This document shows positions 1 to 64,000 of a stretch of DNA of 64,000 nucleotides, piece by piece. Below the pieces are notes generated by a model. It was not told the origin of the DNA, made no database searches, and worked only from the letters and a program-made list of their open reading frames with translations. The stretch is from Pirellulaceae bacterium (GTDB lineage: Bacteria > Planctomycetota > Planctomycetia > Pirellulales > Pirellulaceae), in NCBI GenBank assembly GCA_019636385.1, contig JAHBXT010000003.1:930001-994000 (forward strand), written 5' to 3'. The position numbers and the translations under genes are program-made. Positions within the stretch are counted from its first letter, which is position 1, and the number at the start of each line of letters is the position of its first letter.

Positions 1-156
1 TGCGAAAATAGCCGTCCTGCGGTGAAGAGGCGCTCAGAAACACCTGGAATTTAGCGGTGGCTAGCGTTAATATAGCTGCATTCGATAGTTGGGCTGGCAG
101 TAGATAAGAAGAGTCCATCAGCACAACTACCTCAGTAAACTCAGGATTTAACGGCA
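1..156. other. Window edge, no supported gene
   Basis: I see no supportable gene here. Frame 1 is open for 17 codons from the edge to a TAG near position 54 and could be the tail of a gene outside the window, but it is too short to judge. An AGGA about 11 bases before position 157 may serve as the ribosome binding site of the next gene. Confidence 0.3.
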
Positions 157-2214
157 ATGTCAGAGCAAACGAGTTCGATTTGGATGGAAGTCAGCAGTTG
201 CAAGAGAGCGTTGTTGGGTAGCGTTATCCTGTTGTGGCTGGGGGCTGTGGTCAGCGCTGCGGGCTTTCGTGAAGAGATCGCTGGTTTGCTACCGACGGAG
301 TCGGCGTTGGATGAGCCGTTTACGTTGGATTCGCAAGCCAAGTATTACGTCTTCACCTTCTTGGGAGTCGAATGTCCAGTGGCACGTCAGTACGGCGCCA
401 AACTGCAATCACTGGCAGATCGATTCCAAGATCGCGGGGTGCAGTTTATTGGCATTAACAGTAATCCTCAGGACTCGAAGGCAGAACTTGCCAAGTACCA
501 GCGCGAGGTTGGCGTTCGGTTTGCGATGCTGAAAGACCCAGGCCAACAAGTCGCTAAGCGATTTTCCGCGACTCGCACCGCCGAGGTCGTAGTCGTGGAC
601 GCTCAGGGCAAAGTCCAATATCGCGGACGCATTGACGATCAATACTCACCAGGTGTCGCGCGATCGGTCGCTGAATCACATGACCTGCGAGATGCCCTCG
701 ATAGCCTGACTGCTGGGCTGCCGGTGGCGATCGTCGAAACGAAGCCGGTTGGCTGTTTGATTACCTATCCCAAGCAACCTAGCCAGCAGCCGACAGTCAC
801 GTTCACTAAGGATGTTGCGCCGCTGCTGTACCAACACTGTTATGAATGTCATCGCAGCGGCGAGATAGGTCCGTTTGATATCTCGGACTACGACGACTTG
901 CTGGGCTGGGGCGAAATGTTGGTTGAGGTCATGGAGCAGAAGCGTATGCCACCCTGGCACGCTAGCCCAGAGTACGGTTCGTTCAGAAACGAGCGACACT
1001 TGCCTGCCGACGTCCTGCCGATCGTTCGCCGATGGATCGACGAGGGAATGGCGTATGGCGATACTTCGGAATTGCCTGCCAAGCCGAAATATACCGACGG
1101 CTGGAGACTACCCCAGCCTCCTGAAATGGTGTTTGAAATGCGCAATCGACCCTATCGAGTTCCCGCAGATAAGACGATCGACTATCAGTACTTTGTGGTG
1201 GATCCTGGCTTTACAGAGGATAAATGGGTCAGCGCATCGCAAATCATTCCTGGCGCATCCTCGGTTGTACACCATGCCATTGTATTTGTAAGGCCTCCCG
1301 ACGGTGGCGACTTCGTGGGAATAGGTTGGTTGAATGCGTATGTTCCCGGTCAAGTGCCAGTGATTTATCCGCCGGGATACGCGCGTAAAATTGCGGCCGG
1401 ATCCAAGCTTGTGTTTCAGATGCATTACACGCCCAGCGGCACTGAACAACTGGATATAACCAAAATCGGTTTGAACTTTATGGATGCCAGCCAAGTGACA
1501 CACCAGGTTTATACCCTGGTTGCCATTGATCAGGATTTTGAAATTCCACCTCACGCGCCAAATCATACCGTGGTGGCAAGCGCCCAGCGACTACCAAAGC
1601 ATGGTGAGTTGCTGTCGATTTCTCCACACATGCACCTGCGCGGCAAAGCTTTTGAAGTTTTTACCAAGCAGGGTGCTGTAACTCAGACAATTTTGAAAGT
1701 GCCGCATTACGACTTTAATTGGCAGCACACCTATGAATACAACCAGCCTATCCCGCTGAATGAAATCGATGACATTTCGATCACAGCGACCTTCGATAAT
1801 TCCAAAGACAATCCGTTTAATCCCAATCCGGACGAATTTGTGATGTGGGGAGATCAGACCTGGGAGGAGATGACGTTAGCCTACTTGGATGTGGCGGTTT
1901 CCATGGACCTAGTGCGCTTTGCCAGTGTCGTGCGAGAATTTCGCGTCAACACCCAGAATGAATCAACTGCATCAAATGTCGTGTCCGCGTCGACTTCGGA
2001 ACAATCAGCAGAGGAACTGCAATTGGCCACGGCATTTGCCGAAGAGTTCATGGCCAAGCATGACCGGAATGGAGATGGCGCGCTGACCCGATCTGAAGTG
2101 CCCACCATCTTTGGTGATTATGCTTTCTGGAGCGTAGACCGCGATTACGATCAGCGACTTACCCGAGAGGAACTCATTCAAGCGTTCAGAGAAAGCCGTG
2201 ACCGAAGTCGATAA
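157..2214 (+). CDS. Redoxin / c-type cytochrome / Cu type II monooxygenase-like / EF-hand fusion protein
   Basis: A secreted multidomain protein of 685 residues. An N-terminal hydrophobic segment (about residues 18-35) looks like a signal peptide. A thioredoxin-fold redoxin follows (about 55-190) with a single Cys in an ECPVA motif near 72, not CxxC. A haem-binding CYECH is near 228. The large C-terminal part resembles peptidylglycine/dopamine-type copper monooxygenases: a HH pair near 372, QMHY near 421 and HMH near 491, all plausible copper ligands. Two EF-hands close the protein: DRNGDGALTRSE near 635 and a weaker one near 661. The same order is seen in the gene at 21465-23660. Its stop overlaps the start of the RND exporter by 17 bases, so the two are probably co-transcribed. 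The substrate is unknown. An alternative start is the ATG at 184. Confidence 0.85.
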   Translation: MSEQTSSIWMEVSSCKRALLGSVILLWLGAVVSAAGFREEIAGLLPTESALDEPFTLDSQAKYYVFTFLGVECPVARQYGAKLQSLADRFQDRGVQFIGINSNPQDSKAELAKYQREVGVRFAMLKDPGQQVAKRFSATRTAEVVVVDAQGKVQYRGRIDDQYSPGVARSVAESHDLRDALDSLTAGLPVAIVETKPVGCLITYPKQPSQQPTVTFTKDVAPLLYQHCYECHRSGEIGPFDISDYDDLLGWGEMLVEVMEQKRMPPWHASPEYGSFRNERHLPADVLPIVRRWIDEGMAYGDTSELPAKPKYTDGWRLPQPPEMVFEMRNRPYRVPADKTIDYQYFVVDPGFTEDKWVSASQIIPGASSVVHHAIVFVRPPDGGDFVGIGWLNAYVPGQVPVIYPPGYARKIAAGSKLVFQMHYTPSGTEQLDITKIGLNFMDASQVTHQVYTLVAIDQDFEIPPHAPNHTVVASAQRLPKHGELLSISPHMHLRGKAFEVFTKQGAVTQTILKVPHYDFNWQHTYEYNQPIPLNEIDDISITATFDNSKDNPFNPNPDEFVMWGDQTWEEMTLAYLDVAVSMDLVRFASVVREFRVNTQNESTASNVVSASTSEQSAEELQLATAFAEEFMAKHDRNGDGALTRSEVPTIFGDYAFWSVDRDYDQRLTREELIQAFRESRDRSR

Positions 2215-4519
2215 CTACCGTTCGAGGACTGCCCGATTTTTTGCGAAATTCATCGACTACCCCAGGCTGGGAGTGGTGCTGATCTTCCTCTTGAGCCTAT
2301 TGTCTTGGGCTGGCTTCAACTACCCCGACTGGCCGGATGCAGTTTACCGGAAGCTGACGGGATCGACTGAGTCCTGGTTCACGTCGGAAGACAACCAAGA
2401 CCAGGATGATGGCTGGGGCCGCAGGCCCAGTCGAAGTCGCGCTCGTTCCGGCGGCTCGGCGTTTGGCCGCGCCGACACGCTGCTGGTGATTCAGTCCAAG
2501 CAGTTCTTCACCTATGAAGGTGCGCAAGTGCTGCGAGATCTCGTCGATCGACTGGAGGCACTGGATAGTGTTGCTTCCGTATCGTGGATGGATAATGCGC
2601 CTCCCCTGAATATCTTCGGACTGGCTGAGCCGGTGGTCCCTCGTGGACAGGCCTCCGAGCAACGATTTGCTATCTCTCAACAAAAGGCGGTCAAGCACCC
2701 TTTGATCGTAGGTCAGTATCTGTCGCCCGATGCCCAGACAGCGCTGATGATGATCTCTTTTGATTGGTTATTTGTCCACGAAGAAGCTGATTGCACTACC
2801 AAGATTATCGAGGTGGCCAAGGCGGCCCTTGCGACTCATCCCTCGGTCAACATGCAATTTTCGGTCACGGGCCCCGTGCCCATTCGGTTGATGTTGATGT
2901 CCGAGCGGCGTGGCAACGAATTCAAATACCAGATGATCGCCTACGGCATTATCTTCGTCATGTCAGTAATTCTGTTCCGTGGCTTGTCGGTCGTGTTGGT
3001 GGTTGGCCTGGCGCCTATGTTGGGTGTCATTTGGACCTTGGGTTTTTTGCGATATTTTGGACTAGAGGACAATCCCTTCAGCCCGGTAATCGTGCCTGTG
3101 CTGGTGAGTTTAGTCGGCTTTACCGATAGCGTTCACATGATGGTGTATGTCCGCAAAAGGTTGCAGCTTGGCGAGCAACCGATTGAAGCTTGCCGACACG
3201 CCCTGGCCGCAGTTGGTCTGGCTTGCTTCCTGACTTCGCTAACCACTGCCATCGGCATGGGCTCTTTGGTGCTCTCGCATCACGAAGTTGTCCGCGATTT
3301 CGGATTAGCTTGCGTGATGGGGGTCTGCTTTACGTGGATATCCGTAATGATCGTGATTCCACTGGCTTGCCACACGCGCTGGGGATCGCGACTGAACCGC
3401 GGTGCAGATCGTGGAATCATCGAACAGAATTTGAATCTATTCACCGGTGGCGTGCGCAGTTTTCTGAAGTATCCCAAGACTGTCAGCACAGCTTCCATTG
3501 CGTTGCTGATGGTACTGACTGGTGCTGCACTGACACTTCGCCCCGATGATCGTACGTCCAATTTGATGCCCAAGAACAGTCCTGCGCAAATGACGTTAGC
3601 GCATCTGGATCAGTCGATGGGTGGATTAGACGTCTGCCGCGTCGAAATCGCTTGGAATGATCCACAGCAATCGCCGGAGCAGGTAGCCCAGTTGGTCCAG
3701 CAGGTAGATCAGATTTTAAGTGGCGAACCACTGATCGGTCACCCGATGTCGCTGACACGTTTGATCGACGCCTTGCCGGGTGAGGACTCGGCTATCGAAA
3801 AAATGTCGATGGTGGAACTGCTGCCGCCGCCTTTGAAGCGGGCTGTATTTAATACCGAAGAACAAGAGGCAGCCGTGATGTTCCGCGTCAAAGACTTGGG
3901 GACCGCTACTTACAAGCCTGTATTCGAGCGGATCGATGCCGCACTGAAAACATTGATGGCCCAGCACCCCGCTTACAGACTGACGATGACGGGTGGGCCG
4001 ATTTGGAAATGGCGAGATTTGTATCGAGTTGTGCTTGATCTGGTGTTTAGTTTGGGCACTGCGCTGATCATCATCACCATCGTCTTGGCCGTGGCTTTCA
4101 AGTCCCTGCGGCTGGGAGTGATTTCGATTCTCCCCAATACATTGCCCATAGCAGCCTCCGCAACGTATTTGGTCATCATTGGCCAGCCATTGGAAATGGT
4201 GTCGGTGTGTGCCTTTACCATTTGCCTGGGGATTGCCGTCGACGACACCATTCATTTCTTGTCACGATACAGTGAAGAGCAGCATGGAGCGGGCACCCGC
4301 GAAGAGCAAATTGAGCGAGCCTTTCATGGAGTGGGCACTGGATTAATCATGACTTCCATTGTCTTGATCGCAGGCTTTGGTTCAGTCATGACCAGCCCCA
4401 CGCCCGATATTAAGACCTTTGCCGTCTTAGGGGTATGCTCACTGACAACTGCCCTGTTGGCTGATCTCTTCCTGCTACCTGCGTTGCTGATACAGTTCGA
4501 CAAAGGAAAAGTATCCTAA
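2198..4519 (+). CDS. RND superfamily exporter (MMPL/HAE3-type)
   Basis: A predicted inner-membrane, proton-driven exporter of 773 residues. It has the internal two-fold layout of the family: one N-terminal helix (about 20-45), a large periplasmic loop, a helical bundle, then the same again. The two family signatures occur at equivalent places: GFTDSVHMMVYVRKR near 307 and CLGIAVDDTIHFLSRY near 676, with acidic residues in the membrane as expected for proton coupling. The GTG start at 2198 lies inside the end of the upstream fusion gene, implying translational coupling. An Arg/Ser/Gly-rich stretch at about residues 68-85 is an unusual low-complexity insertion in the first loop. No adaptor or outer-membrane partner is adjacent, which fits HAE3 exporters of hydrophobic or lipid-like substrates. 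The cargo is not predictable. Confidence 0.85.
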   Translation: MTEVDNYRSRTARFFAKFIDYPRLGVVLIFLLSLLSWAGFNYPDWPDAVYRKLTGSTESWFTSEDNQDQDDGWGRRPSRSRARSGGSAFGRADTLLVIQSKQFFTYEGAQVLRDLVDRLEALDSVASVSWMDNAPPLNIFGLAEPVVPRGQASEQRFAISQQKAVKHPLIVGQYLSPDAQTALMMISFDWLFVHEEADCTTKIIEVAKAALATHPSVNMQFSVTGPVPIRLMLMSERRGNEFKYQMIAYGIIFVMSVILFRGLSVVLVVGLAPMLGVIWTLGFLRYFGLEDNPFSPVIVPVLVSLVGFTDSVHMMVYVRKRLQLGEQPIEACRHALAAVGLACFLTSLTTAIGMGSLVLSHHEVVRDFGLACVMGVCFTWISVMIVIPLACHTRWGSRLNRGADRGIIEQNLNLFTGGVRSFLKYPKTVSTASIALLMVLTGAALTLRPDDRTSNLMPKNSPAQMTLAHLDQSMGGLDVCRVEIAWNDPQQSPEQVAQLVQQVDQILSGEPLIGHPMSLTRLIDALPGEDSAIEKMSMVELLPPPLKRAVFNTEEQEAAVMFRVKDLGTATYKPVFERIDAALKTLMAQHPAYRLTMTGGPIWKWRDLYRVVLDLVFSLGTALIIITIVLAVAFKSLRLGVISILPNTLPIAASATYLVIIGQPLEMVSVCAFTICLGIAVDDTIHFLSRYSEEQHGAGTREEQIERAFHGVGTGLIMTSIVLIAGFGSVMTSPTPDIKTFAVLGVCSLTTALLADLFLLPALLIQFDKGKVS

Positions 4520-4835
4520 GATTTTCAGCCGCGAACTTACCTGCCGAGCAGGATGAGCTCAAGGCGATACGGGCCAAGGAACCCTCGCAAATCGGAATCA
4601 AGGGAACTTGACCTGCCTTAGCCTGAGATCCAGCCCCAAACTCCGAGGTAGCGCTACTGAGCGATTGCCGTAAATAGTAGCGGTTCAGACCAATGCGAAG
4701 CCAGTGAGCTGTTCGATAACAGTAGCAATCATTGGATAATCAGATCAGACTTGGTACGATTACGGTCGTTATACTCGAGCGACGGCCGCGCTCAGTTGCT
4801 GGATGGATGGTCCATAACCACAGGAAGAATTTACA
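4520..4835. other. Intergenic region, 316 bases
   Basis: No ORF with family features and no convincing RNA gene were seen. TATACT at 4770-4775 could be a -10 box for the downstream guanylyltransferase, but the nearest -35-like sequence (TTGGTA, 4751-4756) is only 13 bases away, so a promoter is not claimed. Confidence 0.3.
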
Positions 4836-5915
4836 GTGCTCCACGCAGTTATCATGGCCGGAGGAACCGGCAGTCGCTTCTGGCCTGCTAGTCGCACCGA
4901 CAATCCAAAGCAGTTGCTGAAACTGGTCGGTGACACCACGATGCTGCAGTCAACCTACGAGCGACTATCGGGACTGGTATCTGCCGAACATACGCTGGTG
5001 ATGACGAATAAGCAACTTGTCACGGCTGTGAGGCGGCAATTGCCGGAAGTGCCCCCCGAGCATATTATCGGAGAGCCGTCCAAGCGAGACACGGCCGCCT
5101 GCATTGCACTAGCCGCCTCAATGATCGTGCGCGCCGATCCGATGGCGGTCATGTTGGTCTTGCCGGCTGACCACGTGATAAGTTCTTCTGCGCAATTCCA
5201 CGACTGTATGCGTAGTGGCGTCAAGCTGATCGATCAATCGCCCGAACGCATTGTGACCTTTGGTATTCGCCCAACCTATGCGGCAGAATCGTTCGGTTAC
5301 GTGCAGCGTGGCGAGCCGATGGGGGCTCCCGAAGTGCACGGTGCCTATCGCGTGGCCTCGTTTCGTGAGAAGCCCAATCGCCAGACGGCTGAGCAATACT
5401 TGCAGTCTGGCAACTACTACTGGAATAGCGGTATCTTTATGTGGCGTGCCGACACGATTCTGACCGCACTGCGGCGATTCGAGCCTGAGATGATGCGGCA
5501 TATTGATGCCATTTCAGCGGCAGTCGGGACTCCAGGATTCAACGTCACACTACAACGCGAGTTTGACCAAATCTCCGCCCAGTCCATCGACTATGCCGTC
5601 ATGGAGCGCTATTCCGATGTGTCGGTGATCGAAGCGTCGTTTCGCTGGGACGATGTTGGTAGCTGGCAGTCGATCGGTCGGCTAACAACCCCCGATGAGC
5701 AAGGTAATTGCGTTCGCGGTAAATACTTGCCGATACAATCGCAACGGATGATTGTCTACGGCAGCCAAGAGCATTTGTTGGTAACCATCGGCATGCAAGA
5801 CATGATCGTGGTGCATACCGAAAATGCAACTCTAGTCGCGCCCAAGGAACAAGAGGAGCGCGTGCGTGAAGTCGTCAAGCAATTGCAATCGCGAAATTGG
5901 GACGAATTCCTCTAG
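4836..5915 (+). CDS. manC: Mannose-1-phosphate guanylyltransferase
   Basis: Makes GDP-mannose from mannose-1-phosphate and GTP in the cytoplasm, supplying mannose and deoxyhexoses for surface polysaccharide. The 359-residue protein has the nucleotidyltransferase loop GGTGSRFWPASR at residues 9-20, FREKP near 175 and WNSGIFMWR near 197, the hallmarks of the family. The length matches the single-domain form; the C-terminal cupin/phosphomannose isomerase domain of long ManC proteins is absent. The GTG start is preceded by AGGAAG at good spacing (about 4821-4826). No other sugar-nucleotide gene is adjacent, so it appears to be a stand-alone gene. Confidence 0.92.
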   Translation: MLHAVIMAGGTGSRFWPASRTDNPKQLLKLVGDTTMLQSTYERLSGLVSAEHTLVMTNKQLVTAVRRQLPEVPPEHIIGEPSKRDTAACIALAASMIVRADPMAVMLVLPADHVISSSAQFHDCMRSGVKLIDQSPERIVTFGIRPTYAAESFGYVQRGEPMGAPEVHGAYRVASFREKPNRQTAEQYLQSGNYYWNSGIFMWRADTILTALRRFEPEMMRHIDAISAAVGTPGFNVTLQREFDQISAQSIDYAVMERYSDVSVIEASFRWDDVGSWQSIGRLTTPDEQGNCVRGKYLPIQSQRMIVYGSQEHLLVTIGMQDMIVVHTENATLVAPKEQEERVREVVKQLQSRNWDEFL

Positions 5916-6093
5916 GCTCATCACGCCAAGTGTGCAAGCTGGCGGATGCAACAGACGGGGCTGCGGCAAACTGTTGTGGATTATCTACAGCGCGTCGAAT
6001 GCAAAAAGGGTCGTTCAACAATAACCATGTAGCCTCGGGCCGTCGGCCACCAGAAGTCTGACCTGAACTGCGAGCGAAGTTCCAGACCAACCG

Positions 6094-6573
6094 TCAGGTG
6101 GCCTGCAGTTCTCTGAGAGCTGTCAAGACCTGAGCGTCGTGGCCGTCGACCTGCACACGTTTCCAGAGTCGAGCCACTTTGCCATCCGCAGCTATCAAGT
6201 ACGTACTGCGCTGGATCCCCAGCGACTTTTTGCCGTACAAGTTCTTTTCACGCCATGCTCCATACAGCTCAGCTACGTGATGCTCCGCATCCACCAGCAG
6301 CGGAAAATTCAACTGGTACTTGTCGCGAAATTTGGCGTGGCTCGCCTGGTCATCGGTGCTGACACCTAGCACCACGGCTCCCATCTCCATAAGTTGCGCA
6401 GATGAATCCCGGAAAGCACATGCCTGGCGCGTACAGCCCGGAGTCATATCTCGCGGATAAAAGTACAGCACGACCCAATGGCCTTTGAAATCGCTCAGCT
6501 TGACTGCCTGTCCGCGATCATCCTTTAGCGTAAACGCAGGCGCTGGCCTACCACATTCAATCCACTCTGACAT
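6094..6573 (-). CDS. bcp: Peroxiredoxin, PrxQ/Bcp type
   Basis: Thiol-dependent reduction of hydrogen and organic peroxides, recycled by thioredoxin. The motif DMTPGCTRQACAFRD near residue 45 contains the peroxidatic Cys and, five residues on, the resolving Cys, which is diagnostic of the atypical 2-Cys PrxQ/Bcp subgroup. The length of 159 residues is normal. I chose the ATG at 6573 (MSEWIECG) because the family starts about there. The reading frame continues upstream to 6639, but those 22 residues are basic and look non-native. An AGGAAG lies about 14 bases upstream, slightly far. No signal peptide from this start, so cytoplasmic. The gene is convergent with manC. Confidence 0.88.
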   Translation of the reverse strand: MSEWIECGRPAPAFTLKDDRGQAVKLSDFKGHWVVLYFYPRDMTPGCTRQACAFRDSSAQLMEMGAVVLGVSTDDQASHAKFRDKYQLNFPLLVDAEHHVAELYGAWREKNLYGKKSLGIQRSTYLIAADGKVARLWKRVQVDGHDAQVLTALRELQAT

Positions 6574-6683
6574 CGGTGCTGCTCGTACCTTCCTCATAAA
6601 AACGCGTGGGCGGTGTGTCGTACCCTGGCCTGGTATCACCGTGGGGACAACGCCGCGCGTGATTGTCCCCCTATCCCTGCTAC

Positions 6684-7949
6684 TTAAAACTGCAGTTGCA
6701 GCGATTTCAGTCGCCGAGCGGTTTCAGCCATGAGCGCGTCTTCTGCCGCTTCGTCAGCGGCCTCGTAAGTAACCGAAAAGCGCAGAAACTGTCCGGCTTC
6801 GTTCCAAGGTACGGTCACCATCGACTGTTGCGTAATCAAGTGCTGACTGACTTGCTCGGCGGTTTCAAACTCCACGTTGGCAGCGGCGCGCGGGGCTCGC
6901 GTGTACAAGAAGTAAGTGCCGCCTGGCATCTGACAATCGAATCCGCAGTCGCGCAAGGTCCGCACCAGCTTAGTCAGTCTGCGACGGTACTTCTCGCGCA
7001 CCCGGTCAGCGATCTGGTCGTTGTCCAGGGCGGTCGCTGCAGCATGCTGAATGGCCATGAACTGACCGCTGTCGCAATTATCCTTGACGTCGGCCAGTGC
7101 ACTGACCAATCGTGGATGGCCACAGACCCAGCCTATTCGCCAGCCGATCATGTCAAATCCCTTGCTCATCGAATGCACCTCGACGCCGACCTCCTTGGCA
7201 CCCGGCACCGACAGAAAGCTAAGCGCTGGCCCGTCGTAGCTCAACATAATATGAGCTGCGTCCTGCACGACGACGAATTGGTGTTGTAGCGCCAATTGGA
7301 TAACTCGCTGGTAGAACTCAACTGTAGCGGTCTTACCAGTGGGGCTATTGGGGTAGTTAATCACCAGCAGCTTGACACGCCGCCACGTTTCGTCGCTGAT
7401 TGCATCGAAATCGGGAAAGAAATCGTTCTCGGCGTGTAGTGGCAAGGAATGAACCGAGCCGCCGTAGTACTTGGTGTGTGTCCCTGCAACCGGATATCCA
7501 GGCACAGTCATCAGTGTGATATCACCTGGGTCAATCAGGCAAGCCGGCAGCATAGACAATGCTGTCTTGCTGCCGATGCAATGATTGACTTCGCTGGCCG
7601 GGTCAAGTTGCACTCCAAATCTTCGCTCCATAAATCGCGAGACAGCTTCCTTGTATGCGGCGATGCCGTTATCTGCATAGCCCCGATTGCTAGGCAAATG
7701 TACTTGCCGGGCCAACTCGTCACGAACCAATGCATCTGCCATAGAATCATTTTCGCCGATGCCAAAGTCGATCAACTGGCGATCAGGGAAATCTGCCAAT
7801 GCCTTGCGTTTGGCACGCTTGATCTTCTCAAACTTGTAGATTTCGGTACCCTTGCCATAGCTAGCGCCGCCAATCCGCGCAGCAAATAAAGACTGAAAGT
7901 ACGGGTCTGCCGCCAGTTGCGGTTCACCAGAGGTAACTTGAGTTGCCAT
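6684..7949 (-). CDS. dapL: LL-diaminopimelate aminotransferase (DapL-type, class I/II aminotransferase)
   Basis: A PLP-dependent aminotransferase of 421 residues. The N-terminal segment (YGKGTEIYKFEKIKRAK, DFGIGENDSMAD) and the pyrophosphate-free layout match DapL, which converts tetrahydrodipicolinate directly to LL-diaminopimelate with glutamate as amino donor in lysine biosynthesis. The PLP lysine sits in SMSKGFDMIGWRIGW near residue 265, NYPNSPTG is present mid-protein, and a C-terminal Arg (LRFSVTYE) would bind the substrate carboxylate. The ATG start is at 7949. Planctomycetes are reported to use the DapL route. A general aspartate/LL-DAP-like aminotransferase is the alternative call. 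It is divergent from the regulator at 8069. Confidence 0.82.
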   Translation of the reverse strand: MATQVTSGEPQLAADPYFQSLFAARIGGASYGKGTEIYKFEKIKRAKRKALADFPDRQLIDFGIGENDSMADALVRDELARQVHLPSNRGYADNGIAAYKEAVSRFMERRFGVQLDPASEVNHCIGSKTALSMLPACLIDPGDITLMTVPGYPVAGTHTKYYGGSVHSLPLHAENDFFPDFDAISDETWRRVKLLVINYPNSPTGKTATVEFYQRVIQLALQHQFVVVQDAAHIMLSYDGPALSFLSVPGAKEVGVEVHSMSKGFDMIGWRIGWVCGHPRLVSALADVKDNCDSGQFMAIQHAAATALDNDQIADRVREKYRRRLTKLVRTLRDCGFDCQMPGGTYFLYTRAPRAAANVEFETAEQVSQHLITQQSMVTVPWNEAGQFLRFSVTYEAADEAAEDALMAETARRLKSLQLQF

Positions 7950-8068
7950 AGTTGACTGTCAAAGAATGCCAGGGTCGGAAGGTGGAAGTGTATTGGTAGC
8001 TCAGCTTACTGATCCAGCCAAAATCGGCAACCCGTCTGTGTGCCCGTCCATGTGTGCAGGTGTCAGCC

Positions 8069-9481
8069 ATGAATAGCGATTTCAAAGGGGGCAACAGTCG
8101 CCAGTTGGGGCAATTGCTGGACGCCCTAGGCCAGCCGCTGGCGATTGTCGATCGCATCGGAGAAATCGTGTTTGTTAACGCTCCACTGTGCCGGTTGGTC
8201 GGAGCCCAGGCGTCCGAGCTCGTAGGGCAGGGCTGTAGTTGGCAGGTCGCTGAGGATGGAGCCCACAGTGCGATCCGCACGGCCTTAGCGCCGCCGGCCG
8301 GCGCATTGGACGGCCGTACCGTCGTGCGTCAACTGGCTGTTCCTGTCGTGTTTGGTTCGCCGCAGACCGGCCAGGCCTTTATCCCCTTGCCAGATTCCGA
8401 AGGCGCCGTACATGTCGTCCTGGTTGTGTTGGGCAACTTTGAATATCTTCGGCGGCTACTGACCACGCCGGCACACACCTTCGCTGGCTCGCGGACGGCG
8501 GACCAAACGCTAACGGAGATACGCAGTCGCTGGAAAACGCTGGATGGACTTACGGCATTGGTTGGCAGTAGCCCTACCGTGCAACTTGCCATGCAGCGCG
8601 CCCAACTGGCAGTGGCTCAACCATGCAACTTGTTGATCTACGGTCCGGCGGGCGTTGGCAAACTGGAAATCGCCCAAGCGATTTTTCGCGGGCGCCTAAA
8701 ATCTTCGGGTCTGCACGCGGCGCTCGGACAATGTTTTCCGATTGAGTGTCGAGTACTGGACGGCCAACTAATCGCCAGCATGTTAGAGATCTTTGTGGAG
8801 CGCTTACAATCTGAGGTGCCGAGAACTGCGCAGCAGCTGGTGCTGATTGGACTGGATCAACTTGAAAGTGCAGCGGTCCAGCTCCTACGGACATGGATAG
8901 ATGACCACCGTGACAAGTGCTACATCGTTGCTACCAGCAGTCAATCAGCAGCGGCCTTAGCCCCGCGCAGTTCAGGTTGGGCAGAGCTTGTAACCCGCAT
9001 TGCTACTTTAGAAATCGGACTTTCGCCACTGGCGGAACGCCGGCAAGACATCGCACCGTTGGCGCTGCAGTCGCTGGCCGAAGCCTGCTTGCAAGCTGAC
9101 CGAGCGCAATTGACACTGTCTGCCCAAGCGCAAGACCTGTTGGTAGCCTATGCCTGGCCAAACAACGTTCGGCAGCTTCGCGCGGCGCTGGCGCAAGCCG
9201 TGGAGCGTGCCGTATTGACCGCGTCAGTTCAACCTTCGCATTTGCCGGTGGCCATTCGAACCTTCGCTGGCGCGGTGGCTGCGAGCCAGAAGGCGGCCGT
9301 TGCGCCGGTGGACTTGGATGCGGTGCTCATTGAAGTCGAAAAAATCATGCTTCGCAAAGCACTGCAAGTGTCGCCTCGCAATCGGGCTCGCGCAGCCCGG
9401 CTACTTGGCATCAGCCGCTCACGGTTGCTACGGCGTATCGACCAGCTTGGGCTTGGCGATGCTCAACAGCCTGCAGAATAG
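8069..9481 (+). CDS. PAS-AAA-Fis regulator resembling sigma-54 activators but lacking GAFTGA
   Basis: A cytoplasmic regulator of about 470 residues. An N-terminal PAS-like segment (about 10-100) is followed by a degenerate AAA+ domain with Walker A GPAGVGKLEIAQ near 200, a Walker-B-like LIGLDQLE near 262, the typical SPLAERRQDIAPLA segment near 325 and YAWPNNVRQLR near 363. A C-terminal Fis-type helix-turn-helix ends the protein (ARAARLLGISRSRLLRRI). The region between Walker A and B, where sigma-54 activators carry GAFTGA, has no such motif. It may therefore bind DNA and sense a signal without remodelling sigma-54 polymerase. The ATG at 8069 is preferred over the upstream GTG at 8054. Target genes are unknown. 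Confidence 0.75.
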   Translation: MNSDFKGGNSRQLGQLLDALGQPLAIVDRIGEIVFVNAPLCRLVGAQASELVGQGCSWQVAEDGAHSAIRTALAPPAGALDGRTVVRQLAVPVVFGSPQTGQAFIPLPDSEGAVHVVLVVLGNFEYLRRLLTTPAHTFAGSRTADQTLTEIRSRWKTLDGLTALVGSSPTVQLAMQRAQLAVAQPCNLLIYGPAGVGKLEIAQAIFRGRLKSSGLHAALGQCFPIECRVLDGQLIASMLEIFVERLQSEVPRTAQQLVLIGLDQLESAAVQLLRTWIDDHRDKCYIVATSSQSAAALAPRSSGWAELVTRIATLEIGLSPLAERRQDIAPLALQSLAEACLQADRAQLTLSAQAQDLLVAYAWPNNVRQLRAALAQAVERAVLTASVQPSHLPVAIRTFAGAVAASQKAAVAPVDLDAVLIEVEKIMLRKALQVSPRNRARAARLLGISRSRLLRRIDQLGLGDAQQPAE

Positions 9482-9539
9482 GCTTTCGTCGCGCCAGCGT
9501 AGAGCATGGTCTGCAATCCATCCCGAACCTGACACTGTA

Positions 9540-11900
9540 TTATTCAGGCATGGCTGTGGCGGCACGCCACCGGAATGGGCGGCTGGCTGTAATGGCCTGA
9601 ATCATGGCACGCAGTGAATTACCGGAGGCTGCGGTAGCAGCGCAGATTTCGTTCAACGTGCATTCGTCGAAATACTCCAGGCCACGTCCGATTGCGTAAG
9701 TCAATAGTTTGGCGGCCAGGCAGCGACGGAATTCGTCCTGGCGCTCGAGCAGTATCTGCCGCAGCTCGTTGGGACCATTAAACTGGCGGCCATCTGGCAG
9801 TCGCCCACTGGAATCGACCGGTACATCGCCCACGGTATCTCGCCACTTTCCAATAGCGTCAAAATTCTCCAAACCAAAACCCAGCTCATCCATAACTTGG
9901 TGGCAGGCCGCGCATTGGGGCTTGGAGCGATGCAGCTCCATTTGTGCTCGCAAGGTCGTGGGTGGCTGGCCTTCGGCAGTGGCAGCTTCCAGCTCCGGTA
10001 CATTCGGCGGTGGAGGGGGAGGGGGTGCGTCCAGAAGATTGTCCAATATCCACAGTCCGCGATTCACCGGCGATGTCCGAGTGGGATTAGAGGTTAGGGC
10101 CAAGATACTGGCATGTCCCAATAACCCACCGCGCCCAGTACCTGCCAGCGAGACGCGCTCAAAACCGGCTTTGCCATCGACCTCCAAGCCGTAGTGTGCA
10201 GCCAACAGTTCATTCACATGTGTAAAATCGGCAGTCAACAAATCCATAATGCTCCGATTCTCGTTCAGCACAGTTGCGAATAACAACTCCGTTTCACGGC
10301 GCATCGCGCTGCGCAATGTGGAGCTGAACTGGGGAAAACGCTGTGAATCGAAATTCATCGCGTCCAGCTTACGCAATTGCAACCACTGACTGGCAAAATT
10401 TTGTACCAATGCCGAACTGCGCGGGTCGTCCAGCAGCCGATCAACTTGCGCCGCCAGCTGGTCCGCGTGATGAAGCTGGTTATTAGCCGCTAACCGATAA
10501 AGGGCGTCATCCGGTTGACTGCTCCACAAAAAGTAACTCAGACGAGAAGCCAATTCGTAATCGGTCAGTTCGCGCTCGACCTCTCCGTTCGGCATGCTCT
10601 CAGTTTCGACGCGAAACAAAAACGAAGGAGAAACCAACACGCCAGAAATCGCAACTTGCATAGCGCGTGAATAGCTCAAGCCATCGTCGATAGCCAATTT
10701 GGCCAAATTTACGTAGCGCTGCAACTCAGCTTGACTGGATGGTCGGCGCAAAGCGCGAGGTAACAGTGCCGTCAAACTCGCTTCAGCGGCCGCAATCAGC
10801 GACTGGGGGTCCTCCGGATTCTCAGGTTGGTGAGACAACAACCGCCTGTGCGATCGCGGCAAAGGCTTACCGTCGATGAGCAGCGGCCCCAAAATCGACA
10901 GGCTGTTCACCTTGAGATTGCGATCGCCGCGTTTAGCAGGATCGGGGTCGTCGGGGCGGTAGTAATCATTGGTGAACTGAATGGCTATCTCCTGCGGGCC
11001 GGCCGTGAGTTCAGCCAACATTTCGTATTGCTCTGGTTGACTTTCCACCGCTGAGACTGAAAACGCTTGAGCCTCCTGGCCAGCAATACTCAGTAGCATA
11101 TTGGGCGGCTGGTCGCCGGCCTGATCTCCGTAAGCCTCAATGCGAATCAAATATGTGGCTGACACCGCCAAGTTCACATCGTGGCGCAGCGTATCGACGG
11201 ACGAAAAGAATCTGCCTGGCAAAGCGACCAAAGGTTCGGCTTCGCTTGGCGGCAGAGCGATCGCGCGTCGCACTATCTCTTCGGCGGCCTCCAGATAGCG
11301 TTCCATCAAGACTGGCGACAGGCTGAGCACATCGCCAATATTGTCGAATCCGTAACCGATATCATCCGAGGGAAAGTTATCGGCTGGCTGATAGTCGATG
11401 CCAATCAGATCTTGAATGGTGCGATTGTACTGGTCGCGATTGAGCCGCACGAGCGTGGGGCGGCCAGGAAAGGCCGGCCCGGAGCAAGGAACTGTCAAAG
11501 CATGATTACGAATCCAATCCAACAGAACATCCCGCTCGACTGAACTCAACGGCTCGGCATCATGAGGCGGCATGACGTTGTTATCGAGTTGCACAAAAAT
11601 CTTCTTCCACGCGTGGCGATCCTGCGAGGCGGCTCGAACAGGATCTAGTGATGCTATATCCAAGCCGCCCACTGGCGCATCGCCGCTGTGGCAATCAAGG
11701 CAATACTGAGTCAACAGCGGATAAATCTGTGCAACGTAATTCCGGGCGAATTCGCTCGAAGGCTCGGCGCCTCGAGCAACTGGACCACCAGTGCAGCTCA
11801 GCAGCGCAACAGCCACAAACCCAAAGTCGATGATTAGCCTCCGCACAGCTGGATTGATCTCCGTTGACAAACAAAAGTTCCGTTGCTGGCTGATTCGCAA
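9540..11900 (-). CDS. Planctomycete cytochrome-type protein with DUF1587/1595/1592/1588/1585 modules
   Basis: An exported protein of 786 residues. A hydrophobic N-terminal segment (about 22-40) looks like a signal peptide, with LLSC possibly a lipobox. A first haem motif CLDCH is near residue 70, then PPHDAEPLS as in PSCyt1 modules. The central and C-terminal parts match the set of conserved domains of unknown function shared by this planctomycete family: RPTLVRLNRDQYNRTIQDL, LSYFLWSSQPDD, NPTRTSPVNRGLWIL and LGFGLENFDAIGKWRD. A second haem motif CAACH lies near 665. A proline run (7 residues) near 638 forms a hinge. These proteins are usually paired with DUF1552 proteins; none is adjacent here. 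An electron-transfer role is inferred; the substrate is unknown. Confidence 0.85.
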   Translation of the reverse strand: MRISQQRNFCLSTEINPAVRRLIIDFGFVAVALLSCTGGPVARGAEPSSEFARNYVAQIYPLLTQYCLDCHSGDAPVGGLDIASLDPVRAASQDRHAWKKIFVQLDNNVMPPHDAEPLSSVERDVLLDWIRNHALTVPCSGPAFPGRPTLVRLNRDQYNRTIQDLIGIDYQPADNFPSDDIGYGFDNIGDVLSLSPVLMERYLEAAEEIVRRAIALPPSEAEPLVALPGRFFSSVDTLRHDVNLAVSATYLIRIEAYGDQAGDQPPNMLLSIAGQEAQAFSVSAVESQPEQYEMLAELTAGPQEIAIQFTNDYYRPDDPDPAKRGDRNLKVNSLSILGPLLIDGKPLPRSHRRLLSHQPENPEDPQSLIAAAEASLTALLPRALRRPSSQAELQRYVNLAKLAIDDGLSYSRAMQVAISGVLVSPSFLFRVETESMPNGEVERELTDYELASRLSYFLWSSQPDDALYRLAANNQLHHADQLAAQVDRLLDDPRSSALVQNFASQWLQLRKLDAMNFDSQRFPQFSSTLRSAMRRETELLFATVLNENRSIMDLLTADFTHVNELLAAHYGLEVDGKAGFERVSLAGTGRGGLLGHASILALTSNPTRTSPVNRGLWILDNLLDAPPPPPPPNVPELEAATAEGQPPTTLRAQMELHRSKPQCAACHQVMDELGFGLENFDAIGKWRDTVGDVPVDSSGRLPDGRQFNGPNELRQILLERQDEFRRCLAAKLLTYAIGRGLEYFDECTLNEICAATAASGNSLRAMIQAITASRPFRWRAATAMPE

Positions 11901-11960
11901 CAGTCTGAAAAACCGCAGGGCGTATGCTTCGGTGACCTACGCACCCAGGCTAATGAAAGG

Positions 11961-12569
11961 CTATTGTGACTCTGCCTCCCGGGCGACTTCGATTGATCCG
12001 AACAAGTGCCCGCCTACCGAATCGTGCTGCCATGTGCCGGCGTAGCGGTTATCGTGCAGAACAACCCGCGCCGAAAACGTTCCCAAGCCGGGCACTGCGA
12101 TGTTGTCCAATGTCAGTACCGGCGTCTTGCCTGCCCACTTGACTTGAATCGGCACAGGAACCACCACATCATGCTCGCCGTATTTGATTCGGGAATGAAT
12201 GAGCCATGTATCGCCTTCGGGACGCAGCCTGTGGACCTTGCGAATCTCGTAGGTCTCTTCCTGCAGCTCGGACAACGGTTTACCCTCCATTGTAAACTGG
12301 CCCTTCAACTTGGCACCGGTCAGCAGCTTTTGAAACTTGGCTTCTCGCTCGGCTACGGCCTGTGCATCGTCAGCGGCAGACACCTCAGTTGGCTTTGTTT
12401 GGCCTTGAGACAGCTCATCATTGATCACAGCCTTCGGGTTAAGTGCTGGCTGGCGCTCGGAGTTATCGTTTTGACCTTGTGCCCTGGCCGTGGTGCAGAT
12501 CGTAATCAGCGCGATCCATTGAGACAGTTGCCGCAGACTAGGAAGACACAATAGGCGTTGCGGTGACAT
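11961..12569 (-). CDS. Secreted protein of unknown function
   Basis: I do not recognise the family. From the ATG at 12569 the product is 202 residues with a clear signal peptide (LSQWIALITICTTARAQG). This start is supported by GGAGAAA seven bases upstream; the longer frame to 12704 lacks one. After a polar Ser/Thr/Gln linker, the mature part (about 70-200) has alternating hydrophobic pattern and motifs such as LKGQFTMEGKPLSELQEETY and AVPGLGTFSARVVLHDNRYAGTWQHD, suggesting an all-beta, lipocalin-like or CirA-type fold; this is inference. It is divergent from the 1426-residue protein, 92 bases apart. Confidence 0.7.
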   Translation of the reverse strand: MSPQRLLCLPSLRQLSQWIALITICTTARAQGQNDNSERQPALNPKAVINDELSQGQTKPTEVSAADDAQAVAEREAKFQKLLTGAKLKGQFTMEGKPLSELQEETYEIRKVHRLRPEGDTWLIHSRIKYGEHDVVVPVPIQVKWAGKTPVLTLDNIAVPGLGTFSARVVLHDNRYAGTWQHDSVGGHLFGSIEVAREAESQ

Positions 12570-12661
12570 GAACTTTCTCCCAAATATTGGCGAATTTGGT
12601 ACAAAATGACTGAGCAGCTCGCTCTGGATCATATCAAAATGGCGTTGCTCTTGAAAGCTAG

Positions 12662-15600
12662 ATGACCATGAAAGTCCCCCATCATTCTGCCGGTGCAGTA
12701 CCAATTCGCTGGCTCATCGCCCTATGCTGGTCGATGATCGGTGCCCTGTTCGGCATGAACCAATGCGCTACGAGCCAGCAGCCTTTCGAAAAGGGGCTGG
12801 CAATTGGCAACCTGGATTTACCGCCCAGTGGCCAGCACTTGCTGGCCTTTTTCGATGCATACCGGACGAGCGCGGCCGACACAGGCGATGCAGCTTTGCC
12901 AGAACAGGTGCTGAACTGGACCAGTGTGGCTGGGAGCAAGTTGGCTGCACAACCGATCAGCCAAACCGGGCGCCCACAACGAGTGCGGGTTGGTGACGGC
13001 TGGGTCGTACGTTTCGACGGACAGGATGACTGCCTGCGCTTGCTCGACACCGGCTGGCAGGTTTCCGATGCAACCATCTTGATCGTTGCCGCTGCACACG
13101 AGAATCCGGGCAACTTTCGCGGATTGATGGCCGGCAACGCTCCGCAGCAGCGCGACTACCAATCTGGTGTGACGATCGACCTGGGACCAGCGCCGACGCG
13201 AGCGTTTGAGCAACTGAACGTCGAGGGACGCGGCTTTGGAGGTGCCAAGAATCTGCGTACGAATTCGTCAAGCTTCGGAAGATTGCAGGTCATTGAGATT
13301 CACATCGACGCAACCGAAAAACAGGTGCGCTTGCTGGTAGATGGCAAGGCCGAAGGTTCACGACCAATGGAAGCAACCCTTATTTCGCTGGATGAACTGA
13401 CCTTAGGCGCGCGCTACTATACAAACGAACCCGGCCAGCAGCAGGTGCGTGGCTATTTCAGCGGCGATCTGGCAGCAGTGGCGATCTATGACAACTTGCT
13501 TAGCGTGGCCGCAGCCGAACAGGCCCGCACTTGGCTGGCCGAGCGATATCTGAAAATGAACGCGCACATCGACGCTACACTCCCGAAGAGGCTGGTCGAG
13601 GGCGTGCCGCTGGTCAAAGTCGACTCGCCGCCACCGGTCAAAATGCTGATCCCCGGTTTTGCCGTGCGAGAAATACCGATCGAGCTTACCAATGTCAACA
13701 ACGTGCGTTATCGGCGCGATGGAAAGTTGTTCACGCTGGGTTACAACGGCGATATCCATGTGCTGAGCGACAGTGACGGTGATGGATTGGAAGATCAGGC
13801 CGCACTCTATTGGAAGAACGATGGCGGCATTCGCGGACCTATTGGCATGGTGCTGACGCCAGCGGATTATGCGCATGGGCAAGGAGTGTTGCTGGCGAGC
13901 AAAGGTAAAGTATCAATGATCGTCGATCGCGATGGTGATGATCGCGGGGACCAGGAGCTAATCGTGGCCCAGGGATGGCAGGAGATTCCGCAGAACGTGG
14001 ATGCGGTGGGGCTGGCCATGGCCGACGATGGCAGCTTGTATTTCGGCTTGGGCACCGCCAATTTCGCTAACCCTTATTTGATTAGCGAGTCGGGCAAGGC
14101 TCACTATGATCTGAATAGCCCGCGCGGCACGGTACAGCGAATCTCCCCTGATTGGCGACAGCGACACACAGTCTGTACTGGCATTCGCTTTCCGGTTGCC
14201 TTTGCGCTGAATCAAGCTGGCGATTTGTTCTGTACGGAACAAGAGGGAGCGACCTGGCTGCCCAACGGCAACGCGCTGGACGAACTGCTGCATATTCGGC
14301 TAGACGGCACTTCAGCCAAGTTCAACCGAACCGGCCTGCGGCACTATGGCTTTCCACCCAGGCATCCGCGCCATAATCCGGATGTCCTCGACGAACCGGC
14401 CGTGTTTGAATTTGGGCCTCAACACCAATCGACGTGCGGCATGGTGTTCAATCCGACCGACCCCAAGGGCGCGTGCTTTGGACCCGAGCATTGGCGGGGT
14501 GATGCTTTGATCTGCGGCCAGTCACGGGGCAAAATCTGGAGAACACGACTGGCTGCGTCAGCCGCAGGTTACATCGCCGACAGCCAATTGATTGCCTGCC
14601 TGCAAATGTTGACCGTTGATGCATGTGTGGCACCCAATGGAGACTTGGTTGTTGCCTGCCACAGTGGTCCGCCAGATTGGGGTACTGGACCGGCAGGAGC
14701 GGGCAAATTGTTTCGGATTGCCATGATTCAACCCAGCAAACCTTACCCAACCGCCGCTTGGATTACGACAGCCAGTGAAATCCAGATTGCCTTTGATCAG
14801 CCGCTACAACCTGAATCGGTGCGTGGCTTGGCCGGTCGTGCACAGATTCATTACGGCCAAGATGTTCGGGCTGGCGATCGCTACGAAACTCTGCTGCCAC
14901 CATACGCATCGGTCACATTGCAGCAGCTACAGCCGCGTTATGACTTGCCCATTCACGCGGTGACATTGTCTGCCGACCAGCGTATGCTGACGCTGTATAC
15001 CGATCCGATTTTGCGTCGTGCACATTATGCAATTACGCTGCAGTTGGGCGATGACGAGTATGAACTGGACGTAACGCCAACTGGCTTACAGGCCACTTGG
15101 TTGCCCGCCACTGAGGTAGCAGCTGATGCTCTATCACCCAATTGGCAAGGGCATTTGCCGTATCCGGTGCTGTCAGTCGCCCGCGAACTCACGCGGCAGT
15201 CATCCGCCCACGAGCAACTCTGGCAACTCTGCCAGCAACCAGGTACGTTAACGCTGGAGACGATCGTTGACCTTCGATCCATGCTGCGTCCAGCAGTTCA
15301 GCGCGGCATGGCGATCGACTATCAATGGCCACCTGAGATCGTGTCACTTGTGATTGATGGAGCGTCAGTGACGGACGTTCACGCCGAGTCGTTAATCGGT
15401 GGTGATGGTGATAAGGATTCAAAAGGACAGGACTCGGCCTTGCAAGTTCGGCAACAAAGTCTCAAGAGTGGTGGCCAAAGATTTGTTGTCGTTGCCGACG
15501 AAGCTAGTGGGGGACAAGTAAAATTGACCATGCGCCTGACAACTGGCGCTGGCCAGTTGCCCGAGGTGAATGTGTCCTTCTTTACCAACGAAGACGAGAC

Positions 15601-16942
15601 CCCTCGCAGCTTGCCGCTAGCGCGCTTTGGGAGTCACTGGCTGCAGCCGCAGCATGATGACAGCGCCCATCAAATATACTCGCGACCGACGATTCCGGAA
15701 TTGGCGGGTGGGAGCTGGGGGCGGGGCCGAAAACTGTTTTTTGACCAACGCACTCAGTGCTCCCGCTGTCATCTTCAGACAGGCGACGATCTGGTTCCAC
15801 ATGCCACCAGCGGTCGGCCAGGAGCGTCAATCGGTCCAGACCTGCGCCACCTGATTCATCGCGATTACAACTCAGTACTACGCGACATCATCACACCTGG
15901 CTTTGCAATTAACCCGGATTACTTGAGCCACACCATTACCACCGTCAGTGGCCAAGTAGTGACAGGTGTCGTCAGCTCCCAAGGCGACGAACTGTTGGTT
16001 GGCCAATCGGACGGACAGGTGGCGCGATTGGCTCGCCAGCAAGTGGAGCTGATGCAACCCTTGAAAACTTCGACCATGCCTGATGGATTGTTGGATAAGT
16101 TGAGCGAGCAGGAACGCCGTGATCTGCTGACATTCCTGCTGCTGCCACCGCCATCGATGCCATTGGATTCTCCGTTGCCAGCACCACCGCTGCGCACACG
16201 CGCTCAGGTTAGTGCCGCCCTAGCAGGCGGTTCGCTGGTGCCCGTCGCACTCAGCCCACTACGGTTGGTTTTGGTTGATGGCGTAAAAGACCATGGCCCC
16301 GGCGAACATGATTATCCGGCTTGGCAGCGTGCCTGGGCCGATCTGTTGCGTGCCGGTCAGCAGGTGACGGTTGAAACTGCGCATGAATTTCCTGAGCCAG
16401 AACAATTGTCCGCAGCCGATGTGGTCCTTTTCTTCCAAAAAGGCAGTTTTTCGTTGCGCCGCCAGATGCAGTTGGACGCCTTCCTAGCTCGCGGTGGTGG
16501 CGCCGTGTTTATTCACTGGGCGGTCAACGGTGGCGATCGACTGCATGAGTTCTCCGAGCGCATCGGCTTGGCCTCTGGCAAGATTCAAATTCGCTATCGG
16601 CACGGGCCACTGAATCTAGAGGTAGTTGACCGACAGCATCCAATCATGCGTAATTTTAACCAGTTAGACTTGTACGACGAAAGCTACTGGCAGATGACTG
16701 GCGATGCCGACAAGATTACAGTGCTGGCGACCAGCCAGGAAGACGGCCAAGCGACACCGCAAATCTGGGTTCGCGATCACCGTCCGGGGCGAGTGTTCGT
16801 GAGTATTCCAGGGCACTATAGTTGGACCTTTGACGATCCGCTATTTCGCATCCTCTTGTTGCGCGGTATCTGCTGGACAGCCAATCAACCGCTGGATCGG
16901 CTGAACGAGCTGGTCCTTCCCGGTGCCCGCTGGACAGATTGA
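12662..16942 (+). CDS. Giant exported LamG / PVC propeller / cytochrome c / ThuA-like protein
   Basis: One frame of 1426 residues with an N-terminal signal peptide (about 15-40). In order: a LamG/concanavalin-like domain (about 50-295); a six-bladed propeller of the PVC membrane-bound dehydrogenase kind (about 320-700; SDSDGDGLEDQA and DRDGDDRGDQE are calcium-type loops); a linker with beta-rich segments; a c-type cytochrome with CSRCH near 1035 and TGVVSSQGDELLV after it (about 1020-1165); and a C-terminal ThuA-like, glutamine-amidotransferase-fold domain (about 1195-1420; LRLVLVDGVKDHGPGEHDY, FIHWAVNGG). This architecture is seen in planctomycete proteins thought to bind or oxidise carbohydrates at the cell surface. 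The substrate is unknown. Start at the ATG at 12662; another ATG follows in frame at 12668. Confidence 0.85.
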   Translation: MTMKVPHHSAGAVPIRWLIALCWSMIGALFGMNQCATSQQPFEKGLAIGNLDLPPSGQHLLAFFDAYRTSAADTGDAALPEQVLNWTSVAGSKLAAQPISQTGRPQRVRVGDGWVVRFDGQDDCLRLLDTGWQVSDATILIVAAAHENPGNFRGLMAGNAPQQRDYQSGVTIDLGPAPTRAFEQLNVEGRGFGGAKNLRTNSSSFGRLQVIEIHIDATEKQVRLLVDGKAEGSRPMEATLISLDELTLGARYYTNEPGQQQVRGYFSGDLAAVAIYDNLLSVAAAEQARTWLAERYLKMNAHIDATLPKRLVEGVPLVKVDSPPPVKMLIPGFAVREIPIELTNVNNVRYRRDGKLFTLGYNGDIHVLSDSDGDGLEDQAALYWKNDGGIRGPIGMVLTPADYAHGQGVLLASKGKVSMIVDRDGDDRGDQELIVAQGWQEIPQNVDAVGLAMADDGSLYFGLGTANFANPYLISESGKAHYDLNSPRGTVQRISPDWRQRHTVCTGIRFPVAFALNQAGDLFCTEQEGATWLPNGNALDELLHIRLDGTSAKFNRTGLRHYGFPPRHPRHNPDVLDEPAVFEFGPQHQSTCGMVFNPTDPKGACFGPEHWRGDALICGQSRGKIWRTRLAASAAGYIADSQLIACLQMLTVDACVAPNGDLVVACHSGPPDWGTGPAGAGKLFRIAMIQPSKPYPTAAWITTASEIQIAFDQPLQPESVRGLAGRAQIHYGQDVRAGDRYETLLPPYASVTLQQLQPRYDLPIHAVTLSADQRMLTLYTDPILRRAHYAITLQLGDDEYELDVTPTGLQATWLPATEVAADALSPNWQGHLPYPVLSVARELTRQSSAHEQLWQLCQQPGTLTLETIVDLRSMLRPAVQRGMAIDYQWPPEIVSLVIDGASVTDVHAESLIGGDGDKDSKGQDSALQVRQQSLKSGGQRFVVVADEASGGQVKLTMRLTTGAGQLPEVNVSFFTNEDETPRSLPLARFGSHWLQPQHDDSAHQIYSRPTIPELAGGSWGRGRKLFFDQRTQCSRCHLQTGDDLVPHATSGRPGASIGPDLRHLIHRDYNSVLRDIITPGFAINPDYLSHTITTVSGQVVTGVVSSQGDELLVGQSDGQVARLARQQVELMQPLKTSTMPDGLLDKLSEQERRDLLTFLLLPPPSMPLDSPLPAPPLRTRAQVSAALAGGSLVPVALSPLRLVLVDGVKDHGPGEHDYPAWQRAWADLLRAGQQVTVETAHEFPEPEQLSAADVVLFFQKGSFSLRRQMQLDAFLARGGGAVFIHWAVNGGDRLHEFSERIGLASGKIQIRYRHGPLNLEVVDRQHPIMRNFNQLDLYDESYWQMTGDADKITVLATSQEDGQATPQIWVRDHRPGRVFVSIPGHYSWTFDDPLFRILLLRGICWTANQPLDRLNELVLPGARWTD

Positions 16943-17034
16943 CGGCGATCCTGCTGGGCCCTCTGCACCCCGGACAATTCACTGCAATCGTTTCCGCGTA
17001 CCGGCCAAGCATGAAACGACCCCGTCGACGTTCA

Positions 17035-19314
17035 TCACGACCACGATAGATCATGGTCTGTGATGGGCAGGTCGCGGATTCGTTTGCCAGTAGCGGCAAA
17101 AATGGCATTGCAGAGCGCTGGGGCAAACGAAGCAATTCCGGTTTCGCCAACTCCAGCTGGCGCTGCATCGGAGGCGACAATATCCACGAATATTTGGCGC
17201 GGCGCATCACTCATCTTGCACATCGGATAGCTGTCATAGTTCGATTGGTCCGCTCGACCATTGGTAAATGTCAGCTTACCGTACAGGGCTTGGGTCGTTG
17301 CCATAACCGAGGCACCCTCGATTTGCGCGCGGACTCGATCGGGGCTGACGACTGTGCCGGCATCCAGCGATACCCACACCTTGGGGATGCGAACCTGGCC
17401 ATCTTTGGTCACTTCCACTTCGATCACATGACCGGTGTATCCCAAGAAGGAACGCGCGCAAGCAATCCCCAGTCCGCGACCTTTAGGCAGCCCAGCAGCC
17501 CGTTTCCAATCGGCTTGCTCGGCTGCTCGACGAAGTACGTTCTTCAAACGGCCGATATCACAGGGATACTCTTCGTGGCTCGCACCACGATTGCCTAACT
17601 TCTCGGCCTTCATGTCGATTCGACGATCGGCACCCAGCAGCTCCAGCAAGTACTCATAGGGATCACGCCCAGCAGCCGAAGCCAACTCATCGGCAAACGA
17701 GCTGACCGCGAAGTTCTGTTGAATATGACAGACCGCCCGAAACCAGCCGATGCGCACGTGGGCTTTGGCTTGCCCCACCTCGAACCGCATATTGGGGATA
17801 TCAAAAGGCAGGTCCGAGTGACCCATCTCTGCCTCACCTGCCGATGGCAGTTCGGCGCGCGGCATAAAGGTCGATCCAATCGGGGGATAGGCGGCGCGCT
17901 GCAACCAAGCCGACGGTTTGCCGGTTTCGTCTACAGCCGCTTCACAATGGATTGCAGAGATGGTGTGGTAATAATCATGCTGCAAATCATCTTCGCGAGT
18001 CCAGGTCACATGAACTGGGCGTTTTGCCTGACGGCTTAGGATGGCAGCTTCAACGCAGTAGTCAGGCTTACTCTTGCGACCAAACCCCGACCCAAGCAGG
18101 GTGACATTGACCAAAACATCACCAGCCGGTATCCCCATGGCCGGGCCGACCGCTTGCTGCACGGCTTGCGGGTTCTGAGTCGCCGCCAGGACCTGACACG
18201 ACGTCACTTTCCCCTGAGCGTCCGTCTTAACGTCGGCTACAGCGCAAGTCGGCTCCATCGATGCATGTGCCAGGTGCGGCACAGAGTAGTCGGCTGTCAC
18301 TACTTTTTTCGATTGACTGAGGACCGCACCGGCATCGCCTGATTCTCGCAGAACCTTCCCTGGTTTCTTCACGGTTTCTGCCAGTTGCTTGGCGAAATCC
18401 TGCGAGTTGTATTCCGCATTGGCCCCATCATCCCACTCGATTTCCAGCGCGTCGCGCCCTTGCCAGGCGGCCCAGGTGCTGGTAGCCAGCACGGCGACAC
18501 CGCCCAGCGGCTGAAAACCTGGCGCACCCTTGAAGGCCGGTATTTCAATCACGTCGACAACCCCCGGCATGCGCTTCGTCTTGGTGGCATTGAATGACGC
18601 AACTTTGCCTCCCACAACAGGAGGGCGGGCGATGACAGCGTAGAGCTGATTATCCATCCGCGCATCGATGCCGAAAATCGCCTTGCCAGTCAGAATATCA
18701 TCCTGGTCGGTAATCGGCACATCTTTGCCGATGTATCGCCACTGACCGCTCGGCTTAAGTTGCAGCTCCTTTTCCGAGGGAACAGGCAATTGTTTGGCCT
18801 CTGCGACCAGTTCCCCGAAGCCCAGCGAACGATCGCTACCTTTATGCTTGATCACATGATTTTCTGCGTAACACTCGCTAGCATCGACATTCCACTTCTT
18901 TGCCGCCGCGCGTTCGAGCATCGTCCGCGCAGTAGCTCCGGCTACGCGCATGCGTTTGAAGAACAGACGAATGCTGTTGGAGCCATCGGTGTTTTGATCC
19001 CCCAAACGCTTGTCGCCAATGGCCTGCTGGATCACCACCCGATTCCAATCGGCCTCTAATTCGTCCGCCACAATTCGCGGTAGGCTAGTACGAATTCCGG
19101 TTCCCATTTCGGAGCGATGGACCAGGATGGTCACAACGCCGTCTGGGGCAATGGCGACGAAAAAGTCTGGCGCAAAATCATCGGCACTCCGCTGACTGGC
19201 GTCCTGCAGGCCCGCTTCCTGCCCTAGCCCAACCTTACCCATCAGAATCAGTGACGAGGCTGAGAGAGTGGCGAGAAAATTCCGGCGTGAAACTTGAGTC
19301 TTGATGACGGTCAT
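17035..19314 (-). CDS. Molybdenum hydroxylase large subunit, isoquinoline 1-oxidoreductase beta type
   Basis: Binds the molybdopterin cofactor and hydroxylates a substrate at a carbon atom with water as oxygen source. The 759-residue protein starts with a Tat signal ([18 protein letters not shown]), so it is exported folded. Family features are [17 protein letters not shown] near 72, [17 protein letters not shown] in the middle, and the catalytic Glu in [13 protein letters not shown] near 725. GSGFGRK rather than GGAFGGK separates it from xanthine dehydrogenase and puts it with the IorB/aldehyde oxidoreductase group. It overlaps the small-subunit gene (ATGA at 19311-19314), so the two are translated together. 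The natural substrate (aldehyde or N-heterocycle) cannot be read from sequence. Confidence 0.87.
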
Positions 19315-19769
19315 TGGTTCAACTCCTTGGCAGCAGCCTTGATAGCTTCACGGATGCGGGGATATGTTCCGCAGCGGCAAATATTCCACATCTCTGTGTC
19401 GATATCGTCGTCGGAAGGATTGTTGTTTGATTTCAGCATAGCAGCCGCCATCATCATCTGGCCGACCTGGCAATAGCCACACTGCGAGACATTGTGCTGC
19501 CGCCAAGCTTTTTGCACCGGGTGCGAGCCGTCGCTGGAGAGTCCCTCGATGGTGGTCACCTCACTGTCCCCCACTTCGCTTAGCGCCGTCACGCAAGCTT
19601 GAACCGCTTGGCCATCCAAGTGGACCGTGCACGCACCACATTCAGAAACTCCACAACCGTATTTAGTGCCGGTCAGCCCAAGGTTGTCACGCAAGACCCA
19701 TAGCAGCGGCGTGTCCTCAGGCACATCGGATAACTCATGGATTTTTCCGTTGACTTTGATTGTGGTCAT
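19311..19769 (-). CDS. (2Fe-2S)-binding small subunit of molybdenum hydroxylase, IorA type
   Basis: Electron-transfer subunit of the Mo hydroxylase encoded just downstream. In 152 residues it has both expected iron-sulfur clusters: the plant-ferredoxin type in [17 protein letters not shown] (Cys near 39, 44, 47, with a fourth near 59) and the second in [11 protein letters not shown] plus [11 protein letters not shown] (Cys near 97-100 and 129-131). There is no FAD domain, so electrons must leave to another carrier, as in the two-subunit IorAB class. It has no signal peptide of its own and probably rides out with the Tat-tagged large subunit. First gene of the pair. Confidence 0.92.
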
Positions 19770-19876
19770 AACTGGCTTCCTGACTTAGGCGTCGCCGCGT
19801 GAAACGAAGTACTCTTCTTGGGGTGCATTATACGAAGTTTTCGTGCGATGGCAGCCAGCCTGTCCGGCGAATCACA

Positions 19877-20560
19877 CTACGGGTTGAGCTTAGCACATCT
19901 CAGAGCCAATTGATACTCGGCAGGCGTATCGATATCTGCCACTGCCAACTCTGATGGGAACAATACGAACTGCTGAGGATAGCGTTTGACTAATGCGTCG
20001 ACGCCATGCTGCGGGCCGAGTGCAATAATCTCAGAAGCGCATGCCCATGGCAACAGCGCTGGATGCCCCACGATCGAAGCGTCGAGCGTTGGGCCAAAAC
20101 GAGGCAGCAAAACCGTCCGCTGATCAGTCCGCGCGTCAATGAGGCCATCGATGACTTGGGTAGTCAACCCGGGCAGATCGGCTGGAGCAATGAAGAAACA
20201 TGCGCCTACGGCGGAAACAGGACGAGAAATCAGTGACCTCAAGCCGACGCAGATGGACGCTCTCATATCCTCCGTGGGCTCAATCGGATGTACGATAGTC
20301 ACCGGCCAGCGCTGGCAAACGTCGCGCAGTTCCAGGTCATCGCCGCGGATCACAACGATAGTTTCCGTTACCCGGCTGGTGGTCCAGGCCGCCAGCACTC
20401 GGTCGATCACGCAGCGGGCTGTTGACGCTTCCTCAGTGGCAGAGCGGTGTGTTAGACGTGCAGCGGTCGGACTGGCTACGGGCCAGGGCATCAACAGTTT
20501 GTGCTGCCCCATCCGACGACTGCGACCCGCCGCTGGTATAATCGCGTAACATGGATTCAA
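19877..20560 (-). CDS. MobA/MocA-like molybdenum cofactor nucleotidyltransferase
   Basis: A 227-residue NTP transferase. The N-terminal loop AAGRSRRMGQHKLLMPW (residues 10-26) is the nucleotide-binding signature, followed by IVVIRGDDLEL and the metal-binding region FIAPADLPGL near 120. This fits MocA-like enzymes that attach CMP (or GMP) to molybdopterin for xanthine-dehydrogenase-family enzymes. The position next to XdhC and two Mo hydroxylases supports this; the base specificity is not clear. The start appears to be TTG at 20560, since no ATG precedes the conserved loop. It is 28 bases from the divergent xdhC-like start. Confidence 0.8.
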   Translation of the reverse strand: MNPCYAIIPAAGRSRRMGQHKLLMPWPVASPTAARLTHRSATEEASTARCVIDRVLAAWTTSRVTETIVVIRGDDLELRDVCQRWPVTIVHPIEPTEDMRASICVGLRSLISRPVSAVGACFFIAPADLPGLTTQVIDGLIDARTDQRTVLLPRFGPTLDASIVGHPALLPWACASEIIALGPQHGVDALVKRYPQQFVLFPSELAVADIDTPAEYQLALRCAKLNP

Positions 20561-20588
20561 GGGAGGCGTTCCAGTATGATACAGAGTT

Positions 20589-21380
20589 ATGACGCATAAT
20601 ATCGTAGACCATCATCGGCTGGTGCAAAAGCTGCTTGACCAAGGCGAATCGTTCGCCGCGGTAACCCTGGTCGAAATTCGCGGTAGCGCGCCGCAGATTG
20701 TAGGAGCCAAATGTGTTGTCACGCGCTCAGGCATTGAAGGCGGAACGGTGGGCGGCGGCAAAATCGAAGCCGCAGCCATCGACTACGCTCAACAATTGCT
20801 CGCCAGCGGACAACAACATGCTGAACTGGTCACATGGAACCTGCAAACTGAGATTGGCATGACCTGTGGCGGCGAGGTCAAGCTGTTCTTTGATGTATAC
20901 GCCAATGCGGCCTGGCCAATCGTGATATTCGGAGCTGGGCACATTGCTCAGGCGTTGGTTCGACTATTGTTGAATCTGGATTGTCGAGTCACCTGCATTG
21001 ATACTCGATCCGATTGGCTCAGCAGATTACCGGATGACAACAAGCTGATGAAGATCTGCGTTGATACTCCGCGTGACCTAGTGGCACAGCAACCCGCCAA
21101 CGCATATTTTGTCTTGATGAGCAAGGGGCATGCTACCGACCTGCCCGTGCTGCATGAAATCCTGGCTACACGCAACGCACCCTACGTGGGCGTGATTGGC
21201 AGCCCACAAAAAGCCAGCGTCTTGCGCCGCGATCTAAACAGCCTGGGACTGGCGCCTGATAAGATCAAATCGTTTCACTGTCCAGTTGGATTGCCAATTG
21301 GCAACAACACGCCGGCTGAAATCGCCATCAGCATCGCTGCCCAGTTGTTGCAACACCGCGATGGAAATGCCGACGCTTAA
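20589..21380 (+). CDS. xdhC: XdhC/CoxI family molybdenum cofactor maturation protein
   Basis: Binds molybdenum cofactor, promotes its sulfuration and hands it to a xanthine-dehydrogenase-family enzyme. The 263-residue protein has the N-terminal XdhC motifs (VEIRGSAPQIVGAKCVV, GGTVGGGKIEA), a conserved Cys in GMTCGGEVKLFFD, and a C-terminal Rossmann domain (IVIFGAGHIAQALV near 112, then YVGVIGSPQKASVL). The ending GLPIGNNTPAEIAISIAAQLL is typical. It is divergent from the MocA-like gene and could serve the Ior-type enzyme at 17-19.8 kb, the XDH at 27-31 kb, or both. Confidence 0.9.
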   Translation: MTHNIVDHHRLVQKLLDQGESFAAVTLVEIRGSAPQIVGAKCVVTRSGIEGGTVGGGKIEAAAIDYAQQLLASGQQHAELVTWNLQTEIGMTCGGEVKLFFDVYANAAWPIVIFGAGHIAQALVRLLLNLDCRVTCIDTRSDWLSRLPDDNKLMKICVDTPRDLVAQQPANAYFVLMSKGHATDLPVLHEILATRNAPYVGVIGSPQKASVLRRDLNSLGLAPDKIKSFHCPVGLPIGNNTPAEIAISIAAQLLQHRDGNADA

Positions 21381-21391
21381 ATGGCTGGTTG

Positions 21392-21429
21392 CGCGTGGCT
21401 GGACTGACAATCGTACAATCCGCCACGCG
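21392..21429. terminator. Possible hairpin between convergent genes
   Basis: An 8-base-pair inverted repeat (CGCGTGGC at 21392-21399, GCCACGCG at 21422-21429) with a 22-base loop sits just after the xdhC stop and before the stop of the convergent gene. No U-tract follows on either strand, so this is a weak candidate for a bidirectional terminator. Confidence 0.25.
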
Positions 21430-21464
21430 ACCTAGGACCACCGTACAAAGCCTACTCTCGGCGC

Positions 21465-23660
21465 CTACTCCCGGCGTCGCTCGGGTGGCCCACCGCCTCC
21501 GGTAAACAATCGCATAATGGTGTTCATCTCTTCCAGGCTGATGCTACCATCTTTGTTCAAGTCGATTAGCGCAAACTGTTGTGCCATTCGCGCCGGTAGC
21601 TCTTCCTTCGCCAATTTGCCATCGCCGTTGGTGTCCATCATCTTAAAGATCTCTTCGGGATTGATCTGTTGACCGAAGACGCGACCGCCTGCCGCTGTCG
21701 GGGGCTCTTGACCTTTAGGGTAGGTGACGACATAGAAGCCAATCATCATCTCCTCGAACGTCTGCTCGCCCCAGCTGACTGTCGCTGAAGGGTCTGGATT
21801 GGAGAGATTGCCTTCCGAGTTATCCCAAGTGGCGGTGCAGACCAGCTTGGTGCCCTTGGGCATCAGCTTGGGCTCTTTGAGAACGTAGGTTGTCTGCCAG
21901 TTAAAATCATAGGTCGGCACATCTAACAAGGTTTCTTGCCGACCATCCGGGTAGGTGACATCATAGCGAAATGCCTTGCCGCGAGAGTGCAGGTGCGGCG
22001 TCAGATTCAAGACCATCGTGTCTGCATCGAAAGTCCCCTCGGCTTTGGCCTGATAGTCAGCCGCACCAGGTGGAATGCTGAAGAACGGATTGACTGCCGA
22101 TTCGCTGCGAGCCACATATTTAACCTTTTCTGGATCGGCAAAAATCACGCCCAGGCAACTGCGGTCTTGTTGCGGAGTACCATTGGGTGTGTAGTGCAAT
22201 TGGAAGATCAGTTTCGATCCTGCCTTGATGTGCAGGGCGGTCGTGCCGTCGGATGCCAGCAGGGGCGTTGCGCCAGGGGCATAACCGGCGATTAAGCTCC
22301 CGCCGCCAATACCCGCTCCGCCACCGCGCGGCCCACGTTCTCCACCACCACGGCCGCCAAATCCACCACGCCCACCGAATCCGCCGCGGCGATTCGGGCG
22401 CTCAGCGCCGTCATCGGACGGACCATCGCCTTCGCGCTGAGCCTGTGGTCCGCGCTGGCCGTCGGGTCGCCCGCGCGATCCGCCACCAAAGCCAGCGCCA
22501 AATCCGCCAGCGTCAGGCGGCTGAACGAACACCAAAATATGATGCACCGTCTCCAAGCTGCCTGGCTTCGCCTCTGTAGCCATAATCCATTTGTCTTCTG
22601 TCCAACCGGGGTCCACCACAAAATGGTAGTAGTCAATCACGCCCTCAGCAGGAACATCGACCGGATTGTCACTCATGTAGATCACCTGGTCGGGCTGACC
22701 GATGCTCCAACCTTCAGCGTACTCTTGAGGAGTCGGCAAGTCGTCAGGGTTACCTTGCGGGCAGCCATTGTCGACCCAGGTGGCGATCAGTTGTTTCTCT
22801 TGTTCGCTCAGGCGACTATCGTTCTTAAACGTGCCGTGAGCTGGATTAGCGTGCCAGGGCGGCATGCGCCCCATATCCACGACTTCGCGAATCATTTCGC
22901 CCCAACCGACTACATCCTCATAGCTCTTCATTTCGAACGGCCCGATACGACCAGCTCGATGGCACTCGACACAGTTCTTTTGGAAGATGCGGGCGATCTG
23001 ATTGCTGTAGGTCACCTCGGAGGCTTCATTCGGCTCGCGAACTCGACCGATGTGGCAGCCGATGGCGCTGGTTTCGGCCACACTGACGGGAACGCCTGCC
23101 AACAATTCCTTAACCGCTTCGTACAAGTCGCGACGAGTTGGCTCGGGACGCTGGTAGCCCACGCTGTCGTTGAAGCCGTATTGATCGTCGATGCGCCCGT
23201 GATAGCGCACCACGCGCTGCTTGTCTAGTACAAATACTTCGGGCGTCCGCGCTGCACCGAATTGATCGGCCACGACGTTGCCAGCATCTTTCAGAACAGG
23301 AAAGTCGATTTTATGTCGCTGCGCGTAGGCGGCAATTTCATTGATGGCATCTTGACGGTTGGACATGATGCCTAAAAACGCAACCTTTTGGTCCTTTAGC
23401 TCGCTAGCCAAATCCGAGAGTCGCGGTCCGTAGAGTTTTGCCAGCGGGCATTCCGTTCCCAAAAAGGCCACCACCACCACATCGCTGTCACGCAGATCTT
23501 GCAGCGAATACTCTTTGCCAAACTGGCTCTTGAGTGAAAAATTTTGAATCTTGGCGCCAAGCCGGTTTGAGTCAGCAGCGCGTAATGGCTCGGCCAGCAA
23601 AAACGCAGAAGTGATAGTCAAAGCAGTCGCCAGAATCCGAGCGAGTGTACAGCGTCGCAT
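21465..23660 (-). CDS. Redoxin / c-type cytochrome / Cu type II monooxygenase-like / EF-hand fusion, RGG-insert copy
   Basis: Paralogue of the gene at 157-2214, in the same domain order. Start at ATG 23660, with AAGGAG and good spacing upstream; the product is 731 residues. Signal peptide (about 5-28); redoxin with single Cys in ECPLAKLYG near 70; haem motif CVECH near 232; copper-site candidates VHHILVF near 372, QLHYTPNG and PHLHSRG near 555; two EF-hands (DTNGDGKLAKEE, DLNKDGSISLEE) near 673-715. Unlike its paralogue it has an insertion of about 70 residues rich in Gly and Arg (about 380-457, several RGGFGG units) between the HH and QLH copper motifs. The last residues are Pro/Arg-rich (GGGGPPERRRE). 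Not next to an RND exporter. Confidence 0.85.
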   Translation of the reverse strand: MRRCTLARILATALTITSAFLLAEPLRAADSNRLGAKIQNFSLKSQFGKEYSLQDLRDSDVVVVAFLGTECPLAKLYGPRLSDLASELKDQKVAFLGIMSNRQDAINEIAAYAQRHKIDFPVLKDAGNVVADQFGAARTPEVFVLDKQRVVRYHGRIDDQYGFNDSVGYQRPEPTRRDLYEAVKELLAGVPVSVAETSAIGCHIGRVREPNEASEVTYSNQIARIFQKNCVECHRAGRIGPFEMKSYEDVVGWGEMIREVVDMGRMPPWHANPAHGTFKNDSRLSEQEKQLIATWVDNGCPQGNPDDLPTPQEYAEGWSIGQPDQVIYMSDNPVDVPAEGVIDYYHFVVDPGWTEDKWIMATEAKPGSLETVHHILVFVQPPDAGGFGAGFGGGSRGRPDGQRGPQAQREGDGPSDDGAERPNRRGGFGGRGGFGGRGGGERGPRGGGAGIGGGSLIAGYAPGATPLLASDGTTALHIKAGSKLIFQLHYTPNGTPQQDRSCLGVIFADPEKVKYVARSESAVNPFFSIPPGAADYQAKAEGTFDADTMVLNLTPHLHSRGKAFRYDVTYPDGRQETLLDVPTYDFNWQTTYVLKEPKLMPKGTKLVCTATWDNSEGNLSNPDPSATVSWGEQTFEEMMIGFYVVTYPKGQEPPTAAGGRVFGQQINPEEIFKMMDTNGDGKLAKEELPARMAQQFALIDLNKDGSISLEEMNTIMRLFTGGGGPPERRRE

Positions 23661-24196
23661 AGTGTGTCTCCTTAATGGCACAAAGAGCTACGATCCATGT
23701 CCAATTCGTATTCAATTGCAGGATGTTGGGCTGAGGCGTCAATTATTTTCAGTCTTTATGCCCGCTGGGCGGCCACGGGGCTCACCGCCAACACTAGCAG
23801 TTTCTTCCATTGACGGCCAGATTGCAATTGCAAGACCGCACAATCTGCCGCGATATTCCAAGGTTTTTTACGGGTTCTGCACCTGAGAAACATAGTATCC
23901 AGGAAAGCCACCGGTACGCCAACAATGTTTCGCAAGCTTGGCAAATCGGACAGCTTTACGAAGTCGTAGTGTGCTGCGATTCATACGCCGGCTTGGCACT
24001 GACGATGTACTGTGCTGATTCGCCGAATTGTCAGAAACGTTGCGTTATTCAGAATATCCCTGCGCCCAGTTGGTTGTACGGGGCTCGGCATTGGATTAGA
24101 TTCGGATCTGCCAGTAGAAGCTGTATTTGGTCGGGATGCGGGGTAGCGCTCGTTCGTCGCGACTGTCCATCAGTTCTAGTTGCCAGGGAGACTGCC
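23661..24196. other. Intergenic region, 536 bases
   Basis: The left two-thirds hold no recognisable gene or RNA. From about 24065 onward the sequence is nearly identical to the leader of the second PEP-CTERM gene (see repeat). An open frame runs through from 23810, but its upstream part has no family features and no start signal, so it is treated as read-through. Confidence 0.4.
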
Positions 24197-24340
24197 GTGA
24201 AAACGAAAAGTAAATTGTTGCTGATTGGCTGGGCGATGCTGTTGAGTCTGTGTGTCAGGCAGGCCGATGCGGCGCTGGTGAACTGGACTGTCGATAGCGC
24301 CAACAGCTATGTGCGCATCAACCTGCCGCTGAACTCCACC
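24065..24340 (+). repeat. 5' part of tandem duplication, copy 1
   Basis: The segment from 24065 through the leader and first codons of the first PEP-CTERM gene recurs at 25270-25545 with an offset of 1205 bases. The non-coding 132 bases upstream of the start differ at only a few positions. Similarity continues into the genes: after a short divergent patch (about 24340-24372) it is again nearly identical to about 24610, then falls. Confidence 0.9.
24074..24102 (+). promoter_or_regulatory. Candidate sigma-70-like promoter of PEP-CTERM gene 1
   Basis: TTGTAC (24074-24079) and TAGATT (24097-24102) are 17 bases apart. Matches to consensus are modest (3/6 and 4/6). Support comes from the position: the duplicated block starts just upstream, and the same boxes recur in copy 2 at 25279-25307. 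Confidence 0.3.
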
Positions 24341-25162
24341 TTCACCCTTTCCGGAACAAATCTCTCGGTACGGTTGCGAAATGCGGATAACAGCGCCTGG
24401 AGCGACGCAGGCGGACGGATGTCGCGATTCAGTGGTACGTTGGCAACCGAGTATTCTGAAGATACATTTGGGCCAGGCAGCCCCAACCACATTCAGTACC
24501 TGGACGGGTCCCATGCCCTGCAGTCGATCAACTTCGGCAGCTTCCGGCCCGATCCAGATCAATTCAGTCCTACGGCGACCAACGCCAGCAATCCGGACGG
24601 GCAGTATACGGCTACTGGTGGTTCACCTCACTCCTTCGCGCTCAGAGTGAACTGGACTTCCTTTTTTCCGTCGGGAACGATTGGCTTTTTGGGGTTGCGA
24701 GACGTGCAATACAATGCCAGCGGAGGACTTGTCTCACTAGCGGGAAGTGGCGGTAATTTGACAGCCGGGGCCAACGCCTCAACGTTTAGCTGGTCAGGTG
24801 GTCTGGCGGATGTTGATGGGTTCGACCTCGGACCAGGGTTAGGGCAACGCAATCGCGATAGGGTCGGTGGAGACATGTCGATTTTGTTTAGTACGAACAT
24901 GGAAACCAATGGAGGAGGTCTGACGATCACCAACCTCGGTGGCCTCAACCGTCAGCTTGACCAGATCATTGACATTCCAGTCGTGTTTACGTTCATCGGT
25001 GGTGATACACCGGTGGCTTCCGACGATTCGATAGTTACCGGCAGGTTGCAAGGTCACTTGCGTGCCTTTGCCACTGTGCCAGAACCATCCAGTATACTGC
25101 TGGTGGGCCTTGCAAGCGCTGCAAACATAATGCGTTGGCGACGTAGGGCTCGAGCGCGATAG
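24197..25162 (+). CDS. PEP-CTERM sorting domain protein, copy 1
   Basis: An exported protein of 321 residues from the GTG at 24197, with GGGAG upstream; the ORF is open further back but without signal. It has a signal peptide (KLLLIGWAMLLSLCVRQADA), a beta-rich body with repeated Asn/Ser/Gly and no catalytic motif I recognise, and a C-terminal PEP-CTERM tag: VPEPSSILLVGLA, a short hydrophobic stretch, then RWRRRARAR. Such tags are cut by exosortase and link proteins to the envelope or exopolysaccharide. The N-terminal half is almost identical to the neighbouring copy, the C-terminal half less so. Role unknown; probably a surface or matrix protein. Confidence 0.8.
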   Translation: MKTKSKLLLIGWAMLLSLCVRQADAALVNWTVDSANSYVRINLPLNSTFTLSGTNLSVRLRNADNSAWSDAGGRMSRFSGTLATEYSEDTFGPGSPNHIQYLDGSHALQSINFGSFRPDPDQFSPTATNASNPDGQYTATGGSPHSFALRVNWTSFFPSGTIGFLGLRDVQYNASGGLVSLAGSGGNLTAGANASTFSWSGGLADVDGFDLGPGLGQRNRDRVGGDMSILFSTNMETNGGGLTITNLGGLNRQLDQIIDIPVVFTFIGGDTPVASDDSIVTGRLQGHLRAFATVPEPSSILLVGLASAANIMRWRRRARAR

Positions 25163-25269
25163 CCAGCCGTACAGGGTGACCATAAAACAGTGCCGACCGC
25201 ATTATACTTGGCTTTAAGCGGCCAGTGGCGCATGGCTATAAGTGCTGACTTTCTGCCTAGTTTCTTAAT

Positions 25270-25545
25270 CCCAGTTGGTTGTACGGGGCTCGGCATTGGA
25301 TTAGATTGGGATCTGCCAGTAGAAGCTGTATTTGGTCGGGATGCGGGGTAGTGCTCGTTCGTCGCGACTGTCCGTCAGTTCTAGTTGCCAGGGAGACTGC
25401 CGTGAAAACGAGAAGTAAACTGTTGCTGATTGGCTGGGCGATGCTGTTGAGTCTGTGTGTCAGGCAGGCCGATGCGGCGCTGGTGAACTGGACTGTCGAT
25501 AGCGCCAACAGCTATGTGCGCATCAACCTGCCGCTGAACTCCACT
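25270..25545 (+). repeat. 5' part of tandem duplication, copy 2
   Basis: Counterpart of 24065-24340, shifted by 1205 bases. It covers the leader, the ribosome binding site and the signal-peptide codons of the second PEP-CTERM gene. Sequence left of 25270 shows no similarity to sequence left of 24065, so this is the duplication edge. Confidence 0.9.
25279..25307 (+). promoter_or_regulatory. Candidate sigma-70-like promoter of PEP-CTERM gene 2
   Basis: The same boxes as in copy 1 (TTGTAC, 17 bases, TAGATT), retained in the duplicated leader. If functional, the two genes are transcribed separately under the same control. Confidence 0.3.
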
Positions 25546-26373
25546 GTCAGTATCTCTGGTACGGCTGTGACCATTCGGTTGCGAAATGCGGATAACAGCG
25601 CCTGGAGCGACGCAGGCGGACGGATGTCGCGATTCAGTGGTACGCTGGCAACCGAGTATTCTGAAGATACGTTTGGGCCAGGCAGCCCCAACCACATTCA
25701 ATACCTGGACGGGTCCCATGCCCTGCAGTCGATCAACTTCGGCAGCTTCCGGCCTGATCCTGATCAATTCAGTCCTACGGCGACCAACGCCAGCAATCCG
25801 CAGGGGCAGTATACGGATACTGGTGGTTCGCCCCACTCTTTTGCTATCAGATTTAACCTCCAATCATTGCTGCTGGTTAACCTTCCTCCCGTCTACTACG
25901 GCTTGCGCGATATTCAATATAGCGCCGGCAGTGGCTTAATTGCTCTGGTCGGCAGCGGAGGCAATTATACGGCTGGTGCGAATGCATCAACATTTGGTTG
26001 GAGCGATGGACTGGTTGATATTGATGCCCCCAACATGGGGGTGTTATTAGGGCAGCTTATTCCCGATTCAAGTGGAGGAAGTCTAGCGAGTTGGTTTAGT
26101 ACGAACCTGGAGACTAATAGTGGCGGTTTGACGATCACCAATCTGGGTGGTCTGAGTCGCCAGCTAGACCAGAACATCGACATTCCAGTCTACTTTGCGG
26201 CCTACGACTTTGGCACGTCACAAACCAGTGATGACTGGATTCTGGCCGGTAGGTTGCAAGGGCGCCTGCGTGCCTTTGCAACGGTGCCGGAACCGACAAG
26301 TGGCGTGCTGGTTGGAATTGCAGCTGCGTCAAGCTTGCTGCGTCGGCGTCGGAAGAAGCGGCAATATGAGTAA
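25402..26373 (+). CDS. PEP-CTERM sorting domain protein, copy 2
   Basis: Tandem paralogue of the preceding gene, 323 residues from the GTG at 25402. The same signal peptide with one change (KTRSK for KTKSK) and an almost identical first half, apart from a short patch (VSISGTAVTI against FTLSGTNLSV). The second half has diverged more, for example around the GLRDIQYSAGSG segment. It ends with VPEPTSGVLVGIAAASSLL and RRRRKKR, a PEP-CTERM tag. Exosortase is not in the window. Function unknown. Confidence 0.8.
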   Translation: MKTRSKLLLIGWAMLLSLCVRQADAALVNWTVDSANSYVRINLPLNSTVSISGTAVTIRLRNADNSAWSDAGGRMSRFSGTLATEYSEDTFGPGSPNHIQYLDGSHALQSINFGSFRPDPDQFSPTATNASNPQGQYTDTGGSPHSFAIRFNLQSLLLVNLPPVYYGLRDIQYSAGSGLIALVGSGGNYTAGANASTFGWSDGLVDIDAPNMGVLLGQLIPDSSGGSLASWFSTNLETNSGGLTITNLGGLSRQLDQNIDIPVYFAAYDFGTSQTSDDWILAGRLQGRLRAFATVPEPTSGVLVGIAAASSLLRRRRKKRQYE

Positions 26374-26523
26374 CTTCACGGGAACACGAAATGGCGACGT
26401 GGAGTAATTCGACTGCCATTAGGCGATTGTCAATTTTGCTAATTCCGCGCTGTCCCTCCGCGCCCGCAGTTGACGTTTTCACGAGTGAGCACTGTTCCTA
26501 ACTCCCGCCCGGACCAAGTAACT

Positions 26524-27105
26524 ATGCTTGCAACGCAACTACACCTTTGTCTGCCCAGTTGGCTGTGTTCCCTGACTAGCGAACTAGGGGAATTCAAGTC
26601 GTTGGGCGACCGGATGCGACTGGCCATCGACATTGCTGACCGAAACATATCTCACGCAACCGGTGGACCTTTTGGCGCTGCGGTGTTCGACCTGGAGACG
26701 AATGAATTGGTTGGCGTGGGGGTCAACATGGTCGTTACTTCAGGGTTATCAATTGCCCATGCAGAAATCGTCGCCTTATCTCTCTCTCAGCAACGTTTGA
26801 AGACATTTGATTTGTCAAAGGCCATGTTGCAACTGGTGACCAGTGCTGAACCCTGCTGGATGTGCCTGGGCGCGATTCACTGGGCCGGAGTTCGCTCGGT
26901 TGTATCTGCGGCCCGAGATTCTGACGTTCGTGAAATTGGTTTCGACGAAGGTCACAAACCCCATGATTGGGCTGCTGAGTACGTCAGCAAGGGGATAGAC
27001 GTGATTTGTGACGTCGAGCGTGATGCTGCGGTCAAGGTTTTGCGAAAATACCGGCATTCGGGCGGACATATTTACAATGCTGGGACGTGCCGGCCGTCTG
27101 CATGA
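26524..27105 (+). CDS. guaD: Guanine deaminase-like zinc deaminase (cytidine deaminase fold)
   Basis: Probably turns guanine into xanthine plus ammonia, feeding the XDH encoded next door. From the ATG at 26524 the product is 193 residues. The zinc site is complete: HAE near 79 (with catalytic Glu) and EPCWMCLGAIHWAG near 110, plus GGPFGAAVFD near 42. The overall arrangement, including the C-terminal helix region, resembles GuaD-type nucleobase deaminases more than tRNA-adenosine deaminase TadA. A different amino-purine or nucleoside substrate is possible. A TTG at 26470 would give a longer start without support. It is convergent with xdhB (45 bases between stops) and marks the left edge of the purine island. 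Confidence 0.75.
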   Translation: MLATQLHLCLPSWLCSLTSELGEFKSLGDRMRLAIDIADRNISHATGGPFGAAVFDLETNELVGVGVNMVVTSGLSIAHAEIVALSLSQQRLKTFDLSKAMLQLVTSAEPCWMCLGAIHWAGVRSVVSAARDSDVREIGFDEGHKPHDWAAEYVSKGIDVICDVERDAAVKVLRKYRHSGGHIYNAGTCRPSA

Positions 27106-27150
27106 GTTCGATACCCGACGTTGCCAGCAGCTGGGTGACCAGCGAGTAGG

Positions 27151-29508
27151 CTACGGCTGGTGGATCACCGTCGTGGCGTGGTGATTCTGCCGGGCGTGTG
27201 GCACGTCTGAACATTGCAGGCAGCGCAGAATCTCTTCGCCGGTGGCCGGCAAGGTTAGTGCTTGGGCCGAAATGACGGAATGTCGCCGCAAAGCATCCTT
27301 GGCTGCGGCCCACACGCACACTGCGAGCAGCAGAGGCGGTTCCCCGACGGCTTTGCTCCGCCCCACCGTTAGAACGTTGTCCGAGTTTTCGAAGAAGCTG
27401 CATCGCAATACTGGGGGGATATCGGTAATCGCTGGAATTTTGTAGGTAGTTGGTGAATGCGATAAGAGCCGCCCTTGGTCGTCATAAATCAGCGCCTCGG
27501 CGGTTACCCACCCCATGCCTTGCACAAAGCCGCCGAAAATCTGGCCCTGGTCAATGCCTGGATTTATTGACTGACCAATATCCATCAGAATATCCACTTG
27601 TTGTACTTGCAACTGCCCAGTGAAGCGATCGATCGAGACTTCGGCCACCGCTGCGCCTTGCGTAAAATACAAAAACGGATTGCCTTTGCCAGTGTCGCGA
27701 TTAAAGTCCACGCCCGGCGTCTTATAGAAGCCGCGTGCTCCCAAGTCGATGCGTTCCAATCGCGCTCGCTTTGACAGCTCTGCAAAGCTAATTCTGGAAT
27801 CATTGGGGCAGCGATCATCATACACCCAGCCATCGTGGAACACGACATTGCTAGGCGATTCACACAAGCCTAGCTCTGGTTTGGTAAACGTGCGAGCCAC
27901 AAAACTGGCTAGCCGCTCACGAATGGTGCGACACGCATCTACGGCGGCAGCTCCATTCAAGTCTGTTCCCGCCGAAGCTGCTGTCGGTGAGGTATTGTTG
28001 TTCTTCTCGGTCGAGGTAGGCATCACGATTACGTTGTGCCAGTCGATGCCAAATTCATCCGCTACGATCTGCCGAATCTTGGTGTTAAGTCCCTGCCCCA
28101 TTTCCGTACCACCCGTGCTGACCTGAACAGTACCATCGGTGTAAACATTCACCAGCGCGTTAGCTTGGTTCAGAAACTTTGTAGTAAACGAGATGCCAAA
28201 CTTCACAGGAGTCACAGCAATGCCACGCAGAACGCAGGGATCTTCGGCAGACGATTCGATTGCTTTTCGACGGGTTGCATACTGTGAATTCACGACCACG
28301 GCCGACAATATCTCGGGTAGATGGTTGCGAGCATAGATTTGTCCATAAGGCGTTTGATTGCGCTGACCGACGCCATACAAATTGCGCATCCGCACCTCGA
28401 AGCTATCCACGTTCAATTGGCCAGCTATCTCCTCGATAATATTCTCGATGATCGCGACGGCCTGCGGTCCTCCGAATCCACGAAACGCTGTGTTGGGAGG
28501 AAGATTCGTAAAACAGACACGACCGGTAATTTCGACATCGCTCAAGTAGTAGGCGTTGTCGATATGCATCATCGTCCGCTCCAGTACGGATGTCGAAAGA
28601 TCGGCAGCAGCTCCACCGTTGGAGTAAATCTGCACTTGCAAAGCGCCGATGCGTCCTGACTCATCAAAGCCAACTTTCCAATCGGTTTGATATGCATGTC
28701 GTTTTCCGGTAATTTGCATATCTTGGTCTTTGCCGTAGATCAATCGCGCAGGCCTTCCGGACTTCATCGCGACCAAGGCGGCGTAGGCGGCGGGCAGAGC
28801 TGCTTGCGTTTCCTTGCCTCCAAACGCACCACCCATGCGTTTGCAAATCGCGACCACTTGATGATTTCCAACGCCTAAAACCTCGGCGACCACATTCTGA
28901 ATTTCGGTTGTATTCTGCGTAGACGAAAGCACGGTCACTTGGCCGGCTTCGCCCGGTATCGCGATTGCCGCTTGCGATTCCAGGTAAAACTGCTCCTGGC
29001 CACCGCTTATAAAACGGCCTGATAGCGTATGTTGGCAACGCGCCATCGCCTGTGCCGCATCTCCCTGTGCGATTGTGCGCGGGATGCCGATATAGCGCTG
29101 GGCGCGGATGGCTTCATCGATCGACAGGATCGGTGTCGTGCTGGCGATCGCCAGCTTGACGGCCGCAGTGGCTTGGCGCAGCGACTGCTCGTCAATGGCC
29201 GCCACCAGTGCGATTGGTTGTCCCACATACAACACGTTCTCGCCGGCCAGAACAGGTTCGTCCTGAAACAAAGGTCCAAAGACCTTATGGCCGGGAATAT
29301 CCGCATGTGTTAACACCGCTACTACACCCGGCATCTGTCGAGCCGCATCTAGGTCGATCGCTTGCAACTTGCCCGATGCGACAGGACTGCCAACGACTCC
29401 AACTACCAATTCATTTTCGTAGCGCGGAAGATCATCTAAATAGTCGGCTCGACCGGTAACATGCCCTTGGGCTGAATCATGAGGAATGGTCTGGCCTACG
29501 TAGCTCAT
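27151..29508 (-). CDS. xdhB: Xanthine dehydrogenase, molybdopterin-binding subunit
   Basis: Oxidises hypoxanthine to xanthine and xanthine to urate. The 785-residue subunit has the catalytic features of true XDH: GQEQFYLESQA near 160, GGAFGGKETQ near 226 (Glu for purine binding), NTAFRGFGGPQA near 342 (Arg that steers the substrate), EMGQGLNTKIRQI, and the catalytic Glu in AVGEPPLLLAV near 722. The N-terminal part begins VGQTIPHDSAQGHVTGRA, typical of the bacterial large subunit. It overlaps the small-subunit gene by four bases (ATGA), so the pair is co-translated. No Tat signal, so cytoplasmic, unlike the Ior-type enzyme at 17 kb. Confidence 0.92.
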   Translation of the reverse strand: MSYVGQTIPHDSAQGHVTGRADYLDDLPRYENELVVGVVGSPVASGKLQAIDLDAARQMPGVVAVLTHADIPGHKVFGPLFQDEPVLAGENVLYVGQPIALVAAIDEQSLRQATAAVKLAIASTTPILSIDEAIRAQRYIGIPRTIAQGDAAQAMARCQHTLSGRFISGGQEQFYLESQAAIAIPGEAGQVTVLSSTQNTTEIQNVVAEVLGVGNHQVVAICKRMGGAFGGKETQAALPAAYAALVAMKSGRPARLIYGKDQDMQITGKRHAYQTDWKVGFDESGRIGALQVQIYSNGGAAADLSTSVLERTMMHIDNAYYLSDVEITGRVCFTNLPPNTAFRGFGGPQAVAIIENIIEEIAGQLNVDSFEVRMRNLYGVGQRNQTPYGQIYARNHLPEILSAVVVNSQYATRRKAIESSAEDPCVLRGIAVTPVKFGISFTTKFLNQANALVNVYTDGTVQVSTGGTEMGQGLNTKIRQIVADEFGIDWHNVIVMPTSTEKNNNTSPTAASAGTDLNGAAAVDACRTIRERLASFVARTFTKPELGLCESPSNVVFHDGWVYDDRCPNDSRISFAELSKRARLERIDLGARGFYKTPGVDFNRDTGKGNPFLYFTQGAAVAEVSIDRFTGQLQVQQVDILMDIGQSINPGIDQGQIFGGFVQGMGWVTAEALIYDDQGRLLSHSPTTYKIPAITDIPPVLRCSFFENSDNVLTVGRSKAVGEPPLLLAVCVWAAAKDALRRHSVISAQALTLPATGEEILRCLQCSDVPHARQNHHATTVIHQP

Positions 29509-30938
29509 CTGGTTTCCTCACAATAGAATTTCGCTAGAACATTCTTAGCCAGTTGATACCGATAGTCGGCCGAGCCACGCACGTCGCTGATCGGAGAAAT
29601 CTCTTCGACAACCAACGCGCCCGCAGCCTGCATGGTCTGCATCGTAAAGGGTTGGTTTTGCAGAAAGGCCTCAGTGCGCGGGAGCCTAACAACCGTTGGA
29701 CCCACTGCCCCAAACGCGAGTGAGGCTTGCTGTACAACATCAGACTCGATGTGCATACGAATCGCAGCCGTAAACGTTGAGATGTCCAAATCGCGTCGCC
29801 GCGAAACCTTGTACAACCGCAAGCGATCCACCGGGCTGAATCTTGGCAACATGACTCTTGCAATCATCTCTGTTGGTCCGAGATGAATCTGCTTGTAAGC
29901 CTTGTAGAATCGGTTGATATTGACCCACCGGCTACCTTCACAGCCCACCAGCTCCAGTTGGCACTCCAAGACATGCAGCAGCGGCAACGAGTCTGCGATA
30001 GGCGAAGCATTCGCGAGATTGCCGCCAATAGTGCCCATGTTGCGAATCTGGGGCGAGCCAAATATCTTGATGATCTCGGCGAACTGAGGGAAATGCTGCT
30101 GGCAAACAGGCAGTATTTCTGTCCATGAAACTGCCGCGCCAATCGTAATTGCATCGGTCGCAACTTCGATCGACTTCAAGGCTTCGATGTGGCGGAGCAC
30201 GATCGCCACGTCAGGACAGGCATGAAGTTTATTGGCTTGCACACCCACGTCGGTTGCCCCAGCGATCCACCGCGCTGCCGGAAATGCGCTCTTTAGCTGA
30301 ACGCACTCTGCCAGCTGTCGCGGCACAAACAGCCGCTGGTTCTCATGCTGGATGCAAACGCTATCGTCCTGGTAAGGCCGATACATAGTTTGCAGAGTCT
30401 GCATCGCATAGCGGTTTTCAAGGGCTTGGTAATCCGAACTGCTCGCTTGCTGGCAGGCGCTCAAGATTGGCTGATACCCGGTACAGCGACACAGATTACC
30501 AGACAGTTCCAGCGGCCAGTCACAGGGCTGATCACGAGCGACTGGATTGGCAACCCTTTGACGTTCCATCACTGCCGTCATGGCCATCACAAAGCCGGGG
30601 GTACAAAACCCGCATTGCGACCCCTGACAATCAATCATTGCCTGTTGCACGCTGGTTAGCCGCTGTGGATCGCTCAGCCCCTCGACGGTGACAATATGCG
30701 TTCCATCCAATTGGAACAGAAAAGCGATACACGCGTCGATGGGGTAGTAGATTGGCTGGGCTTGTCGCAAATCGGCGACCAGTACGCTGCAAGAACCGCA
30801 GTCCCCCTCTTCGCAGACAACTTTTGTGCCCGTTAATCGCAAGCGCTGACGGAGGTATCTGCTCAGCGTCAGCCAAGCCTCCTGGCCGGACACTTGGTGA
30901 GCTTGACCATTGATATAGAACAATAGGTAGTCGCGCAT
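29505..30938 (-). CDS. xdhA: Xanthine dehydrogenase, Fe-S/FAD small subunit
   Basis: Carries electrons from the molybdenum centre to NAD+ via two 2Fe-2S clusters and FAD. In 477 residues: cluster Cys in CEEGDCGSCSVLV near 42-50 and a further Cys near 69; the second cluster in GSQCGFCTPGFVMAM near 112 and NLCRCTGYQPI near 150; FAD domain from about 185, with WIAGATDVGVQANK and the diagnostic IRNMGTIGGNLANASPIADS near 305; and YKVSRRRDLDISTF near 385. First gene of the leftward XDH operon; its start is 143 bases from the start of the divergent ureide operon, implying a shared control region. Confidence 0.93.
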   Translation of the reverse strand: MRDYLLFYINGQAHQVSGQEAWLTLSRYLRQRLRLTGTKVVCEEGDCGSCSVLVADLRQAQPIYYPIDACIAFLFQLDGTHIVTVEGLSDPQRLTSVQQAMIDCQGSQCGFCTPGFVMAMTAVMERQRVANPVARDQPCDWPLELSGNLCRCTGYQPILSACQQASSSDYQALENRYAMQTLQTMYRPYQDDSVCIQHENQRLFVPRQLAECVQLKSAFPAARWIAGATDVGVQANKLHACPDVAIVLRHIEALKSIEVATDAITIGAAVSWTEILPVCQQHFPQFAEIIKIFGSPQIRNMGTIGGNLANASPIADSLPLLHVLECQLELVGCEGSRWVNINRFYKAYKQIHLGPTEMIARVMLPRFSPVDRLRLYKVSRRRDLDISTFTAAIRMHIESDVVQQASLAFGAVGPTVVRLPRTEAFLQNQPFTMQTMQAAGALVVEEISPISDVRGSADYRYQLAKNVLAKFYCEETR

Positions 30939-31081
30939 GGCAAGCCGTGCATCTAATCGTCGCTAGATTTCGCTCAGCCAGTTCCTGTTGACGGCTGGCG
31001 TGAATAAGCTACCGCGAGATACTATACTATCCCGGCCAGTTTTTTCGAGCAGCGTTTCCACAGCCAACAGGGTAAATTGAG
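30939..31081. promoter_or_regulatory. Divergent control region of the purine island
   Basis: The only spacer between the leftward xdhAB and the rightward ureide operon. It contains TATACT (31023-31028) as a possible rightward -10 and a TTGACG (30988-30993) that is too far upstream to be its -35. The inverted repeat GCCAG (30977-30981) / CTGGC (30995-30999) is a weak operator candidate. No regulator gene lies nearby. Confidence 0.35.
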
Positions 31082-32326
31082 TTGTTGCCAGATTTTTCCG
31101 CTCTCGCTGCTGAAATCATGCAGCGCTGCGACCAGATCGCTGCACATAGCGAATTGCCCGGAAAGGTTTGTCGCACCTTCTGCTCGCCGGCCACGGCTGG
31201 AGCGGTCCAGTTGGTTAAGCAATGGATGTGTGCGGCTGGATTGACGGTTCAATTGGATGCAGCCTGCAACGTAATCGGGCGCTCAGCGGTAGATCAACGG
31301 CCTGCATTGCTGATTGGCTCGCACATTGACACGGTGCCTGATGGCGGAAGATTCGACGGTGCGCTAGGGATAATGTTTGCTATTGCGGCAGCGCAGATGT
31401 TTCAAGCCAGATCGACTGAACTACCTTTTACGATTCAGGCTATTGCCTTTTCAGAAGAGGAGGGCGTGCGTTTTCGAACTCCCTACATTGGATCGCGAGC
31501 TTTAGCTGGTTGCTTTGACCTTCAGTTGCTGGAGCGCACTGACAACCAAGGAATCCCGATGTGGCAAGCCATGCAGTCATTTGGAGGACAGCCAGAAAAT
31601 ATCGCTGCGGCAACTTTACCTGCTAATCGGGTTCTGGCCTTCTTGGAGCCACATATCGAACAGGGCCCAGTACTGGAAACTTCCCAGTTGGCTGTGGGTC
31701 TGGTCGATGGCATCGCAGGACAGACACGTGCCACCGCTCGGTTTGTCGGGCGGGCGGCACATGCCGGAACCACTCCTATGCATTTGAGGGCGGACGCTCT
31801 GGCGGCGGCAGCTCAGTGGATTCTGGCCGTGGAACAGTATGCTCGCGACACGCCCGGGTTGGTTGCCACCATCGGCTACGCTCAAATTCACCCCAACACG
31901 CCTAACGTCATTGCTGGAGAAGTCGTCGTGCGGCTGGACGCCCGCCACCAGTTGGATACGGTACGTCACGCTGCAGCTAAACATTTGCAGGCGATTGGTC
32001 AACAAGTTGCCAGCTCACGAGGATTGGCATTTCACTGGGAAGACTGCCAAGAACAAGCGGCTGTGGCGCTAGATTCTCGATTGATTGCTACCCTGGAGTC
32101 CGCCTGCCATGTGGCTCAGCAACCCGTCTTACGGTTGACTAGCGGGGCAGGACACGATGCGGTGGTCATGTCCCGCCTTGCTCCCACCGCGATGCTGTTC
32201 CTGCGCTGCAAGCATGGTATTAGCCATCATCCAGATGAATCAGTTCAGGTCAGCGATGTTGAAGCGGGCCTGCGGGTAATGTATCACTTTATTGACCTGC
32301 TAGCCGCTGCTTTCAGAAACTCTTAA
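31082..32326 (+). CDS. allC: Allantoate amidohydrolase (M20 family)
   Basis: Hydrolyses allantoate to ureidoglycine, CO2 and ammonia; cytoplasmic, two-metal (Mn/Zn) enzyme. The 414-residue length matches the family. Metal and catalytic motifs of M20 amidohydrolases are visible: GSHIDTVPDGGRFDGALG near 80, SEEEGVRFRTPYIGSRALAG near 126, EPHIEQGPVLE near 191, and GAGHDAV and KHGISHHPDESV near 360-385. SEEEGVRF with IGSR fits AllC/carbamoylase proteins rather than the ureidoglycolate enzyme two genes on. Start assigned to TTG 31082, with a weak AGGG upstream; the first ATG, at 31118, would shorten it by 12 residues. First gene of a seven-gene operon. N-carbamoyl-amino-acid hydrolase is the alternative, disfavoured by context. 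Confidence 0.82.
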   Translation: MLPDFSALAAEIMQRCDQIAAHSELPGKVCRTFCSPATAGAVQLVKQWMCAAGLTVQLDAACNVIGRSAVDQRPALLIGSHIDTVPDGGRFDGALGIMFAIAAAQMFQARSTELPFTIQAIAFSEEEGVRFRTPYIGSRALAGCFDLQLLERTDNQGIPMWQAMQSFGGQPENIAAATLPANRVLAFLEPHIEQGPVLETSQLAVGLVDGIAGQTRATARFVGRAAHAGTTPMHLRADALAAAAQWILAVEQYARDTPGLVATIGYAQIHPNTPNVIAGEVVVRLDARHQLDTVRHAAAKHLQAIGQQVASSRGLAFHWEDCQEQAAVALDSRLIATLESACHVAQQPVLRLTSGAGHDAVVMSRLAPTAMLFLRCKHGISHHPDESVQVSDVEAGLRVMYHFIDLLAAAFRNS

Positions 32327-32342
32327 TTAACCTACCATCCAC

Positions 32343-33113
32343 ATGAGCACTTCACTGAACGTATTTGGATCGACTCGTTCCAGCATTGAGCGCAATCATG
32401 CTTTGATCACTCCCGACACACACGTCCGAGCCCCCTTGGTCGGCTGGCGCAACACTGAAGCCATCATTCACATATCGCCCGCGTTAGGCGCGCGCTTCAT
32501 GCAGTACACGGCTTTAATGGGCGCGGCGTCTGGTAGCGATGTGCTACCTGACACGGTTGAGCGGTTTATTTACGTCACCAGCGGCTGCGTGACATTGCAC
32601 TCAGCAGCCACCAATCAGAGACATATGTTAGCTGAAGGTCATTATGCCTATCTGCCTGCCGGTTCAGATTGGATCGCGGAAGCCAAGCAACCTGCGAACT
32701 TGGCGGTGTTTGAAAAGCAATTTATACCGCTTAAGGGGTCTCGCGAGGCTCCACCAGCCGTTATCGGCGATGCTTCGAAAGTCAGCTCTGAGCCGTTTAT
32801 GGGAGATTCGGACGCGCAATTGAAAACTTTGCTGCCCCAAGACCCACAGTTCGATATGGCGGTAAATTTGTTTACCTTCCAGCCTGGAGCGACATTACCT
32901 CTGGTGGAAATCCATGTCATGGAACATGGATTGTTACTGCTAGAGGGAGCGGGCGTTTATCGACTGGGCGATCGCTACTATCCAATCACGGCTGGTGACG
33001 TGATATGGATGGCCAGCTATTGCCCGCAATGGTGGGTCGCCATGGGTAAGGCGCCTTCGACATATCTGTACTACAAGGACGTCTATCGCGATTCATTAGA
33101 GGACTGGAGATGA
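32343..33113 (+). CDS. allE: (S)-Ureidoglycine aminohydrolase, bicupin
   Basis: Converts ureidoglycine to (S)-ureidoglycolate and ammonia; a Mn-dependent two-cupin enzyme (AllE in enterobacteria, UGLYAH in plants). The 256-residue protein starts with the family-like NHALITPDTHVRAPLVGW. The C-terminal cupin has the metal set: Glu and His in LVEIHVMEHGLLLLEG near 193-200 and CPQWW near 227. The length is normal. It lies 16 bases after allC and overlaps the next gene by ATGA (33110-33113), placing it between the two amidohydrolases whose reactions flank it. Confidence 0.9.
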   Translation: MSTSLNVFGSTRSSIERNHALITPDTHVRAPLVGWRNTEAIIHISPALGARFMQYTALMGAASGSDVLPDTVERFIYVTSGCVTLHSAATNQRHMLAEGHYAYLPAGSDWIAEAKQPANLAVFEKQFIPLKGSREAPPAVIGDASKVSSEPFMGDSDAQLKTLLPQDPQFDMAVNLFTFQPGATLPLVEIHVMEHGLLLLEGAGVYRLGDRYYPITAGDVIWMASYCPQWWVAMGKAPSTYLYYKDVYRDSLEDWR

Positions 33114-34375
33114 ATGCGCAGCGGTGGAACGTCGATGGTCAGCGGTTGAATCGCGAACTGCTGCAATTGGCTACATTTAGCGATGTTTCACCTCCGGCAG
33201 TCACGCGAGTTGTATTTTCGCAGGCCGATCAAGCCGCTCGACAGTATTTACTAGAGCTATTTCAAACCTGCGATCTGCAGGTGCGTATCGATGCTGTGGG
33301 AAATATTTTCGCGCGCTGGGTCGGCAGCCAGCCAGCGTTGCCCGCCGTCGGCACCGGATCGCATTGCGATGCCATTCCCCATTCCGGTCGCTTTGATGGC
33401 ACGGTAGGCGTGCTGGGCGGATTGGAGGCTATTCGTGCACTAAAATCTGCCGGCTTTGAACCCAAGCGGTCGATCGAATTAGTGATGTTTACAGCTGAAG
33501 AGCCCACGCGATATGGCCTGGGTTGTTTGGGATCGAGATTGATGGCTGGGGTACTGCCGCCCGAGCGTGCCAGTCGGTTGACCGACGATCAGGGCCATAC
33601 ACTCGAAGCCACGCGCACGGCATTTGGTTTAGAAGGTGCGTTGAGTTCAGTAAGACTCGCCACCGATTATTTTGCTCACTGGATCGAGCTGCACATCGAA
33701 CAAGGTCCGCTTCTTGAACAACAACAGATTCCCATTGGCATCGTTCAAGCGATCGCGGCACCTGCTGCGCTGCGTTGTTCGTTCATCGGCCAGGGTGGGC
33801 ATGCAGGTACAGTCTTGATGGCCGACCGCAAAGACGCGTTTCTAGGTGCTGCCGCATTGGCGTTGGCCGTCCAGCAGCATGCGCTGGAACTGGGGTCAGT
33901 CGATACAGTGGCGACCACTGGCTACGTCAAAGTGCACCCGTGCGCGGTCAATAGTATCCCTGCGCAGGTCGACCTGGAAATAGACGTTCGCGATGTGGAT
34001 GCCGCTCGGCGCAATCGAGTGCTCGAGGCAATTCACAGCTCGGCAAAGTCAATTGCAGCGGAACGCGGCTTGCAAGTGTTGCTAGAGGTCATCAATGCTG
34101 ATCCTCCCGCCAGGTCATCCGCCACGATTGCATCAGCTATTCGGCACGCCTGTCAGGAGTTGGGCCTGGATTATCTGGAAATGACTAGTCGCGCGTACCA
34201 CGATACGCTGTTCATGGCGGTCATCGCACCGGTGGCCATGGTGTTCATCCCCTGTTACCGTGGGTATAGCCATCGGCCCGATGAATTCGTTGCGCTCGAC
34301 GCGCTGGAATGCGGCGTCAAAGTACTAGCGCACACGCTGGCAACATTATCCTCTGATTTGGAAGCTCCAGCATGA
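33110..34375 (+). CDS. Ureidoglycolate amidohydrolase (M20 family)
   Basis: Probably releases glyoxylate, CO2 and two ammonia from ureidoglycolate, the last step of the urease-free ureide route. The 421-residue protein is a paralogue of the allC product, with GSHCDAIPHSGRFDGTVG near 85, ELHIEQGPLLEQQ near 195 and GYSHRPDE near 387. It carries EEPTRYGLGCLGSRLMAG near 130, which from memory resembles plant ureidoglycolate amidohydrolase (UAH), where allC has EEEGVRF. That difference, together with the neighbours, is why I assign the later step here. A Cys replaces Ile in the first metal motif (SHCD against SHID). Four-base overlaps on both sides show tight coupling. Confidence 0.78.
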   Translation: MNAQRWNVDGQRLNRELLQLATFSDVSPPAVTRVVFSQADQAARQYLLELFQTCDLQVRIDAVGNIFARWVGSQPALPAVGTGSHCDAIPHSGRFDGTVGVLGGLEAIRALKSAGFEPKRSIELVMFTAEEPTRYGLGCLGSRLMAGVLPPERASRLTDDQGHTLEATRTAFGLEGALSSVRLATDYFAHWIELHIEQGPLLEQQQIPIGIVQAIAAPAALRCSFIGQGGHAGTVLMADRKDAFLGAAALALAVQQHALELGSVDTVATTGYVKVHPCAVNSIPAQVDLEIDVRDVDAARRNRVLEAIHSSAKSIAAERGLQVLLEVINADPPARSSATIASAIRHACQELGLDYLEMTSRAYHDTLFMAVIAPVAMVFIPCYRGYSHRPDEFVALDALECGVKVLAHTLATLSSDLEAPA

Positions 34376-35217
34376 ATGTTCAACTGCAAGCTCACAGTTA
34401 CGGCAAATCACAAGTTCGCTTTACCAAGGTGACGCGACAAGACAACTTCCACCACCTGGTCGAATGCACGGCTCACGTACAACTGGAGGGCCAGTTTGAA
34501 GAAACGTATCTGACCGGAGACAATTGCCAAGTGATACCGACAGATACGATCAAAAACACGGTCTATGCGGTAGCTCGCAGAGTCGAATGGGTCGATATTG
34601 AGAACTACGCCATGCAATTGACCGCTCACTTCTTAGAGCACTTTCGGCATGTCCGTTGCGCATCGGCTCGAATTGAGCAAATTTGCTGGCAGCGGGCGAT
34701 CGTCGCTGGCCAACCTCACGCGCATTCCTTTGTACGTGGGCCATTAGAAGTTGCCAAATGCCATGTCAAGCAGAGTCGTGAGCATTGCTTTGTCGAATCA
34801 GGCATCTCCGGCTTGCAAGTACTAAAAACAACTGCTTCGGGCTTTGTCGGTTACATCGTCGATTCTTATACGACCCTTCAGCCGACCGAGGATCGGGTTT
34901 TTGCAACCACCGTAGACTCGACGTGGCGTTGGACGGACCTTCCAACTCAATGCGATACTGTGCGCCAACGGGTTCGCTCAGCAATCTTGCAGATGTTCTC
35001 GAGCGAATACAGCCCGTCTGTGCAATATACGATTTATCGCATTGGTCACAGAGTCTTGCAGGACCTACCCGAGATTCGAGATATCACACTTGCCATGCCC
35101 AATCAGCATCGGCTGCTAGTGGATCTGTCGAGGTTGGGGCTGGACAATCCCAATGCCATTTTCTGCCCTACCGATGAACCCTACGGCGACATCTCAGCAA
35201 CCATTGGCCGAGCCTAA
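34372..35217 (+). CDS. Urate oxidase (cofactor-free uricase)
   Basis: Oxidises urate with O2 to 5-hydroxyisourate and H2O2 without metal or flavin. The 281-residue protein has two tunnelling-fold repeats. Expected residues are present: YGKSQVRFTKVTR near 10-22 with the catalytic Lys, VIPTDTIKNTVYAVAR near 51-66 with the catalytic Thr, and the His in PNQHRLLVDLSRLGL near 245; TIGRA ends the protein as in the family. Because H2O2 is made, a peroxidase or catalase is needed; none lies in the island, although a PrxQ gene is at 6 kb. Overlaps the previous gene by ATGA; followed after 27 bases by allantoinase. Confidence 0.92.
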   Translation: MNVQLQAHSYGKSQVRFTKVTRQDNFHHLVECTAHVQLEGQFEETYLTGDNCQVIPTDTIKNTVYAVARRVEWVDIENYAMQLTAHFLEHFRHVRCASARIEQICWQRAIVAGQPHAHSFVRGPLEVAKCHVKQSREHCFVESGISGLQVLKTTASGFVGYIVDSYTTLQPTEDRVFATTVDSTWRWTDLPTQCDTVRQRVRSAILQMFSSEYSPSVQYTIYRIGHRVLQDLPEIRDITLAMPNQHRLLVDLSRLGLDNPNAIFCPTDEPYGDISATIGRA

Positions 35218-35244
35218 GCCTTGGCAGACATCAAGGATACCCCG

Positions 35245-36588
35245 ATGAAACAACGCTTTGCCATCGCCAGCCGGCAGGTGGTTACGCCGGCCTGCATCGG
35301 TCCAGCAGCCATCGTCATTGCGGACGGCAAGATTGAGCAAGTCACCACCATGGCCAGGGCGGTCAGCCTGACAGAAGTTTTGGATTATGGCGACGCGGTC
35401 ATTGGCCCGGGACTGATCGACTCGCACATACATATCAACGAACCGGGACGCAGCGAATGGGAAGGCTTTGTCACCGCGACCCAGGCGGCGGCCGCAGGCG
35501 GCATTACGACGCTGATCGACATGCCGCTCAATAGTAGTCCAGTCACCACCAGTGCCGACGCACTACTGCAGAAGGTCGCTGCAGCGCAACACCAATGCTG
35601 GGTAGATGTTGGCTTTTACGGCGGTCTGGTGCCTACCAATCTGCAACACATTCCCGAATTGATTGACGCGGGCGTATTTGGCATCAAGGCCTTCCTGTGT
35701 GATTCTGGGTTGGAGGAATTCCCCGCCGTTACGCGCCGTGAACTTGATTTTGCAATGCGGCTCTTGGCTCAAGCCAACGTCCCCCTGTTAGTGCATGCGG
35801 AGCTAGCCGATGACCTGCCGCCTCCCATGACACGACCTGACTCGTATGTCGAGTATGTGCATTCACGGCCCAGCCGCTGGGAAATCAACGCCATTGGCAT
35901 GTTGCTGGAACTGGCGCGATTGCATGGCTGTCAGGTCCACATCGTACACTTGGCAACTGCCGATGCAGCCATCTGGCAGGAGCTGGCGGAAGCACGCCGC
36001 AACGGTGTCGCAGTCACTGTGGAGACCTGCCCACACTATCTTTACTTCGCAATGGAAGAGATAGCTGACCGGCAGCCCATCTATAAATGTGCTCCACCCA
36101 TTCGCTCCGCAGACAATCGGGCAGGCCTGCGCCGAGCTCTGCTGTTAGGCCTGATTGATACTATCGGCTCGGACCACAGCCCATGTCCTGCTGAGCTGAA
36201 ATGCATTGAAACTGGCAACGTGCAACTGGCTTGGGGAGGCATTGCCGGTGTACAGTTCATGCTGCCCGCAGTCTGGCAAGCCCTACAAGCTGACGGTGTG
36301 GAATTGCCTCAGTTGTTTCAGTGGATGTCGACACGACCTGCGCAGCTACTGAAACTTTCGCATCGCAAGGGCAGCATTCAACCTGGACTGGATGCCGACT
36401 TGGTCGTCTGGGACAGTACTCCAATCTGGAGTGTCCAACCGAATGAAGTTTTGCATCGCAATGGCATATCGCCCTATGTATTCAAGCTCCTGCGCGGCAA
36501 GACACTGAAGACCTTTGTGCGCGGACAGTTGGTCTATGATGGTGGCACGCTATCGAGCGCTCCCCAAGGAGATATCATTCGCCGATGA
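35245..36588 (+). CDS. allB: Allantoinase
   Basis: Opens the allantoin ring to allantoate. A cyclic amidohydrolase of 447 residues from the ATG at 35245, chosen because AAGGAT precedes it; a TTG at 35221 would add eight residues. All metal ligands of the binuclear site can be seen: DSHIHINEPGR near 60, the carbamylated Lys in GIKAFLCDSG near 146, VHAE near 183, HIVHLA near 232 and GSDHSPC near 310. The start of the protein (VVTPACIGPAAIVIADGKI) is typical of allantoinase/dihydropyrimidinase. Overlaps uraD by four bases. Confidence 0.93.
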   Translation: MKQRFAIASRQVVTPACIGPAAIVIADGKIEQVTTMARAVSLTEVLDYGDAVIGPGLIDSHIHINEPGRSEWEGFVTATQAAAAGGITTLIDMPLNSSPVTTSADALLQKVAAAQHQCWVDVGFYGGLVPTNLQHIPELIDAGVFGIKAFLCDSGLEEFPAVTRRELDFAMRLLAQANVPLLVHAELADDLPPPMTRPDSYVEYVHSRPSRWEINAIGMLLELARLHGCQVHIVHLATADAAIWQELAEARRNGVAVTVETCPHYLYFAMEEIADRQPIYKCAPPIRSADNRAGLRRALLLGLIDTIGSDHSPCPAELKCIETGNVQLAWGGIAGVQFMLPAVWQALQADGVELPQLFQWMSTRPAQLLKLSHRKGSIQPGLDADLVVWDSTPIWSVQPNEVLHRNGISPYVFKLLRGKTLKTFVRGQLVYDGGTLSSAPQGDIIRR

Positions 36589-37091
36589 ACGCCGCCGAGT
36601 ATTTGAATCAATTGGACCACGAGCAAGCCCGGTTCAAACTGGAGCATTGCTGCGCATCTGAAGCCTGGATCGAAATGATGCTCAGCGCACGACCGTTCGC
36701 CAGCCAGGCAGAACTTGAGCTTGCGGCGGACAAGGCAGCCGACCGTTTGCAGACATCCGACTGGCTGCAAGCGTTTGCAGGACACCCGCGCATTGGCAAT
36801 GTCAATACCCTGCGCACCCAAGACGCAAGCACTAAGCACTGGGCAGCCGCAGAACAGTCAGGAGTCAACGCTGCCAGCCAAGTCTGCCTGCAAGAATTAA
36901 AGCGATGCAATGAGCTGTACTATGCAAAATTCGGCTTCATCTTTATCGTCTATGCCACCGGAAAGAGCGCCGAGCAAATGCTGGAAATCCTTTGTTCGCG
37001 TCTTCCCAACGAGCGCGAAGTGGAATTGAGGATCGCGGCTAACGAACAACGCCAGATCACACGCAGCCGACTACAAAAATTGGTTCAATGA
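36585..37091 (+). CDS. uraD: OHCU decarboxylase
   Basis: Decarboxylates 2-oxo-4-hydroxy-4-carboxy-5-ureidoimidazoline to S-allantoin, third step of urate breakdown. The 168-residue protein is a stand-alone domain of normal length. The catalytic His lies in AGHPRIGN near 66 and the second conserved region W-A-A-A-E-Q-S-G near 85-93 matches the family's S..EQ..G motif; FGFIFIVYATGKSAEQML near 122 is the conserved core. In Bacillus this domain is fused to uricase; here the genes are separate but in the same operon. ATGA overlap with allB. Confidence 0.92.
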   Translation: MNAAEYLNQLDHEQARFKLEHCCASEAWIEMMLSARPFASQAELELAADKAADRLQTSDWLQAFAGHPRIGNVNTLRTQDASTKHWAAAEQSGVNAASQVCLQELKRCNELYYAKFGFIFIVYATGKSAEQMLEILCSRLPNEREVELRIAANEQRQITRSRLQKLVQ

Positions 37092-37098
37092 TCCCCCC

Positions 37099-37440
37099 AT
37101 GAAAAACACAATTACAACGCATATCTTAAACACCTCCACAGGCAAACCCGCTGCCGGCGTGCCTGTGCGTCTGGAAATACAAACGCTGAACACCTGGCAA
37201 TTAGTTGCTCAGGAGACAACTGACAACGACGGACGCATTACCGATTTCTTGAACAATGGAGCGCTGGTCGCCGGTATCTATCGGCTGATATTTGACACTA
37301 GAGAGTACTTTGCAGCCACTGGACAACAGACGTTCTTTCCGCAAGTGACCATTGAGTTTGAGATCAGCAGCACGCAGCAGCACTATCATGTACCGCTTTT
37401 GTTGAGTCCGTATGGTTATTCCGTCTATCGCGGCAGTTAG
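37099..37440 (+). CDS. uraH: 5-Hydroxyisourate hydrolase (transthyretin-like)
   Basis: Hydrolyses 5-hydroxyisourate to OHCU, second step of urate breakdown. The 113-residue protein has the family's N-terminal TTHILNTSTGKPAAGVPVRL (His 8), Arg and His in HYHVPLLLSPYGYSVY near 94, and the diagnostic C-terminal YRGS. No signal peptide, so cytoplasmic. Last gene of the operon, 7 bases after uraD; its stop is only 4 bases from the stop of the convergent adenine deaminase gene, leaving no room for a separate terminator. Confidence 0.95.
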   Translation: MKNTITTHILNTSTGKPAAGVPVRLEIQTLNTWQLVAQETTDNDGRITDFLNNGALVAGIYRLIFDTREYFAATGQQTFFPQVTIEFEISSTQQHYHVPLLLSPYGYSVYRGS

Positions 37441-37444
37441 GCTC

Positions 37445-39073
37445 TTACACAAACGTATTTGTGAATTGAAATAGTTGGCCGTCAAACAGACCTTGATCAC
37501 TTAGCTTCAATTCGGGAATTACCAACAAGGCCATGAATGACAGCGTCATGAAAGGCGCTCGCAGTTGGCTACCCATCTTGCGGACCTCTGCATCCAATAG
37601 GCAATAGCGCTGGCTAACCCACTCAATCGGCTCAGTGGACATCAACCCCGCCACTGGCAACGGCAAATCGAGCATCGCGTCGCCATGCGAGACCGCCAAC
37701 CCTCCTTGCATCGAAATCACCCGATTGATTGCTTGGCAAATCGAATGGTCGTCTACGCCAACCGCGATGATATTATGAGAATCATGAGCGACCGATGATG
37801 CGAGCGCCCCGCGTTTGAGCCCGAAGCCTTGAATAAACGCAACAGCTGGTCTGGCCTCTCGATAGCGATTCAGGACGACCAGTTTTAGCACATCTGAGTC
37901 AGGATCTGACATGGCTTGACCAGCCTGTTTGACGACGGGCACGGTAGCTCGTTGCGTAATCAACTGGCCATCCAGTGCCCGAATAACTACCATGTTGTTG
38001 GTTGCCGCAGCTACCGCCAGGCTATCGAGTGTGCACCAGCGCGCCTCAAACCGGTTGATAGGCTGCACCTGCGAGGTCTTGATCAGGCTCTGGCCGCGCT
38101 CGGCCACCAACTGACCATTAATGAATACTCTGTGCGCAAGAAAGTTAGTCAAATCGACCAGTTCGACAAAGTCGGCCGGGTCACCGATTCGCAGTCGCCC
38201 GATCGGTAGCTGGTAGTGCTCGATAGCGTTGAGGCTTGCAGCTCGGATGACCTTGAAGAGATCCATTCCACCCTGGACAGCGCGCGACGCCAAATGATTG
38301 ATGTGCCCCAGAATCAATTCGTCGGGATGTTTATCGTCGCTGCAAAACATGACATCGTTTGGAAAGTCATTGATCAACTCGTACAGTTCCTGAAAGTTTC
38401 TGGCTGCACTGCCTTCGCGAATGGCAATTTTGCAGCCGACAGCCAGCTTATCCAACGCCTCTGGCTTCGAAAAGCATTCATGATCGGTTGATATTCCCGC
38501 AGCGAAATAGTCCTTGGCCTGTTTCCCGCGGAGACCGGGTGCGTGTCCATCGACCGGCTTTCCCAGTTCCAATGCGGCGGCGATTTTCGCCAGCATATCT
38601 GGATCACCGCGCAAAACTCCCGGAAAATTCATGACTTCACTTAAATACCCGATGCGCGGATCGCGCAACAACGCTCGCACCTCTGCCACCGTAATTTCAG
38701 CACCCGCGGTCTCGTAGGTAGTCGCTGGAACACATGAAGGTGCACCAAAGCAAAACTTGAACGGTACAGTGGCGGCATTGAGCAACATGAATTCGACTCC
38801 AGCCACTCCCAGCACGTTGCCGATCTCGTGAGGATCAGACACGCTGCCAATCGTACCATGCACGACCGCAGCTCGTGCGAACTCCGCTGGCACGAGCATC
38901 GAACTTTCCACGTGAACATGAGCATCCACAAAGCCAGGAATTAAGAACGTCGAACTCGCTTGAGATGTTGCTCGAATGTCTACAATCGTCCCAGCGTCGA
39001 CGATCACTTCGCGTGGAACTATTGTCTGTCGATCGGCGTCTACAATGTTTGCGACGATGCGTTTAATATCCAT
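37445..39073 (-). CDS. ade: Adenine deaminase
   Basis: Deaminates adenine to hypoxanthine, a substrate of the XDH in this island. A 542-residue amidohydrolase of the bacterial Ade (YicP) type. Features: GFVDAHVHVESSMLVPAEF near 47-64 with metal His residues, EVMNFPGVL, DGHAPGLRG near 177, and the C-terminal half with SVAHDSHNIIAVGVDD near 424 and GGLAVSHGD. Length is normal. It faces the ureide operon tail to tail and closes the island on the right, mirroring the guanine deaminase gene on the left. Confidence 0.92.
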   Translation of the reverse strand: MDIKRIVANIVDADRQTIVPREVIVDAGTIVDIRATSQASSTFLIPGFVDAHVHVESSMLVPAEFARAAVVHGTIGSVSDPHEIGNVLGVAGVEFMLLNAATVPFKFCFGAPSCVPATTYETAGAEITVAEVRALLRDPRIGYLSEVMNFPGVLRGDPDMLAKIAAALELGKPVDGHAPGLRGKQAKDYFAAGISTDHECFSKPEALDKLAVGCKIAIREGSAARNFQELYELINDFPNDVMFCSDDKHPDELILGHINHLASRAVQGGMDLFKVIRAASLNAIEHYQLPIGRLRIGDPADFVELVDLTNFLAHRVFINGQLVAERGQSLIKTSQVQPINRFEARWCTLDSLAVAAATNNMVVIRALDGQLITQRATVPVVKQAGQAMSDPDSDVLKLVVLNRYREARPAVAFIQGFGLKRGALASSVAHDSHNIIAVGVDDHSICQAINRVISMQGGLAVSHGDAMLDLPLPVAGLMSTEPIEWVSQRYCLLDAEVRKMGSQLRAPFMTLSFMALLVIPELKLSDQGLFDGQLFQFTNTFV

Positions 39074-39625
39074 AAAAGCACTTGTAGGTGTGCGCTGCAG
39101 TCAGGGCTTCGACCAATCGACAATCGATTAAGAGTCGCCACGGAACTTCAATAGCTGTTTAGAGTAGGCATAGGAGAGCGAGGATTTAGCATTGGGGGCA
39201 ATAATCAGCCGCAACAGATTGTAATCTCATCCAGGATCCAAGCCGAGACAGTTTCGGCAGCCAAATTATCGTCGGGCCGCGAATCAACGAATCTCAATTT
39301 CTTGCGACTCAGATTCCGTTGTTTGCCTTATCGGCTACTGCCCTCGGTCTCAGACCGTTGCCCAATAGCCATCGTCTGGGTCATAGTCGACTGCGGGTTA
39401 GGCGCAGAATGTCTCATTCTTAGGCCAGCACCACGAGCAGCGAGACGACGGTAGCGATCTCCACATCAGATAGCGCGAGCGACACTTTACTTAGCAACGG
39501 TCGCACCGCCCTGATGGGTAGAATCGAGAGTTTTCCGCAGCCAGGTATACAGCTGCTGAGAAATTTTACAGTTCAGCAAGCGAATTAAATGCCTGCAAGC
39601 GAATTCTTTTACAATCGCTTGAGCT
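39074..39625. other. Intergenic region, 552 bases
   Basis: The longest gene-poor stretch here. No ORF shows family features and no tRNA or terminator is evident. An 11-base direct repeat GCAAGCGAATT occurs at 39576-39586 and 39595-39605. The region may hold the ade promoter; no clear boxes were found. Confidence 0.4.
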
Positions 39626-40153
39626 CTAGCGGACTTCAACTTCATCGCTGGGCTTGATGCGCTGGAAGATGGGTTTGCCTTCATAAATCGGTTCGACAGT
39701 AGTCAAGTCGTAGGCAGGCTTAGCTTGGAATTGACGTAGCGGCAAGTCGATGCGGTCATTGATGACAATGCGCTCGACGATTTTATCTTGTAGCGTTTCT
39801 TCGATGACCGACTTGACCTTCGACTTTACCTCCACCAGCGCAGGGTCGGTCAACAGCGCAGGGTCAAGCTGTCGCAAGCATTCTTCGATCGATTCGTGAA
39901 TCAGCCAGCGGTGCAGTTCGATAGTCGCTTTGGCTGATAATCGCAGTTCCCGCTTTGCCAGCACGTGAATGCGCATCTGCGACATCCATTGCCGATCAGA
40001 CGATGGGATGTAGTACACGCCGATTGGTATTTCGTTACTGGCGGTGATCTTGACCTGCTTGGCTTCTGAACGGATGTAGCCGATGATGACCCCATGGATC
40101 AGCACCAGCAATAATACCAGTCCGGCTATCCAATATCTGCGAAGGAATTGCAT
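39626..40153 (-). CDS. Single-pass membrane protein of unknown function
   Basis: I do not recognise this 175-residue protein. One N-terminal transmembrane segment (about 8-27), then a short linker and a soluble domain. The middle (about 63-125) has long amphipathic helices with a conserved-looking charged pattern (LRLSAKATIELHRWLIHES, KSKVKSVIEETLQDKIVERIV), loosely like FliL/basal-body membrane proteins, but the resemblance is only in layout. The predicted orientation places the domain outside the cytoplasm. It may be co-regulated with the larger envelope proteins upstream on the same strand; the spacing of 192 bases makes an operon uncertain. Confidence 0.55.
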   Translation of the reverse strand: MQFLRRYWIAGLVLLLVLIHGVIIGYIRSEAKQVKITASNEIPIGVYYIPSSDRQWMSQMRIHVLAKRELRLSAKATIELHRWLIHESIEECLRQLDPALLTDPALVEVKSKVKSVIEETLQDKIVERIVINDRIDLPLRQFQAKPAYDLTTVEPIYEGKPIFQRIKPSDEVEVR

Positions 40154-40345
40154 GTCGGTTACAACTCAGAGAACATACCCGTCTGATAGTCAGCCGCCAA
40201 ACACTGGCAGATGCGGGTCTTGAAACGCTAGGTCATCGTTCACCGGCAATGGACTCAATGGCCGCTAGAAGTCGTTAACTGCCTGACTGCGTAGCAGCAC
40301 AATTGTTAGAGGCTGCACAATCCGACTCGATCCATAGCAGTCTGA

Positions 40346-42664
40346 CTACGGCAAGCCCGTGCGTTCCCAAATCGGATCACCAACCGGGCGGATCGTCAGT
40401 TTGCCATTGGCCAATTGCTGACGATACTGCTGAATGAGAGCCCGTACGGGCGCGTGCGGCAGGTAGCCATTGTCGACTCCGGTCAATTCCGTTAGCTCGT
40501 AGGCCGAAAGCAGACGCACCGCCAAGGTGGGCGACTCCAGCCCCTTGACCAGCCCCAAGAGCCCTTCGGTCGACAGTTGATCTTGGGACAGTCCGCCAAG
40601 TAGATCATAAATACGCCGGGCATCGGGTCCAAACTGAACATCCAAAGCTGTCCTTAACGAGCCAGTCATTGCAGAATTGCTAGCCCACAACTGCCGCGCT
40701 AGAGCGATCGATGTACTCCAATGCCCTCGCAATCGGTCCTCGGTCAACAACACCGTAACAAACGGCTGCCAATTACCAGTCAATAGAGACAATTGAATTG
40801 CCAGTGCCGACACTTCTGGTCGCGAGTCAGCTGCCAAGTCGAGCAACTGATCGGCAACCGGCCCAGTTCCTTGTTGCAACAAGTTCTGTAAATCTCCGTG
40901 CGCTATTTGATCTATTGGACGAATCCAGCGCTTGCCATACCAGCGCGGTGGATTGCTGAGCACAAACTGAATTGGCTCGTCGCCACCTAAGGCAGCGACC
41001 CCGCTGCCGGTTTGGCTGATTTCGATCGTCTGCCCGGACGGCAATCTTCGCACTCGTAGCAACGGCGCATCGGTTGGACTATCGTCACTAATAACCACGA
41101 TGACGGTCACCGGTGTCGTCGTATCGCTCTGCGCCACTGAACCGTGGCGGACTGCGCGACGTCCAACTTCCATTCCAAGCCAAGCAGTCTGTGAAAGTAG
41201 TGTGACCTCAAAATCACCCGACGGCGAGGATAGTTGCAGGGGACGCTCTAGCGATTGGCTGGCAAATAATCCACGCATTAAACCGGTAGTGAGCTGAATC
41301 TGCCCTCGGTGTGCGTTCCACTCAATCACGGACGCGCCCGATAGAGTGGCTTTCCAACCAGCCAACTCGATGGTTGATCGACAGGTCGGGGCGGAAAGCG
41401 TTGTTACGGGTAACGCCAGCGGTACATTCAGAGCAAGGGACTGCCAAGTGCCACCTGGCTGTCTTGACAGCAACGTCGCTTGCGATTCCACATTGTCGCT
41501 TGGGCTCCATCCCAGGTGAATAACGTCCGGCGACTCGACTTCGCCCGGTGGCGGCGGTGGCTCATTTGAGTCCTTGCCTGCTGTTTCCGTTTGGGAAAGT
41601 GAACTGTCGGCCTCAGAAGTTTCTTCGGTCTTAGTCGATTCGCCACTATCATCAGTCGCCTGAGCATTAGATGCAGCGCTTGGCGCTGGAGAAGCATTGG
41701 ATGCTTGAGTGTCTAGACTGGGGGGGGCAGCGCTGGTTGAAGTGGTTGCTGACTCTTCAGATTTGATTGCCTCACCAGACTGTACATTGTCTGTTGGTTT
41801 ATCGCCTGACCTTGTGGGCTCCGCCAAGGCAGTCGTTTTCACTTTGGAGGCATCTGAACTCGCTGTGGCTTGAGCGCTCTGGGAGCGTGAACTATCAGCA
41901 ACTGCGGGTGTTTGCCACAGTAAGCGCAATTCCTCCAGAGATCCCAGCGATTGCAAGACGGTCAAGATCGCCACGACCAGCAGGCCAGCAATGGCTGTAG
42001 GCAATTGCCATTTCGACTTGCGCGAACCTCGCAGGTACTCGGGTACCTCGCGCGATAGACTTGCACCTTCCAAGTTTAGTCCTGCATGTCTGATAGTGCC
42101 GCCACCGGAAGCCATCATCGGAACTTCAACGTTCACTTGCACGTGGCCGGGCATTTCCGATGAATCAACCAGCTTGATGGGCTGAGCCGGTACCGTGGTG
42201 TCGTGCGCGCTGTTGGCAAGTGCATTCCTTGATGACACTGGCTCAGGTTGCGTTGCCGACGAAGGCCCGCGAGCTGGTTGCTGGGAATTATTCAGTCTCA
42301 GAGCCAGCTCGCGCAAACTATCGGGGACACCAACGCGACTGCGGATCGCCTCGGACAATAGTTGATGGCAATGCGCCAGTTCACACAGGTGCTCGCTGTG
42401 CTGTAAGCATAACCGCTCAAGCTCCACCACACGCTGTGACGTCAGCGTATCATCCAGATATTCAGCGATGATATTTGCCGCGCTCAAATCCCCGGCCTCT
42501 AATGGTGGCGACAGAATTTCTCGACTCGCGACCAACTCGTTTACTCTCCGCAGCAGATTAACTGCATCTGGATTCTGTTGTATGCGGCGATGTAGGTCGT
42601 CATGTTCCGATGGCGTCAGCACACCATCGCGATAGGCCAACAGGGTTCTCAGTGTAAGTCGCAT
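40346..42664 (-). CDS. Large membrane protein with anti-sigma-like N-terminus and FecR-like domain
   Basis: 772 residues. The N-terminal 110 residues are helical and resemble the planctomycete anti-sigma/zf-HC2-like region, but without clear zinc Cys/His motifs. One transmembrane helix (about 218-237, PTAIAGLLVVAILTVLQSLG) follows. Next is a long Ser/Thr/Ala/Glu-rich linker (about 245-375, ending in a proline run). The outer part (about 385-770) has a FecR-like beta section (ASVIEWNAHRGQIQLTTGLM near 470) and a helical C-terminal part with repeats resembling HEAT-like turns. This layout suggests a membrane sensor that signals across the membrane, but no sigma factor gene is adjacent. Function unknown. 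Confidence 0.6.
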   Translation of the reverse strand: MRLTLRTLLAYRDGVLTPSEHDDLHRRIQQNPDAVNLLRRVNELVASREILSPPLEAGDLSAANIIAEYLDDTLTSQRVVELERLCLQHSEHLCELAHCHQLLSEAIRSRVGVPDSLRELALRLNNSQQPARGPSSATQPEPVSSRNALANSAHDTTVPAQPIKLVDSSEMPGHVQVNVEVPMMASGGGTIRHAGLNLEGASLSREVPEYLRGSRKSKWQLPTAIAGLLVVAILTVLQSLGSLEELRLLWQTPAVADSSRSQSAQATASSDASKVKTTALAEPTRSGDKPTDNVQSGEAIKSEESATTSTSAAPPSLDTQASNASPAPSAASNAQATDDSGESTKTEETSEADSSLSQTETAGKDSNEPPPPPGEVESPDVIHLGWSPSDNVESQATLLSRQPGGTWQSLALNVPLALPVTTLSAPTCRSTIELAGWKATLSGASVIEWNAHRGQIQLTTGLMRGLFASQSLERPLQLSSPSGDFEVTLLSQTAWLGMEVGRRAVRHGSVAQSDTTTPVTVIVVISDDSPTDAPLLRVRRLPSGQTIEISQTGSGVAALGGDEPIQFVLSNPPRWYGKRWIRPIDQIAHGDLQNLLQQGTGPVADQLLDLAADSRPEVSALAIQLSLLTGNWQPFVTVLLTEDRLRGHWSTSIALARQLWASNSAMTGSLRTALDVQFGPDARRIYDLLGGLSQDQLSTEGLLGLVKGLESPTLAVRLLSAYELTELTGVDNGYLPHAPVRALIQQYRQQLANGKLTIRPVGDPIWERTGLP

Positions 42665-42938
42665 GGTCGTATTCCTAACTCAGATTCGCAAGCTGGTCAG
42701 CAAGGGTGTGTTTGAGGCTTGTCTATCTGTATTAGTGACAAACGGAGCCGGTTTCCGTGCCAGAAAATTGCCAAATATTCAAAACTTCTGGCTGGTCGCC
42801 GTAATTGTGCGCTGGGCGGTTTGGAGTCGGAGCTGGCCTCGATTCCACTGACATCCTGCCAACGGGACCACGACTGGCAGATGTCATCTTGGACACTCCC
42901 AGGCCTGCTAGCGTCACATGCCGACGGCAGTTGGCAGA

Positions 42939-44825
42939 TTATGGGGAATCTCCTCCAGCGTCGGCGGCAGGTATTGCAGGATCGGTAGAACCATCGTCGA
43001 GAGCGTTGCTTGGTGGCGTGTGCGTGTCGGACGGTTGTGAGTCCGGTTGTGTGCTGGCCGCAGCTTCCATCTGTTGACGACGCAGATACCGCAGGCGCAG
43101 GCGATTTCCGGCGTCTTGAGGATTGATCGTTTCGGATGTGCCTCCACCAGCCAGGTCGACGGCAGGTTGTGTCAGAGCATGAGCGGCGTCTTCCAGACGG
43201 TTAAGCTGAGTGTAGGCGCGGGCCAACAGGTACCAGGCTGGAGCATGCCAGCGCATGGCGCGCGGATCGGCCAGTACCCGATCCTTGAGCCAGCCTGCGC
43301 AGGACTGAAAATCACCGCGGTCATAATGCGCCTGTGCCAGCATATAGGCCACGTCAAATTTGGCTCGAGAAAAAATGGAATGAGCTTGCAGCACGCGCGC
43401 TTCGAATTGTTCTTTGCTTTCGGCATTGCCGCGGAACAAGCCCAGCGACTTTTGCACATCTGGATCGTAGGCTAACTTGCCAAGGGTTTGTTCGTCGATT
43501 CGCGTTTCGATATACAGCTTCAATGCACCTGGATGATCCATCGACTTTTCAAATCTCCCGGCCAGGTGCGACCAGCGCCCGTTGGCCAGCGAATTATCCA
43601 TCAGCCATACACCGTGCTCAGCCATATATCGCATGGAAAAGTCGGTTGTTTCGCGAAGTCGTTCTTGCATTTGAGCGGCAAACAACTGCGCTAAAAGTGG
43701 CGTCTGCCACACGGCCGTAGTCGAATTCGGTACAGCCTTGGCTAATTCATTGGCCATTGCGTCCAGGTCTGCATACACCGTCATTCGCTCGTCGCCCAAC
43801 AATCCCTGATCCAATAACTTGGCTCGCAAGCTGGTTGCAAATGGAACCGCATCCAATAATAGTTGGACCGCGCGAATTGCTTGAGCGTCAAATGCGTATT
43901 GGTATTGCGGCAAGCTCATGCGCCGCAGAATACGCGGATTATTTGCCAGGTCTGGCAGGCTGGCCCAGGTGCTGTCGTCAGGGTCCAGAATAGGCAGTCC
44001 CAACTTCGGCTCAAACAACAGCAATTGTTTACCAATCAGTACGCCCATCGCCAGCAGATCGCCGGAGTGTCCGGGCTGAGCTCCAACCGAAATCCAACAG
44101 GTAGTCAATCCTTGCTGAGCTGCCAGCGCAGCAAACACTCGCCCTCTGACTATGAAGTCCGCCGCCCCGTACAAGGTTGCTTCCAATGGCAACAGACTGT
44201 AGCCCACACCTCCATCGGTAAGCGGTTCGCGAGGGTCAGGCGTTTTAATCTGCGCCTGAGACGAAGGTACTCCAGCCAGTTTGATATTGCGAATCGTCCA
44301 GTCAAACAACTTATAGGCATGTTCCAGTTTGACAGCTTCGCCAGTATCCAGCGTCTGTTGTTTGGAATTTAGGGCGGGCTCCAATAACGTGTCGCGGACC
44401 GGCTCAGCAATGATCCAGTTGGACAATTGCCGCATTAAGCGACACTGAAACAAGTAGTCGATATCCGCCGTTGCGAACTGCAGTCGGCTGAAAGACTCGC
44501 TACCGACTTGGCGCATGGCCGCCGGATCCCACCCTGAAATCAATTTGGATTCAGTCAATCCTTCGCCATCGGAGTGGGCTGCCTTAACCCACGTGTTCAG
44601 CAGTACGCGAACCTCTTCGGTCAGATTTTTGCGATTGGCTGGGGTCATCTGAGCCAAGTTGCGCATACCTTGTCGCAGTGAGTCGGTCTTGAGCGTTTTC
44701 TGGTCCAATTGCCGAACGATCTGTTCGGACATATCGCGTGTCCGCTTCTTGCACGACACTCCCGAGCCCACCACCACAATGGCCAATATCCAGAACAGAC
44801 ATGTTTGCTTGATCGAATGCTTCAT
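42939..44825 (-). CDS. Predicted lipoprotein with TPR-like C-terminus
   Basis: 628 residues, not assigned to a known family. The N-terminus (FWILAIVVVGSGVSCKK) looks like a lipoprotein signal with Cys 25. The central section (about 190-270) contains ATLYGAADFIVRGRVFAALAAQQGLTTCWISVG-type sequence: a hydrophobic core with a Cys and, further on, SGDLLAMG; this arrangement recalls transglutaminase-like domains, but the Cys-His-Asp triad cannot be assigned. The C-terminal part has TPR-like helices (FDVAYMLAQAHYDRGDFQSC, AWYLLARAYTQLNRLEDAAH) near 490-570 and ends in a disordered Pro/Asp/Ala tail. Likely envelope-anchored. Confidence 0.6.
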   Translation of the reverse strand: MKHSIKQTCLFWILAIVVVGSGVSCKKRTRDMSEQIVRQLDQKTLKTDSLRQGMRNLAQMTPANRKNLTEEVRVLLNTWVKAAHSDGEGLTESKLISGWDPAAMRQVGSESFSRLQFATADIDYLFQCRLMRQLSNWIIAEPVRDTLLEPALNSKQQTLDTGEAVKLEHAYKLFDWTIRNIKLAGVPSSQAQIKTPDPREPLTDGGVGYSLLPLEATLYGAADFIVRGRVFAALAAQQGLTTCWISVGAQPGHSGDLLAMGVLIGKQLLLFEPKLGLPILDPDDSTWASLPDLANNPRILRRMSLPQYQYAFDAQAIRAVQLLLDAVPFATSLRAKLLDQGLLGDERMTVYADLDAMANELAKAVPNSTTAVWQTPLLAQLFAAQMQERLRETTDFSMRYMAEHGVWLMDNSLANGRWSHLAGRFEKSMDHPGALKLYIETRIDEQTLGKLAYDPDVQKSLGLFRGNAESKEQFEARVLQAHSIFSRAKFDVAYMLAQAHYDRGDFQSCAGWLKDRVLADPRAMRWHAPAWYLLARAYTQLNRLEDAAHALTQPAVDLAGGGTSETINPQDAGNRLRLRYLRRQQMEAAASTQPDSQPSDTHTPPSNALDDGSTDPAIPAADAGGDSP

Positions 44826-44894
44826 GAGCCGATTCGTTGCTTTCGCTTGATGCTACGAGCAGGCGACGATAATGGTTCGACGTCGCATGATAAA

Positions 44895-45854
44895 CTAGCC
44901 TGACGCCCAGGCCAGTGATTGAACAGGCAAAGGATCGCCGGTTTGGGTAGTCTCCGGTACCAATAGTCGCACTCGAGCTGGCTGTACCTGTAAATTCACC
45001 GGTAGATAGCCTCCGGGATCGCCATCAATTTGATACGGTATTTGTAGTGGTTTGCCAGTTCCGTCCAGCGGCGGATCAATGCGCAGCGAACGCTGCACCG
45101 AGTGCTCGAAGTCGTCTAACTCGAAATGTGTTCCGCGGCATAAACGGTACAGATAGTAAAGGCTACTCAAGGTACCGCCCTGCGTAAACGTGCACACATC
45201 CAAACGTCCATCCAACGGGTCGGCTTGAGGGCAAAACGGCAAACCTGCAGCATAACGCGGCACATTGAATATAAAAATCCAGGCTCGCTGACGTACTTCC
45301 GATTTGGCCCCACCCACGACATGCCAGCCCATCAGCGGAAAACGATAGGTAGCCCAGGTGCGTAGAATTGGCCAGGCATAGGTCCACTGCCGAATGTGCC
45401 CGTGCCGCTTGGCATGCAATGCCTGAACGACTTGGGCATCAAATCCACAACTGAGCATTACCAAGAAAAGCCTGCCGTTGGCGCAGCCCACGTCCATGTG
45501 AACACAGCGTCCAGCCCGCAACGTGTTGCATGCCTGCTGAGCATCGCAAGTCAGTCCCCAATGTCGCGCTAAGAGGTTCTCTGTTCCTAACGGAAAGATG
45601 AGTATCGGGACTTCGGTCGGCAGATGATTCACCAACGCCGATACTGTGCCATCACCACCGGCAGACACAACGGCCGCCAGTCGTTGCTGAGCCCACAATT
45701 GGCCTGCCCTGTGCTGCACCTGGTCAAGCGAATCGGACACATGGCAGTTCCATCCGCCTAGTTGTAATGCATTAGTCAATCCTGCGATCAGCCTCTGGCC
45801 GGAGCCCGTACCCGATTTAGGATTGACCGCAACCAGCACCTCCAAGCTTACCAT
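44895..45854 (-). CDS. Diacylglycerol kinase family lipid kinase (YegS/DgkB-like)
   Basis: A soluble lipid kinase of 319 residues. The family's ATP loop is clear: NPKSGTGSGQRL near 11, SAGGDGTVSALVNHL near 64 and PLGTENLLARHWGL near 87. The C-terminal beta domain is also present (LDVCTFTQGG near 210, QIDGDPGGYLPVNLQVQP near 285). It phosphorylates diacylglycerol or a related lipid; which one is not clear. Its start overlaps the end of the S1-domain gene by 7 bases on the same strand, so the two are co-transcribed. Confidence 0.87.
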   Translation of the reverse strand: MVSLEVLVAVNPKSGTGSGQRLIAGLTNALQLGGWNCHVSDSLDQVQHRAGQLWAQQRLAAVVSAGGDGTVSALVNHLPTEVPILIFPLGTENLLARHWGLTCDAQQACNTLRAGRCVHMDVGCANGRLFLVMLSCGFDAQVVQALHAKRHGHIRQWTYAWPILRTWATYRFPLMGWHVVGGAKSEVRQRAWIFIFNVPRYAAGLPFCPQADPLDGRLDVCTFTQGGTLSSLYYLYRLCRGTHFELDDFEHSVQRSLRIDPPLDGTGKPLQIPYQIDGDPGGYLPVNLQVQPARVRLLVPETTQTGDPLPVQSLAWASG

Positions 45855-47461
45855 TTGAGGCCAAACTGCTCGCCTCCGCTAGACTTTCCGATACCGCCTT
45901 TTAAGGGGCCGCGATGTTTTGGCAGGACCGGTGCAGCCGGCTTTGCTGCCGCTTCATCGGCCGCCGCTTGGTCGCTGGACTCGTCCGACAGCGGTGCAGC
46001 CTGAACGGCCTTGATCGACAATCCGATGCGTTGTTTGTCTGCTTCAACCGCTAGGATTTTGACTTCGACCTCTTGCTCCTCATGAACTACGCTACTGACG
46101 TTGTGCACGCGATGATGAGCCAGCTCGCTAATATGAACTAGGCCTTCAATTCCGGTGGCCAGTTTCACAAACGCACCGAACTCTGCGATGCGCGTCACCG
46201 TGCCCTTAACCACGGCACCAACTGGAAAGCGCTCTTGAACGCCGCTCCATGGGTGGTCTTGCAGCGAACGGTAAGCCAAGCCGATTTTACCAGTCTGAGG
46301 ATCAATTTTTTCGATGCGAACCTGAATTTGCTGTCCTTCATGCAGCACCTCGCTAGGATGTTTCACTCGCTCCCACGACAGCTGGCTGATGTGCAACAAT
46401 CCGTCCAAGCCACCGATGTCCACGAATGCACCAAAATCCATAATCTTGCGAACCGTGCCTTTGACTTGATCTCCAACTGCTAGGGCCGCTAGACGCTGCG
46501 CCCGCTGCTCAGCATTTTCACGCTCTAAAACCGAGCGGCGTGACAAGACCAGATTACCGCGACGCTGGTTGGCTTCGGTAATGATGCACAACATTCGCTG
46601 GCCAACGAACTCGGCAGGGTTCTCGATGCGATAGGGAGCAATTTGGCTGATGGGAATGAAACCGCGTATGTTGCTGACTTGGCACTCCAGCCCGCCAGCA
46701 TTAGATCCGGTAACCACGACCTCCACCAGTTCGCCTTCTTTGATCTCACTCCAGTCGGCAACCGAAACTGTGCTGCCGGGAATGCTCACATCGTACAGAC
46801 CTTCGTCAGGCAAGAAGCTGCGGACGATGACCTCTAGCTGCATGCCGACCTCGGGAGGTTGAGTAAATTGCAGTATCGACAGCACGCCCTCGTTTGGTCC
46901 GCCGAGCGACACAAACACGTTCTCTTCGTGAACCTTCATCACGGTGGCTGCGATTCGCTGACCTTCGCCCAGTTCGCGACCAACTTGCAGCAATGCGTCG
47001 CCGACCAACATCGTGTCTAAGTTTAGATCGCCGCTGAGAGCTTGATTAAATTCGTCTTCCAGGTCCGCTGACAGCGGCTGTCGGAGCGAAGGAACGGCAA
47101 CTCGGCTAGCAATAGCTGGCGTTGGCGACTTGGATGCGCTGGGTGCGGTCGCCAGTGGACTAGGACGAGTCTGCGTTGCATCGCCGGAATGGTCCGACTG
47201 CGCAGGTTTAGCCGGAGTGTCGACGGCCGTCGCATCGTTACCCGAGACCTGCTGCCGAGTTCGACCGGCAGAAGCTGCACCGCCGGGCCTGCGTAGCGCA
47301 GACTGCTGCTGGCTTTGACGCAACTGGCGGATGCGGTCTAGGCTAATTGGGCCGGAACGAGCGGGTGGCAAACTGGCGGCAGATGACTTGGGAGGCTCAA
47401 CCGAAGGCTGCGAGGAGTTGTCTGGTGCGCTAGAAGCTTCGAACGATTCTGGTTCTGACAT
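45848..47461 (-). CDS. S1 RNA-binding domain protein (ribosomal protein S1-like)
   Basis: 537 residues from the ATG at 47461 (MSEPES); the frame is open 7 codons further. The first 140 residues are low complexity (Ser/Pro/Ala/Gln). Four S1 OB-folds follow: about 175-245 (less typical, FVSLGGPNEGVLSI), about 250-320 (GFIPISQIAPYRI), about 340-410 (GTVRKIMDFGAFVDIGG, LLHISQLSWERV) and about 425-500 (GTVTRIAEFGAFVKLATG, GLVHISELAHHRV). These are close to the repeats of ribosomal protein S1, which binds mRNA on the 30S subunit. The disordered N-terminus in place of the ribosome-binding repeats suggests an S1 paralogue or a lineage-specific S1. The C-terminus is basic. Confidence 0.85.
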   Translation of the reverse strand: MSEPESFEASSAPDNSSQPSVEPPKSSAASLPPARSGPISLDRIRQLRQSQQQSALRRPGGAASAGRTRQQVSGNDATAVDTPAKPAQSDHSGDATQTRPSPLATAPSASKSPTPAIASRVAVPSLRQPLSADLEDEFNQALSGDLNLDTMLVGDALLQVGRELGEGQRIAATVMKVHEENVFVSLGGPNEGVLSILQFTQPPEVGMQLEVIVRSFLPDEGLYDVSIPGSTVSVADWSEIKEGELVEVVVTGSNAGGLECQVSNIRGFIPISQIAPYRIENPAEFVGQRMLCIITEANQRRGNLVLSRRSVLERENAEQRAQRLAALAVGDQVKGTVRKIMDFGAFVDIGGLDGLLHISQLSWERVKHPSEVLHEGQQIQVRIEKIDPQTGKIGLAYRSLQDHPWSGVQERFPVGAVVKGTVTRIAEFGAFVKLATGIEGLVHISELAHHRVHNVSSVVHEEQEVEVKILAVEADKQRIGLSIKAVQAAPLSDESSDQAAADEAAAKPAAPVLPKHRGPLKGGIGKSSGGEQFGLKW

Positions 47462-47675
47462 AGTTGTAGCTGAAAAAAACACCCACGCACCGGCATGGCG
47501 CGATGGCCCTGTGAATTTAATAGGTTCGGACCACTACCAGTCCGCCCATGGTTCGCGAAAAGTCAATATTGATTGGACACTAGTTTACCAAACCCAGGCG
47601 CTCTGCCTACGGCTCGACCGCTGGGTTCATAGTCTAGCAATTTCGCCCTCAAAATCCTGAAAGTTGACGGACGTT

Positions 47676-48386
47676 TCATGACTCGTCGATCGCTTGCCAG
47701 CGGCTGGAGCGCTGGTGCGAAACGTCAAGTTGGTCCAAAATCCTGGCTGCAACAAAGTCCACCAGATCGCTTAAGCTGGAGACTCCGTGGTACCAACCAG
47801 GGCTGGCGGGCAAGACGACCGCACCGGCAGCGGCCACCCGCTGCATGTTTTCGATCTGCATTGTGCTCAGCGGCGTCTCACGCGGTACAACAATCAACTT
47901 GCGACGCTCCTTCAAATGCACCTCCGCAGCTCGATGCACCAAATTGCGGCCCAGCGAATGTGCGATGGCTGCCAGGGTACTTCCCGAGCACGGACAGACA
48001 ACCATTGCTCGTGTACGATACGAACCGCTGGCGATCGGTACGAAATAGTCGTCTGGCTGGTGAATGTGCAGCTTGCCGCAGTCGATGGCAGCTTCAAGAC
48101 CCTGCACAGGTGCTACGGAACGGGTGTCTAAACGTAATATACGCCCGGCGGCCTCGAAGAAAGCAGGTATGTCTTCCAGCCGCATTTCCCCATGATATCC
48201 GAGCTCGTGGCGCACGACCGTCAATCCATCGCGACTGACTACTAAGTGCACAGTTAACCCCTCCTGCAGCAACCACTGGAGCGTTCGGGCTGCATAGATG
48301 GCACCTGAAGCTCCGGTAATGCCAAGCACCACCGGCAAGTCGTGGCTGGGAGTCAAATCGCGTTGTTTTTCAAAAGCTTTTGCCAT
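47676..48386 (-). CDS. ubiX: UbiX-type flavin prenyltransferase
   Basis: Makes prenylated FMN, the cofactor of UbiD-type decarboxylases, from FMN and dimethylallyl phosphate. The sequence has LGITGASGAIYAARTLQWL near the start and the conserved VCPCSGSTLAAIAHSLGRNL, LIVVPRETPLSTMQIENM and PASPGWYHGVSSLSDLVDF in the second half. The start is uncertain: I used the ATG at 48386 (MAKAFEKQ), giving 236 residues, but the frame is open to 48449 and no good ribosome binding site is visible for either. No ubiD gene is in the window, so the partner must be elsewhere. It is divergent from the NUDIX gene. Confidence 0.88.
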   Translation of the reverse strand: MAKAFEKQRDLTPSHDLPVVLGITGASGAIYAARTLQWLLQEGLTVHLVVSRDGLTVVRHELGYHGEMRLEDIPAFFEAAGRILRLDTRSVAPVQGLEAAIDCGKLHIHQPDDYFVPIASGSYRTRAMVVCPCSGSTLAAIAHSLGRNLVHRAAEVHLKERRKLIVVPRETPLSTMQIENMQRVAAAGAVVLPASPGWYHGVSSLSDLVDFVAARILDQLDVSHQRSSRWQAIDES

Positions 48387-48612
48387 CAGCGTCGAGCGAA
48401 AAAGTGAATTGAACTTCGTGACTGCAGTTGTCATCGCGTTCGGCAACAAACTGAGTAGCTCACATTCCTGCTTGCCACAGAGCTATTGTGGTTGGTCAGT
48501 CCCTTGTTGGGAAGCTGTGCTGACGCGCTGGCTTGGAAGTTGCTATACTGGCCGGCTAAGGTTCAACGCGATATGGACGCTGCGAATTATTGATTCGTAC
48601 TGGAAAGTCAGC

Positions 48613-49080
48613 ATGGGGCAGCCAGCCAGATTTGGCAAGCCGCGTCGCGGTGCGGTAGCGATCATTGTCGAAGACGGCAGGTTCCTGGTCATCCGTCGCA
48701 GCTTGCAGGTGCGCGCGCCGGATCTGGTTTGTTTCGCCGGAGGCACCATCGAAGCCCACGAAACGCCGCACCAGGCAATTGAGCGGGAATTGTTGGAAGA
48801 ACTGAGTCTGGTAGGCACCGCCACAGACCACGTCTGGCGGAGTGTTACCTCTTGGGGAACCGAATTGGAGTGGGTGATCGTCCAGCGACATCCGGACTCA
48901 GAACCGATTGCCAACCCCAGCGAAGTGGCCGAATGGATGTGGCTGGACCCGGTTAGTCTCTTAAAACACCCCAAACTGCTGCCCAGCGTCCCCGCCTTCT
49001 TTAAAGCATGGGCTAAGAACGAGTTCGTTCTACCTGATCGGGCCGGCGTGCCCAATTCGCATTGGATCAATGACGATTGA
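48613..49080 (+). CDS. NUDIX hydrolase
   Basis: Hydrolyses a nucleoside diphosphate linked to some moiety; the substrate cannot be given. The 155-residue product starts at ATG 48613 (MGQPARF); the frame is open further upstream to 48298, but that part overlaps the divergent ubiX gene and has no family features. The NUDIX box GTIEAHE...RELLEELSL near 45-65 keeps all metal-binding Glu residues, with Ser in place of the usual final Gly. Typical strands flank it (GAVAIIVEDGRFLVIRRS). A stand-alone gene between ubiX and a small membrane protein. Confidence 0.85.
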   Translation: MGQPARFGKPRRGAVAIIVEDGRFLVIRRSLQVRAPDLVCFAGGTIEAHETPHQAIERELLEELSLVGTATDHVWRSVTSWGTELEWVIVQRHPDSEPIANPSEVAEWMWLDPVSLLKHPKLLPSVPAFFKAWAKNEFVLPDRAGVPNSHWINDD

Positions 49081-49308
49081 ACATTTTACCATGCGTAGGA
49101 CCGTAAACGATCGGACGGCGTGCCTAGCTAACAGAATGACACAATAACGAATCTGACTTTGCCGCTTCATCACATCTAAGTCGCGACTCGATATTTCAGA
49201 GCTGGCGTTATGTGATAGAATTCGGCTACTAACGTGCGCCGAATCGTAGTGCCGCGCACAGGAAGCTACTCACACAGTGCGAGAGTAAAACCGCTAGGGA
49301 GAATTGCG

Positions 49309-49746
49309 ATGGATGCTGTGACGATGGACGCTGTGACGATAGTTGGAATGGCCATGGTGGCCCTGGCAACGTTGTTTTCCTTGGTCGGATTTGTCTGTGC
49401 GATCTTGATCATCGTAAAAATGTTTCAGCACAATCAAACTGGTCTCGGAATCGCCACCCTGATTGGAATATTAGTCTGCGGGTTCGGCTACTTGCTGGCC
49501 CTAATTTTTGGGTGGCAGAACAAGCAAAGCTGGCAACTCGGCAAGGTGATGCCTGCCTACACCGGCAGCCTGATATTGAGCTTTGTACTCTTCGGTGCAG
49601 GATGGGTGCTCATGGCCCCATGGGTTGCTCGCGAGATGCAGCGAATCGAACAGCAGAATCCAGGCAGTGATTTTGATCTAGATTCGCAATACGGAGACGA
49701 CTTGGACAATGGCCTAGCGCCACCATCCTTCTCGGAAGATTCGTGA
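49309..49746 (+). CDS. Small membrane protein of unknown function
   Basis: 145 residues from the ATG at 49309, chosen because AGGGAG lies 7 bases upstream; the longer frame to 49234 has none. Three transmembrane segments: about 10-36, 46-67 and 84-106. The C-terminal tail is strongly acidic (QYGDDLDNG, SEDS) and cytoplasmic or periplasmic depending on topology. No recognised domain. It sits alone between the NUDIX gene and the propeller gene. Confidence 0.65.
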   Translation: MDAVTMDAVTIVGMAMVALATLFSLVGFVCAILIIVKMFQHNQTGLGIATLIGILVCGFGYLLALIFGWQNKQSWQLGKVMPAYTGSLILSFVLFGAGWVLMAPWVAREMQRIEQQNPGSDFDLDSQYGDDLDNGLAPPSFSEDS

Positions 49747-49940
49747 TGCTCTGCCGCTTCAGCAACAACTTGGGCGGCATACAAGATTTGCCATGCGGGC
49801 CAAACCAACTGGCGGCGGGCTATTACGCGTAATCCTGACATGAAGTTGTACCGGCTTGGCCAAGCGAAGGCCGAACACGTGCACTTGCTGACGGCGCTTT
49901 GGGCCAGCAATTAACCATAAGTAGTAGGAGCTTTACAGCC

Positions 49941-51287
49941 ATGCGATTAGACGACCGACGAATCTGCTGTTTGTTGATGGTCCTATCGATCATAGGCGGC
50001 TCGAAAGCCGGCTGGTGCGATGATTGGCCACAGTGGATGGGCCAGAATCGCGACGGAATTTGGCACGAGGGCGGCATCATCGAGCGAATTCCAGACCAGG
50101 GGCTGCCGGTCTTGTGGAGAACTAGGATCGGCGGAGGTTACTCAGGCCCGGCGGTAGCCGACGGTCGAGTGTTTGTGACCGATTATCTGGCCGAATCGCA
50201 AGAGCTGAAAAACAATCCCAGCGCTCGTGACAGTCGTAGCGGCAAAGAGCGCGTGCTGTGCCTGAACTTTGCTACGGGTGAGCTTTTGTGGAAATTTGAA
50301 TACCCCAGACAATATAACATCTCGTATGCTGCAGGGCCTCGAGCAACACCGACCGTTGATGGGCAGCGAGTGTATGTGCTGGGAGCAGAAGGCGATCTGT
50401 ATTGCTTGAATGTCGATACCGGTGATGTCTTGTGGCGCAAGAACTTGCCTCAAGAATTTGCTTGCCAGTGCCCGCTGTGGGGCTATTCGGCACATCCATT
50501 GATTCATGGTGATTTGCTGTACACGCTGGCCGGAGGTAAAGGCACCTTGGTCGTGGCGCTCAACAAGCACACCGGCCAGAAGGTTTGGGGAGCTCTGAGT
50601 TCCGAAGAGATTGGATATTGCCCACCGTCGATTGCCGAATTTGGCGGTCGTCAGCAGTTGATGATTTGGTACCCGCAGGCCATTTGCGGGTTGGATTTGC
50701 AGAGTGGCCAAGAGCTGTGGAATTATCCGCTGGCTCCACAATATGCCATGTCAATCTGCGCTCCACGGGTCCAGGGAAATCTGTTGTTTGCCAGCGGGAT
50801 TGGCGATACAGCGGCATTGGTTGAATTTGATGGGCACGGCCAACCGGCCAGGACTGTTTGGACCGGAAAGGTCAAGCAAGCTATTTATGCGGCAAATGCC
50901 ACGCCCTTGTGGATAGGCGATACCGTGTACGGATCAGATTGTCAGACCGGCAATTTTGTAGCGGTTGATATGGCCAATGGGCAACGATTGTGGGAGACAT
51001 TGGAACTGACAGCAGGTGGCCAGCGGCGCGCATCACATGGTACGGCTTTCCTGGTACAGAACGGATCGCAATCATTCCTGTTCACTGAGACTGGTCATCT
51101 GGTCATGGCGCGACTGTCTCGGTCTGGGTACGAAGAGCTGGGACGTATGAAAGTCCTGGAGCCTACCGGGGAATGCTTCGGACGATCAGTTGTTTGGAGC
51201 CATCCGGCCTTTGCCAACCGCTGCCTAGTGGCCCGCAATGACAGCGAGATCGTGTGTGTGAGTCTAGCGGCCAATGTTGCCAAGTAA
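49941..51287 (+). CDS. Exported PQQ-type beta-propeller protein
   Basis: 448 residues from the ATG at 49941, with TAGGAG upstream; the extended frame to 49899 lacks one. The signal peptide (about 5-26) ends before DDWPQWMGQNRDGIWHEGG, the opening of planctomycete PQQ-like propellers. Repeated WD/PQQ-type blades follow: RVLCLNFATGELLWKFEYP, YCLNVDTGDVLWRKNL, VALNKHTGQKVWG and AVDMANGQRLWETLEL, about seven in all. No catalytic Asp/Glu/Ca site of true quinoprotein dehydrogenases is evident, so it may be a binding or scaffold protein. The cyclophilin-like gene starts 14 bases before its stop. Confidence 0.8.
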   Translation: MRLDDRRICCLLMVLSIIGGSKAGWCDDWPQWMGQNRDGIWHEGGIIERIPDQGLPVLWRTRIGGGYSGPAVADGRVFVTDYLAESQELKNNPSARDSRSGKERVLCLNFATGELLWKFEYPRQYNISYAAGPRATPTVDGQRVYVLGAEGDLYCLNVDTGDVLWRKNLPQEFACQCPLWGYSAHPLIHGDLLYTLAGGKGTLVVALNKHTGQKVWGALSSEEIGYCPPSIAEFGGRQQLMIWYPQAICGLDLQSGQELWNYPLAPQYAMSICAPRVQGNLLFASGIGDTAALVEFDGHGQPARTVWTGKVKQAIYAANATPLWIGDTVYGSDCQTGNFVAVDMANGQRLWETLELTAGGQRRASHGTAFLVQNGSQSFLFTETGHLVMARLSRSGYEELGRMKVLEPTGECFGRSVVWSHPAFANRCLVARNDSEIVCVSLAANVAK

Positions 51288-52635
51288 GAGTCAGAATTTA
51301 ACTTTGCACATCAGCAATATGTTACTCAGCTCATGCGCCCCATCGCCGATCAGCCTACCCGGCAACCGTCCCAGAGGCTACAAATTACAGGCCTCAATTG
51401 GGCAGGTAATGCTGATGTCGTGCCTACTAGTCGGCTTAATCGGCAAAACTGCGATCGCTCAGCCAGCGCACTCTAGCGACGAGCCCACGTTCATTGAAGT
51501 TAAGGCCAAAACTGCGGCCTTTCAGGCAAGCATCGACAACTTTCGAAAGCACATCAAAAGGCTGTTTGATTCGGAGCTCCGATTTCACGCTAGCGATCTA
51601 CCCTCCGAACAGCAGTTGCTACGTGAACAATGGAGCTTTTTGCGAGAGGAAGGTTTTGTTCATCATCAATCGCTGTTGCAGGCGGCATTGGATGAATTCC
51701 AGCAGGCTCCGGCCGAGAGCGTTGACATTGGCAGCATGCTGTACGAGGCGCTCAAGCGAGGTGCGGGGCGCGATGATTACGAAGGCTTACTGCCCATCGC
51801 CCGGGGACTTTACCATGCAAGATATCCCGCTGACGATCTGTTGCGTCTATTAGTGTTGTGCAGTTTAGCCGACAACCAGTATCAACTGGCGCGTGAGCCG
51901 CTCCAGCAGCTTATTGATAGTCAGCAAGCCAGCCCCGAGGTGCTCAAGCTTTTTGCCGATGTGGATGTGCTTGAAAAACAGTGGACAAGGGAACAAGAGA
52001 TTCTGCGCCAGGATTCGGTCGGGGATCCATTGCCGCAGGCGCATTTGGAGACCACCAAGGGAAAGGTTGTGATCGAACTGTTTGAGAATCAGGCTCCACA
52101 AGCAGTCGCCAATTTTGTGTCGCTGGCCGAGCAGGGCTTTTACAATTTCAGCGATTTCTTTCTGGTCGTCGATAATGGAGTTGCTCAAGCAGGCTGTCCT
52201 AAATCGGACGGTACCGGTGGCCCAGGTTACTTTATCCCGGCCGAGCGCGACGCCGCAGTCGCCCGCGGGCTATTTCGTGGCTACGTTGGGCTGGCTCGAC
52301 TACCCGACCTGCCCGATAGTGGCGGTTCGCAGTTCTTCATCAGCTTCCTGCCCAACGCATCCCTTAATGTTCAAGCGACCGTCTTTGGCCGAGTGATTTC
52401 CGGTATGCACAATGTCGCCAGACTGAATCGAGTTGATCCCAAAGCTAAATCCGACAAAAAAACGCAGGAGCGACCACCGGCCGAAGCCGATGAGATTATT
52501 TCTGTAACCGTCCTAAACAAGCGTCTACATGACTATCGGCCAACACGACTGCCACAACCTGGGCTGCCACAACCTGGACGCGGTGCAGCGCAATCGCCTT
52601 CAGAGCCAGTAGGTACTGGCGAGCCTGGCCAGTGA
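51274..52635 (+). CDS. Cyclophilin-like protein, exported, catalytic Arg not found
   Basis: 453 residues. A helical N-terminal half (about 75-240) of unknown function precedes a cyclophilin-type domain (about 248-405): LETTKGKVVIELFENQAPQA, NFVSLAEQGFYN, GSQFFISFLPN near 350 and FGRVISGMHNVARLN near 373. The position of the catalytic Arg (F-H-R-V in active cyclophilins) reads FFLVVDNG here, so peptidyl-prolyl isomerase activity may be lost or altered. An in-frame internal start (ATG 51409, MLMSCLLVGLIGKTAIAQP) would give a cleaner signal peptide; the ATG at 51274 keeps the overlap with the propeller gene. The C-terminus is Pro/Gly-rich. Probably periplasmic. Confidence 0.75.
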   Translation: MLPSKSQNLTLHISNMLLSSCAPSPISLPGNRPRGYKLQASIGQVMLMSCLLVGLIGKTAIAQPAHSSDEPTFIEVKAKTAAFQASIDNFRKHIKRLFDSELRFHASDLPSEQQLLREQWSFLREEGFVHHQSLLQAALDEFQQAPAESVDIGSMLYEALKRGAGRDDYEGLLPIARGLYHARYPADDLLRLLVLCSLADNQYQLAREPLQQLIDSQQASPEVLKLFADVDVLEKQWTREQEILRQDSVGDPLPQAHLETTKGKVVIELFENQAPQAVANFVSLAEQGFYNFSDFFLVVDNGVAQAGCPKSDGTGGPGYFIPAERDAAVARGLFRGYVGLARLPDLPDSGGSQFFISFLPNASLNVQATVFGRVISGMHNVARLNRVDPKAKSDKKTQERPPAEADEIISVTVLNKRLHDYRPTRLPQPGLPQPGRGAAQSPSEPVGTGEPGQ

Positions 52636-52713
52636 GATGGAAAAGACCGTTGAGTCTGTCAATATCGGGAGCCAAGTTGGGCCCGGTTTCAGAGCGGTTG
52701 AATTTGTAAACTC

Positions 52714-53916
52714 TCACACGTCGCACAATGCCAATGGCATTTCGTCGCCAGGCTTGTGAACGTACAGTGATCGTTTGCCGCAGTAAATCTCATAAAGCGG
52801 ATTGCCAACCATTTCAGCTCGCCAGCCCCGAAGCAGATTCGGAAAGCGAGGATCGTCCGGCGGCAACTGTTGGCCTTTCAGCCAATAAGCTGCCAATCGG
52901 CTGACATCGTCGCTCGTGCCGACGATCGCAGGAGAGATGCCATGAGTTCGACACAGATAGCTCATGGCCGCTGTCAAGAACTGTTGCAGGAGTACTGGCG
53001 GCCGCGGCAATCCATTTTCGCTTGACCAGGGGGTGTCGGGAACGGGACCGGATAAACCGTCTTCGATGCACTGGGCAATCTCCGGAAGGAAGCGCTGAAA
53101 TCCGCTGTGATGAAGGCCGCGAATGTGTGCAATGCGCCGTTGGTCTGCTGAGCCACGACGGGCCAGCTCGATAATTAAGTCGTCGCGGAGCACTCGTCGG
53201 GCAGGCATGTTCTTATGTTTGGCACGTTCCTCGCGCCATTGCCAAATACAACGAGCGATGGCCATTTGGCGACCTGTGAGCTTCTGCACCCCTGGGAAAC
53301 GAGTCCAACCCTCGGCACGTTCATACTCGACCAACCCAGCCTGACGAACTTCCAGCTCCTTGCTCAACCACTGGGTCCGGTTGACAGCCTGCAACTGGCC
53401 GGTCAGCAAGTCATATAATTGAGGCAAATGCAACACGTCCAGTGCGGCGTATTCCAGTTGCGCGGTCGACAGCGGTCGGCGGCGCCAATCGGTGCGAGTT
53501 TCACCTTTGGTTGCATTTTCACCAAGCAGCCTCTGGAGCAGTTTCCCGTAAGCGGCTGGGTATTCTCCGCCTAACATGCCCATCGCTAGTTGCACGTCAA
53601 ACAACTGGCGGAATGTTTGATTGGTGGCCCGATAGGCGAACAGAATCTCTTCGCGACCAGCGTGAACGACAATGACTCGACTGGGGTCCACGATGCACCG
53701 CCATAGCTCGTCCAGCGAACTCAGGCGAATCGCATCGATCAAGAAAATCCGCTTACGAGTCGCGATTTGCAGCAGGCACAAGTCGGGTTTGAAGCTGTCT
53801 TCGGCAATGAATTCAGTATCCAGCCCCAGCAGGTCGGCCGACTGCAGCGTTTGTAATACCGCAGGCAATTGTTCGTCACGGTCAATCAGCTCGTAATGCA
53901 CCACGGCTCCACCCAC
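52714..53916 (-). CDS. rnd: Ribonuclease D
   Basis: 3'-5' exoribonuclease for tRNA 3'-end trimming. The 400-residue protein has the DEDD exonuclease motifs: LLGLDTEFIAEDSF near 30 (Asp, Glu), VVHAGREEILFAYRATN near 80 with Asp in LFDVQLAMG near 101, and YAALDVLHLPQLYDLL near 152 with the Tyr and Asp of the DEDDy class. A HRDC domain (about 212-285: LTGRQMAIARCIWQWREERA) follows. A second HRDC-like region with shorter similarity is C-terminal. Start is GTG at 53916, or GTG 12 bases downstream (VVHYEL). Divergent from mfnB. Confidence 0.9.
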   Translation of the reverse strand: MGGAVVHYELIDRDEQLPAVLQTLQSADLLGLDTEFIAEDSFKPDLCLLQIATRKRIFLIDAIRLSSLDELWRCIVDPSRVIVVHAGREEILFAYRATNQTFRQLFDVQLAMGMLGGEYPAAYGKLLQRLLGENATKGETRTDWRRRPLSTAQLEYAALDVLHLPQLYDLLTGQLQAVNRTQWLSKELEVRQAGLVEYERAEGWTRFPGVQKLTGRQMAIARCIWQWREERAKHKNMPARRVLRDDLIIELARRGSADQRRIAHIRGLHHSGFQRFLPEIAQCIEDGLSGPVPDTPWSSENGLPRPPVLLQQFLTAAMSYLCRTHGISPAIVGTSDDVSRLAAYWLKGQQLPPDDPRFPNLLRGWRAEMVGNPLYEIYCGKRSLYVHKPGDEMPLALCDV

Positions 53917-54138
53917 GTGTCATCCCCGCAAATTCCAAGCTGAGCGCGCAATAGGGGCGCAGCTATCTAGGAGTTTAAGTCTCAACCTCGGCAGTGTATA
54001 ACATACCATTGTCGTGACGGTAGGTGCAGCACCATTGGAGTGGGGATTGCCAGCTACCCCATCATCTTCTGTGGATTTTACTGGCGCTGGATATGATCGA
54101 GATATGCCAATAAAGAATTGGGAGCCCGAACTATCGTG

Positions 54139-54918
54139 ATGCCCTCGCTGAAACGCTCGGTCGATGTCCAGCGTGATCGCTTCGATAGCAGCGGTTGGTC
54201 ACCGGGGTTGCTGGTCAGCGTGCGAAACGCTGACGAAGCACAGATTTGTCTGGAAAGCGGCGTGGATTGGATCGACCTGAAAGAACCGCTGGCAGGCTCG
54301 CTGGGTTGTCCCAGATCTGCTGTGGCAAGCGAGGTTGCTGAGTTGCTCGATGCATTCCCACAACGCAGCGTCGCACTGGGTGAGCTGCATGATTTGGAGA
54401 TCCAGAGAGCGATCCGTCTGAGCGGCTGGTTTAGGTTTGCGAAAGTCGGCCTGTCGTCCATGCGATACAATTCACGCTGGCCAACTAGCCTGTGCGAGTT
54501 ATCGCAACGATTGGAATGTCAGCTCGTTCCAGTCGTTTATGCGGACTGGCAGAACTGTGAAGCTGCGCTGCCTCTACAGGTCATTGACTGGGCGATTGCC
54601 AATCGAAGCCCCTATTTGCTGGTAGATACGTTTGTTAAGAACGGTCAGCGACTGCTGGATCATCAGCCACTAGAGGTATTGGCCGGATGGATCGAGCAAT
54701 TGGAAGTTGGCGGAGTGCAAATCGTATTGGCCGGTAGCTTGCAGATCGCCGATGTACTGAGATTGCGTGATCTGCGCTGCGCGGCCGTCGCGGTGCGCGG
54801 GGCGGTGTGCGAAGGCGATCGACGCGGACACCTCAGCCCCCGACTTGTCCGACAGTGGGTGAGTTTAATTCAAGGTTCCAAATGCGTATTCGGTGGCGGA
54901 AATACAGGGCAGGAATAA
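54139..54918 (+). CDS. mfnB: (5-Formylfuran-3-yl)methyl phosphate synthase, MfnB-like
   Basis: In methanogens and methylotrophs MfnB condenses two glyceraldehyde-3-phosphate molecules to 4-(hydroxymethyl)-2-furancarboxaldehyde phosphate, the first step of methanofuran synthesis. The product of about 259 residues has the diagnostic LLVSVRNADEAQICLESGVDWIDLKEP-like start, with Lys in DLKEPLAGSLGCP near 48, ALGELHD near 83 and KVGLSSM near 102 (second catalytic Lys region), and LVDTFVKNG near 160. The ATG at 54139 is used; GTG 54136 and TTG 54118 are alternatives. Planctomycetes are known to carry tetrahydromethanopterin-linked C1 genes, which fits. No other C1 gene is adjacent. Confidence 0.82.
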   Translation: MPSLKRSVDVQRDRFDSSGWSPGLLVSVRNADEAQICLESGVDWIDLKEPLAGSLGCPRSAVASEVAELLDAFPQRSVALGELHDLEIQRAIRLSGWFRFAKVGLSSMRYNSRWPTSLCELSQRLECQLVPVVYADWQNCEAALPLQVIDWAIANRSPYLLVDTFVKNGQRLLDHQPLEVLAGWIEQLEVGGVQIVLAGSLQIADVLRLRDLRCAAVAVRGAVCEGDRRGHLSPRLVRQWVSLIQGSKCVFGGGNTGQE

Positions 54919-54937
54919 AGTGAAGGACGGGTAAGCG

Positions 54938-55216
54938 ATGTCCAGTACTAGCCGAGAGCCCTTGTCGGGGGTGATACGTCAAGATATGAAAATCGTCGGC
55001 GGCATCTGCTTGCCTGAGACCGATGTGTTCCAGTTCATCGACAATTTTAATCACTGCTACGGCCCCCTAAAAATGAAGATCGATCTACCCACCGGCGCGC
55101 AGCGTCCGGCGGGCAGTCAAATACTGCAACCGATTGGCGCAACGCGGTCGGGCAATCTTGGCAGACCAGTTCAGCAAACGGCCGCGCTAAAATCGACTTT
55201 ACCCAACTACGACTGA
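54938..55216 (+). CDS. Small hypothetical protein
   Basis: A 92-residue frame beginning 19 bases after mfnB, with AAGGACGGG upstream of its ATG. No known family, no signal peptide or membrane segment. The first half (MKIVGGICLPETDVFQFIDN) looks folded; the second half is polar and repetitive (Gln, Pro, Thr, Arg). The spacing after mfnB and the ribosome-binding-like sequence argue for a gene; lack of any family argues against. It ends 9 bases before the stop of the convergent SulP-CA gene. Confidence 0.35.
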   Translation: MSSTSREPLSGVIRQDMKIVGGICLPETDVFQFIDNFNHCYGPLKMKIDLPTGAQRPAGSQILQPIGATRSGNLGRPVQQTAALKSTLPNYD

Positions 55217-55225
55217 TGCTTGGTT

Positions 55226-57562
55226 CTAGGACGCAGTCGTTCGCAAATCTGCAGCATCTAAATCTCCAACGGCGTCCTGTCGCAAAAACTCGACTCGGCC
55301 CGAGTTGACATCATAGACGGCTCCGACCACTGCTAAGCGACCTTCGTCTACAAGCTTTCGAATCGTGTAACTAGTGTTCACGATATTCTGAACGGAGTAG
55401 ATCACGTTGCGGCGCGCCACGTCTTCTACAAACTCGTTTCTGTTGGTTTCGTCTTCTTGATCGATGGTCCCCAAGGCGGACAGATTGATCGATGGTCGAA
55501 TCTCTTGAAGAATAGAATCCAAGTGTTGGCAGCCGGTGGCTTCTGCACCGGTTTTTCCGGCTTCCGCCAGTTTAACGGCGGCATGTACAGCCCCGCACTT
55601 CGTATGGCCCAACACTAGAATCAACTTGGAGCCTACCACCGCCGTCGCGTATTCCAGGCTGCCCAGGATTTTGGGACTGACTACGTTGCCGGCTACTCGG
55701 GCTGTGAAGACATCGCCGACGCCCAGATCCAGAATCGTTTCTACCGGCGCGCGGGAGTCAATACAACTCAAAATAGCTGCAAAAGGATGTTGACCCGCCG
55801 AAGTGGCCTTCACCATTCGACCTAAATCACGTGAGAGTCGTTGATCATTGCAGAATCGCTGGTTGCCCTCCTCAAGAATGCGTAGAGCCTCGAAAGGAGT
55901 CATCCTCTCCTGAACTTCCCGACTGGTGAAATCTACAAATTGGATGACGTTATCGATCGAGTATTTCTTCCGAAAGCCGCGCAAGCTGACTTTCAGTTGA
56001 TGTACGTCGGACTTGCTGGCGAAGGTGCGGATCATCGACAGAATATCGGGGTCGATATAATCTGAATCTTTAGCGTCAATGAGAATATGTGTTCCCGGAG
56101 GAGCCTCGCGCAAGGCGCGCTCAATGACCGGGCGGTTCAAGAAGCTCACCTGTTCGGCCAGGTGAATGTGAAGGATTTCACCTCCACTGTACTTTTCAAC
56201 GACTCGCCGTAAAGGTCGGCGAAGGTTGCTATTGAGGATGAAGCCAATGGCAAAGACCAAGCCTACCACGACTCCTATCAGAAGATCGGTCAGCAGGATA
56301 GCGGCGATCGTGACCAGGAATGGAATGCACTGGTATCGCCCTTCTTTCCATATTCGGACAAACACGGCAGGTCGTGTCAACCAGCAGCCAGTAGCGATCA
56401 ATACTGCAGCCAGAACCGAAAGCGGGATTTGGTTAAATGCGAATGGCAAAATTGTTGCCGCCGCCAACAAGACTAGACCGTGAAGAATCGCGCACAATTT
56501 GGTACGCGAGCCAGCCTGCAAGCACACGGCGCTGCGTTCAATGGCCGCGCTCATGGGAATTCCGCCGATCAAACCACACAGAGTATTTCCAATGCCCAAG
56601 GCAATTAACTCTCGGTTGGCCGGGCTGGGTCGGTCGCTCTCGTCCAAGCGATCGGTGGCGGATAAATTGAGCAATGTCTCTACCGAAGAGACCACTGCGA
56701 TTGCCAAGGCGACTAAATACACCTGTGGATTGGTGAACTGCTGAAAATTCGGAAAGCGTAGTTGGGATGACCAACCCACTTCACCGCTCCAGACAGGCAA
56801 CTGAATCAAATGCTTTCCATCGATCACCCATGTGCCACCCAGGCGGTTCACGAAGAAGCTGAGCACTGTTCCAAAAAGGATGGCCAAGAGCATCGCGGGT
56901 AGCGGTGGTTTACCGGACTTCCACCCATGCCGAAGTCCGAACAGCACGGCCAGAGTGAAGATTCCCACCACCGCAGTGCCCAGATGGATTTCCCCCTGGA
57001 GCAACGAAGTCAGTTCTGAAAAAGTATTGTGGCGATCCGGCTGAACAAAGGACATATCCCCTTCCGGATCGGTATCGTGACCCAGCAGGTGCGGAATTTG
57101 CTTGAAGATCAAAATGATACCGATACCAGCTAACAAGGCCTCAATGACACTGGACGGGAAAAAGCTGGAAATCCAACCGAACTTGAAGATCCCAAATAGA
57201 ATTTGCAACAGCCCGGCCAACACGATGGCCAGTAGAAGGGTCTCAAACGTCCCCAGTGTCCCCAACAAAGTAGTCAAAGTTAAGGTGAGTCCTGCCGACG
57301 GCCCGGTGATGCTGGTCGGTGAACCGCTCAACCATCCAACGACCAGACCACCGATAATTCCAGCCAGAATTCCCGATTCCGGCGGAACTCCGGAAAGAGT
57401 GGCGATGCCCATCCCCATCGGAATCGCCACACAGGCAACAACGATGGCAGCCCCGAATTCCTTAACCAAGCCGGTGAACAGCGGCAAATCGCGATTGGCT
57501 TTCAACGTGGAATCAGTGCCGAGCTTAACATCAACTCCAAGTGACTTTTCATCCGCAGACAT
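55226..57562 (-). CDS. SulP transporter fused to intact beta-carbonic anhydrase
   Basis: 778 residues. An N-terminal SulP anion transporter (about 25-440) with about 10-12 helices and the SulP signature GPSAGLTLTLTTLLG near 88, then a STAS-type domain (about 450-555, ILIDAKDSDYIDPD), then a beta-carbonic anhydrase (about 560-770). The anhydrase keeps all zinc ligands: CIDSR near 599 (Cys, with the Asp/Arg dyad) and GHTKCGA near 650 (His, Cys), so it should hydrate CO2. Fusion of a bicarbonate- or sulfate-type carrier with carbonic anhydrase suggests bicarbonate uptake or pH/CO2 handling. Start at ATG 57562 with AGGAG upstream. It lies downstream of, and on the same strand as, a paralogue with 82 bases between. 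Confidence 0.9.
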   Translation of the reverse strand: MSADEKSLGVDVKLGTDSTLKANRDLPLFTGLVKEFGAAIVVACVAIPMGMGIATLSGVPPESGILAGIIGGLVVGWLSGSPTSITGPSAGLTLTLTTLLGTLGTFETLLLAIVLAGLLQILFGIFKFGWISSFFPSSVIEALLAGIGIILIFKQIPHLLGHDTDPEGDMSFVQPDRHNTFSELTSLLQGEIHLGTAVVGIFTLAVLFGLRHGWKSGKPPLPAMLLAILFGTVLSFFVNRLGGTWVIDGKHLIQLPVWSGEVGWSSQLRFPNFQQFTNPQVYLVALAIAVVSSVETLLNLSATDRLDESDRPSPANRELIALGIGNTLCGLIGGIPMSAAIERSAVCLQAGSRTKLCAILHGLVLLAAATILPFAFNQIPLSVLAAVLIATGCWLTRPAVFVRIWKEGRYQCIPFLVTIAAILLTDLLIGVVVGLVFAIGFILNSNLRRPLRRVVEKYSGGEILHIHLAEQVSFLNRPVIERALREAPPGTHILIDAKDSDYIDPDILSMIRTFASKSDVHQLKVSLRGFRKKYSIDNVIQFVDFTSREVQERMTPFEALRILEEGNQRFCNDQRLSRDLGRMVKATSAGQHPFAAILSCIDSRAPVETILDLGVGDVFTARVAGNVVSPKILGSLEYATAVVGSKLILVLGHTKCGAVHAAVKLAEAGKTGAEATGCQHLDSILQEIRPSINLSALGTIDQEDETNRNEFVEDVARRNVIYSVQNIVNTSYTIRKLVDEGRLAVVGAVYDVNSGRVEFLRQDAVGDLDAADLRTTAS

Positions 57563-57644
57563 TTCCTCGCTCCTGAGCCTTTGTGAAAGCTCAAAGTGTC
57601 ACATTCTGACCTGTTATACCGCCCTTGGATTCGTCCGACTAAAT

Positions 57645-59918
57645 TCAATCCAAAAATCGGACAATCCCACCGGCCGATTCGTACACAGCACCAACGACTT
57701 TTACCTGACCGGCATCTACCAATTTCTTAAGGGCTGGGCTTTCAGCAACCAGCTGCTCGACCGTTCTTGCAACATGCCGACGTGCAATTGTCTGCATGCA
57801 ATCCTTTTGAGCCTGGGGAGTGAGACTGGGAAACTGTATGGCTTCGGATTGTTCAATGGAAGCTGCCAGCTTCACTAGCACCTCCTCCAATTGAGCACAT
57901 CCGGCCATGGCTGCCATGTTGTCCGGCGAATAAGCATTGTGAATGGCCAGCGATAGCAGAGAACTGTCGGCGTGTCCTAGCACAACCACCAGTTTGGCTC
58001 CCCCTACGGCCACCGAATACTCGACGCCACCAATTGCGCGTGGTCCAATCACTACTCCGGGAATACGGATTACAAAGGCATCCCCTAGTCCCAAGTCAAA
58101 GATCAACTCTACGGGCGTTCGCGAGTCAATCCCGGTGATGATGACTGCGATGGCCTTAGAACTGTCGGCCAGTGGTGTCACGTTGCGGAGCAATGCACGG
58201 TCCAGGGGATGCCCCTCCACATATCGTTTGTTACCATCAGCTAGGATTTGCAGCACTTGATCCGGTTGTAACTTCTCTCGTAGTTCCGGGACTGAGAAAT
58301 CTACGCAGTCCACCTGACTGTTGAACAAATATTTCTCACGGAATCCAGCTAACCGCACTTTAATGCCCAATGCGGGAGCCGTCTTATCACGAAAGTCACG
58401 AATCAGGCTCAGCACATCCGGGTCGATATAGTCGGTGCGCCGAGCATCGATCAGTAGTCGGCTGCCACGAGGTGCTTCTCGCATCGCGATTTCCAGCGAC
58501 GCACGGTTCAGAAAGCTCACTTGATTGCCCAGTTCGATGTGCAGCAAATCACCGTCGACATGTTTCTCGTGAATTCGGCGCACTGGGCGTCGTAGGTTAC
58601 TGTTAAGTATAAATAACAGGCTGAGTACTAATCCAATGCAGATGCCTACCAGTAGATCGGTCAGAACAATCGCTACTAGCGTGAATAGGAAAGGCAGAAA
58701 CTGATACCTGCCCTCGCTCAGCATTTGCTTAAACAACTCAGGACTGGCCAATTTGAATCCGGTAAGTAGTAAAATGGCCGCCAAGCAGGACAGGGGGATC
58801 ATCTGCAATATCTGTGGGATCAGCAGGACGCAGCCCAGCAACAAGACGCCGTGAACAATGCCAGACAGCTTCGTTTCGGCCCCAGCGTTCACGTTCACCG
58901 AACCACGTATAATCACGCTGGTCACAGGGATTCCACCCAACATGCCCGCCGTCATGTTGCCTAGCCCCTGTGCAAACAACTCGCGATTGGGAGGCGAGAT
59001 GCGTTGCTTCTTATCTAGCTTGTCGACCGCATCCAGGTTCAATAGCGTTTCTAGCGACGCCACGACGGCTATCGTGATGGCACCGATGTACACAGACATG
59101 TTGGTCAATTGAGAAAAGTCGGGTCGCTTGAGCATTCCAAAGAACGCGCTCACGCTTTCGGCTTTGGGAACGTCTACCAACTGCTGATGCGTAATGTCCC
59201 AATTGCCGCCGATTTTGGTGAGCAGCCAACCAAGACCAGAACCCAAGATAACCACAAGCAACGGGGCCGGAACCAGCGACTTTTTGAGCCTGGGAATCTT
59301 GTCCCAAACAATCAGAAAGACCAGCGAAAACAAGCCAACTGTCATCGCTCCAAATTGAAACCCCTCTTCGTGTCGAATCAAGTCGCTCATCGCCCGATAG
59401 AAACTTACGATAATATCTCCCACCGGATGCGAGAAATCTTCCGCTGAATGTGGGTGCTGTTCGTAATCTACCAGCGCTTCAGCATGGCCGAATTCCAGTC
59501 CCATGTCCTTCGAGTAACCAAACAAAAGAGGAAGCTGCTTGAAGAGCAGGATAATACCAATGGCAGCCAGCAACCCCTTAATAACGCTCGATGGAAAAAA
59601 CGCCGACAAGGCACCAGCTTTGAGCAGACCAAAGCCAATCTGCATGACGCCTGCCAGCACTACGGCGGTGAGAAATGTCTCGTAATTACCCAGCCCTGCA
59701 ATCTGTGCGGCCACGATTGCAGTCAAGCCAGCCGCCGGTCCAGAAACGCTGGTGGCCGAGCCACTGGCCAGTCCCACCACAATCCCACCGACAATGCCAG
59801 ATATCAGTCCGGCGATCGGATCGGCGTCCGAGGCAATGGCAATGCCCAGGCACAATGGAAGCGCTACCAGGAAAACAATTGTGCCTGACAAGAAGTCTTT
59901 TGCTATGGATTTGAACAT
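57645..59918 (-). CDS. SulP transporter fused to degenerate beta-carbonic anhydrase
   Basis: 757 residues from the ATG at 59918; the frame is open five codons more. Paralogue of the next gene: SulP core (about 10-420, GPAAGLTAIVAAQIAG near 62), STAS-like domain (about 435-540, LLIDARRTDYIDPDVLS), and a carbonic-anhydrase-like C-terminus. Here the first zinc Cys is replaced (TGIDSR near 597, Gly for Cys) and the second ligand pair reads GHADSS near 648 (His kept, Ser for Cys). Two of three zinc ligands are missing, so CO2 hydration is unlikely, while the Asp-Arg pair is kept. The transporter part looks intact. Probably forms an operon with the next gene, where the active enzyme is. Confidence 0.9.
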   Translation of the reverse strand: MFKSIAKDFLSGTIVFLVALPLCLGIAIASDADPIAGLISGIVGGIVVGLASGSATSVSGPAAGLTAIVAAQIAGLGNYETFLTAVVLAGVMQIGFGLLKAGALSAFFPSSVIKGLLAAIGIILLFKQLPLLFGYSKDMGLEFGHAEALVDYEQHPHSAEDFSHPVGDIIVSFYRAMSDLIRHEEGFQFGAMTVGLFSLVFLIVWDKIPRLKKSLVPAPLLVVILGSGLGWLLTKIGGNWDITHQQLVDVPKAESVSAFFGMLKRPDFSQLTNMSVYIGAITIAVVASLETLLNLDAVDKLDKKQRISPPNRELFAQGLGNMTAGMLGGIPVTSVIIRGSVNVNAGAETKLSGIVHGVLLLGCVLLIPQILQMIPLSCLAAILLLTGFKLASPELFKQMLSEGRYQFLPFLFTLVAIVLTDLLVGICIGLVLSLLFILNSNLRRPVRRIHEKHVDGDLLHIELGNQVSFLNRASLEIAMREAPRGSRLLIDARRTDYIDPDVLSLIRDFRDKTAPALGIKVRLAGFREKYLFNSQVDCVDFSVPELREKLQPDQVLQILADGNKRYVEGHPLDRALLRNVTPLADSSKAIAVIITGIDSRTPVELIFDLGLGDAFVIRIPGVVIGPRAIGGVEYSVAVGGAKLVVVLGHADSSLLSLAIHNAYSPDNMAAMAGCAQLEEVLVKLAASIEQSEAIQFPSLTPQAQKDCMQTIARRHVARTVEQLVAESPALKKLVDAGQVKVVGAVYESAGGIVRFLD

Positions 59919-60089
59919 TCGAGAACCGATCAACTACGCGAGATTTTTTGGGGAACTGAGCAGGTGTCTGCCAGGCAGCCTACCAACCCTGCAGTCTAAG
60001 AGGTATCCTGCAGCCTTACCCGCAGATTGCTGCTCGTGGGATTGGCGTCTTACAGCATCCACATTGCGATGCTGAAGCATGTCCAATAC

Positions 60090-60410
60090 TCAGCATCGAA
60101 TGGGCGCAAGAATATCGTCAGAAACGCGATGACCACTGCCAGCTCTCGTTACTAGACGCCCGCCCTTGCTTATAGTGCCTGGAGAAAATGCGGTCCATTT
60201 AGAGCAGCGGCCGGCGCGGTACTTGCCACTGTTAGCCAAGTAACGCTGTGAAATTTGCCCCGCCTCACCGCCTTCTGAGTCGCCTTCGACGGGGGCTTCC
60301 GAAACTTCGTAGGTCACTACACAGGTTGCTTGCACAGCACCCACGAGACTCGGACATAACAGCGCGTGACCTGCCAGCAATACTACCAGCAGTCTGCAAA
60401 ATTGCCGCAT
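60090..60410 (-). CDS. Small secreted protein of unknown function
   Basis: 106 residues from the ATG at 60410 (a second ATG, five codons upstream at 60425, is possible). A clear signal peptide (FCRLLVVLLAGHALLCPSLVGAVQA) is followed by a short Cys-containing mature part with Glu/Gly-rich and Arg-rich sections. No family recognised. Downstream of the YTV-repeat gene on the same strand, but separated from it by 292 bases that include a hairpin. Confidence 0.5.
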   Translation of the reverse strand: MRQFCRLLVVLLAGHALLCPSLVGAVQATCVVTYEVSEAPVEGDSEGGEAGQISQRYLANSGKYRAGRCSKWTAFSPGTISKGGRLVTRAGSGHRVSDDILAPIRC

Positions 60411-60628
60411 GTACAGTGTGCGCATAGAGTCCGACAGGGAGACAATGTGGGTAATTTGGGCGCATAACTTGAGTAGGATTACCGAATCACGCCACGACTG
60501 TCAACTGCTTATCCTTAAAAATACCCGCTTCACACTGTAGTTCACCAACTTAGGAAAGCCCGTCCGAGCCACTTCCCCAGTCATTCATATCGCCAATTCG
60601 CTCCATAAACTGACAGACGTGATGCCAA

Positions 60629-60666
60629 GCGGTTCGAAGGACTAGCCTCCTCCGAACCGCCTTTTT
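60629..60666 (+). terminator. Strong intrinsic terminator-like hairpin
   Basis: A 13-base stem (60629-60641 with 60648-60660, one mismatch) with a 6-base loop is followed on the + strand by TTTTT (60662-60666). It lies 36 bases past the stop of the minus-strand YTV gene. On that strand the U-tract is poor (TTGG), so as a terminator it points along the + strand, where no gene is annotated upstream. Confidence 0.55.
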
Positions 60667-60702
60667 GCCATTCAAGATGCATTTCACGAGCTTTGGGAGC
60701 GA

Positions 60703-62595
60703 CTAACGAGTTGCACAAGGGCAACTTGGTGCAGAGCAGTCACCCGGCAGGGGTGCCAGCGTTGGCGAACCGCAACTGCTACAGCCCGCTCCAGCGGAAC
60801 AGCCTGCACAACCGAGGCTGGTGCCGCAACTGACCGGTCCCGGGTTCGCACTGGCTTGGCAAGGATTGATCGTGATTGGAACCAGCTTGGGTACCATACG
60901 ACAAACTTGCACTTGCTCTTCCCGATAGGCACAGTAGGGAACGCGAACAGTGTACTCCTCAGAGACTTCTTCTTGCACTGTGTCGTATCGTGTGCTTGTA
61001 AATGTCTCGACCTCGGTTTGAGGTACATGAATGGTGAAGCTGACTTCCTTGGTCCGCTTTTCGGTTGAGTATGAAATGTAGGGAACGGTCTGAGTACGAG
61101 TTTCCTGTTTGTGGCTCAGTTCCTTACGAGTTCTGGTGCGGGTCTCGTCGCTGTACTTGATGACTTTGCGAGTCCGCGTGCGGGTTTCATTAACGTAGTC
61201 AACAACTTTCCGTGTGCCTGTGCGTTCTTCCAAAACGTAAGTGACCACCGTGCATTCGTAGGGCACCTCGGTCGTTTGTTGTTCGTACGTTGTGTAGGAG
61301 ATCACTTCTTCCTGGGTGACGTTCTCTACGACGGGCACTTCTTCAGTCACCATATTGGGAACCCACATACGGCGTGTCACGGTTTGGCTAACCGGAGAAC
61401 TGCAACCTCCGCTGATTACGCCATGAGACACAGATGTACCACTGATGGAAGCACAGCCGCCGCTTGCACCGCCACAGCCTGAACCGCAAGGGATGGAGCC
61501 GGCTCGACTGCAACCGTTGCAACCCCCGCGTGCTCGACACGAGCCACAGGCACCACAGCTTCCACACGAGCTGGAGACGGTTTGCTGACCACTTGCTAGA
61601 CAATTGTCGTAGCCATAGGTCGCTTGTCCGCAGCCGCCACATTCGGAATGATTGATGTAGGTCGTGCCGGTACCGCAACCGCCGATTGTAATTCCACTGG
61701 AGCCAGCAGTTGAGGCACAAGGAACAGCACAGGCGGCCACTTCTTCAATTCGCATTTCCCAGTGCCCCATATCACGAGTTACTGTCTGCGTGCGAATAAC
61801 CGGACGGCAGACTTGAACCGTTCGCGTTTTGGTGACGGGAATTGCGTTGGTTACCCGTTGAGTCTTTTGAATGGTCTGTGCCTGTGGAACTTGCACTGTG
61901 TAGGTGAACTGCTCGTCGCGAACCTGAGGTACGCGAACCGTGTACTCTTCTGGGACTTCTTCGACTGTTGGAACCTTAACCGTGTAATTGTCGGTCACTT
62001 CGTTCCAGACAGGAACAGTTTCGGTGACTTGAACCTGTCTCTCCTCGTGCTTAGGAACCAACACAGAATATTCGACTGTCTTTGTTTCCGTGGTGGGAAC
62101 CATGACCGTCTTCGTGCGATAGTCTTGGACCTCGACAGGAACCTGACGTGAGATCGCGCGCGTTCGATAGCGAACCTCCTCGCGATATTCAGTGTAGGGG
62201 ACAGCTCGAATTTCCGTTGCAAATTCGGATTGCATAACTACTTGATAAGATGCCACGGGGCCGCAGTCAATCAAATCCTGGCGAACGATGGAAGCAGCGC
62301 TAATCGCCGCATAACCATGCGCCCCAACGCCTTGGCCGACTACTCCGCAACCGTGCACACCGCTACAACCACCCTGAGCCGCTCCACAGCCTTGACCACA
62401 TCCTTCGGCAACAACGCCACCCATCGAGGCGCATCCGCCGCATGATCCGTGGTGATAGGCTAGCCCGGCACACGAGCTAGCCGTGCAGGGGTCGCTACAT
62501 CCGCCACGGCGACACAGACCACAATGGCCACCATAAGCATCGGCTACGCCGAGGGCTGTTATGGCACAGACCAACATTACAAGCGTTCTATTCAT
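60703..62595 (-). CDS. YTV-repeat, Cys/Gly-rich secreted protein
   Basis: 630 residues from the ATG at 62595, preceded by AGGAGAG; the frame is open to 62808 without a ribosome binding site. A signal peptide (about 1-20, TLVMLVCAITALGVADA) is followed by a Cys/Gly-rich N-terminal region (CGLCRRGGCSDPC), then long arrays of short beta-type repeats around YTVRVPQ, YTVQVPQ, TRTRKV and TVTETVPV, with a second Cys/Gly-rich island in the middle (about 365-450). The YTV repeats match a planctomycete-specific family (Pfam YTV), known from Rhodopirellula. The high Cys content suggests a disulfide-linked cell-surface or wall protein. Function not known. Confidence 0.8.
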   Translation of the reverse strand: MNRTLVMLVCAITALGVADAYGGHCGLCRRGGCSDPCTASSCAGLAYHHGSCGGCASMGGVVAEGCGQGCGAAQGGCSGVHGCGVVGQGVGAHGYAAISAASIVRQDLIDCGPVASYQVVMQSEFATEIRAVPYTEYREEVRYRTRAISRQVPVEVQDYRTKTVMVPTTETKTVEYSVLVPKHEERQVQVTETVPVWNEVTDNYTVKVPTVEEVPEEYTVRVPQVRDEQFTYTVQVPQAQTIQKTQRVTNAIPVTKTRTVQVCRPVIRTQTVTRDMGHWEMRIEEVAACAVPCASTAGSSGITIGGCGTGTTYINHSECGGCGQATYGYDNCLASGQQTVSSSCGSCGACGSCRARGGCNGCSRAGSIPCGSGCGGASGGCASISGTSVSHGVISGGCSSPVSQTVTRRMWVPNMVTEEVPVVENVTQEEVISYTTYEQQTTEVPYECTVVTYVLEERTGTRKVVDYVNETRTRTRKVIKYSDETRTRTRKELSHKQETRTQTVPYISYSTEKRTKEVSFTIHVPQTEVETFTSTRYDTVQEEVSEEYTVRVPYCAYREEQVQVCRMVPKLVPITINPCQASANPGPVSCGTSLGCAGCSAGAGCSSCGSPTLAPLPGDCSAPSCPCATR

Positions 62596-62989
62596 CAGTA
62601 ATCTCTCCTGCTGCAATACGGCAAACGAACGCATTGCATGCATTAGACGACTTGCCAACTCCGCAAAATCGGAGGCTTGGGCAAGACGCGGGCTTTGAGA
62701 ACAAGGAACTCTGGGCCAATATGATAGCCGTTTTGAGCGCAGTTGCGAGCAATTCATCCCAGATTGCCTATTTTTTCTAAGAGCTGTGGCTGCGAGCCTA
62801 TTGGCCAAATATCGACGGGCCGGAAATCCAGATCACTGAACTGTTCGCTACAGCAACGGCCCACTGGCTAGAAAACCGGTTAGAAACTTGGCAAAACCGA
62901 GACCCTGAGAACTTTCCGACGTTGCTACGTCGATGTTAGAATGGTGCGACGGTGACCATCACGGTGTTTAGAAGAAATGCGGCTTCGAT
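62596..62989. other. Divergent intergenic region, 394 bases
   Basis: Separates the start of the YTV-repeat gene (leftward) from the start of the DUF59 gene (rightward), so it should hold two promoters. No convincing -10/-35 pair or RNA gene was found. Confidence 0.35.
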
Positions 62990-63577
62990 ATGTCTGACGA
63001 TCTAATTTCCAAGTCTTCGAAGGCGGTTGCAGATCCCGCTGAGCCGCATGCGCCAGCCGATTCTGCCAAGTCCAGCCAAGTTGCGTCGGAGTGGGGAGAA
63101 GCGGCTCCCAGCGGAGTTCGTGAGCAAATAATCCCAGGAGCAAGCAGCGACAACCAGACTCCGGTCGAGGGATCTACAGACACTGGCCAGGCTATCGCTG
63201 GTGAAACCTCATATACTGGATCTGCGTTGGCGAGCGTCGATGCGGGAGAAAGCGGTCGCGTATGCGAGGAGTCGGTTCGCGAACAACTCAAGAAGGTGAT
63301 TGACCCAGAGCTGTTCGTAAACATTGTGGATTTGGGGTTGGTTTACGTGGTGGACGTGGCGGTCAGTCAGGAAGATCCGACCAAATACGAAGTACAGATA
63401 GAAATGACTCTCACCAGTCCCATGTGTCCGGCTGGGCCACAATTGGTTTCAGGCTGTCGCAGCGTAACCGAAGCGATGTCGGGGGTCTCCAAGGTGGAGG
63501 TCAAAGTCGTTATGGACCCACCCTGGACCCCAGACATGATGACCGAAGATGCTCGCGATCAATTGAACATTTTCTAA
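62990..63577 (+). CDS. DUF59/MIP18-family iron-sulfur assembly factor (SufT-like)
   Basis: 195 residues. The first 85 are low complexity (Ser/Ala/Glu), disordered. The C-terminal domain (about 92-195) matches the DUF59 family: VREQLKKVIDPELFVNIVDLG, TLTSPMCPAGPQL with the conserved Cys near 146, and VVMDPPWTPDMMTEDARDQL at the end. These proteins help insert Fe-S clusters into client proteins. The N-terminal extension is not usual. Its stop overlaps the start of the next gene by one base (TAATG), so both are translated together. Confidence 0.88.
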   Translation: MSDDLISKSSKAVADPAEPHAPADSAKSSQVASEWGEAAPSGVREQIIPGASSDNQTPVEGSTDTGQAIAGETSYTGSALASVDAGESGRVCEESVREQLKKVIDPELFVNIVDLGLVYVVDVAVSQEDPTKYEVQIEMTLTSPMCPAGPQLVSGCRSVTEAMSGVSKVEVKVVMDPPWTPDMMTEDARDQLNIF

Positions 63578-64000
63578 TGTCTACCAGATTGTGGGTAAGC
63601 GACGACTTTGAGTCGCTCGTAGGTCAGGCCGCTCAGTGGCTGATCCAGGCGATGGTCGATCATCAAGCAGACAGTAATCGGCCTTTCTCCCTGGCGCTGG
63701 CGGGTGGTTCCACGCCCAAGCGACTGTATCAAGTACTGAGCCAGACTGCACAACAGCAGGGCGTCGATTGGTATAAAGTCCTACTGGTTTTGGGTGACGA
63801 GCGCAATGTTCCTGCGGATCACCAGGACAGCAATTATCGTATGATTCGCGAGAACTTGTTAGGCGGCATTCAGATTCCAGATGACAACATACTGACCATT
63901 CCCGATCCTGGCGGCGATGCGACGGTGGCCGCTGAAAAGTACGAACGCATTCTGCGAGATCGCTTGACCAAGCGGCCTGATGGCTGGCCAATGCTGGACT
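63577..64000 (+). CDS. pgl: 6-Phosphogluconolactonase, partial (runs off window)
   Basis: The first 141 codons of a gene cut by the window end. It starts at ATG 63577, overlapping the DUF59 stop by one base. The translation shows family motifs: SLALAGGSTPKRLYQVL near 39 and LLVLGDERNVP near 74 followed by DSNYRMIRENLL near 88. This is the pentose-phosphate enzyme that opens 6-phosphogluconolactone. A glucosamine-6-phosphate isomerase-type relative is less likely because of GDER followed by DSNY. Confidence 0.9.
   Translation, partial: MSTRLWVSDDFESLVGQAAQWLIQAMVDHQADSNRPFSLALAGGSTPKRLYQVLSQTAQQQGVDWYKVLLVLGDERNVPADHQDSNYRMIRENLLGGIQIPDDNILTIPDPGGDATVAAEKYERILRDRLTKRPDGWPMLD

Follow-up and report, generated by a model that had tools for sequence, protein, structure and literature searches.

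A redoxin-haem-dicopper-EF-hand fusion gene of planctomycetes coupled to the gene of an MMPL-class RND permease: a candidate haem-fed hydroxylase with a transport partner

What does a polypeptide that joins a redoxin, a haem module and a copper monooxygenase-like part do next to an RND permease? The question is raised by the first two genes of the window, i.e., the whole stretch of 64,000 nucleotides from a Pirellulaceae bacterium analyzed here. After 156 bases the window contains an ORF at 157-2214 (+ strand, ATG start, 685 aa), termed the fusion, and a second ORF at 2198-4519 (+ strand, GTG start, 773 aa) encoding an RND permease of the MMPL class. A preliminary description, made from the sequence, had placed a redoxin, a CxxCH haem module, a copper monooxygenase-like part and EF-hands in one polypeptide, overlapping an RND exporter by 17 bases. 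The domain order was borne out, and both ORFs are present with bases 2198-2214 in common. A chance ORF or a mis-joined frame was ruled out, since the entire fusion architecture is conserved among relatives. The fusion and permease genes form a two-gene unit.

Related loci were collected with one genome per species, and the best 80 of 144 loci were taken. An RND homologue was found directly downstream on the same strand in 62 of these 80 loci. The structure alignment of the fusion contained 51 of the 80 loci, the window protein and a paralogue located at 21.5 kb (53 rows), the copper-domain alignment contained 33 of the 80 loci and the window protein, and the RND alignment contained 45 of the 62 loci and the window protein (46 rows). 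The features of the locus, all on the + strand, are as follows.

157..2214, +, fusion protein: leader, redoxin, c-type haem module, PHM/DBH-type dicopper domain and two EF-hands
157..261, +, hydrophobic leader at the N terminus, about aa 1-35, interpreted as a Sec signal peptide (model helix 16-29)
262..777, +, redoxin domain, about aa 36-207 (Pfam AhpC-TSA; Z 21.9 to 2cvb)
373-375, +, redoxin cysteine C73 (invariant, 53 rows)
754-756, +, redoxin cysteine C200 at the domain end (invariant, 53 rows)
778..1107, +, c-type haem module, about aa 208-317 (CxxCH and candidate axial Met)
838-852, +, CxxCH motif, aa 228-232 (C228, C231 and H232 invariant in 53 rows)
946-948, +, candidate axial Met264 in RMPPW, aa 263-267 (M264 invariant in 53 rows)
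1108..1926, +, predicted PHM/DBH-type dicopper domain, aa 318-590 (Z about 21 to PHM; Cu2_monoox_C)
1270..1275, +, candidate CuH ligands H372 and H373, PHM H107/H108 (invariant; assigned by motif and aligned range)
1351..1353, +, Q399, marker of the RND-linked subfamily (63/63 paired proteins, 0/12 outside the subfamily)
1423..1425, +, candidate CuH ligand H423, PHM H172 (invariant)
1627..1635, +, candidate CuM ligands H491 and H493, PHM H242 and H244 (invariant)
1726..1728, +, H524, marker of the RND-linked subfamily (63/63 paired proteins, 0/12 outside the subfamily)
1870..1872, +, candidate CuM ligand M572, PHM M314 (invariant)
2062..2097, +, predicted EF-hand loop 1, aa 636-647 (D636 and E647 in 63/63 paired proteins; best EF-hand_1 stretch 629-648)
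2137..2172, +, predicted EF-hand loop 2, aa 661-672 (D661 in 63/63 and E672 in 62/63 paired proteins)
2198..2214, +, overlap of the fusion and permease reading frames (17 bases common to both ORFs)
2198..4519, +, RND permease of the MMPL/HAE3 class, 773 aa (Pfam MMPL 92 bits, cut-off 20.5)
3125-3127, +, permease D310 in a predicted helix (invariant, 46 rows)
4241-4246, +, permease D682-D683 in a predicted helix (invariant, 46 rows)

A hydrophobic 12-mer (mean 1.8 or more) was found ahead of the redoxin in 59 of the 63 paired proteins, and two of the four misses are truncated. Both Pfam AhpC-TSA (aa 56-155) and Pfam Redoxin scored above their cut-offs in the window fusion. The redoxin had been described as a single-Cys one. 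This holds for the CxxC motif, which is down to one cysteine (C73), but not for the domain, where the second cysteine, C200, is equally invariant. The closest structures are the Thermus thermophilus thioredoxin-like protein 2cvb and its kin 2ywi and 3u5r (Z about 21-22, 24-29% identity), and a C-terminal cysteine is present at the C200 position in 2cvb and 2ywi. Unlike these three proteins, the fusion redoxin is joined to other domains and has lost the first cysteine of CxxC: in the printed alignments the fusion family reads GxxCP where 2cvb and 2ywi read CxxCP. The pair of cysteines within one CxxC that marks a thiol-disulfide oxidoreductase is thus absent, C73 being kept in the motif and C200 elsewhere, which makes a classical CxxC exchange unlikely. 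With these two cysteines the redoxin may act on the copper supply.

The haem module combines CxxCH with a candidate axial ligand, as is characteristic of c-type cytochromes, at the predicted sites C228, C231, H232, and M264. Pfam Cytochrome_CBB3 matched 36 of the 53 aligned proteins (E <= 0.01), the window fusion not being one of these.

The dicopper domain adopts the two-subdomain PHM/DBH fold in the predicted AlphaFold2 model of the fusion, which was built from the 53 aligned proteins (mean pLDDT 87.9, pTM 0.79). Foldseek searches with this model placed peptidylglycine monooxygenase (PHM) and dopamine beta-hydroxylase (DBH) at the top, the best PHM chain having an E-value of 2.8e-14. With VIA-align the best Z to PHM was 21.0, for about 250 residues (roughly 315-591 in the model), and that to human DBH was 20.1. 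With Cu2_monoox_C, the C-terminal Pfam model, the full-length window protein scored 22.9 bits against a cut-off of 23, while the isolated domain passed with 25.3 bits, and 32 of 34 isolated copper domains were matched at E <= 1. The N-terminal Pfam model of the PHM family matched one of the 34, weakly (E 0.046), and PHM was not found when a sequence profile of the dicopper domain was compared with the PDB, the sole match being one unrelated chain (E 1.1). The link to PHM therefore has three sources: the predicted structure, the motifs of the ligands and the match to the C-terminal Pfam model.

In PHM, CuH is bound by His107, His108, and His172, M314 belongs to CuM, H242 and H244 are further ligands, and Q170 and Q272 take part in a water network at the substrate (PMC6123673, seen in part). 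Judged from the motifs HH, QxHY, HxH, and EEM and from the aligned range, H372, H373, and H423 of the fusion would correspond to CuH and H491, H493, and M572 to CuM. Conservation of the copper-ligand histidines had been set beforehand as a test of the preliminary description. All six candidate ligands were found invariant in the 53 rows and present in 63/63 paired and 12/12 other proteins, and in a larger alignment of 82 rows they had gaps in one or two rows and no substitutions. The same was found in the 82 rows for the candidate copper, haem and redoxin cysteine positions taken together, i.e., zero substitutions and gaps in few rows only. Q421, located two residues ahead of H423 at the position of PHM Q170, is likewise present in all 63 paired and all 12 other proteins. 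The PHM residues R240 and N316 bind the substrate carboxylate. We take positions 489 and 574 of the fusion to be their candidate counterparts, by offset from the copper ligands. Both positions are variable and mostly small or aliphatic (S489 and L574 in the window protein), and among the 63 paired proteins there is no Arg489 and no Asn574. As a lead, this makes peptide amidation by the fusion look unlikely.

Two 12-residue calcium loops are predicted at the C-terminal end. The EF-hand_1 model matched 49 of the 53 aligned proteins (E <= 0.01); the window protein scored just under the cut-off (24.3 vs. 25.4 bits) and has a Gln at position 6 of loop 2 in place of the usual Gly. Three paralogues from the same genome (L117, L120, and L121) have no clear EF-hands, so this part appears to be optional.

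The permease was assigned to the MMPL/RND proteins from the Pfam MMPL score above cut-off and from RND fold matches. In Foldseek searches with its model (pLDDT 86.9) MmpL-class chains came nearest, followed by HpnN and NPC1L1. It shares with MmpL-class transporters and HpnN the overall fold, the MMPL family, the invariant Asp residues and a size near that of MmpL3. It differs from them in having about 15% identity, and every NCBIfam model that matched it did so under its cut-off, with 161 against 351.9 bits for HAE3. The scores for the HpnN hopanoid transporter were 36.3 against 1100 bits and 67 against 751.85, and the permease is thus not an HpnN by NCBIfam score. Residues D310, H313, D682, D683, and H686 are invariant in the 46 rows, as expected for a proton-driven RND protein.

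The protein kinds involved (PHM, DBH, redoxins, c-type cytochromes, MMPL permeases) were known before, and the fusion with its permease partner is a new variation on them. It resembles PHM (PDB 1sdw, 1opm) in the two-subdomain dicopper fold of the model and in the conserved candidate equivalents of H107, H108, H172, H242, H244, M314, and Q170. It differs from PHM by an identity of only about 16%, by the added redoxin, haem c and EF-hands, and by the variability of the positions assigned to R240 and N316. The core of DBH is joined to a DOMON domain. DBH (PDB 4zel) and the MOXD/TBH group are thus alike the fusion in core fold and in carrying a further domain, whereas the partners in the fusion are a c-type cytochrome and a redoxin, and the fusion is bacterial and genetically tied to an RND permease. 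PHM is treated as a double-jelly-roll family in PMC8812541, and a redoxin-haem-dicopper-EF-hand fusion does not appear in the part of that text available to us. In the literature searched, with most subscription papers outside its scope, no title or start of an abstract names the fusion or the fusion-permease pair.

Starting from the domains, the conserved ligand residues, the PHM-like predicted fold and the strong genomic coupling described below, which the computation established, we propose the following mechanism. The product of the first gene would be a dicopper hydroxylase with the PHM/DBH fold that is exported to the periplasm by Sec and loaded there with copper at CuH and CuM. O2 activation and the hydroxylation of an aliphatic C-H would take place at CuM. 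Ascorbate is the electron source of PHM (PMC6123673, seen in part); in the fusion, electrons would enter via the fused c-type haem in place of free ascorbate, and CuH would hand them on. The redoxin would hold the dicopper site, or the copper supplied to it, in the reduced state, and calcium binding by the EF-hands would serve to stabilise or anchor the protein. The permease from the second gene would be a lipid-moving RND protein of the MmpL/HpnN type, powered by protons, that moves a hydrophobic molecule to or through the periplasm, and the hydroxylase would most likely act on that molecule.

We infer that metals and haem are bound, that electrons flow as described, that the protein is an active hydroxylase, that the transport is export and that the substrate is shared, and the parts of the proposal differ in strength. 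The hydroxylase half draws on the conserved sites and the predicted fold. From the genomic linkage, it is probable that the hydroxylase and the permease share a pathway; the simplest form, in which the cargo of the permease is the substrate of the hydroxylase, draws on the same linkage and is a tentative suggestion. The modification of an exported compound, to which the preliminary description pointed, is likewise tentative. The reading as a whole, a haem-fed periplasmic dicopper hydroxylase working in one pathway with a lipid-type permease, has in our judgment an even chance of being right. A further step, to a dedicated oxidise-and-export line of planctomycetes for an envelope lipid or secreted amphiphile, with an ascorbate-free, haem-fed hydroxylase acting on the cargo of its own transporter, would be somewhat unlikely.

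PHM-type two-copper hydroxylases finish the peptide hormones of animals. To our knowledge, the characterized dicopper enzymes of the PHM/DBH type come almost exclusively from animals, along with a few other eukaryotes. If the proposal is true, the fusion would be a bacterial counterpart of these hormone-finishing enzymes, turned to lipids. A bacterial branch with a possible built-in electron donor bears on the origin of the dicopper family and on how CuH is fed, and the tie to a lipid-type RND permease offers a concrete entry to substrate discovery in planctomycetes.

The coupling of the two genes was analyzed in several sets of genomes. At the 62 related loci with a permease downstream, counted from the first possible start codon, the frames overlap in 32 and lie within 100 bases in 49, the largest gap being 388. 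Of 198 genomes drawn from the class, 44 had an RND above 500 bits and 48 had one at E <= 1e-110. The fusion was adjacent in 40 of the 44, or 41 when G267 is included, where the fusion is cut by the contig end immediately before the RND gene. The remaining three (G241, G289, and G136) have the RND with the fusion at another place. Five weaker RND matches (33-34% identity) had no fusion on the same contig among the matches listed; this search scored five candidates per genome, so misses are possible. A thinner draw from the phylum gave an RND in 5 of 119 genomes, with the fusion adjacent in all five. That the pairing might be restricted to this genome, the other refuting condition set beforehand, was rejected by this recurrence at the related loci and in the class and phylum draws. 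Among 40 near relatives, 17 had an RND at E <= 1e-130, and in the own genus the number was 10 of 15 genomes including this one; several of the other genomes are incomplete. The distribution of the unit is thus patchy, with conservation wherever it occurs.

Twelve genomes with no RND at the fusion locus were searched in full, a set to which the genomes of L097 and L099-L103 do not belong. Ten of the 12 carry an RND (all E <= 1.4e-127), and the genomes of L042 and L068 had none at the cut-off. Some of these cases may be contig breaks, as in G312, where the RND is located on a 3.6-kb contig. G320 from this search looks identical to G136 from the class draw, with the same RND place, so the counts overlap by one. 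The neighbors of the unlinked RND genes differ between genomes and have no common partner, so that they give no clue to the substrate. In L139 (4934-8148) the non-adjacent RND gene overlaps by a few bases an ATP-grasp-like gene, read by eye.

Of the 198 class genomes, 142 had a fusion at E <= 1e-110, and in 98 of these no RND exceeded 500 bits; the permease thus tracks one fusion subfamily and not the class. A fusion match of at least 560 bits, a cut-off picked after viewing the lists, went with an RND above 500 bits in 39 of 40 genomes, and in the exception (G229) the fusion groups outside the RND-linked subfamily. Pairwise distances of fusion and RND correlated with r = 0.87 (60 of 63 pairs; shuffled maximum 0.13), part of which is simply shared ancestry. 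Adjacency and co-occurrence do not demonstrate a shared substrate.

The permease might instead of carrying substrate or product service the enzyme or its membrane environment, e.g., with a lipid or a quinol-like reductant, and be co-expressed for that reason. Where the genes are separated, in three genomes, neither has been lost, which fits any interaction in trans, and biosynthetic genes do not recur beside the pair: no other gene family was found there in more than 16 sources, and there is no conserved third gene. Against this, RND proteins of the permease's class are cargo carriers, and we know of no servicing role for them. We consider this explanation unlikely.

The fusion might also be a copper or redox handling factor and not a hydroxylase, storing or delivering copper or sensing redox state while the RND protein relieves stress. 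The two invariant cysteines of the redoxin would agree with this, CusA-class RND copper pumps exist, and CusA was among the weak PDB profile matches of the permease. However, all 46 scanned permeases matched the HAE3 and MMPL models (E <= 1e-5), whereas the CusA/CzcA model matched eight of the 46, with a best E of 3.1e-8 that we read as general RND similarity, and this model (TIGR00914) was absent among the 14 NCBIfam matches of the window permease. A metal-pump character of the permease is not supported by these comparisons. The CuH/CuM residues are all retained as well, the Met and Q421 among them, and a copper or redox handling role is improbable.

HAE3/MMPL relatives include drug and lipid exporters, and the patchy occurrence in the class (48/198) and the own genus (10/15) could fit self-protection, with the enzyme oxidising a foreign hydrophobic toxin and the RND protein expelling it. 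Against such a role, the fusion is retained with the RND wherever the latter occurs in several families of the class, and a search of a plasmid set gave no sign of a mobile module: no record covered 80% of the fusion, and in the 15 records listed, out of 41, the match was confined to the redoxin part. There is in our view little chance that efflux explains the unit. That two unrelated genes came by chance to lie in one ancestral operon, their order persisting by inertia among related genomes, is very improbable, as 10 of the 12 genomes without adjacency keep the RND elsewhere (some perhaps through contig breaks) and the RND tracks one subfamily, being absent above 500 bits from 98 of 142 fusion genomes.

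For the preferred reading, a hydroxylase sharing a pathway with the permease, several cargo molecules were considered. Squalene-hopene cyclase (TIGR01507) was found in 136 of 198 genomes at E <= 1e-100. Many of these matches were split in two and this genome was unmatched, so the profile is uninformative on a hopanoid link. By word search, the parts of PMC12479983, PMC12078418, and PMC10896814 available to us mention no copper, monooxygenase or RND, and stieleriacines and alkylresorcinols therefore stay mere ideas as cargo.

This genome has seven full-length fusions, and an RND gene is found beside the window copy only. The six other copies lack Q399 and H524, which are present in every paired protein. 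These residues were considered as a mark of adjacency itself, which was rejected: 10 of the 12 non-adjacent fusions could be checked, with an RND in eight of these ten genomes, and all ten of these fusions keep both residues. Q399 and H524 therefore mark a clade. H524 comes directly after a conserved NWQ motif, and it would lie on the side of the substrate if Q523 corresponds to PHM Q272. F576 is near-fixed in the paired proteins (61/63), the window protein having a Tyr.

A quick tree of 88 proteins showed a clade of 71 rows (SH-aLRT support 100), namely 59 of the 63 paired proteins, 6 with short flanks and 6 unpaired; all six paralogues from this genome fell outside it. The remaining paired proteins (L085, L088, L091, and L092) were placed outside the main clade, yet carry Q399 and H524. 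The pairing probably arose once. SH-aLRT was the sole support measure, and two of the own paralogues gave a long-branch warning. The fragments L077 and L096 were excluded from alignments and trees, and L109 and L115 were excluded from the tree because their longest frame is not the fusion.

The paralogue at 21465-23681 had been described as having no RND partner. This was confirmed, its downstream gene being convergent and XdhC-like. It has a long Gly/Arg-rich insertion in the dicopper domain between the HH and QxHY motifs, which the five other own paralogues compared do not have. The copper and haem residues are retained in the own-genome paralogues, including L117, L118, L119, L120, and L121.

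Three other regions of the window were recorded. A sigma-54-activator-like protein with a Fis-type HTH is encoded at 8054-9481, few genes downstream of the fusion-permease unit, and its sigma-54 interaction domain match was barely above the cut-off (27.9 vs. 25). The region 17035-21380 contains a molybdenum hydroxylase set consisting of a MoCo-binding subunit, a 2Fe-2S subunit, a MobA-like nucleotidyltransferase (assigned by eye) and an XdhC/CoxI-like protein. At 24065-26351 a tandem duplication was found, in which a 300-base stretch is repeated 1205 bases on with 94% identity and two more stretches match in near register (80% and 71%). Both copies encode VPEP-tailed proteins, the first with a Pfam PEP-CTERM match.
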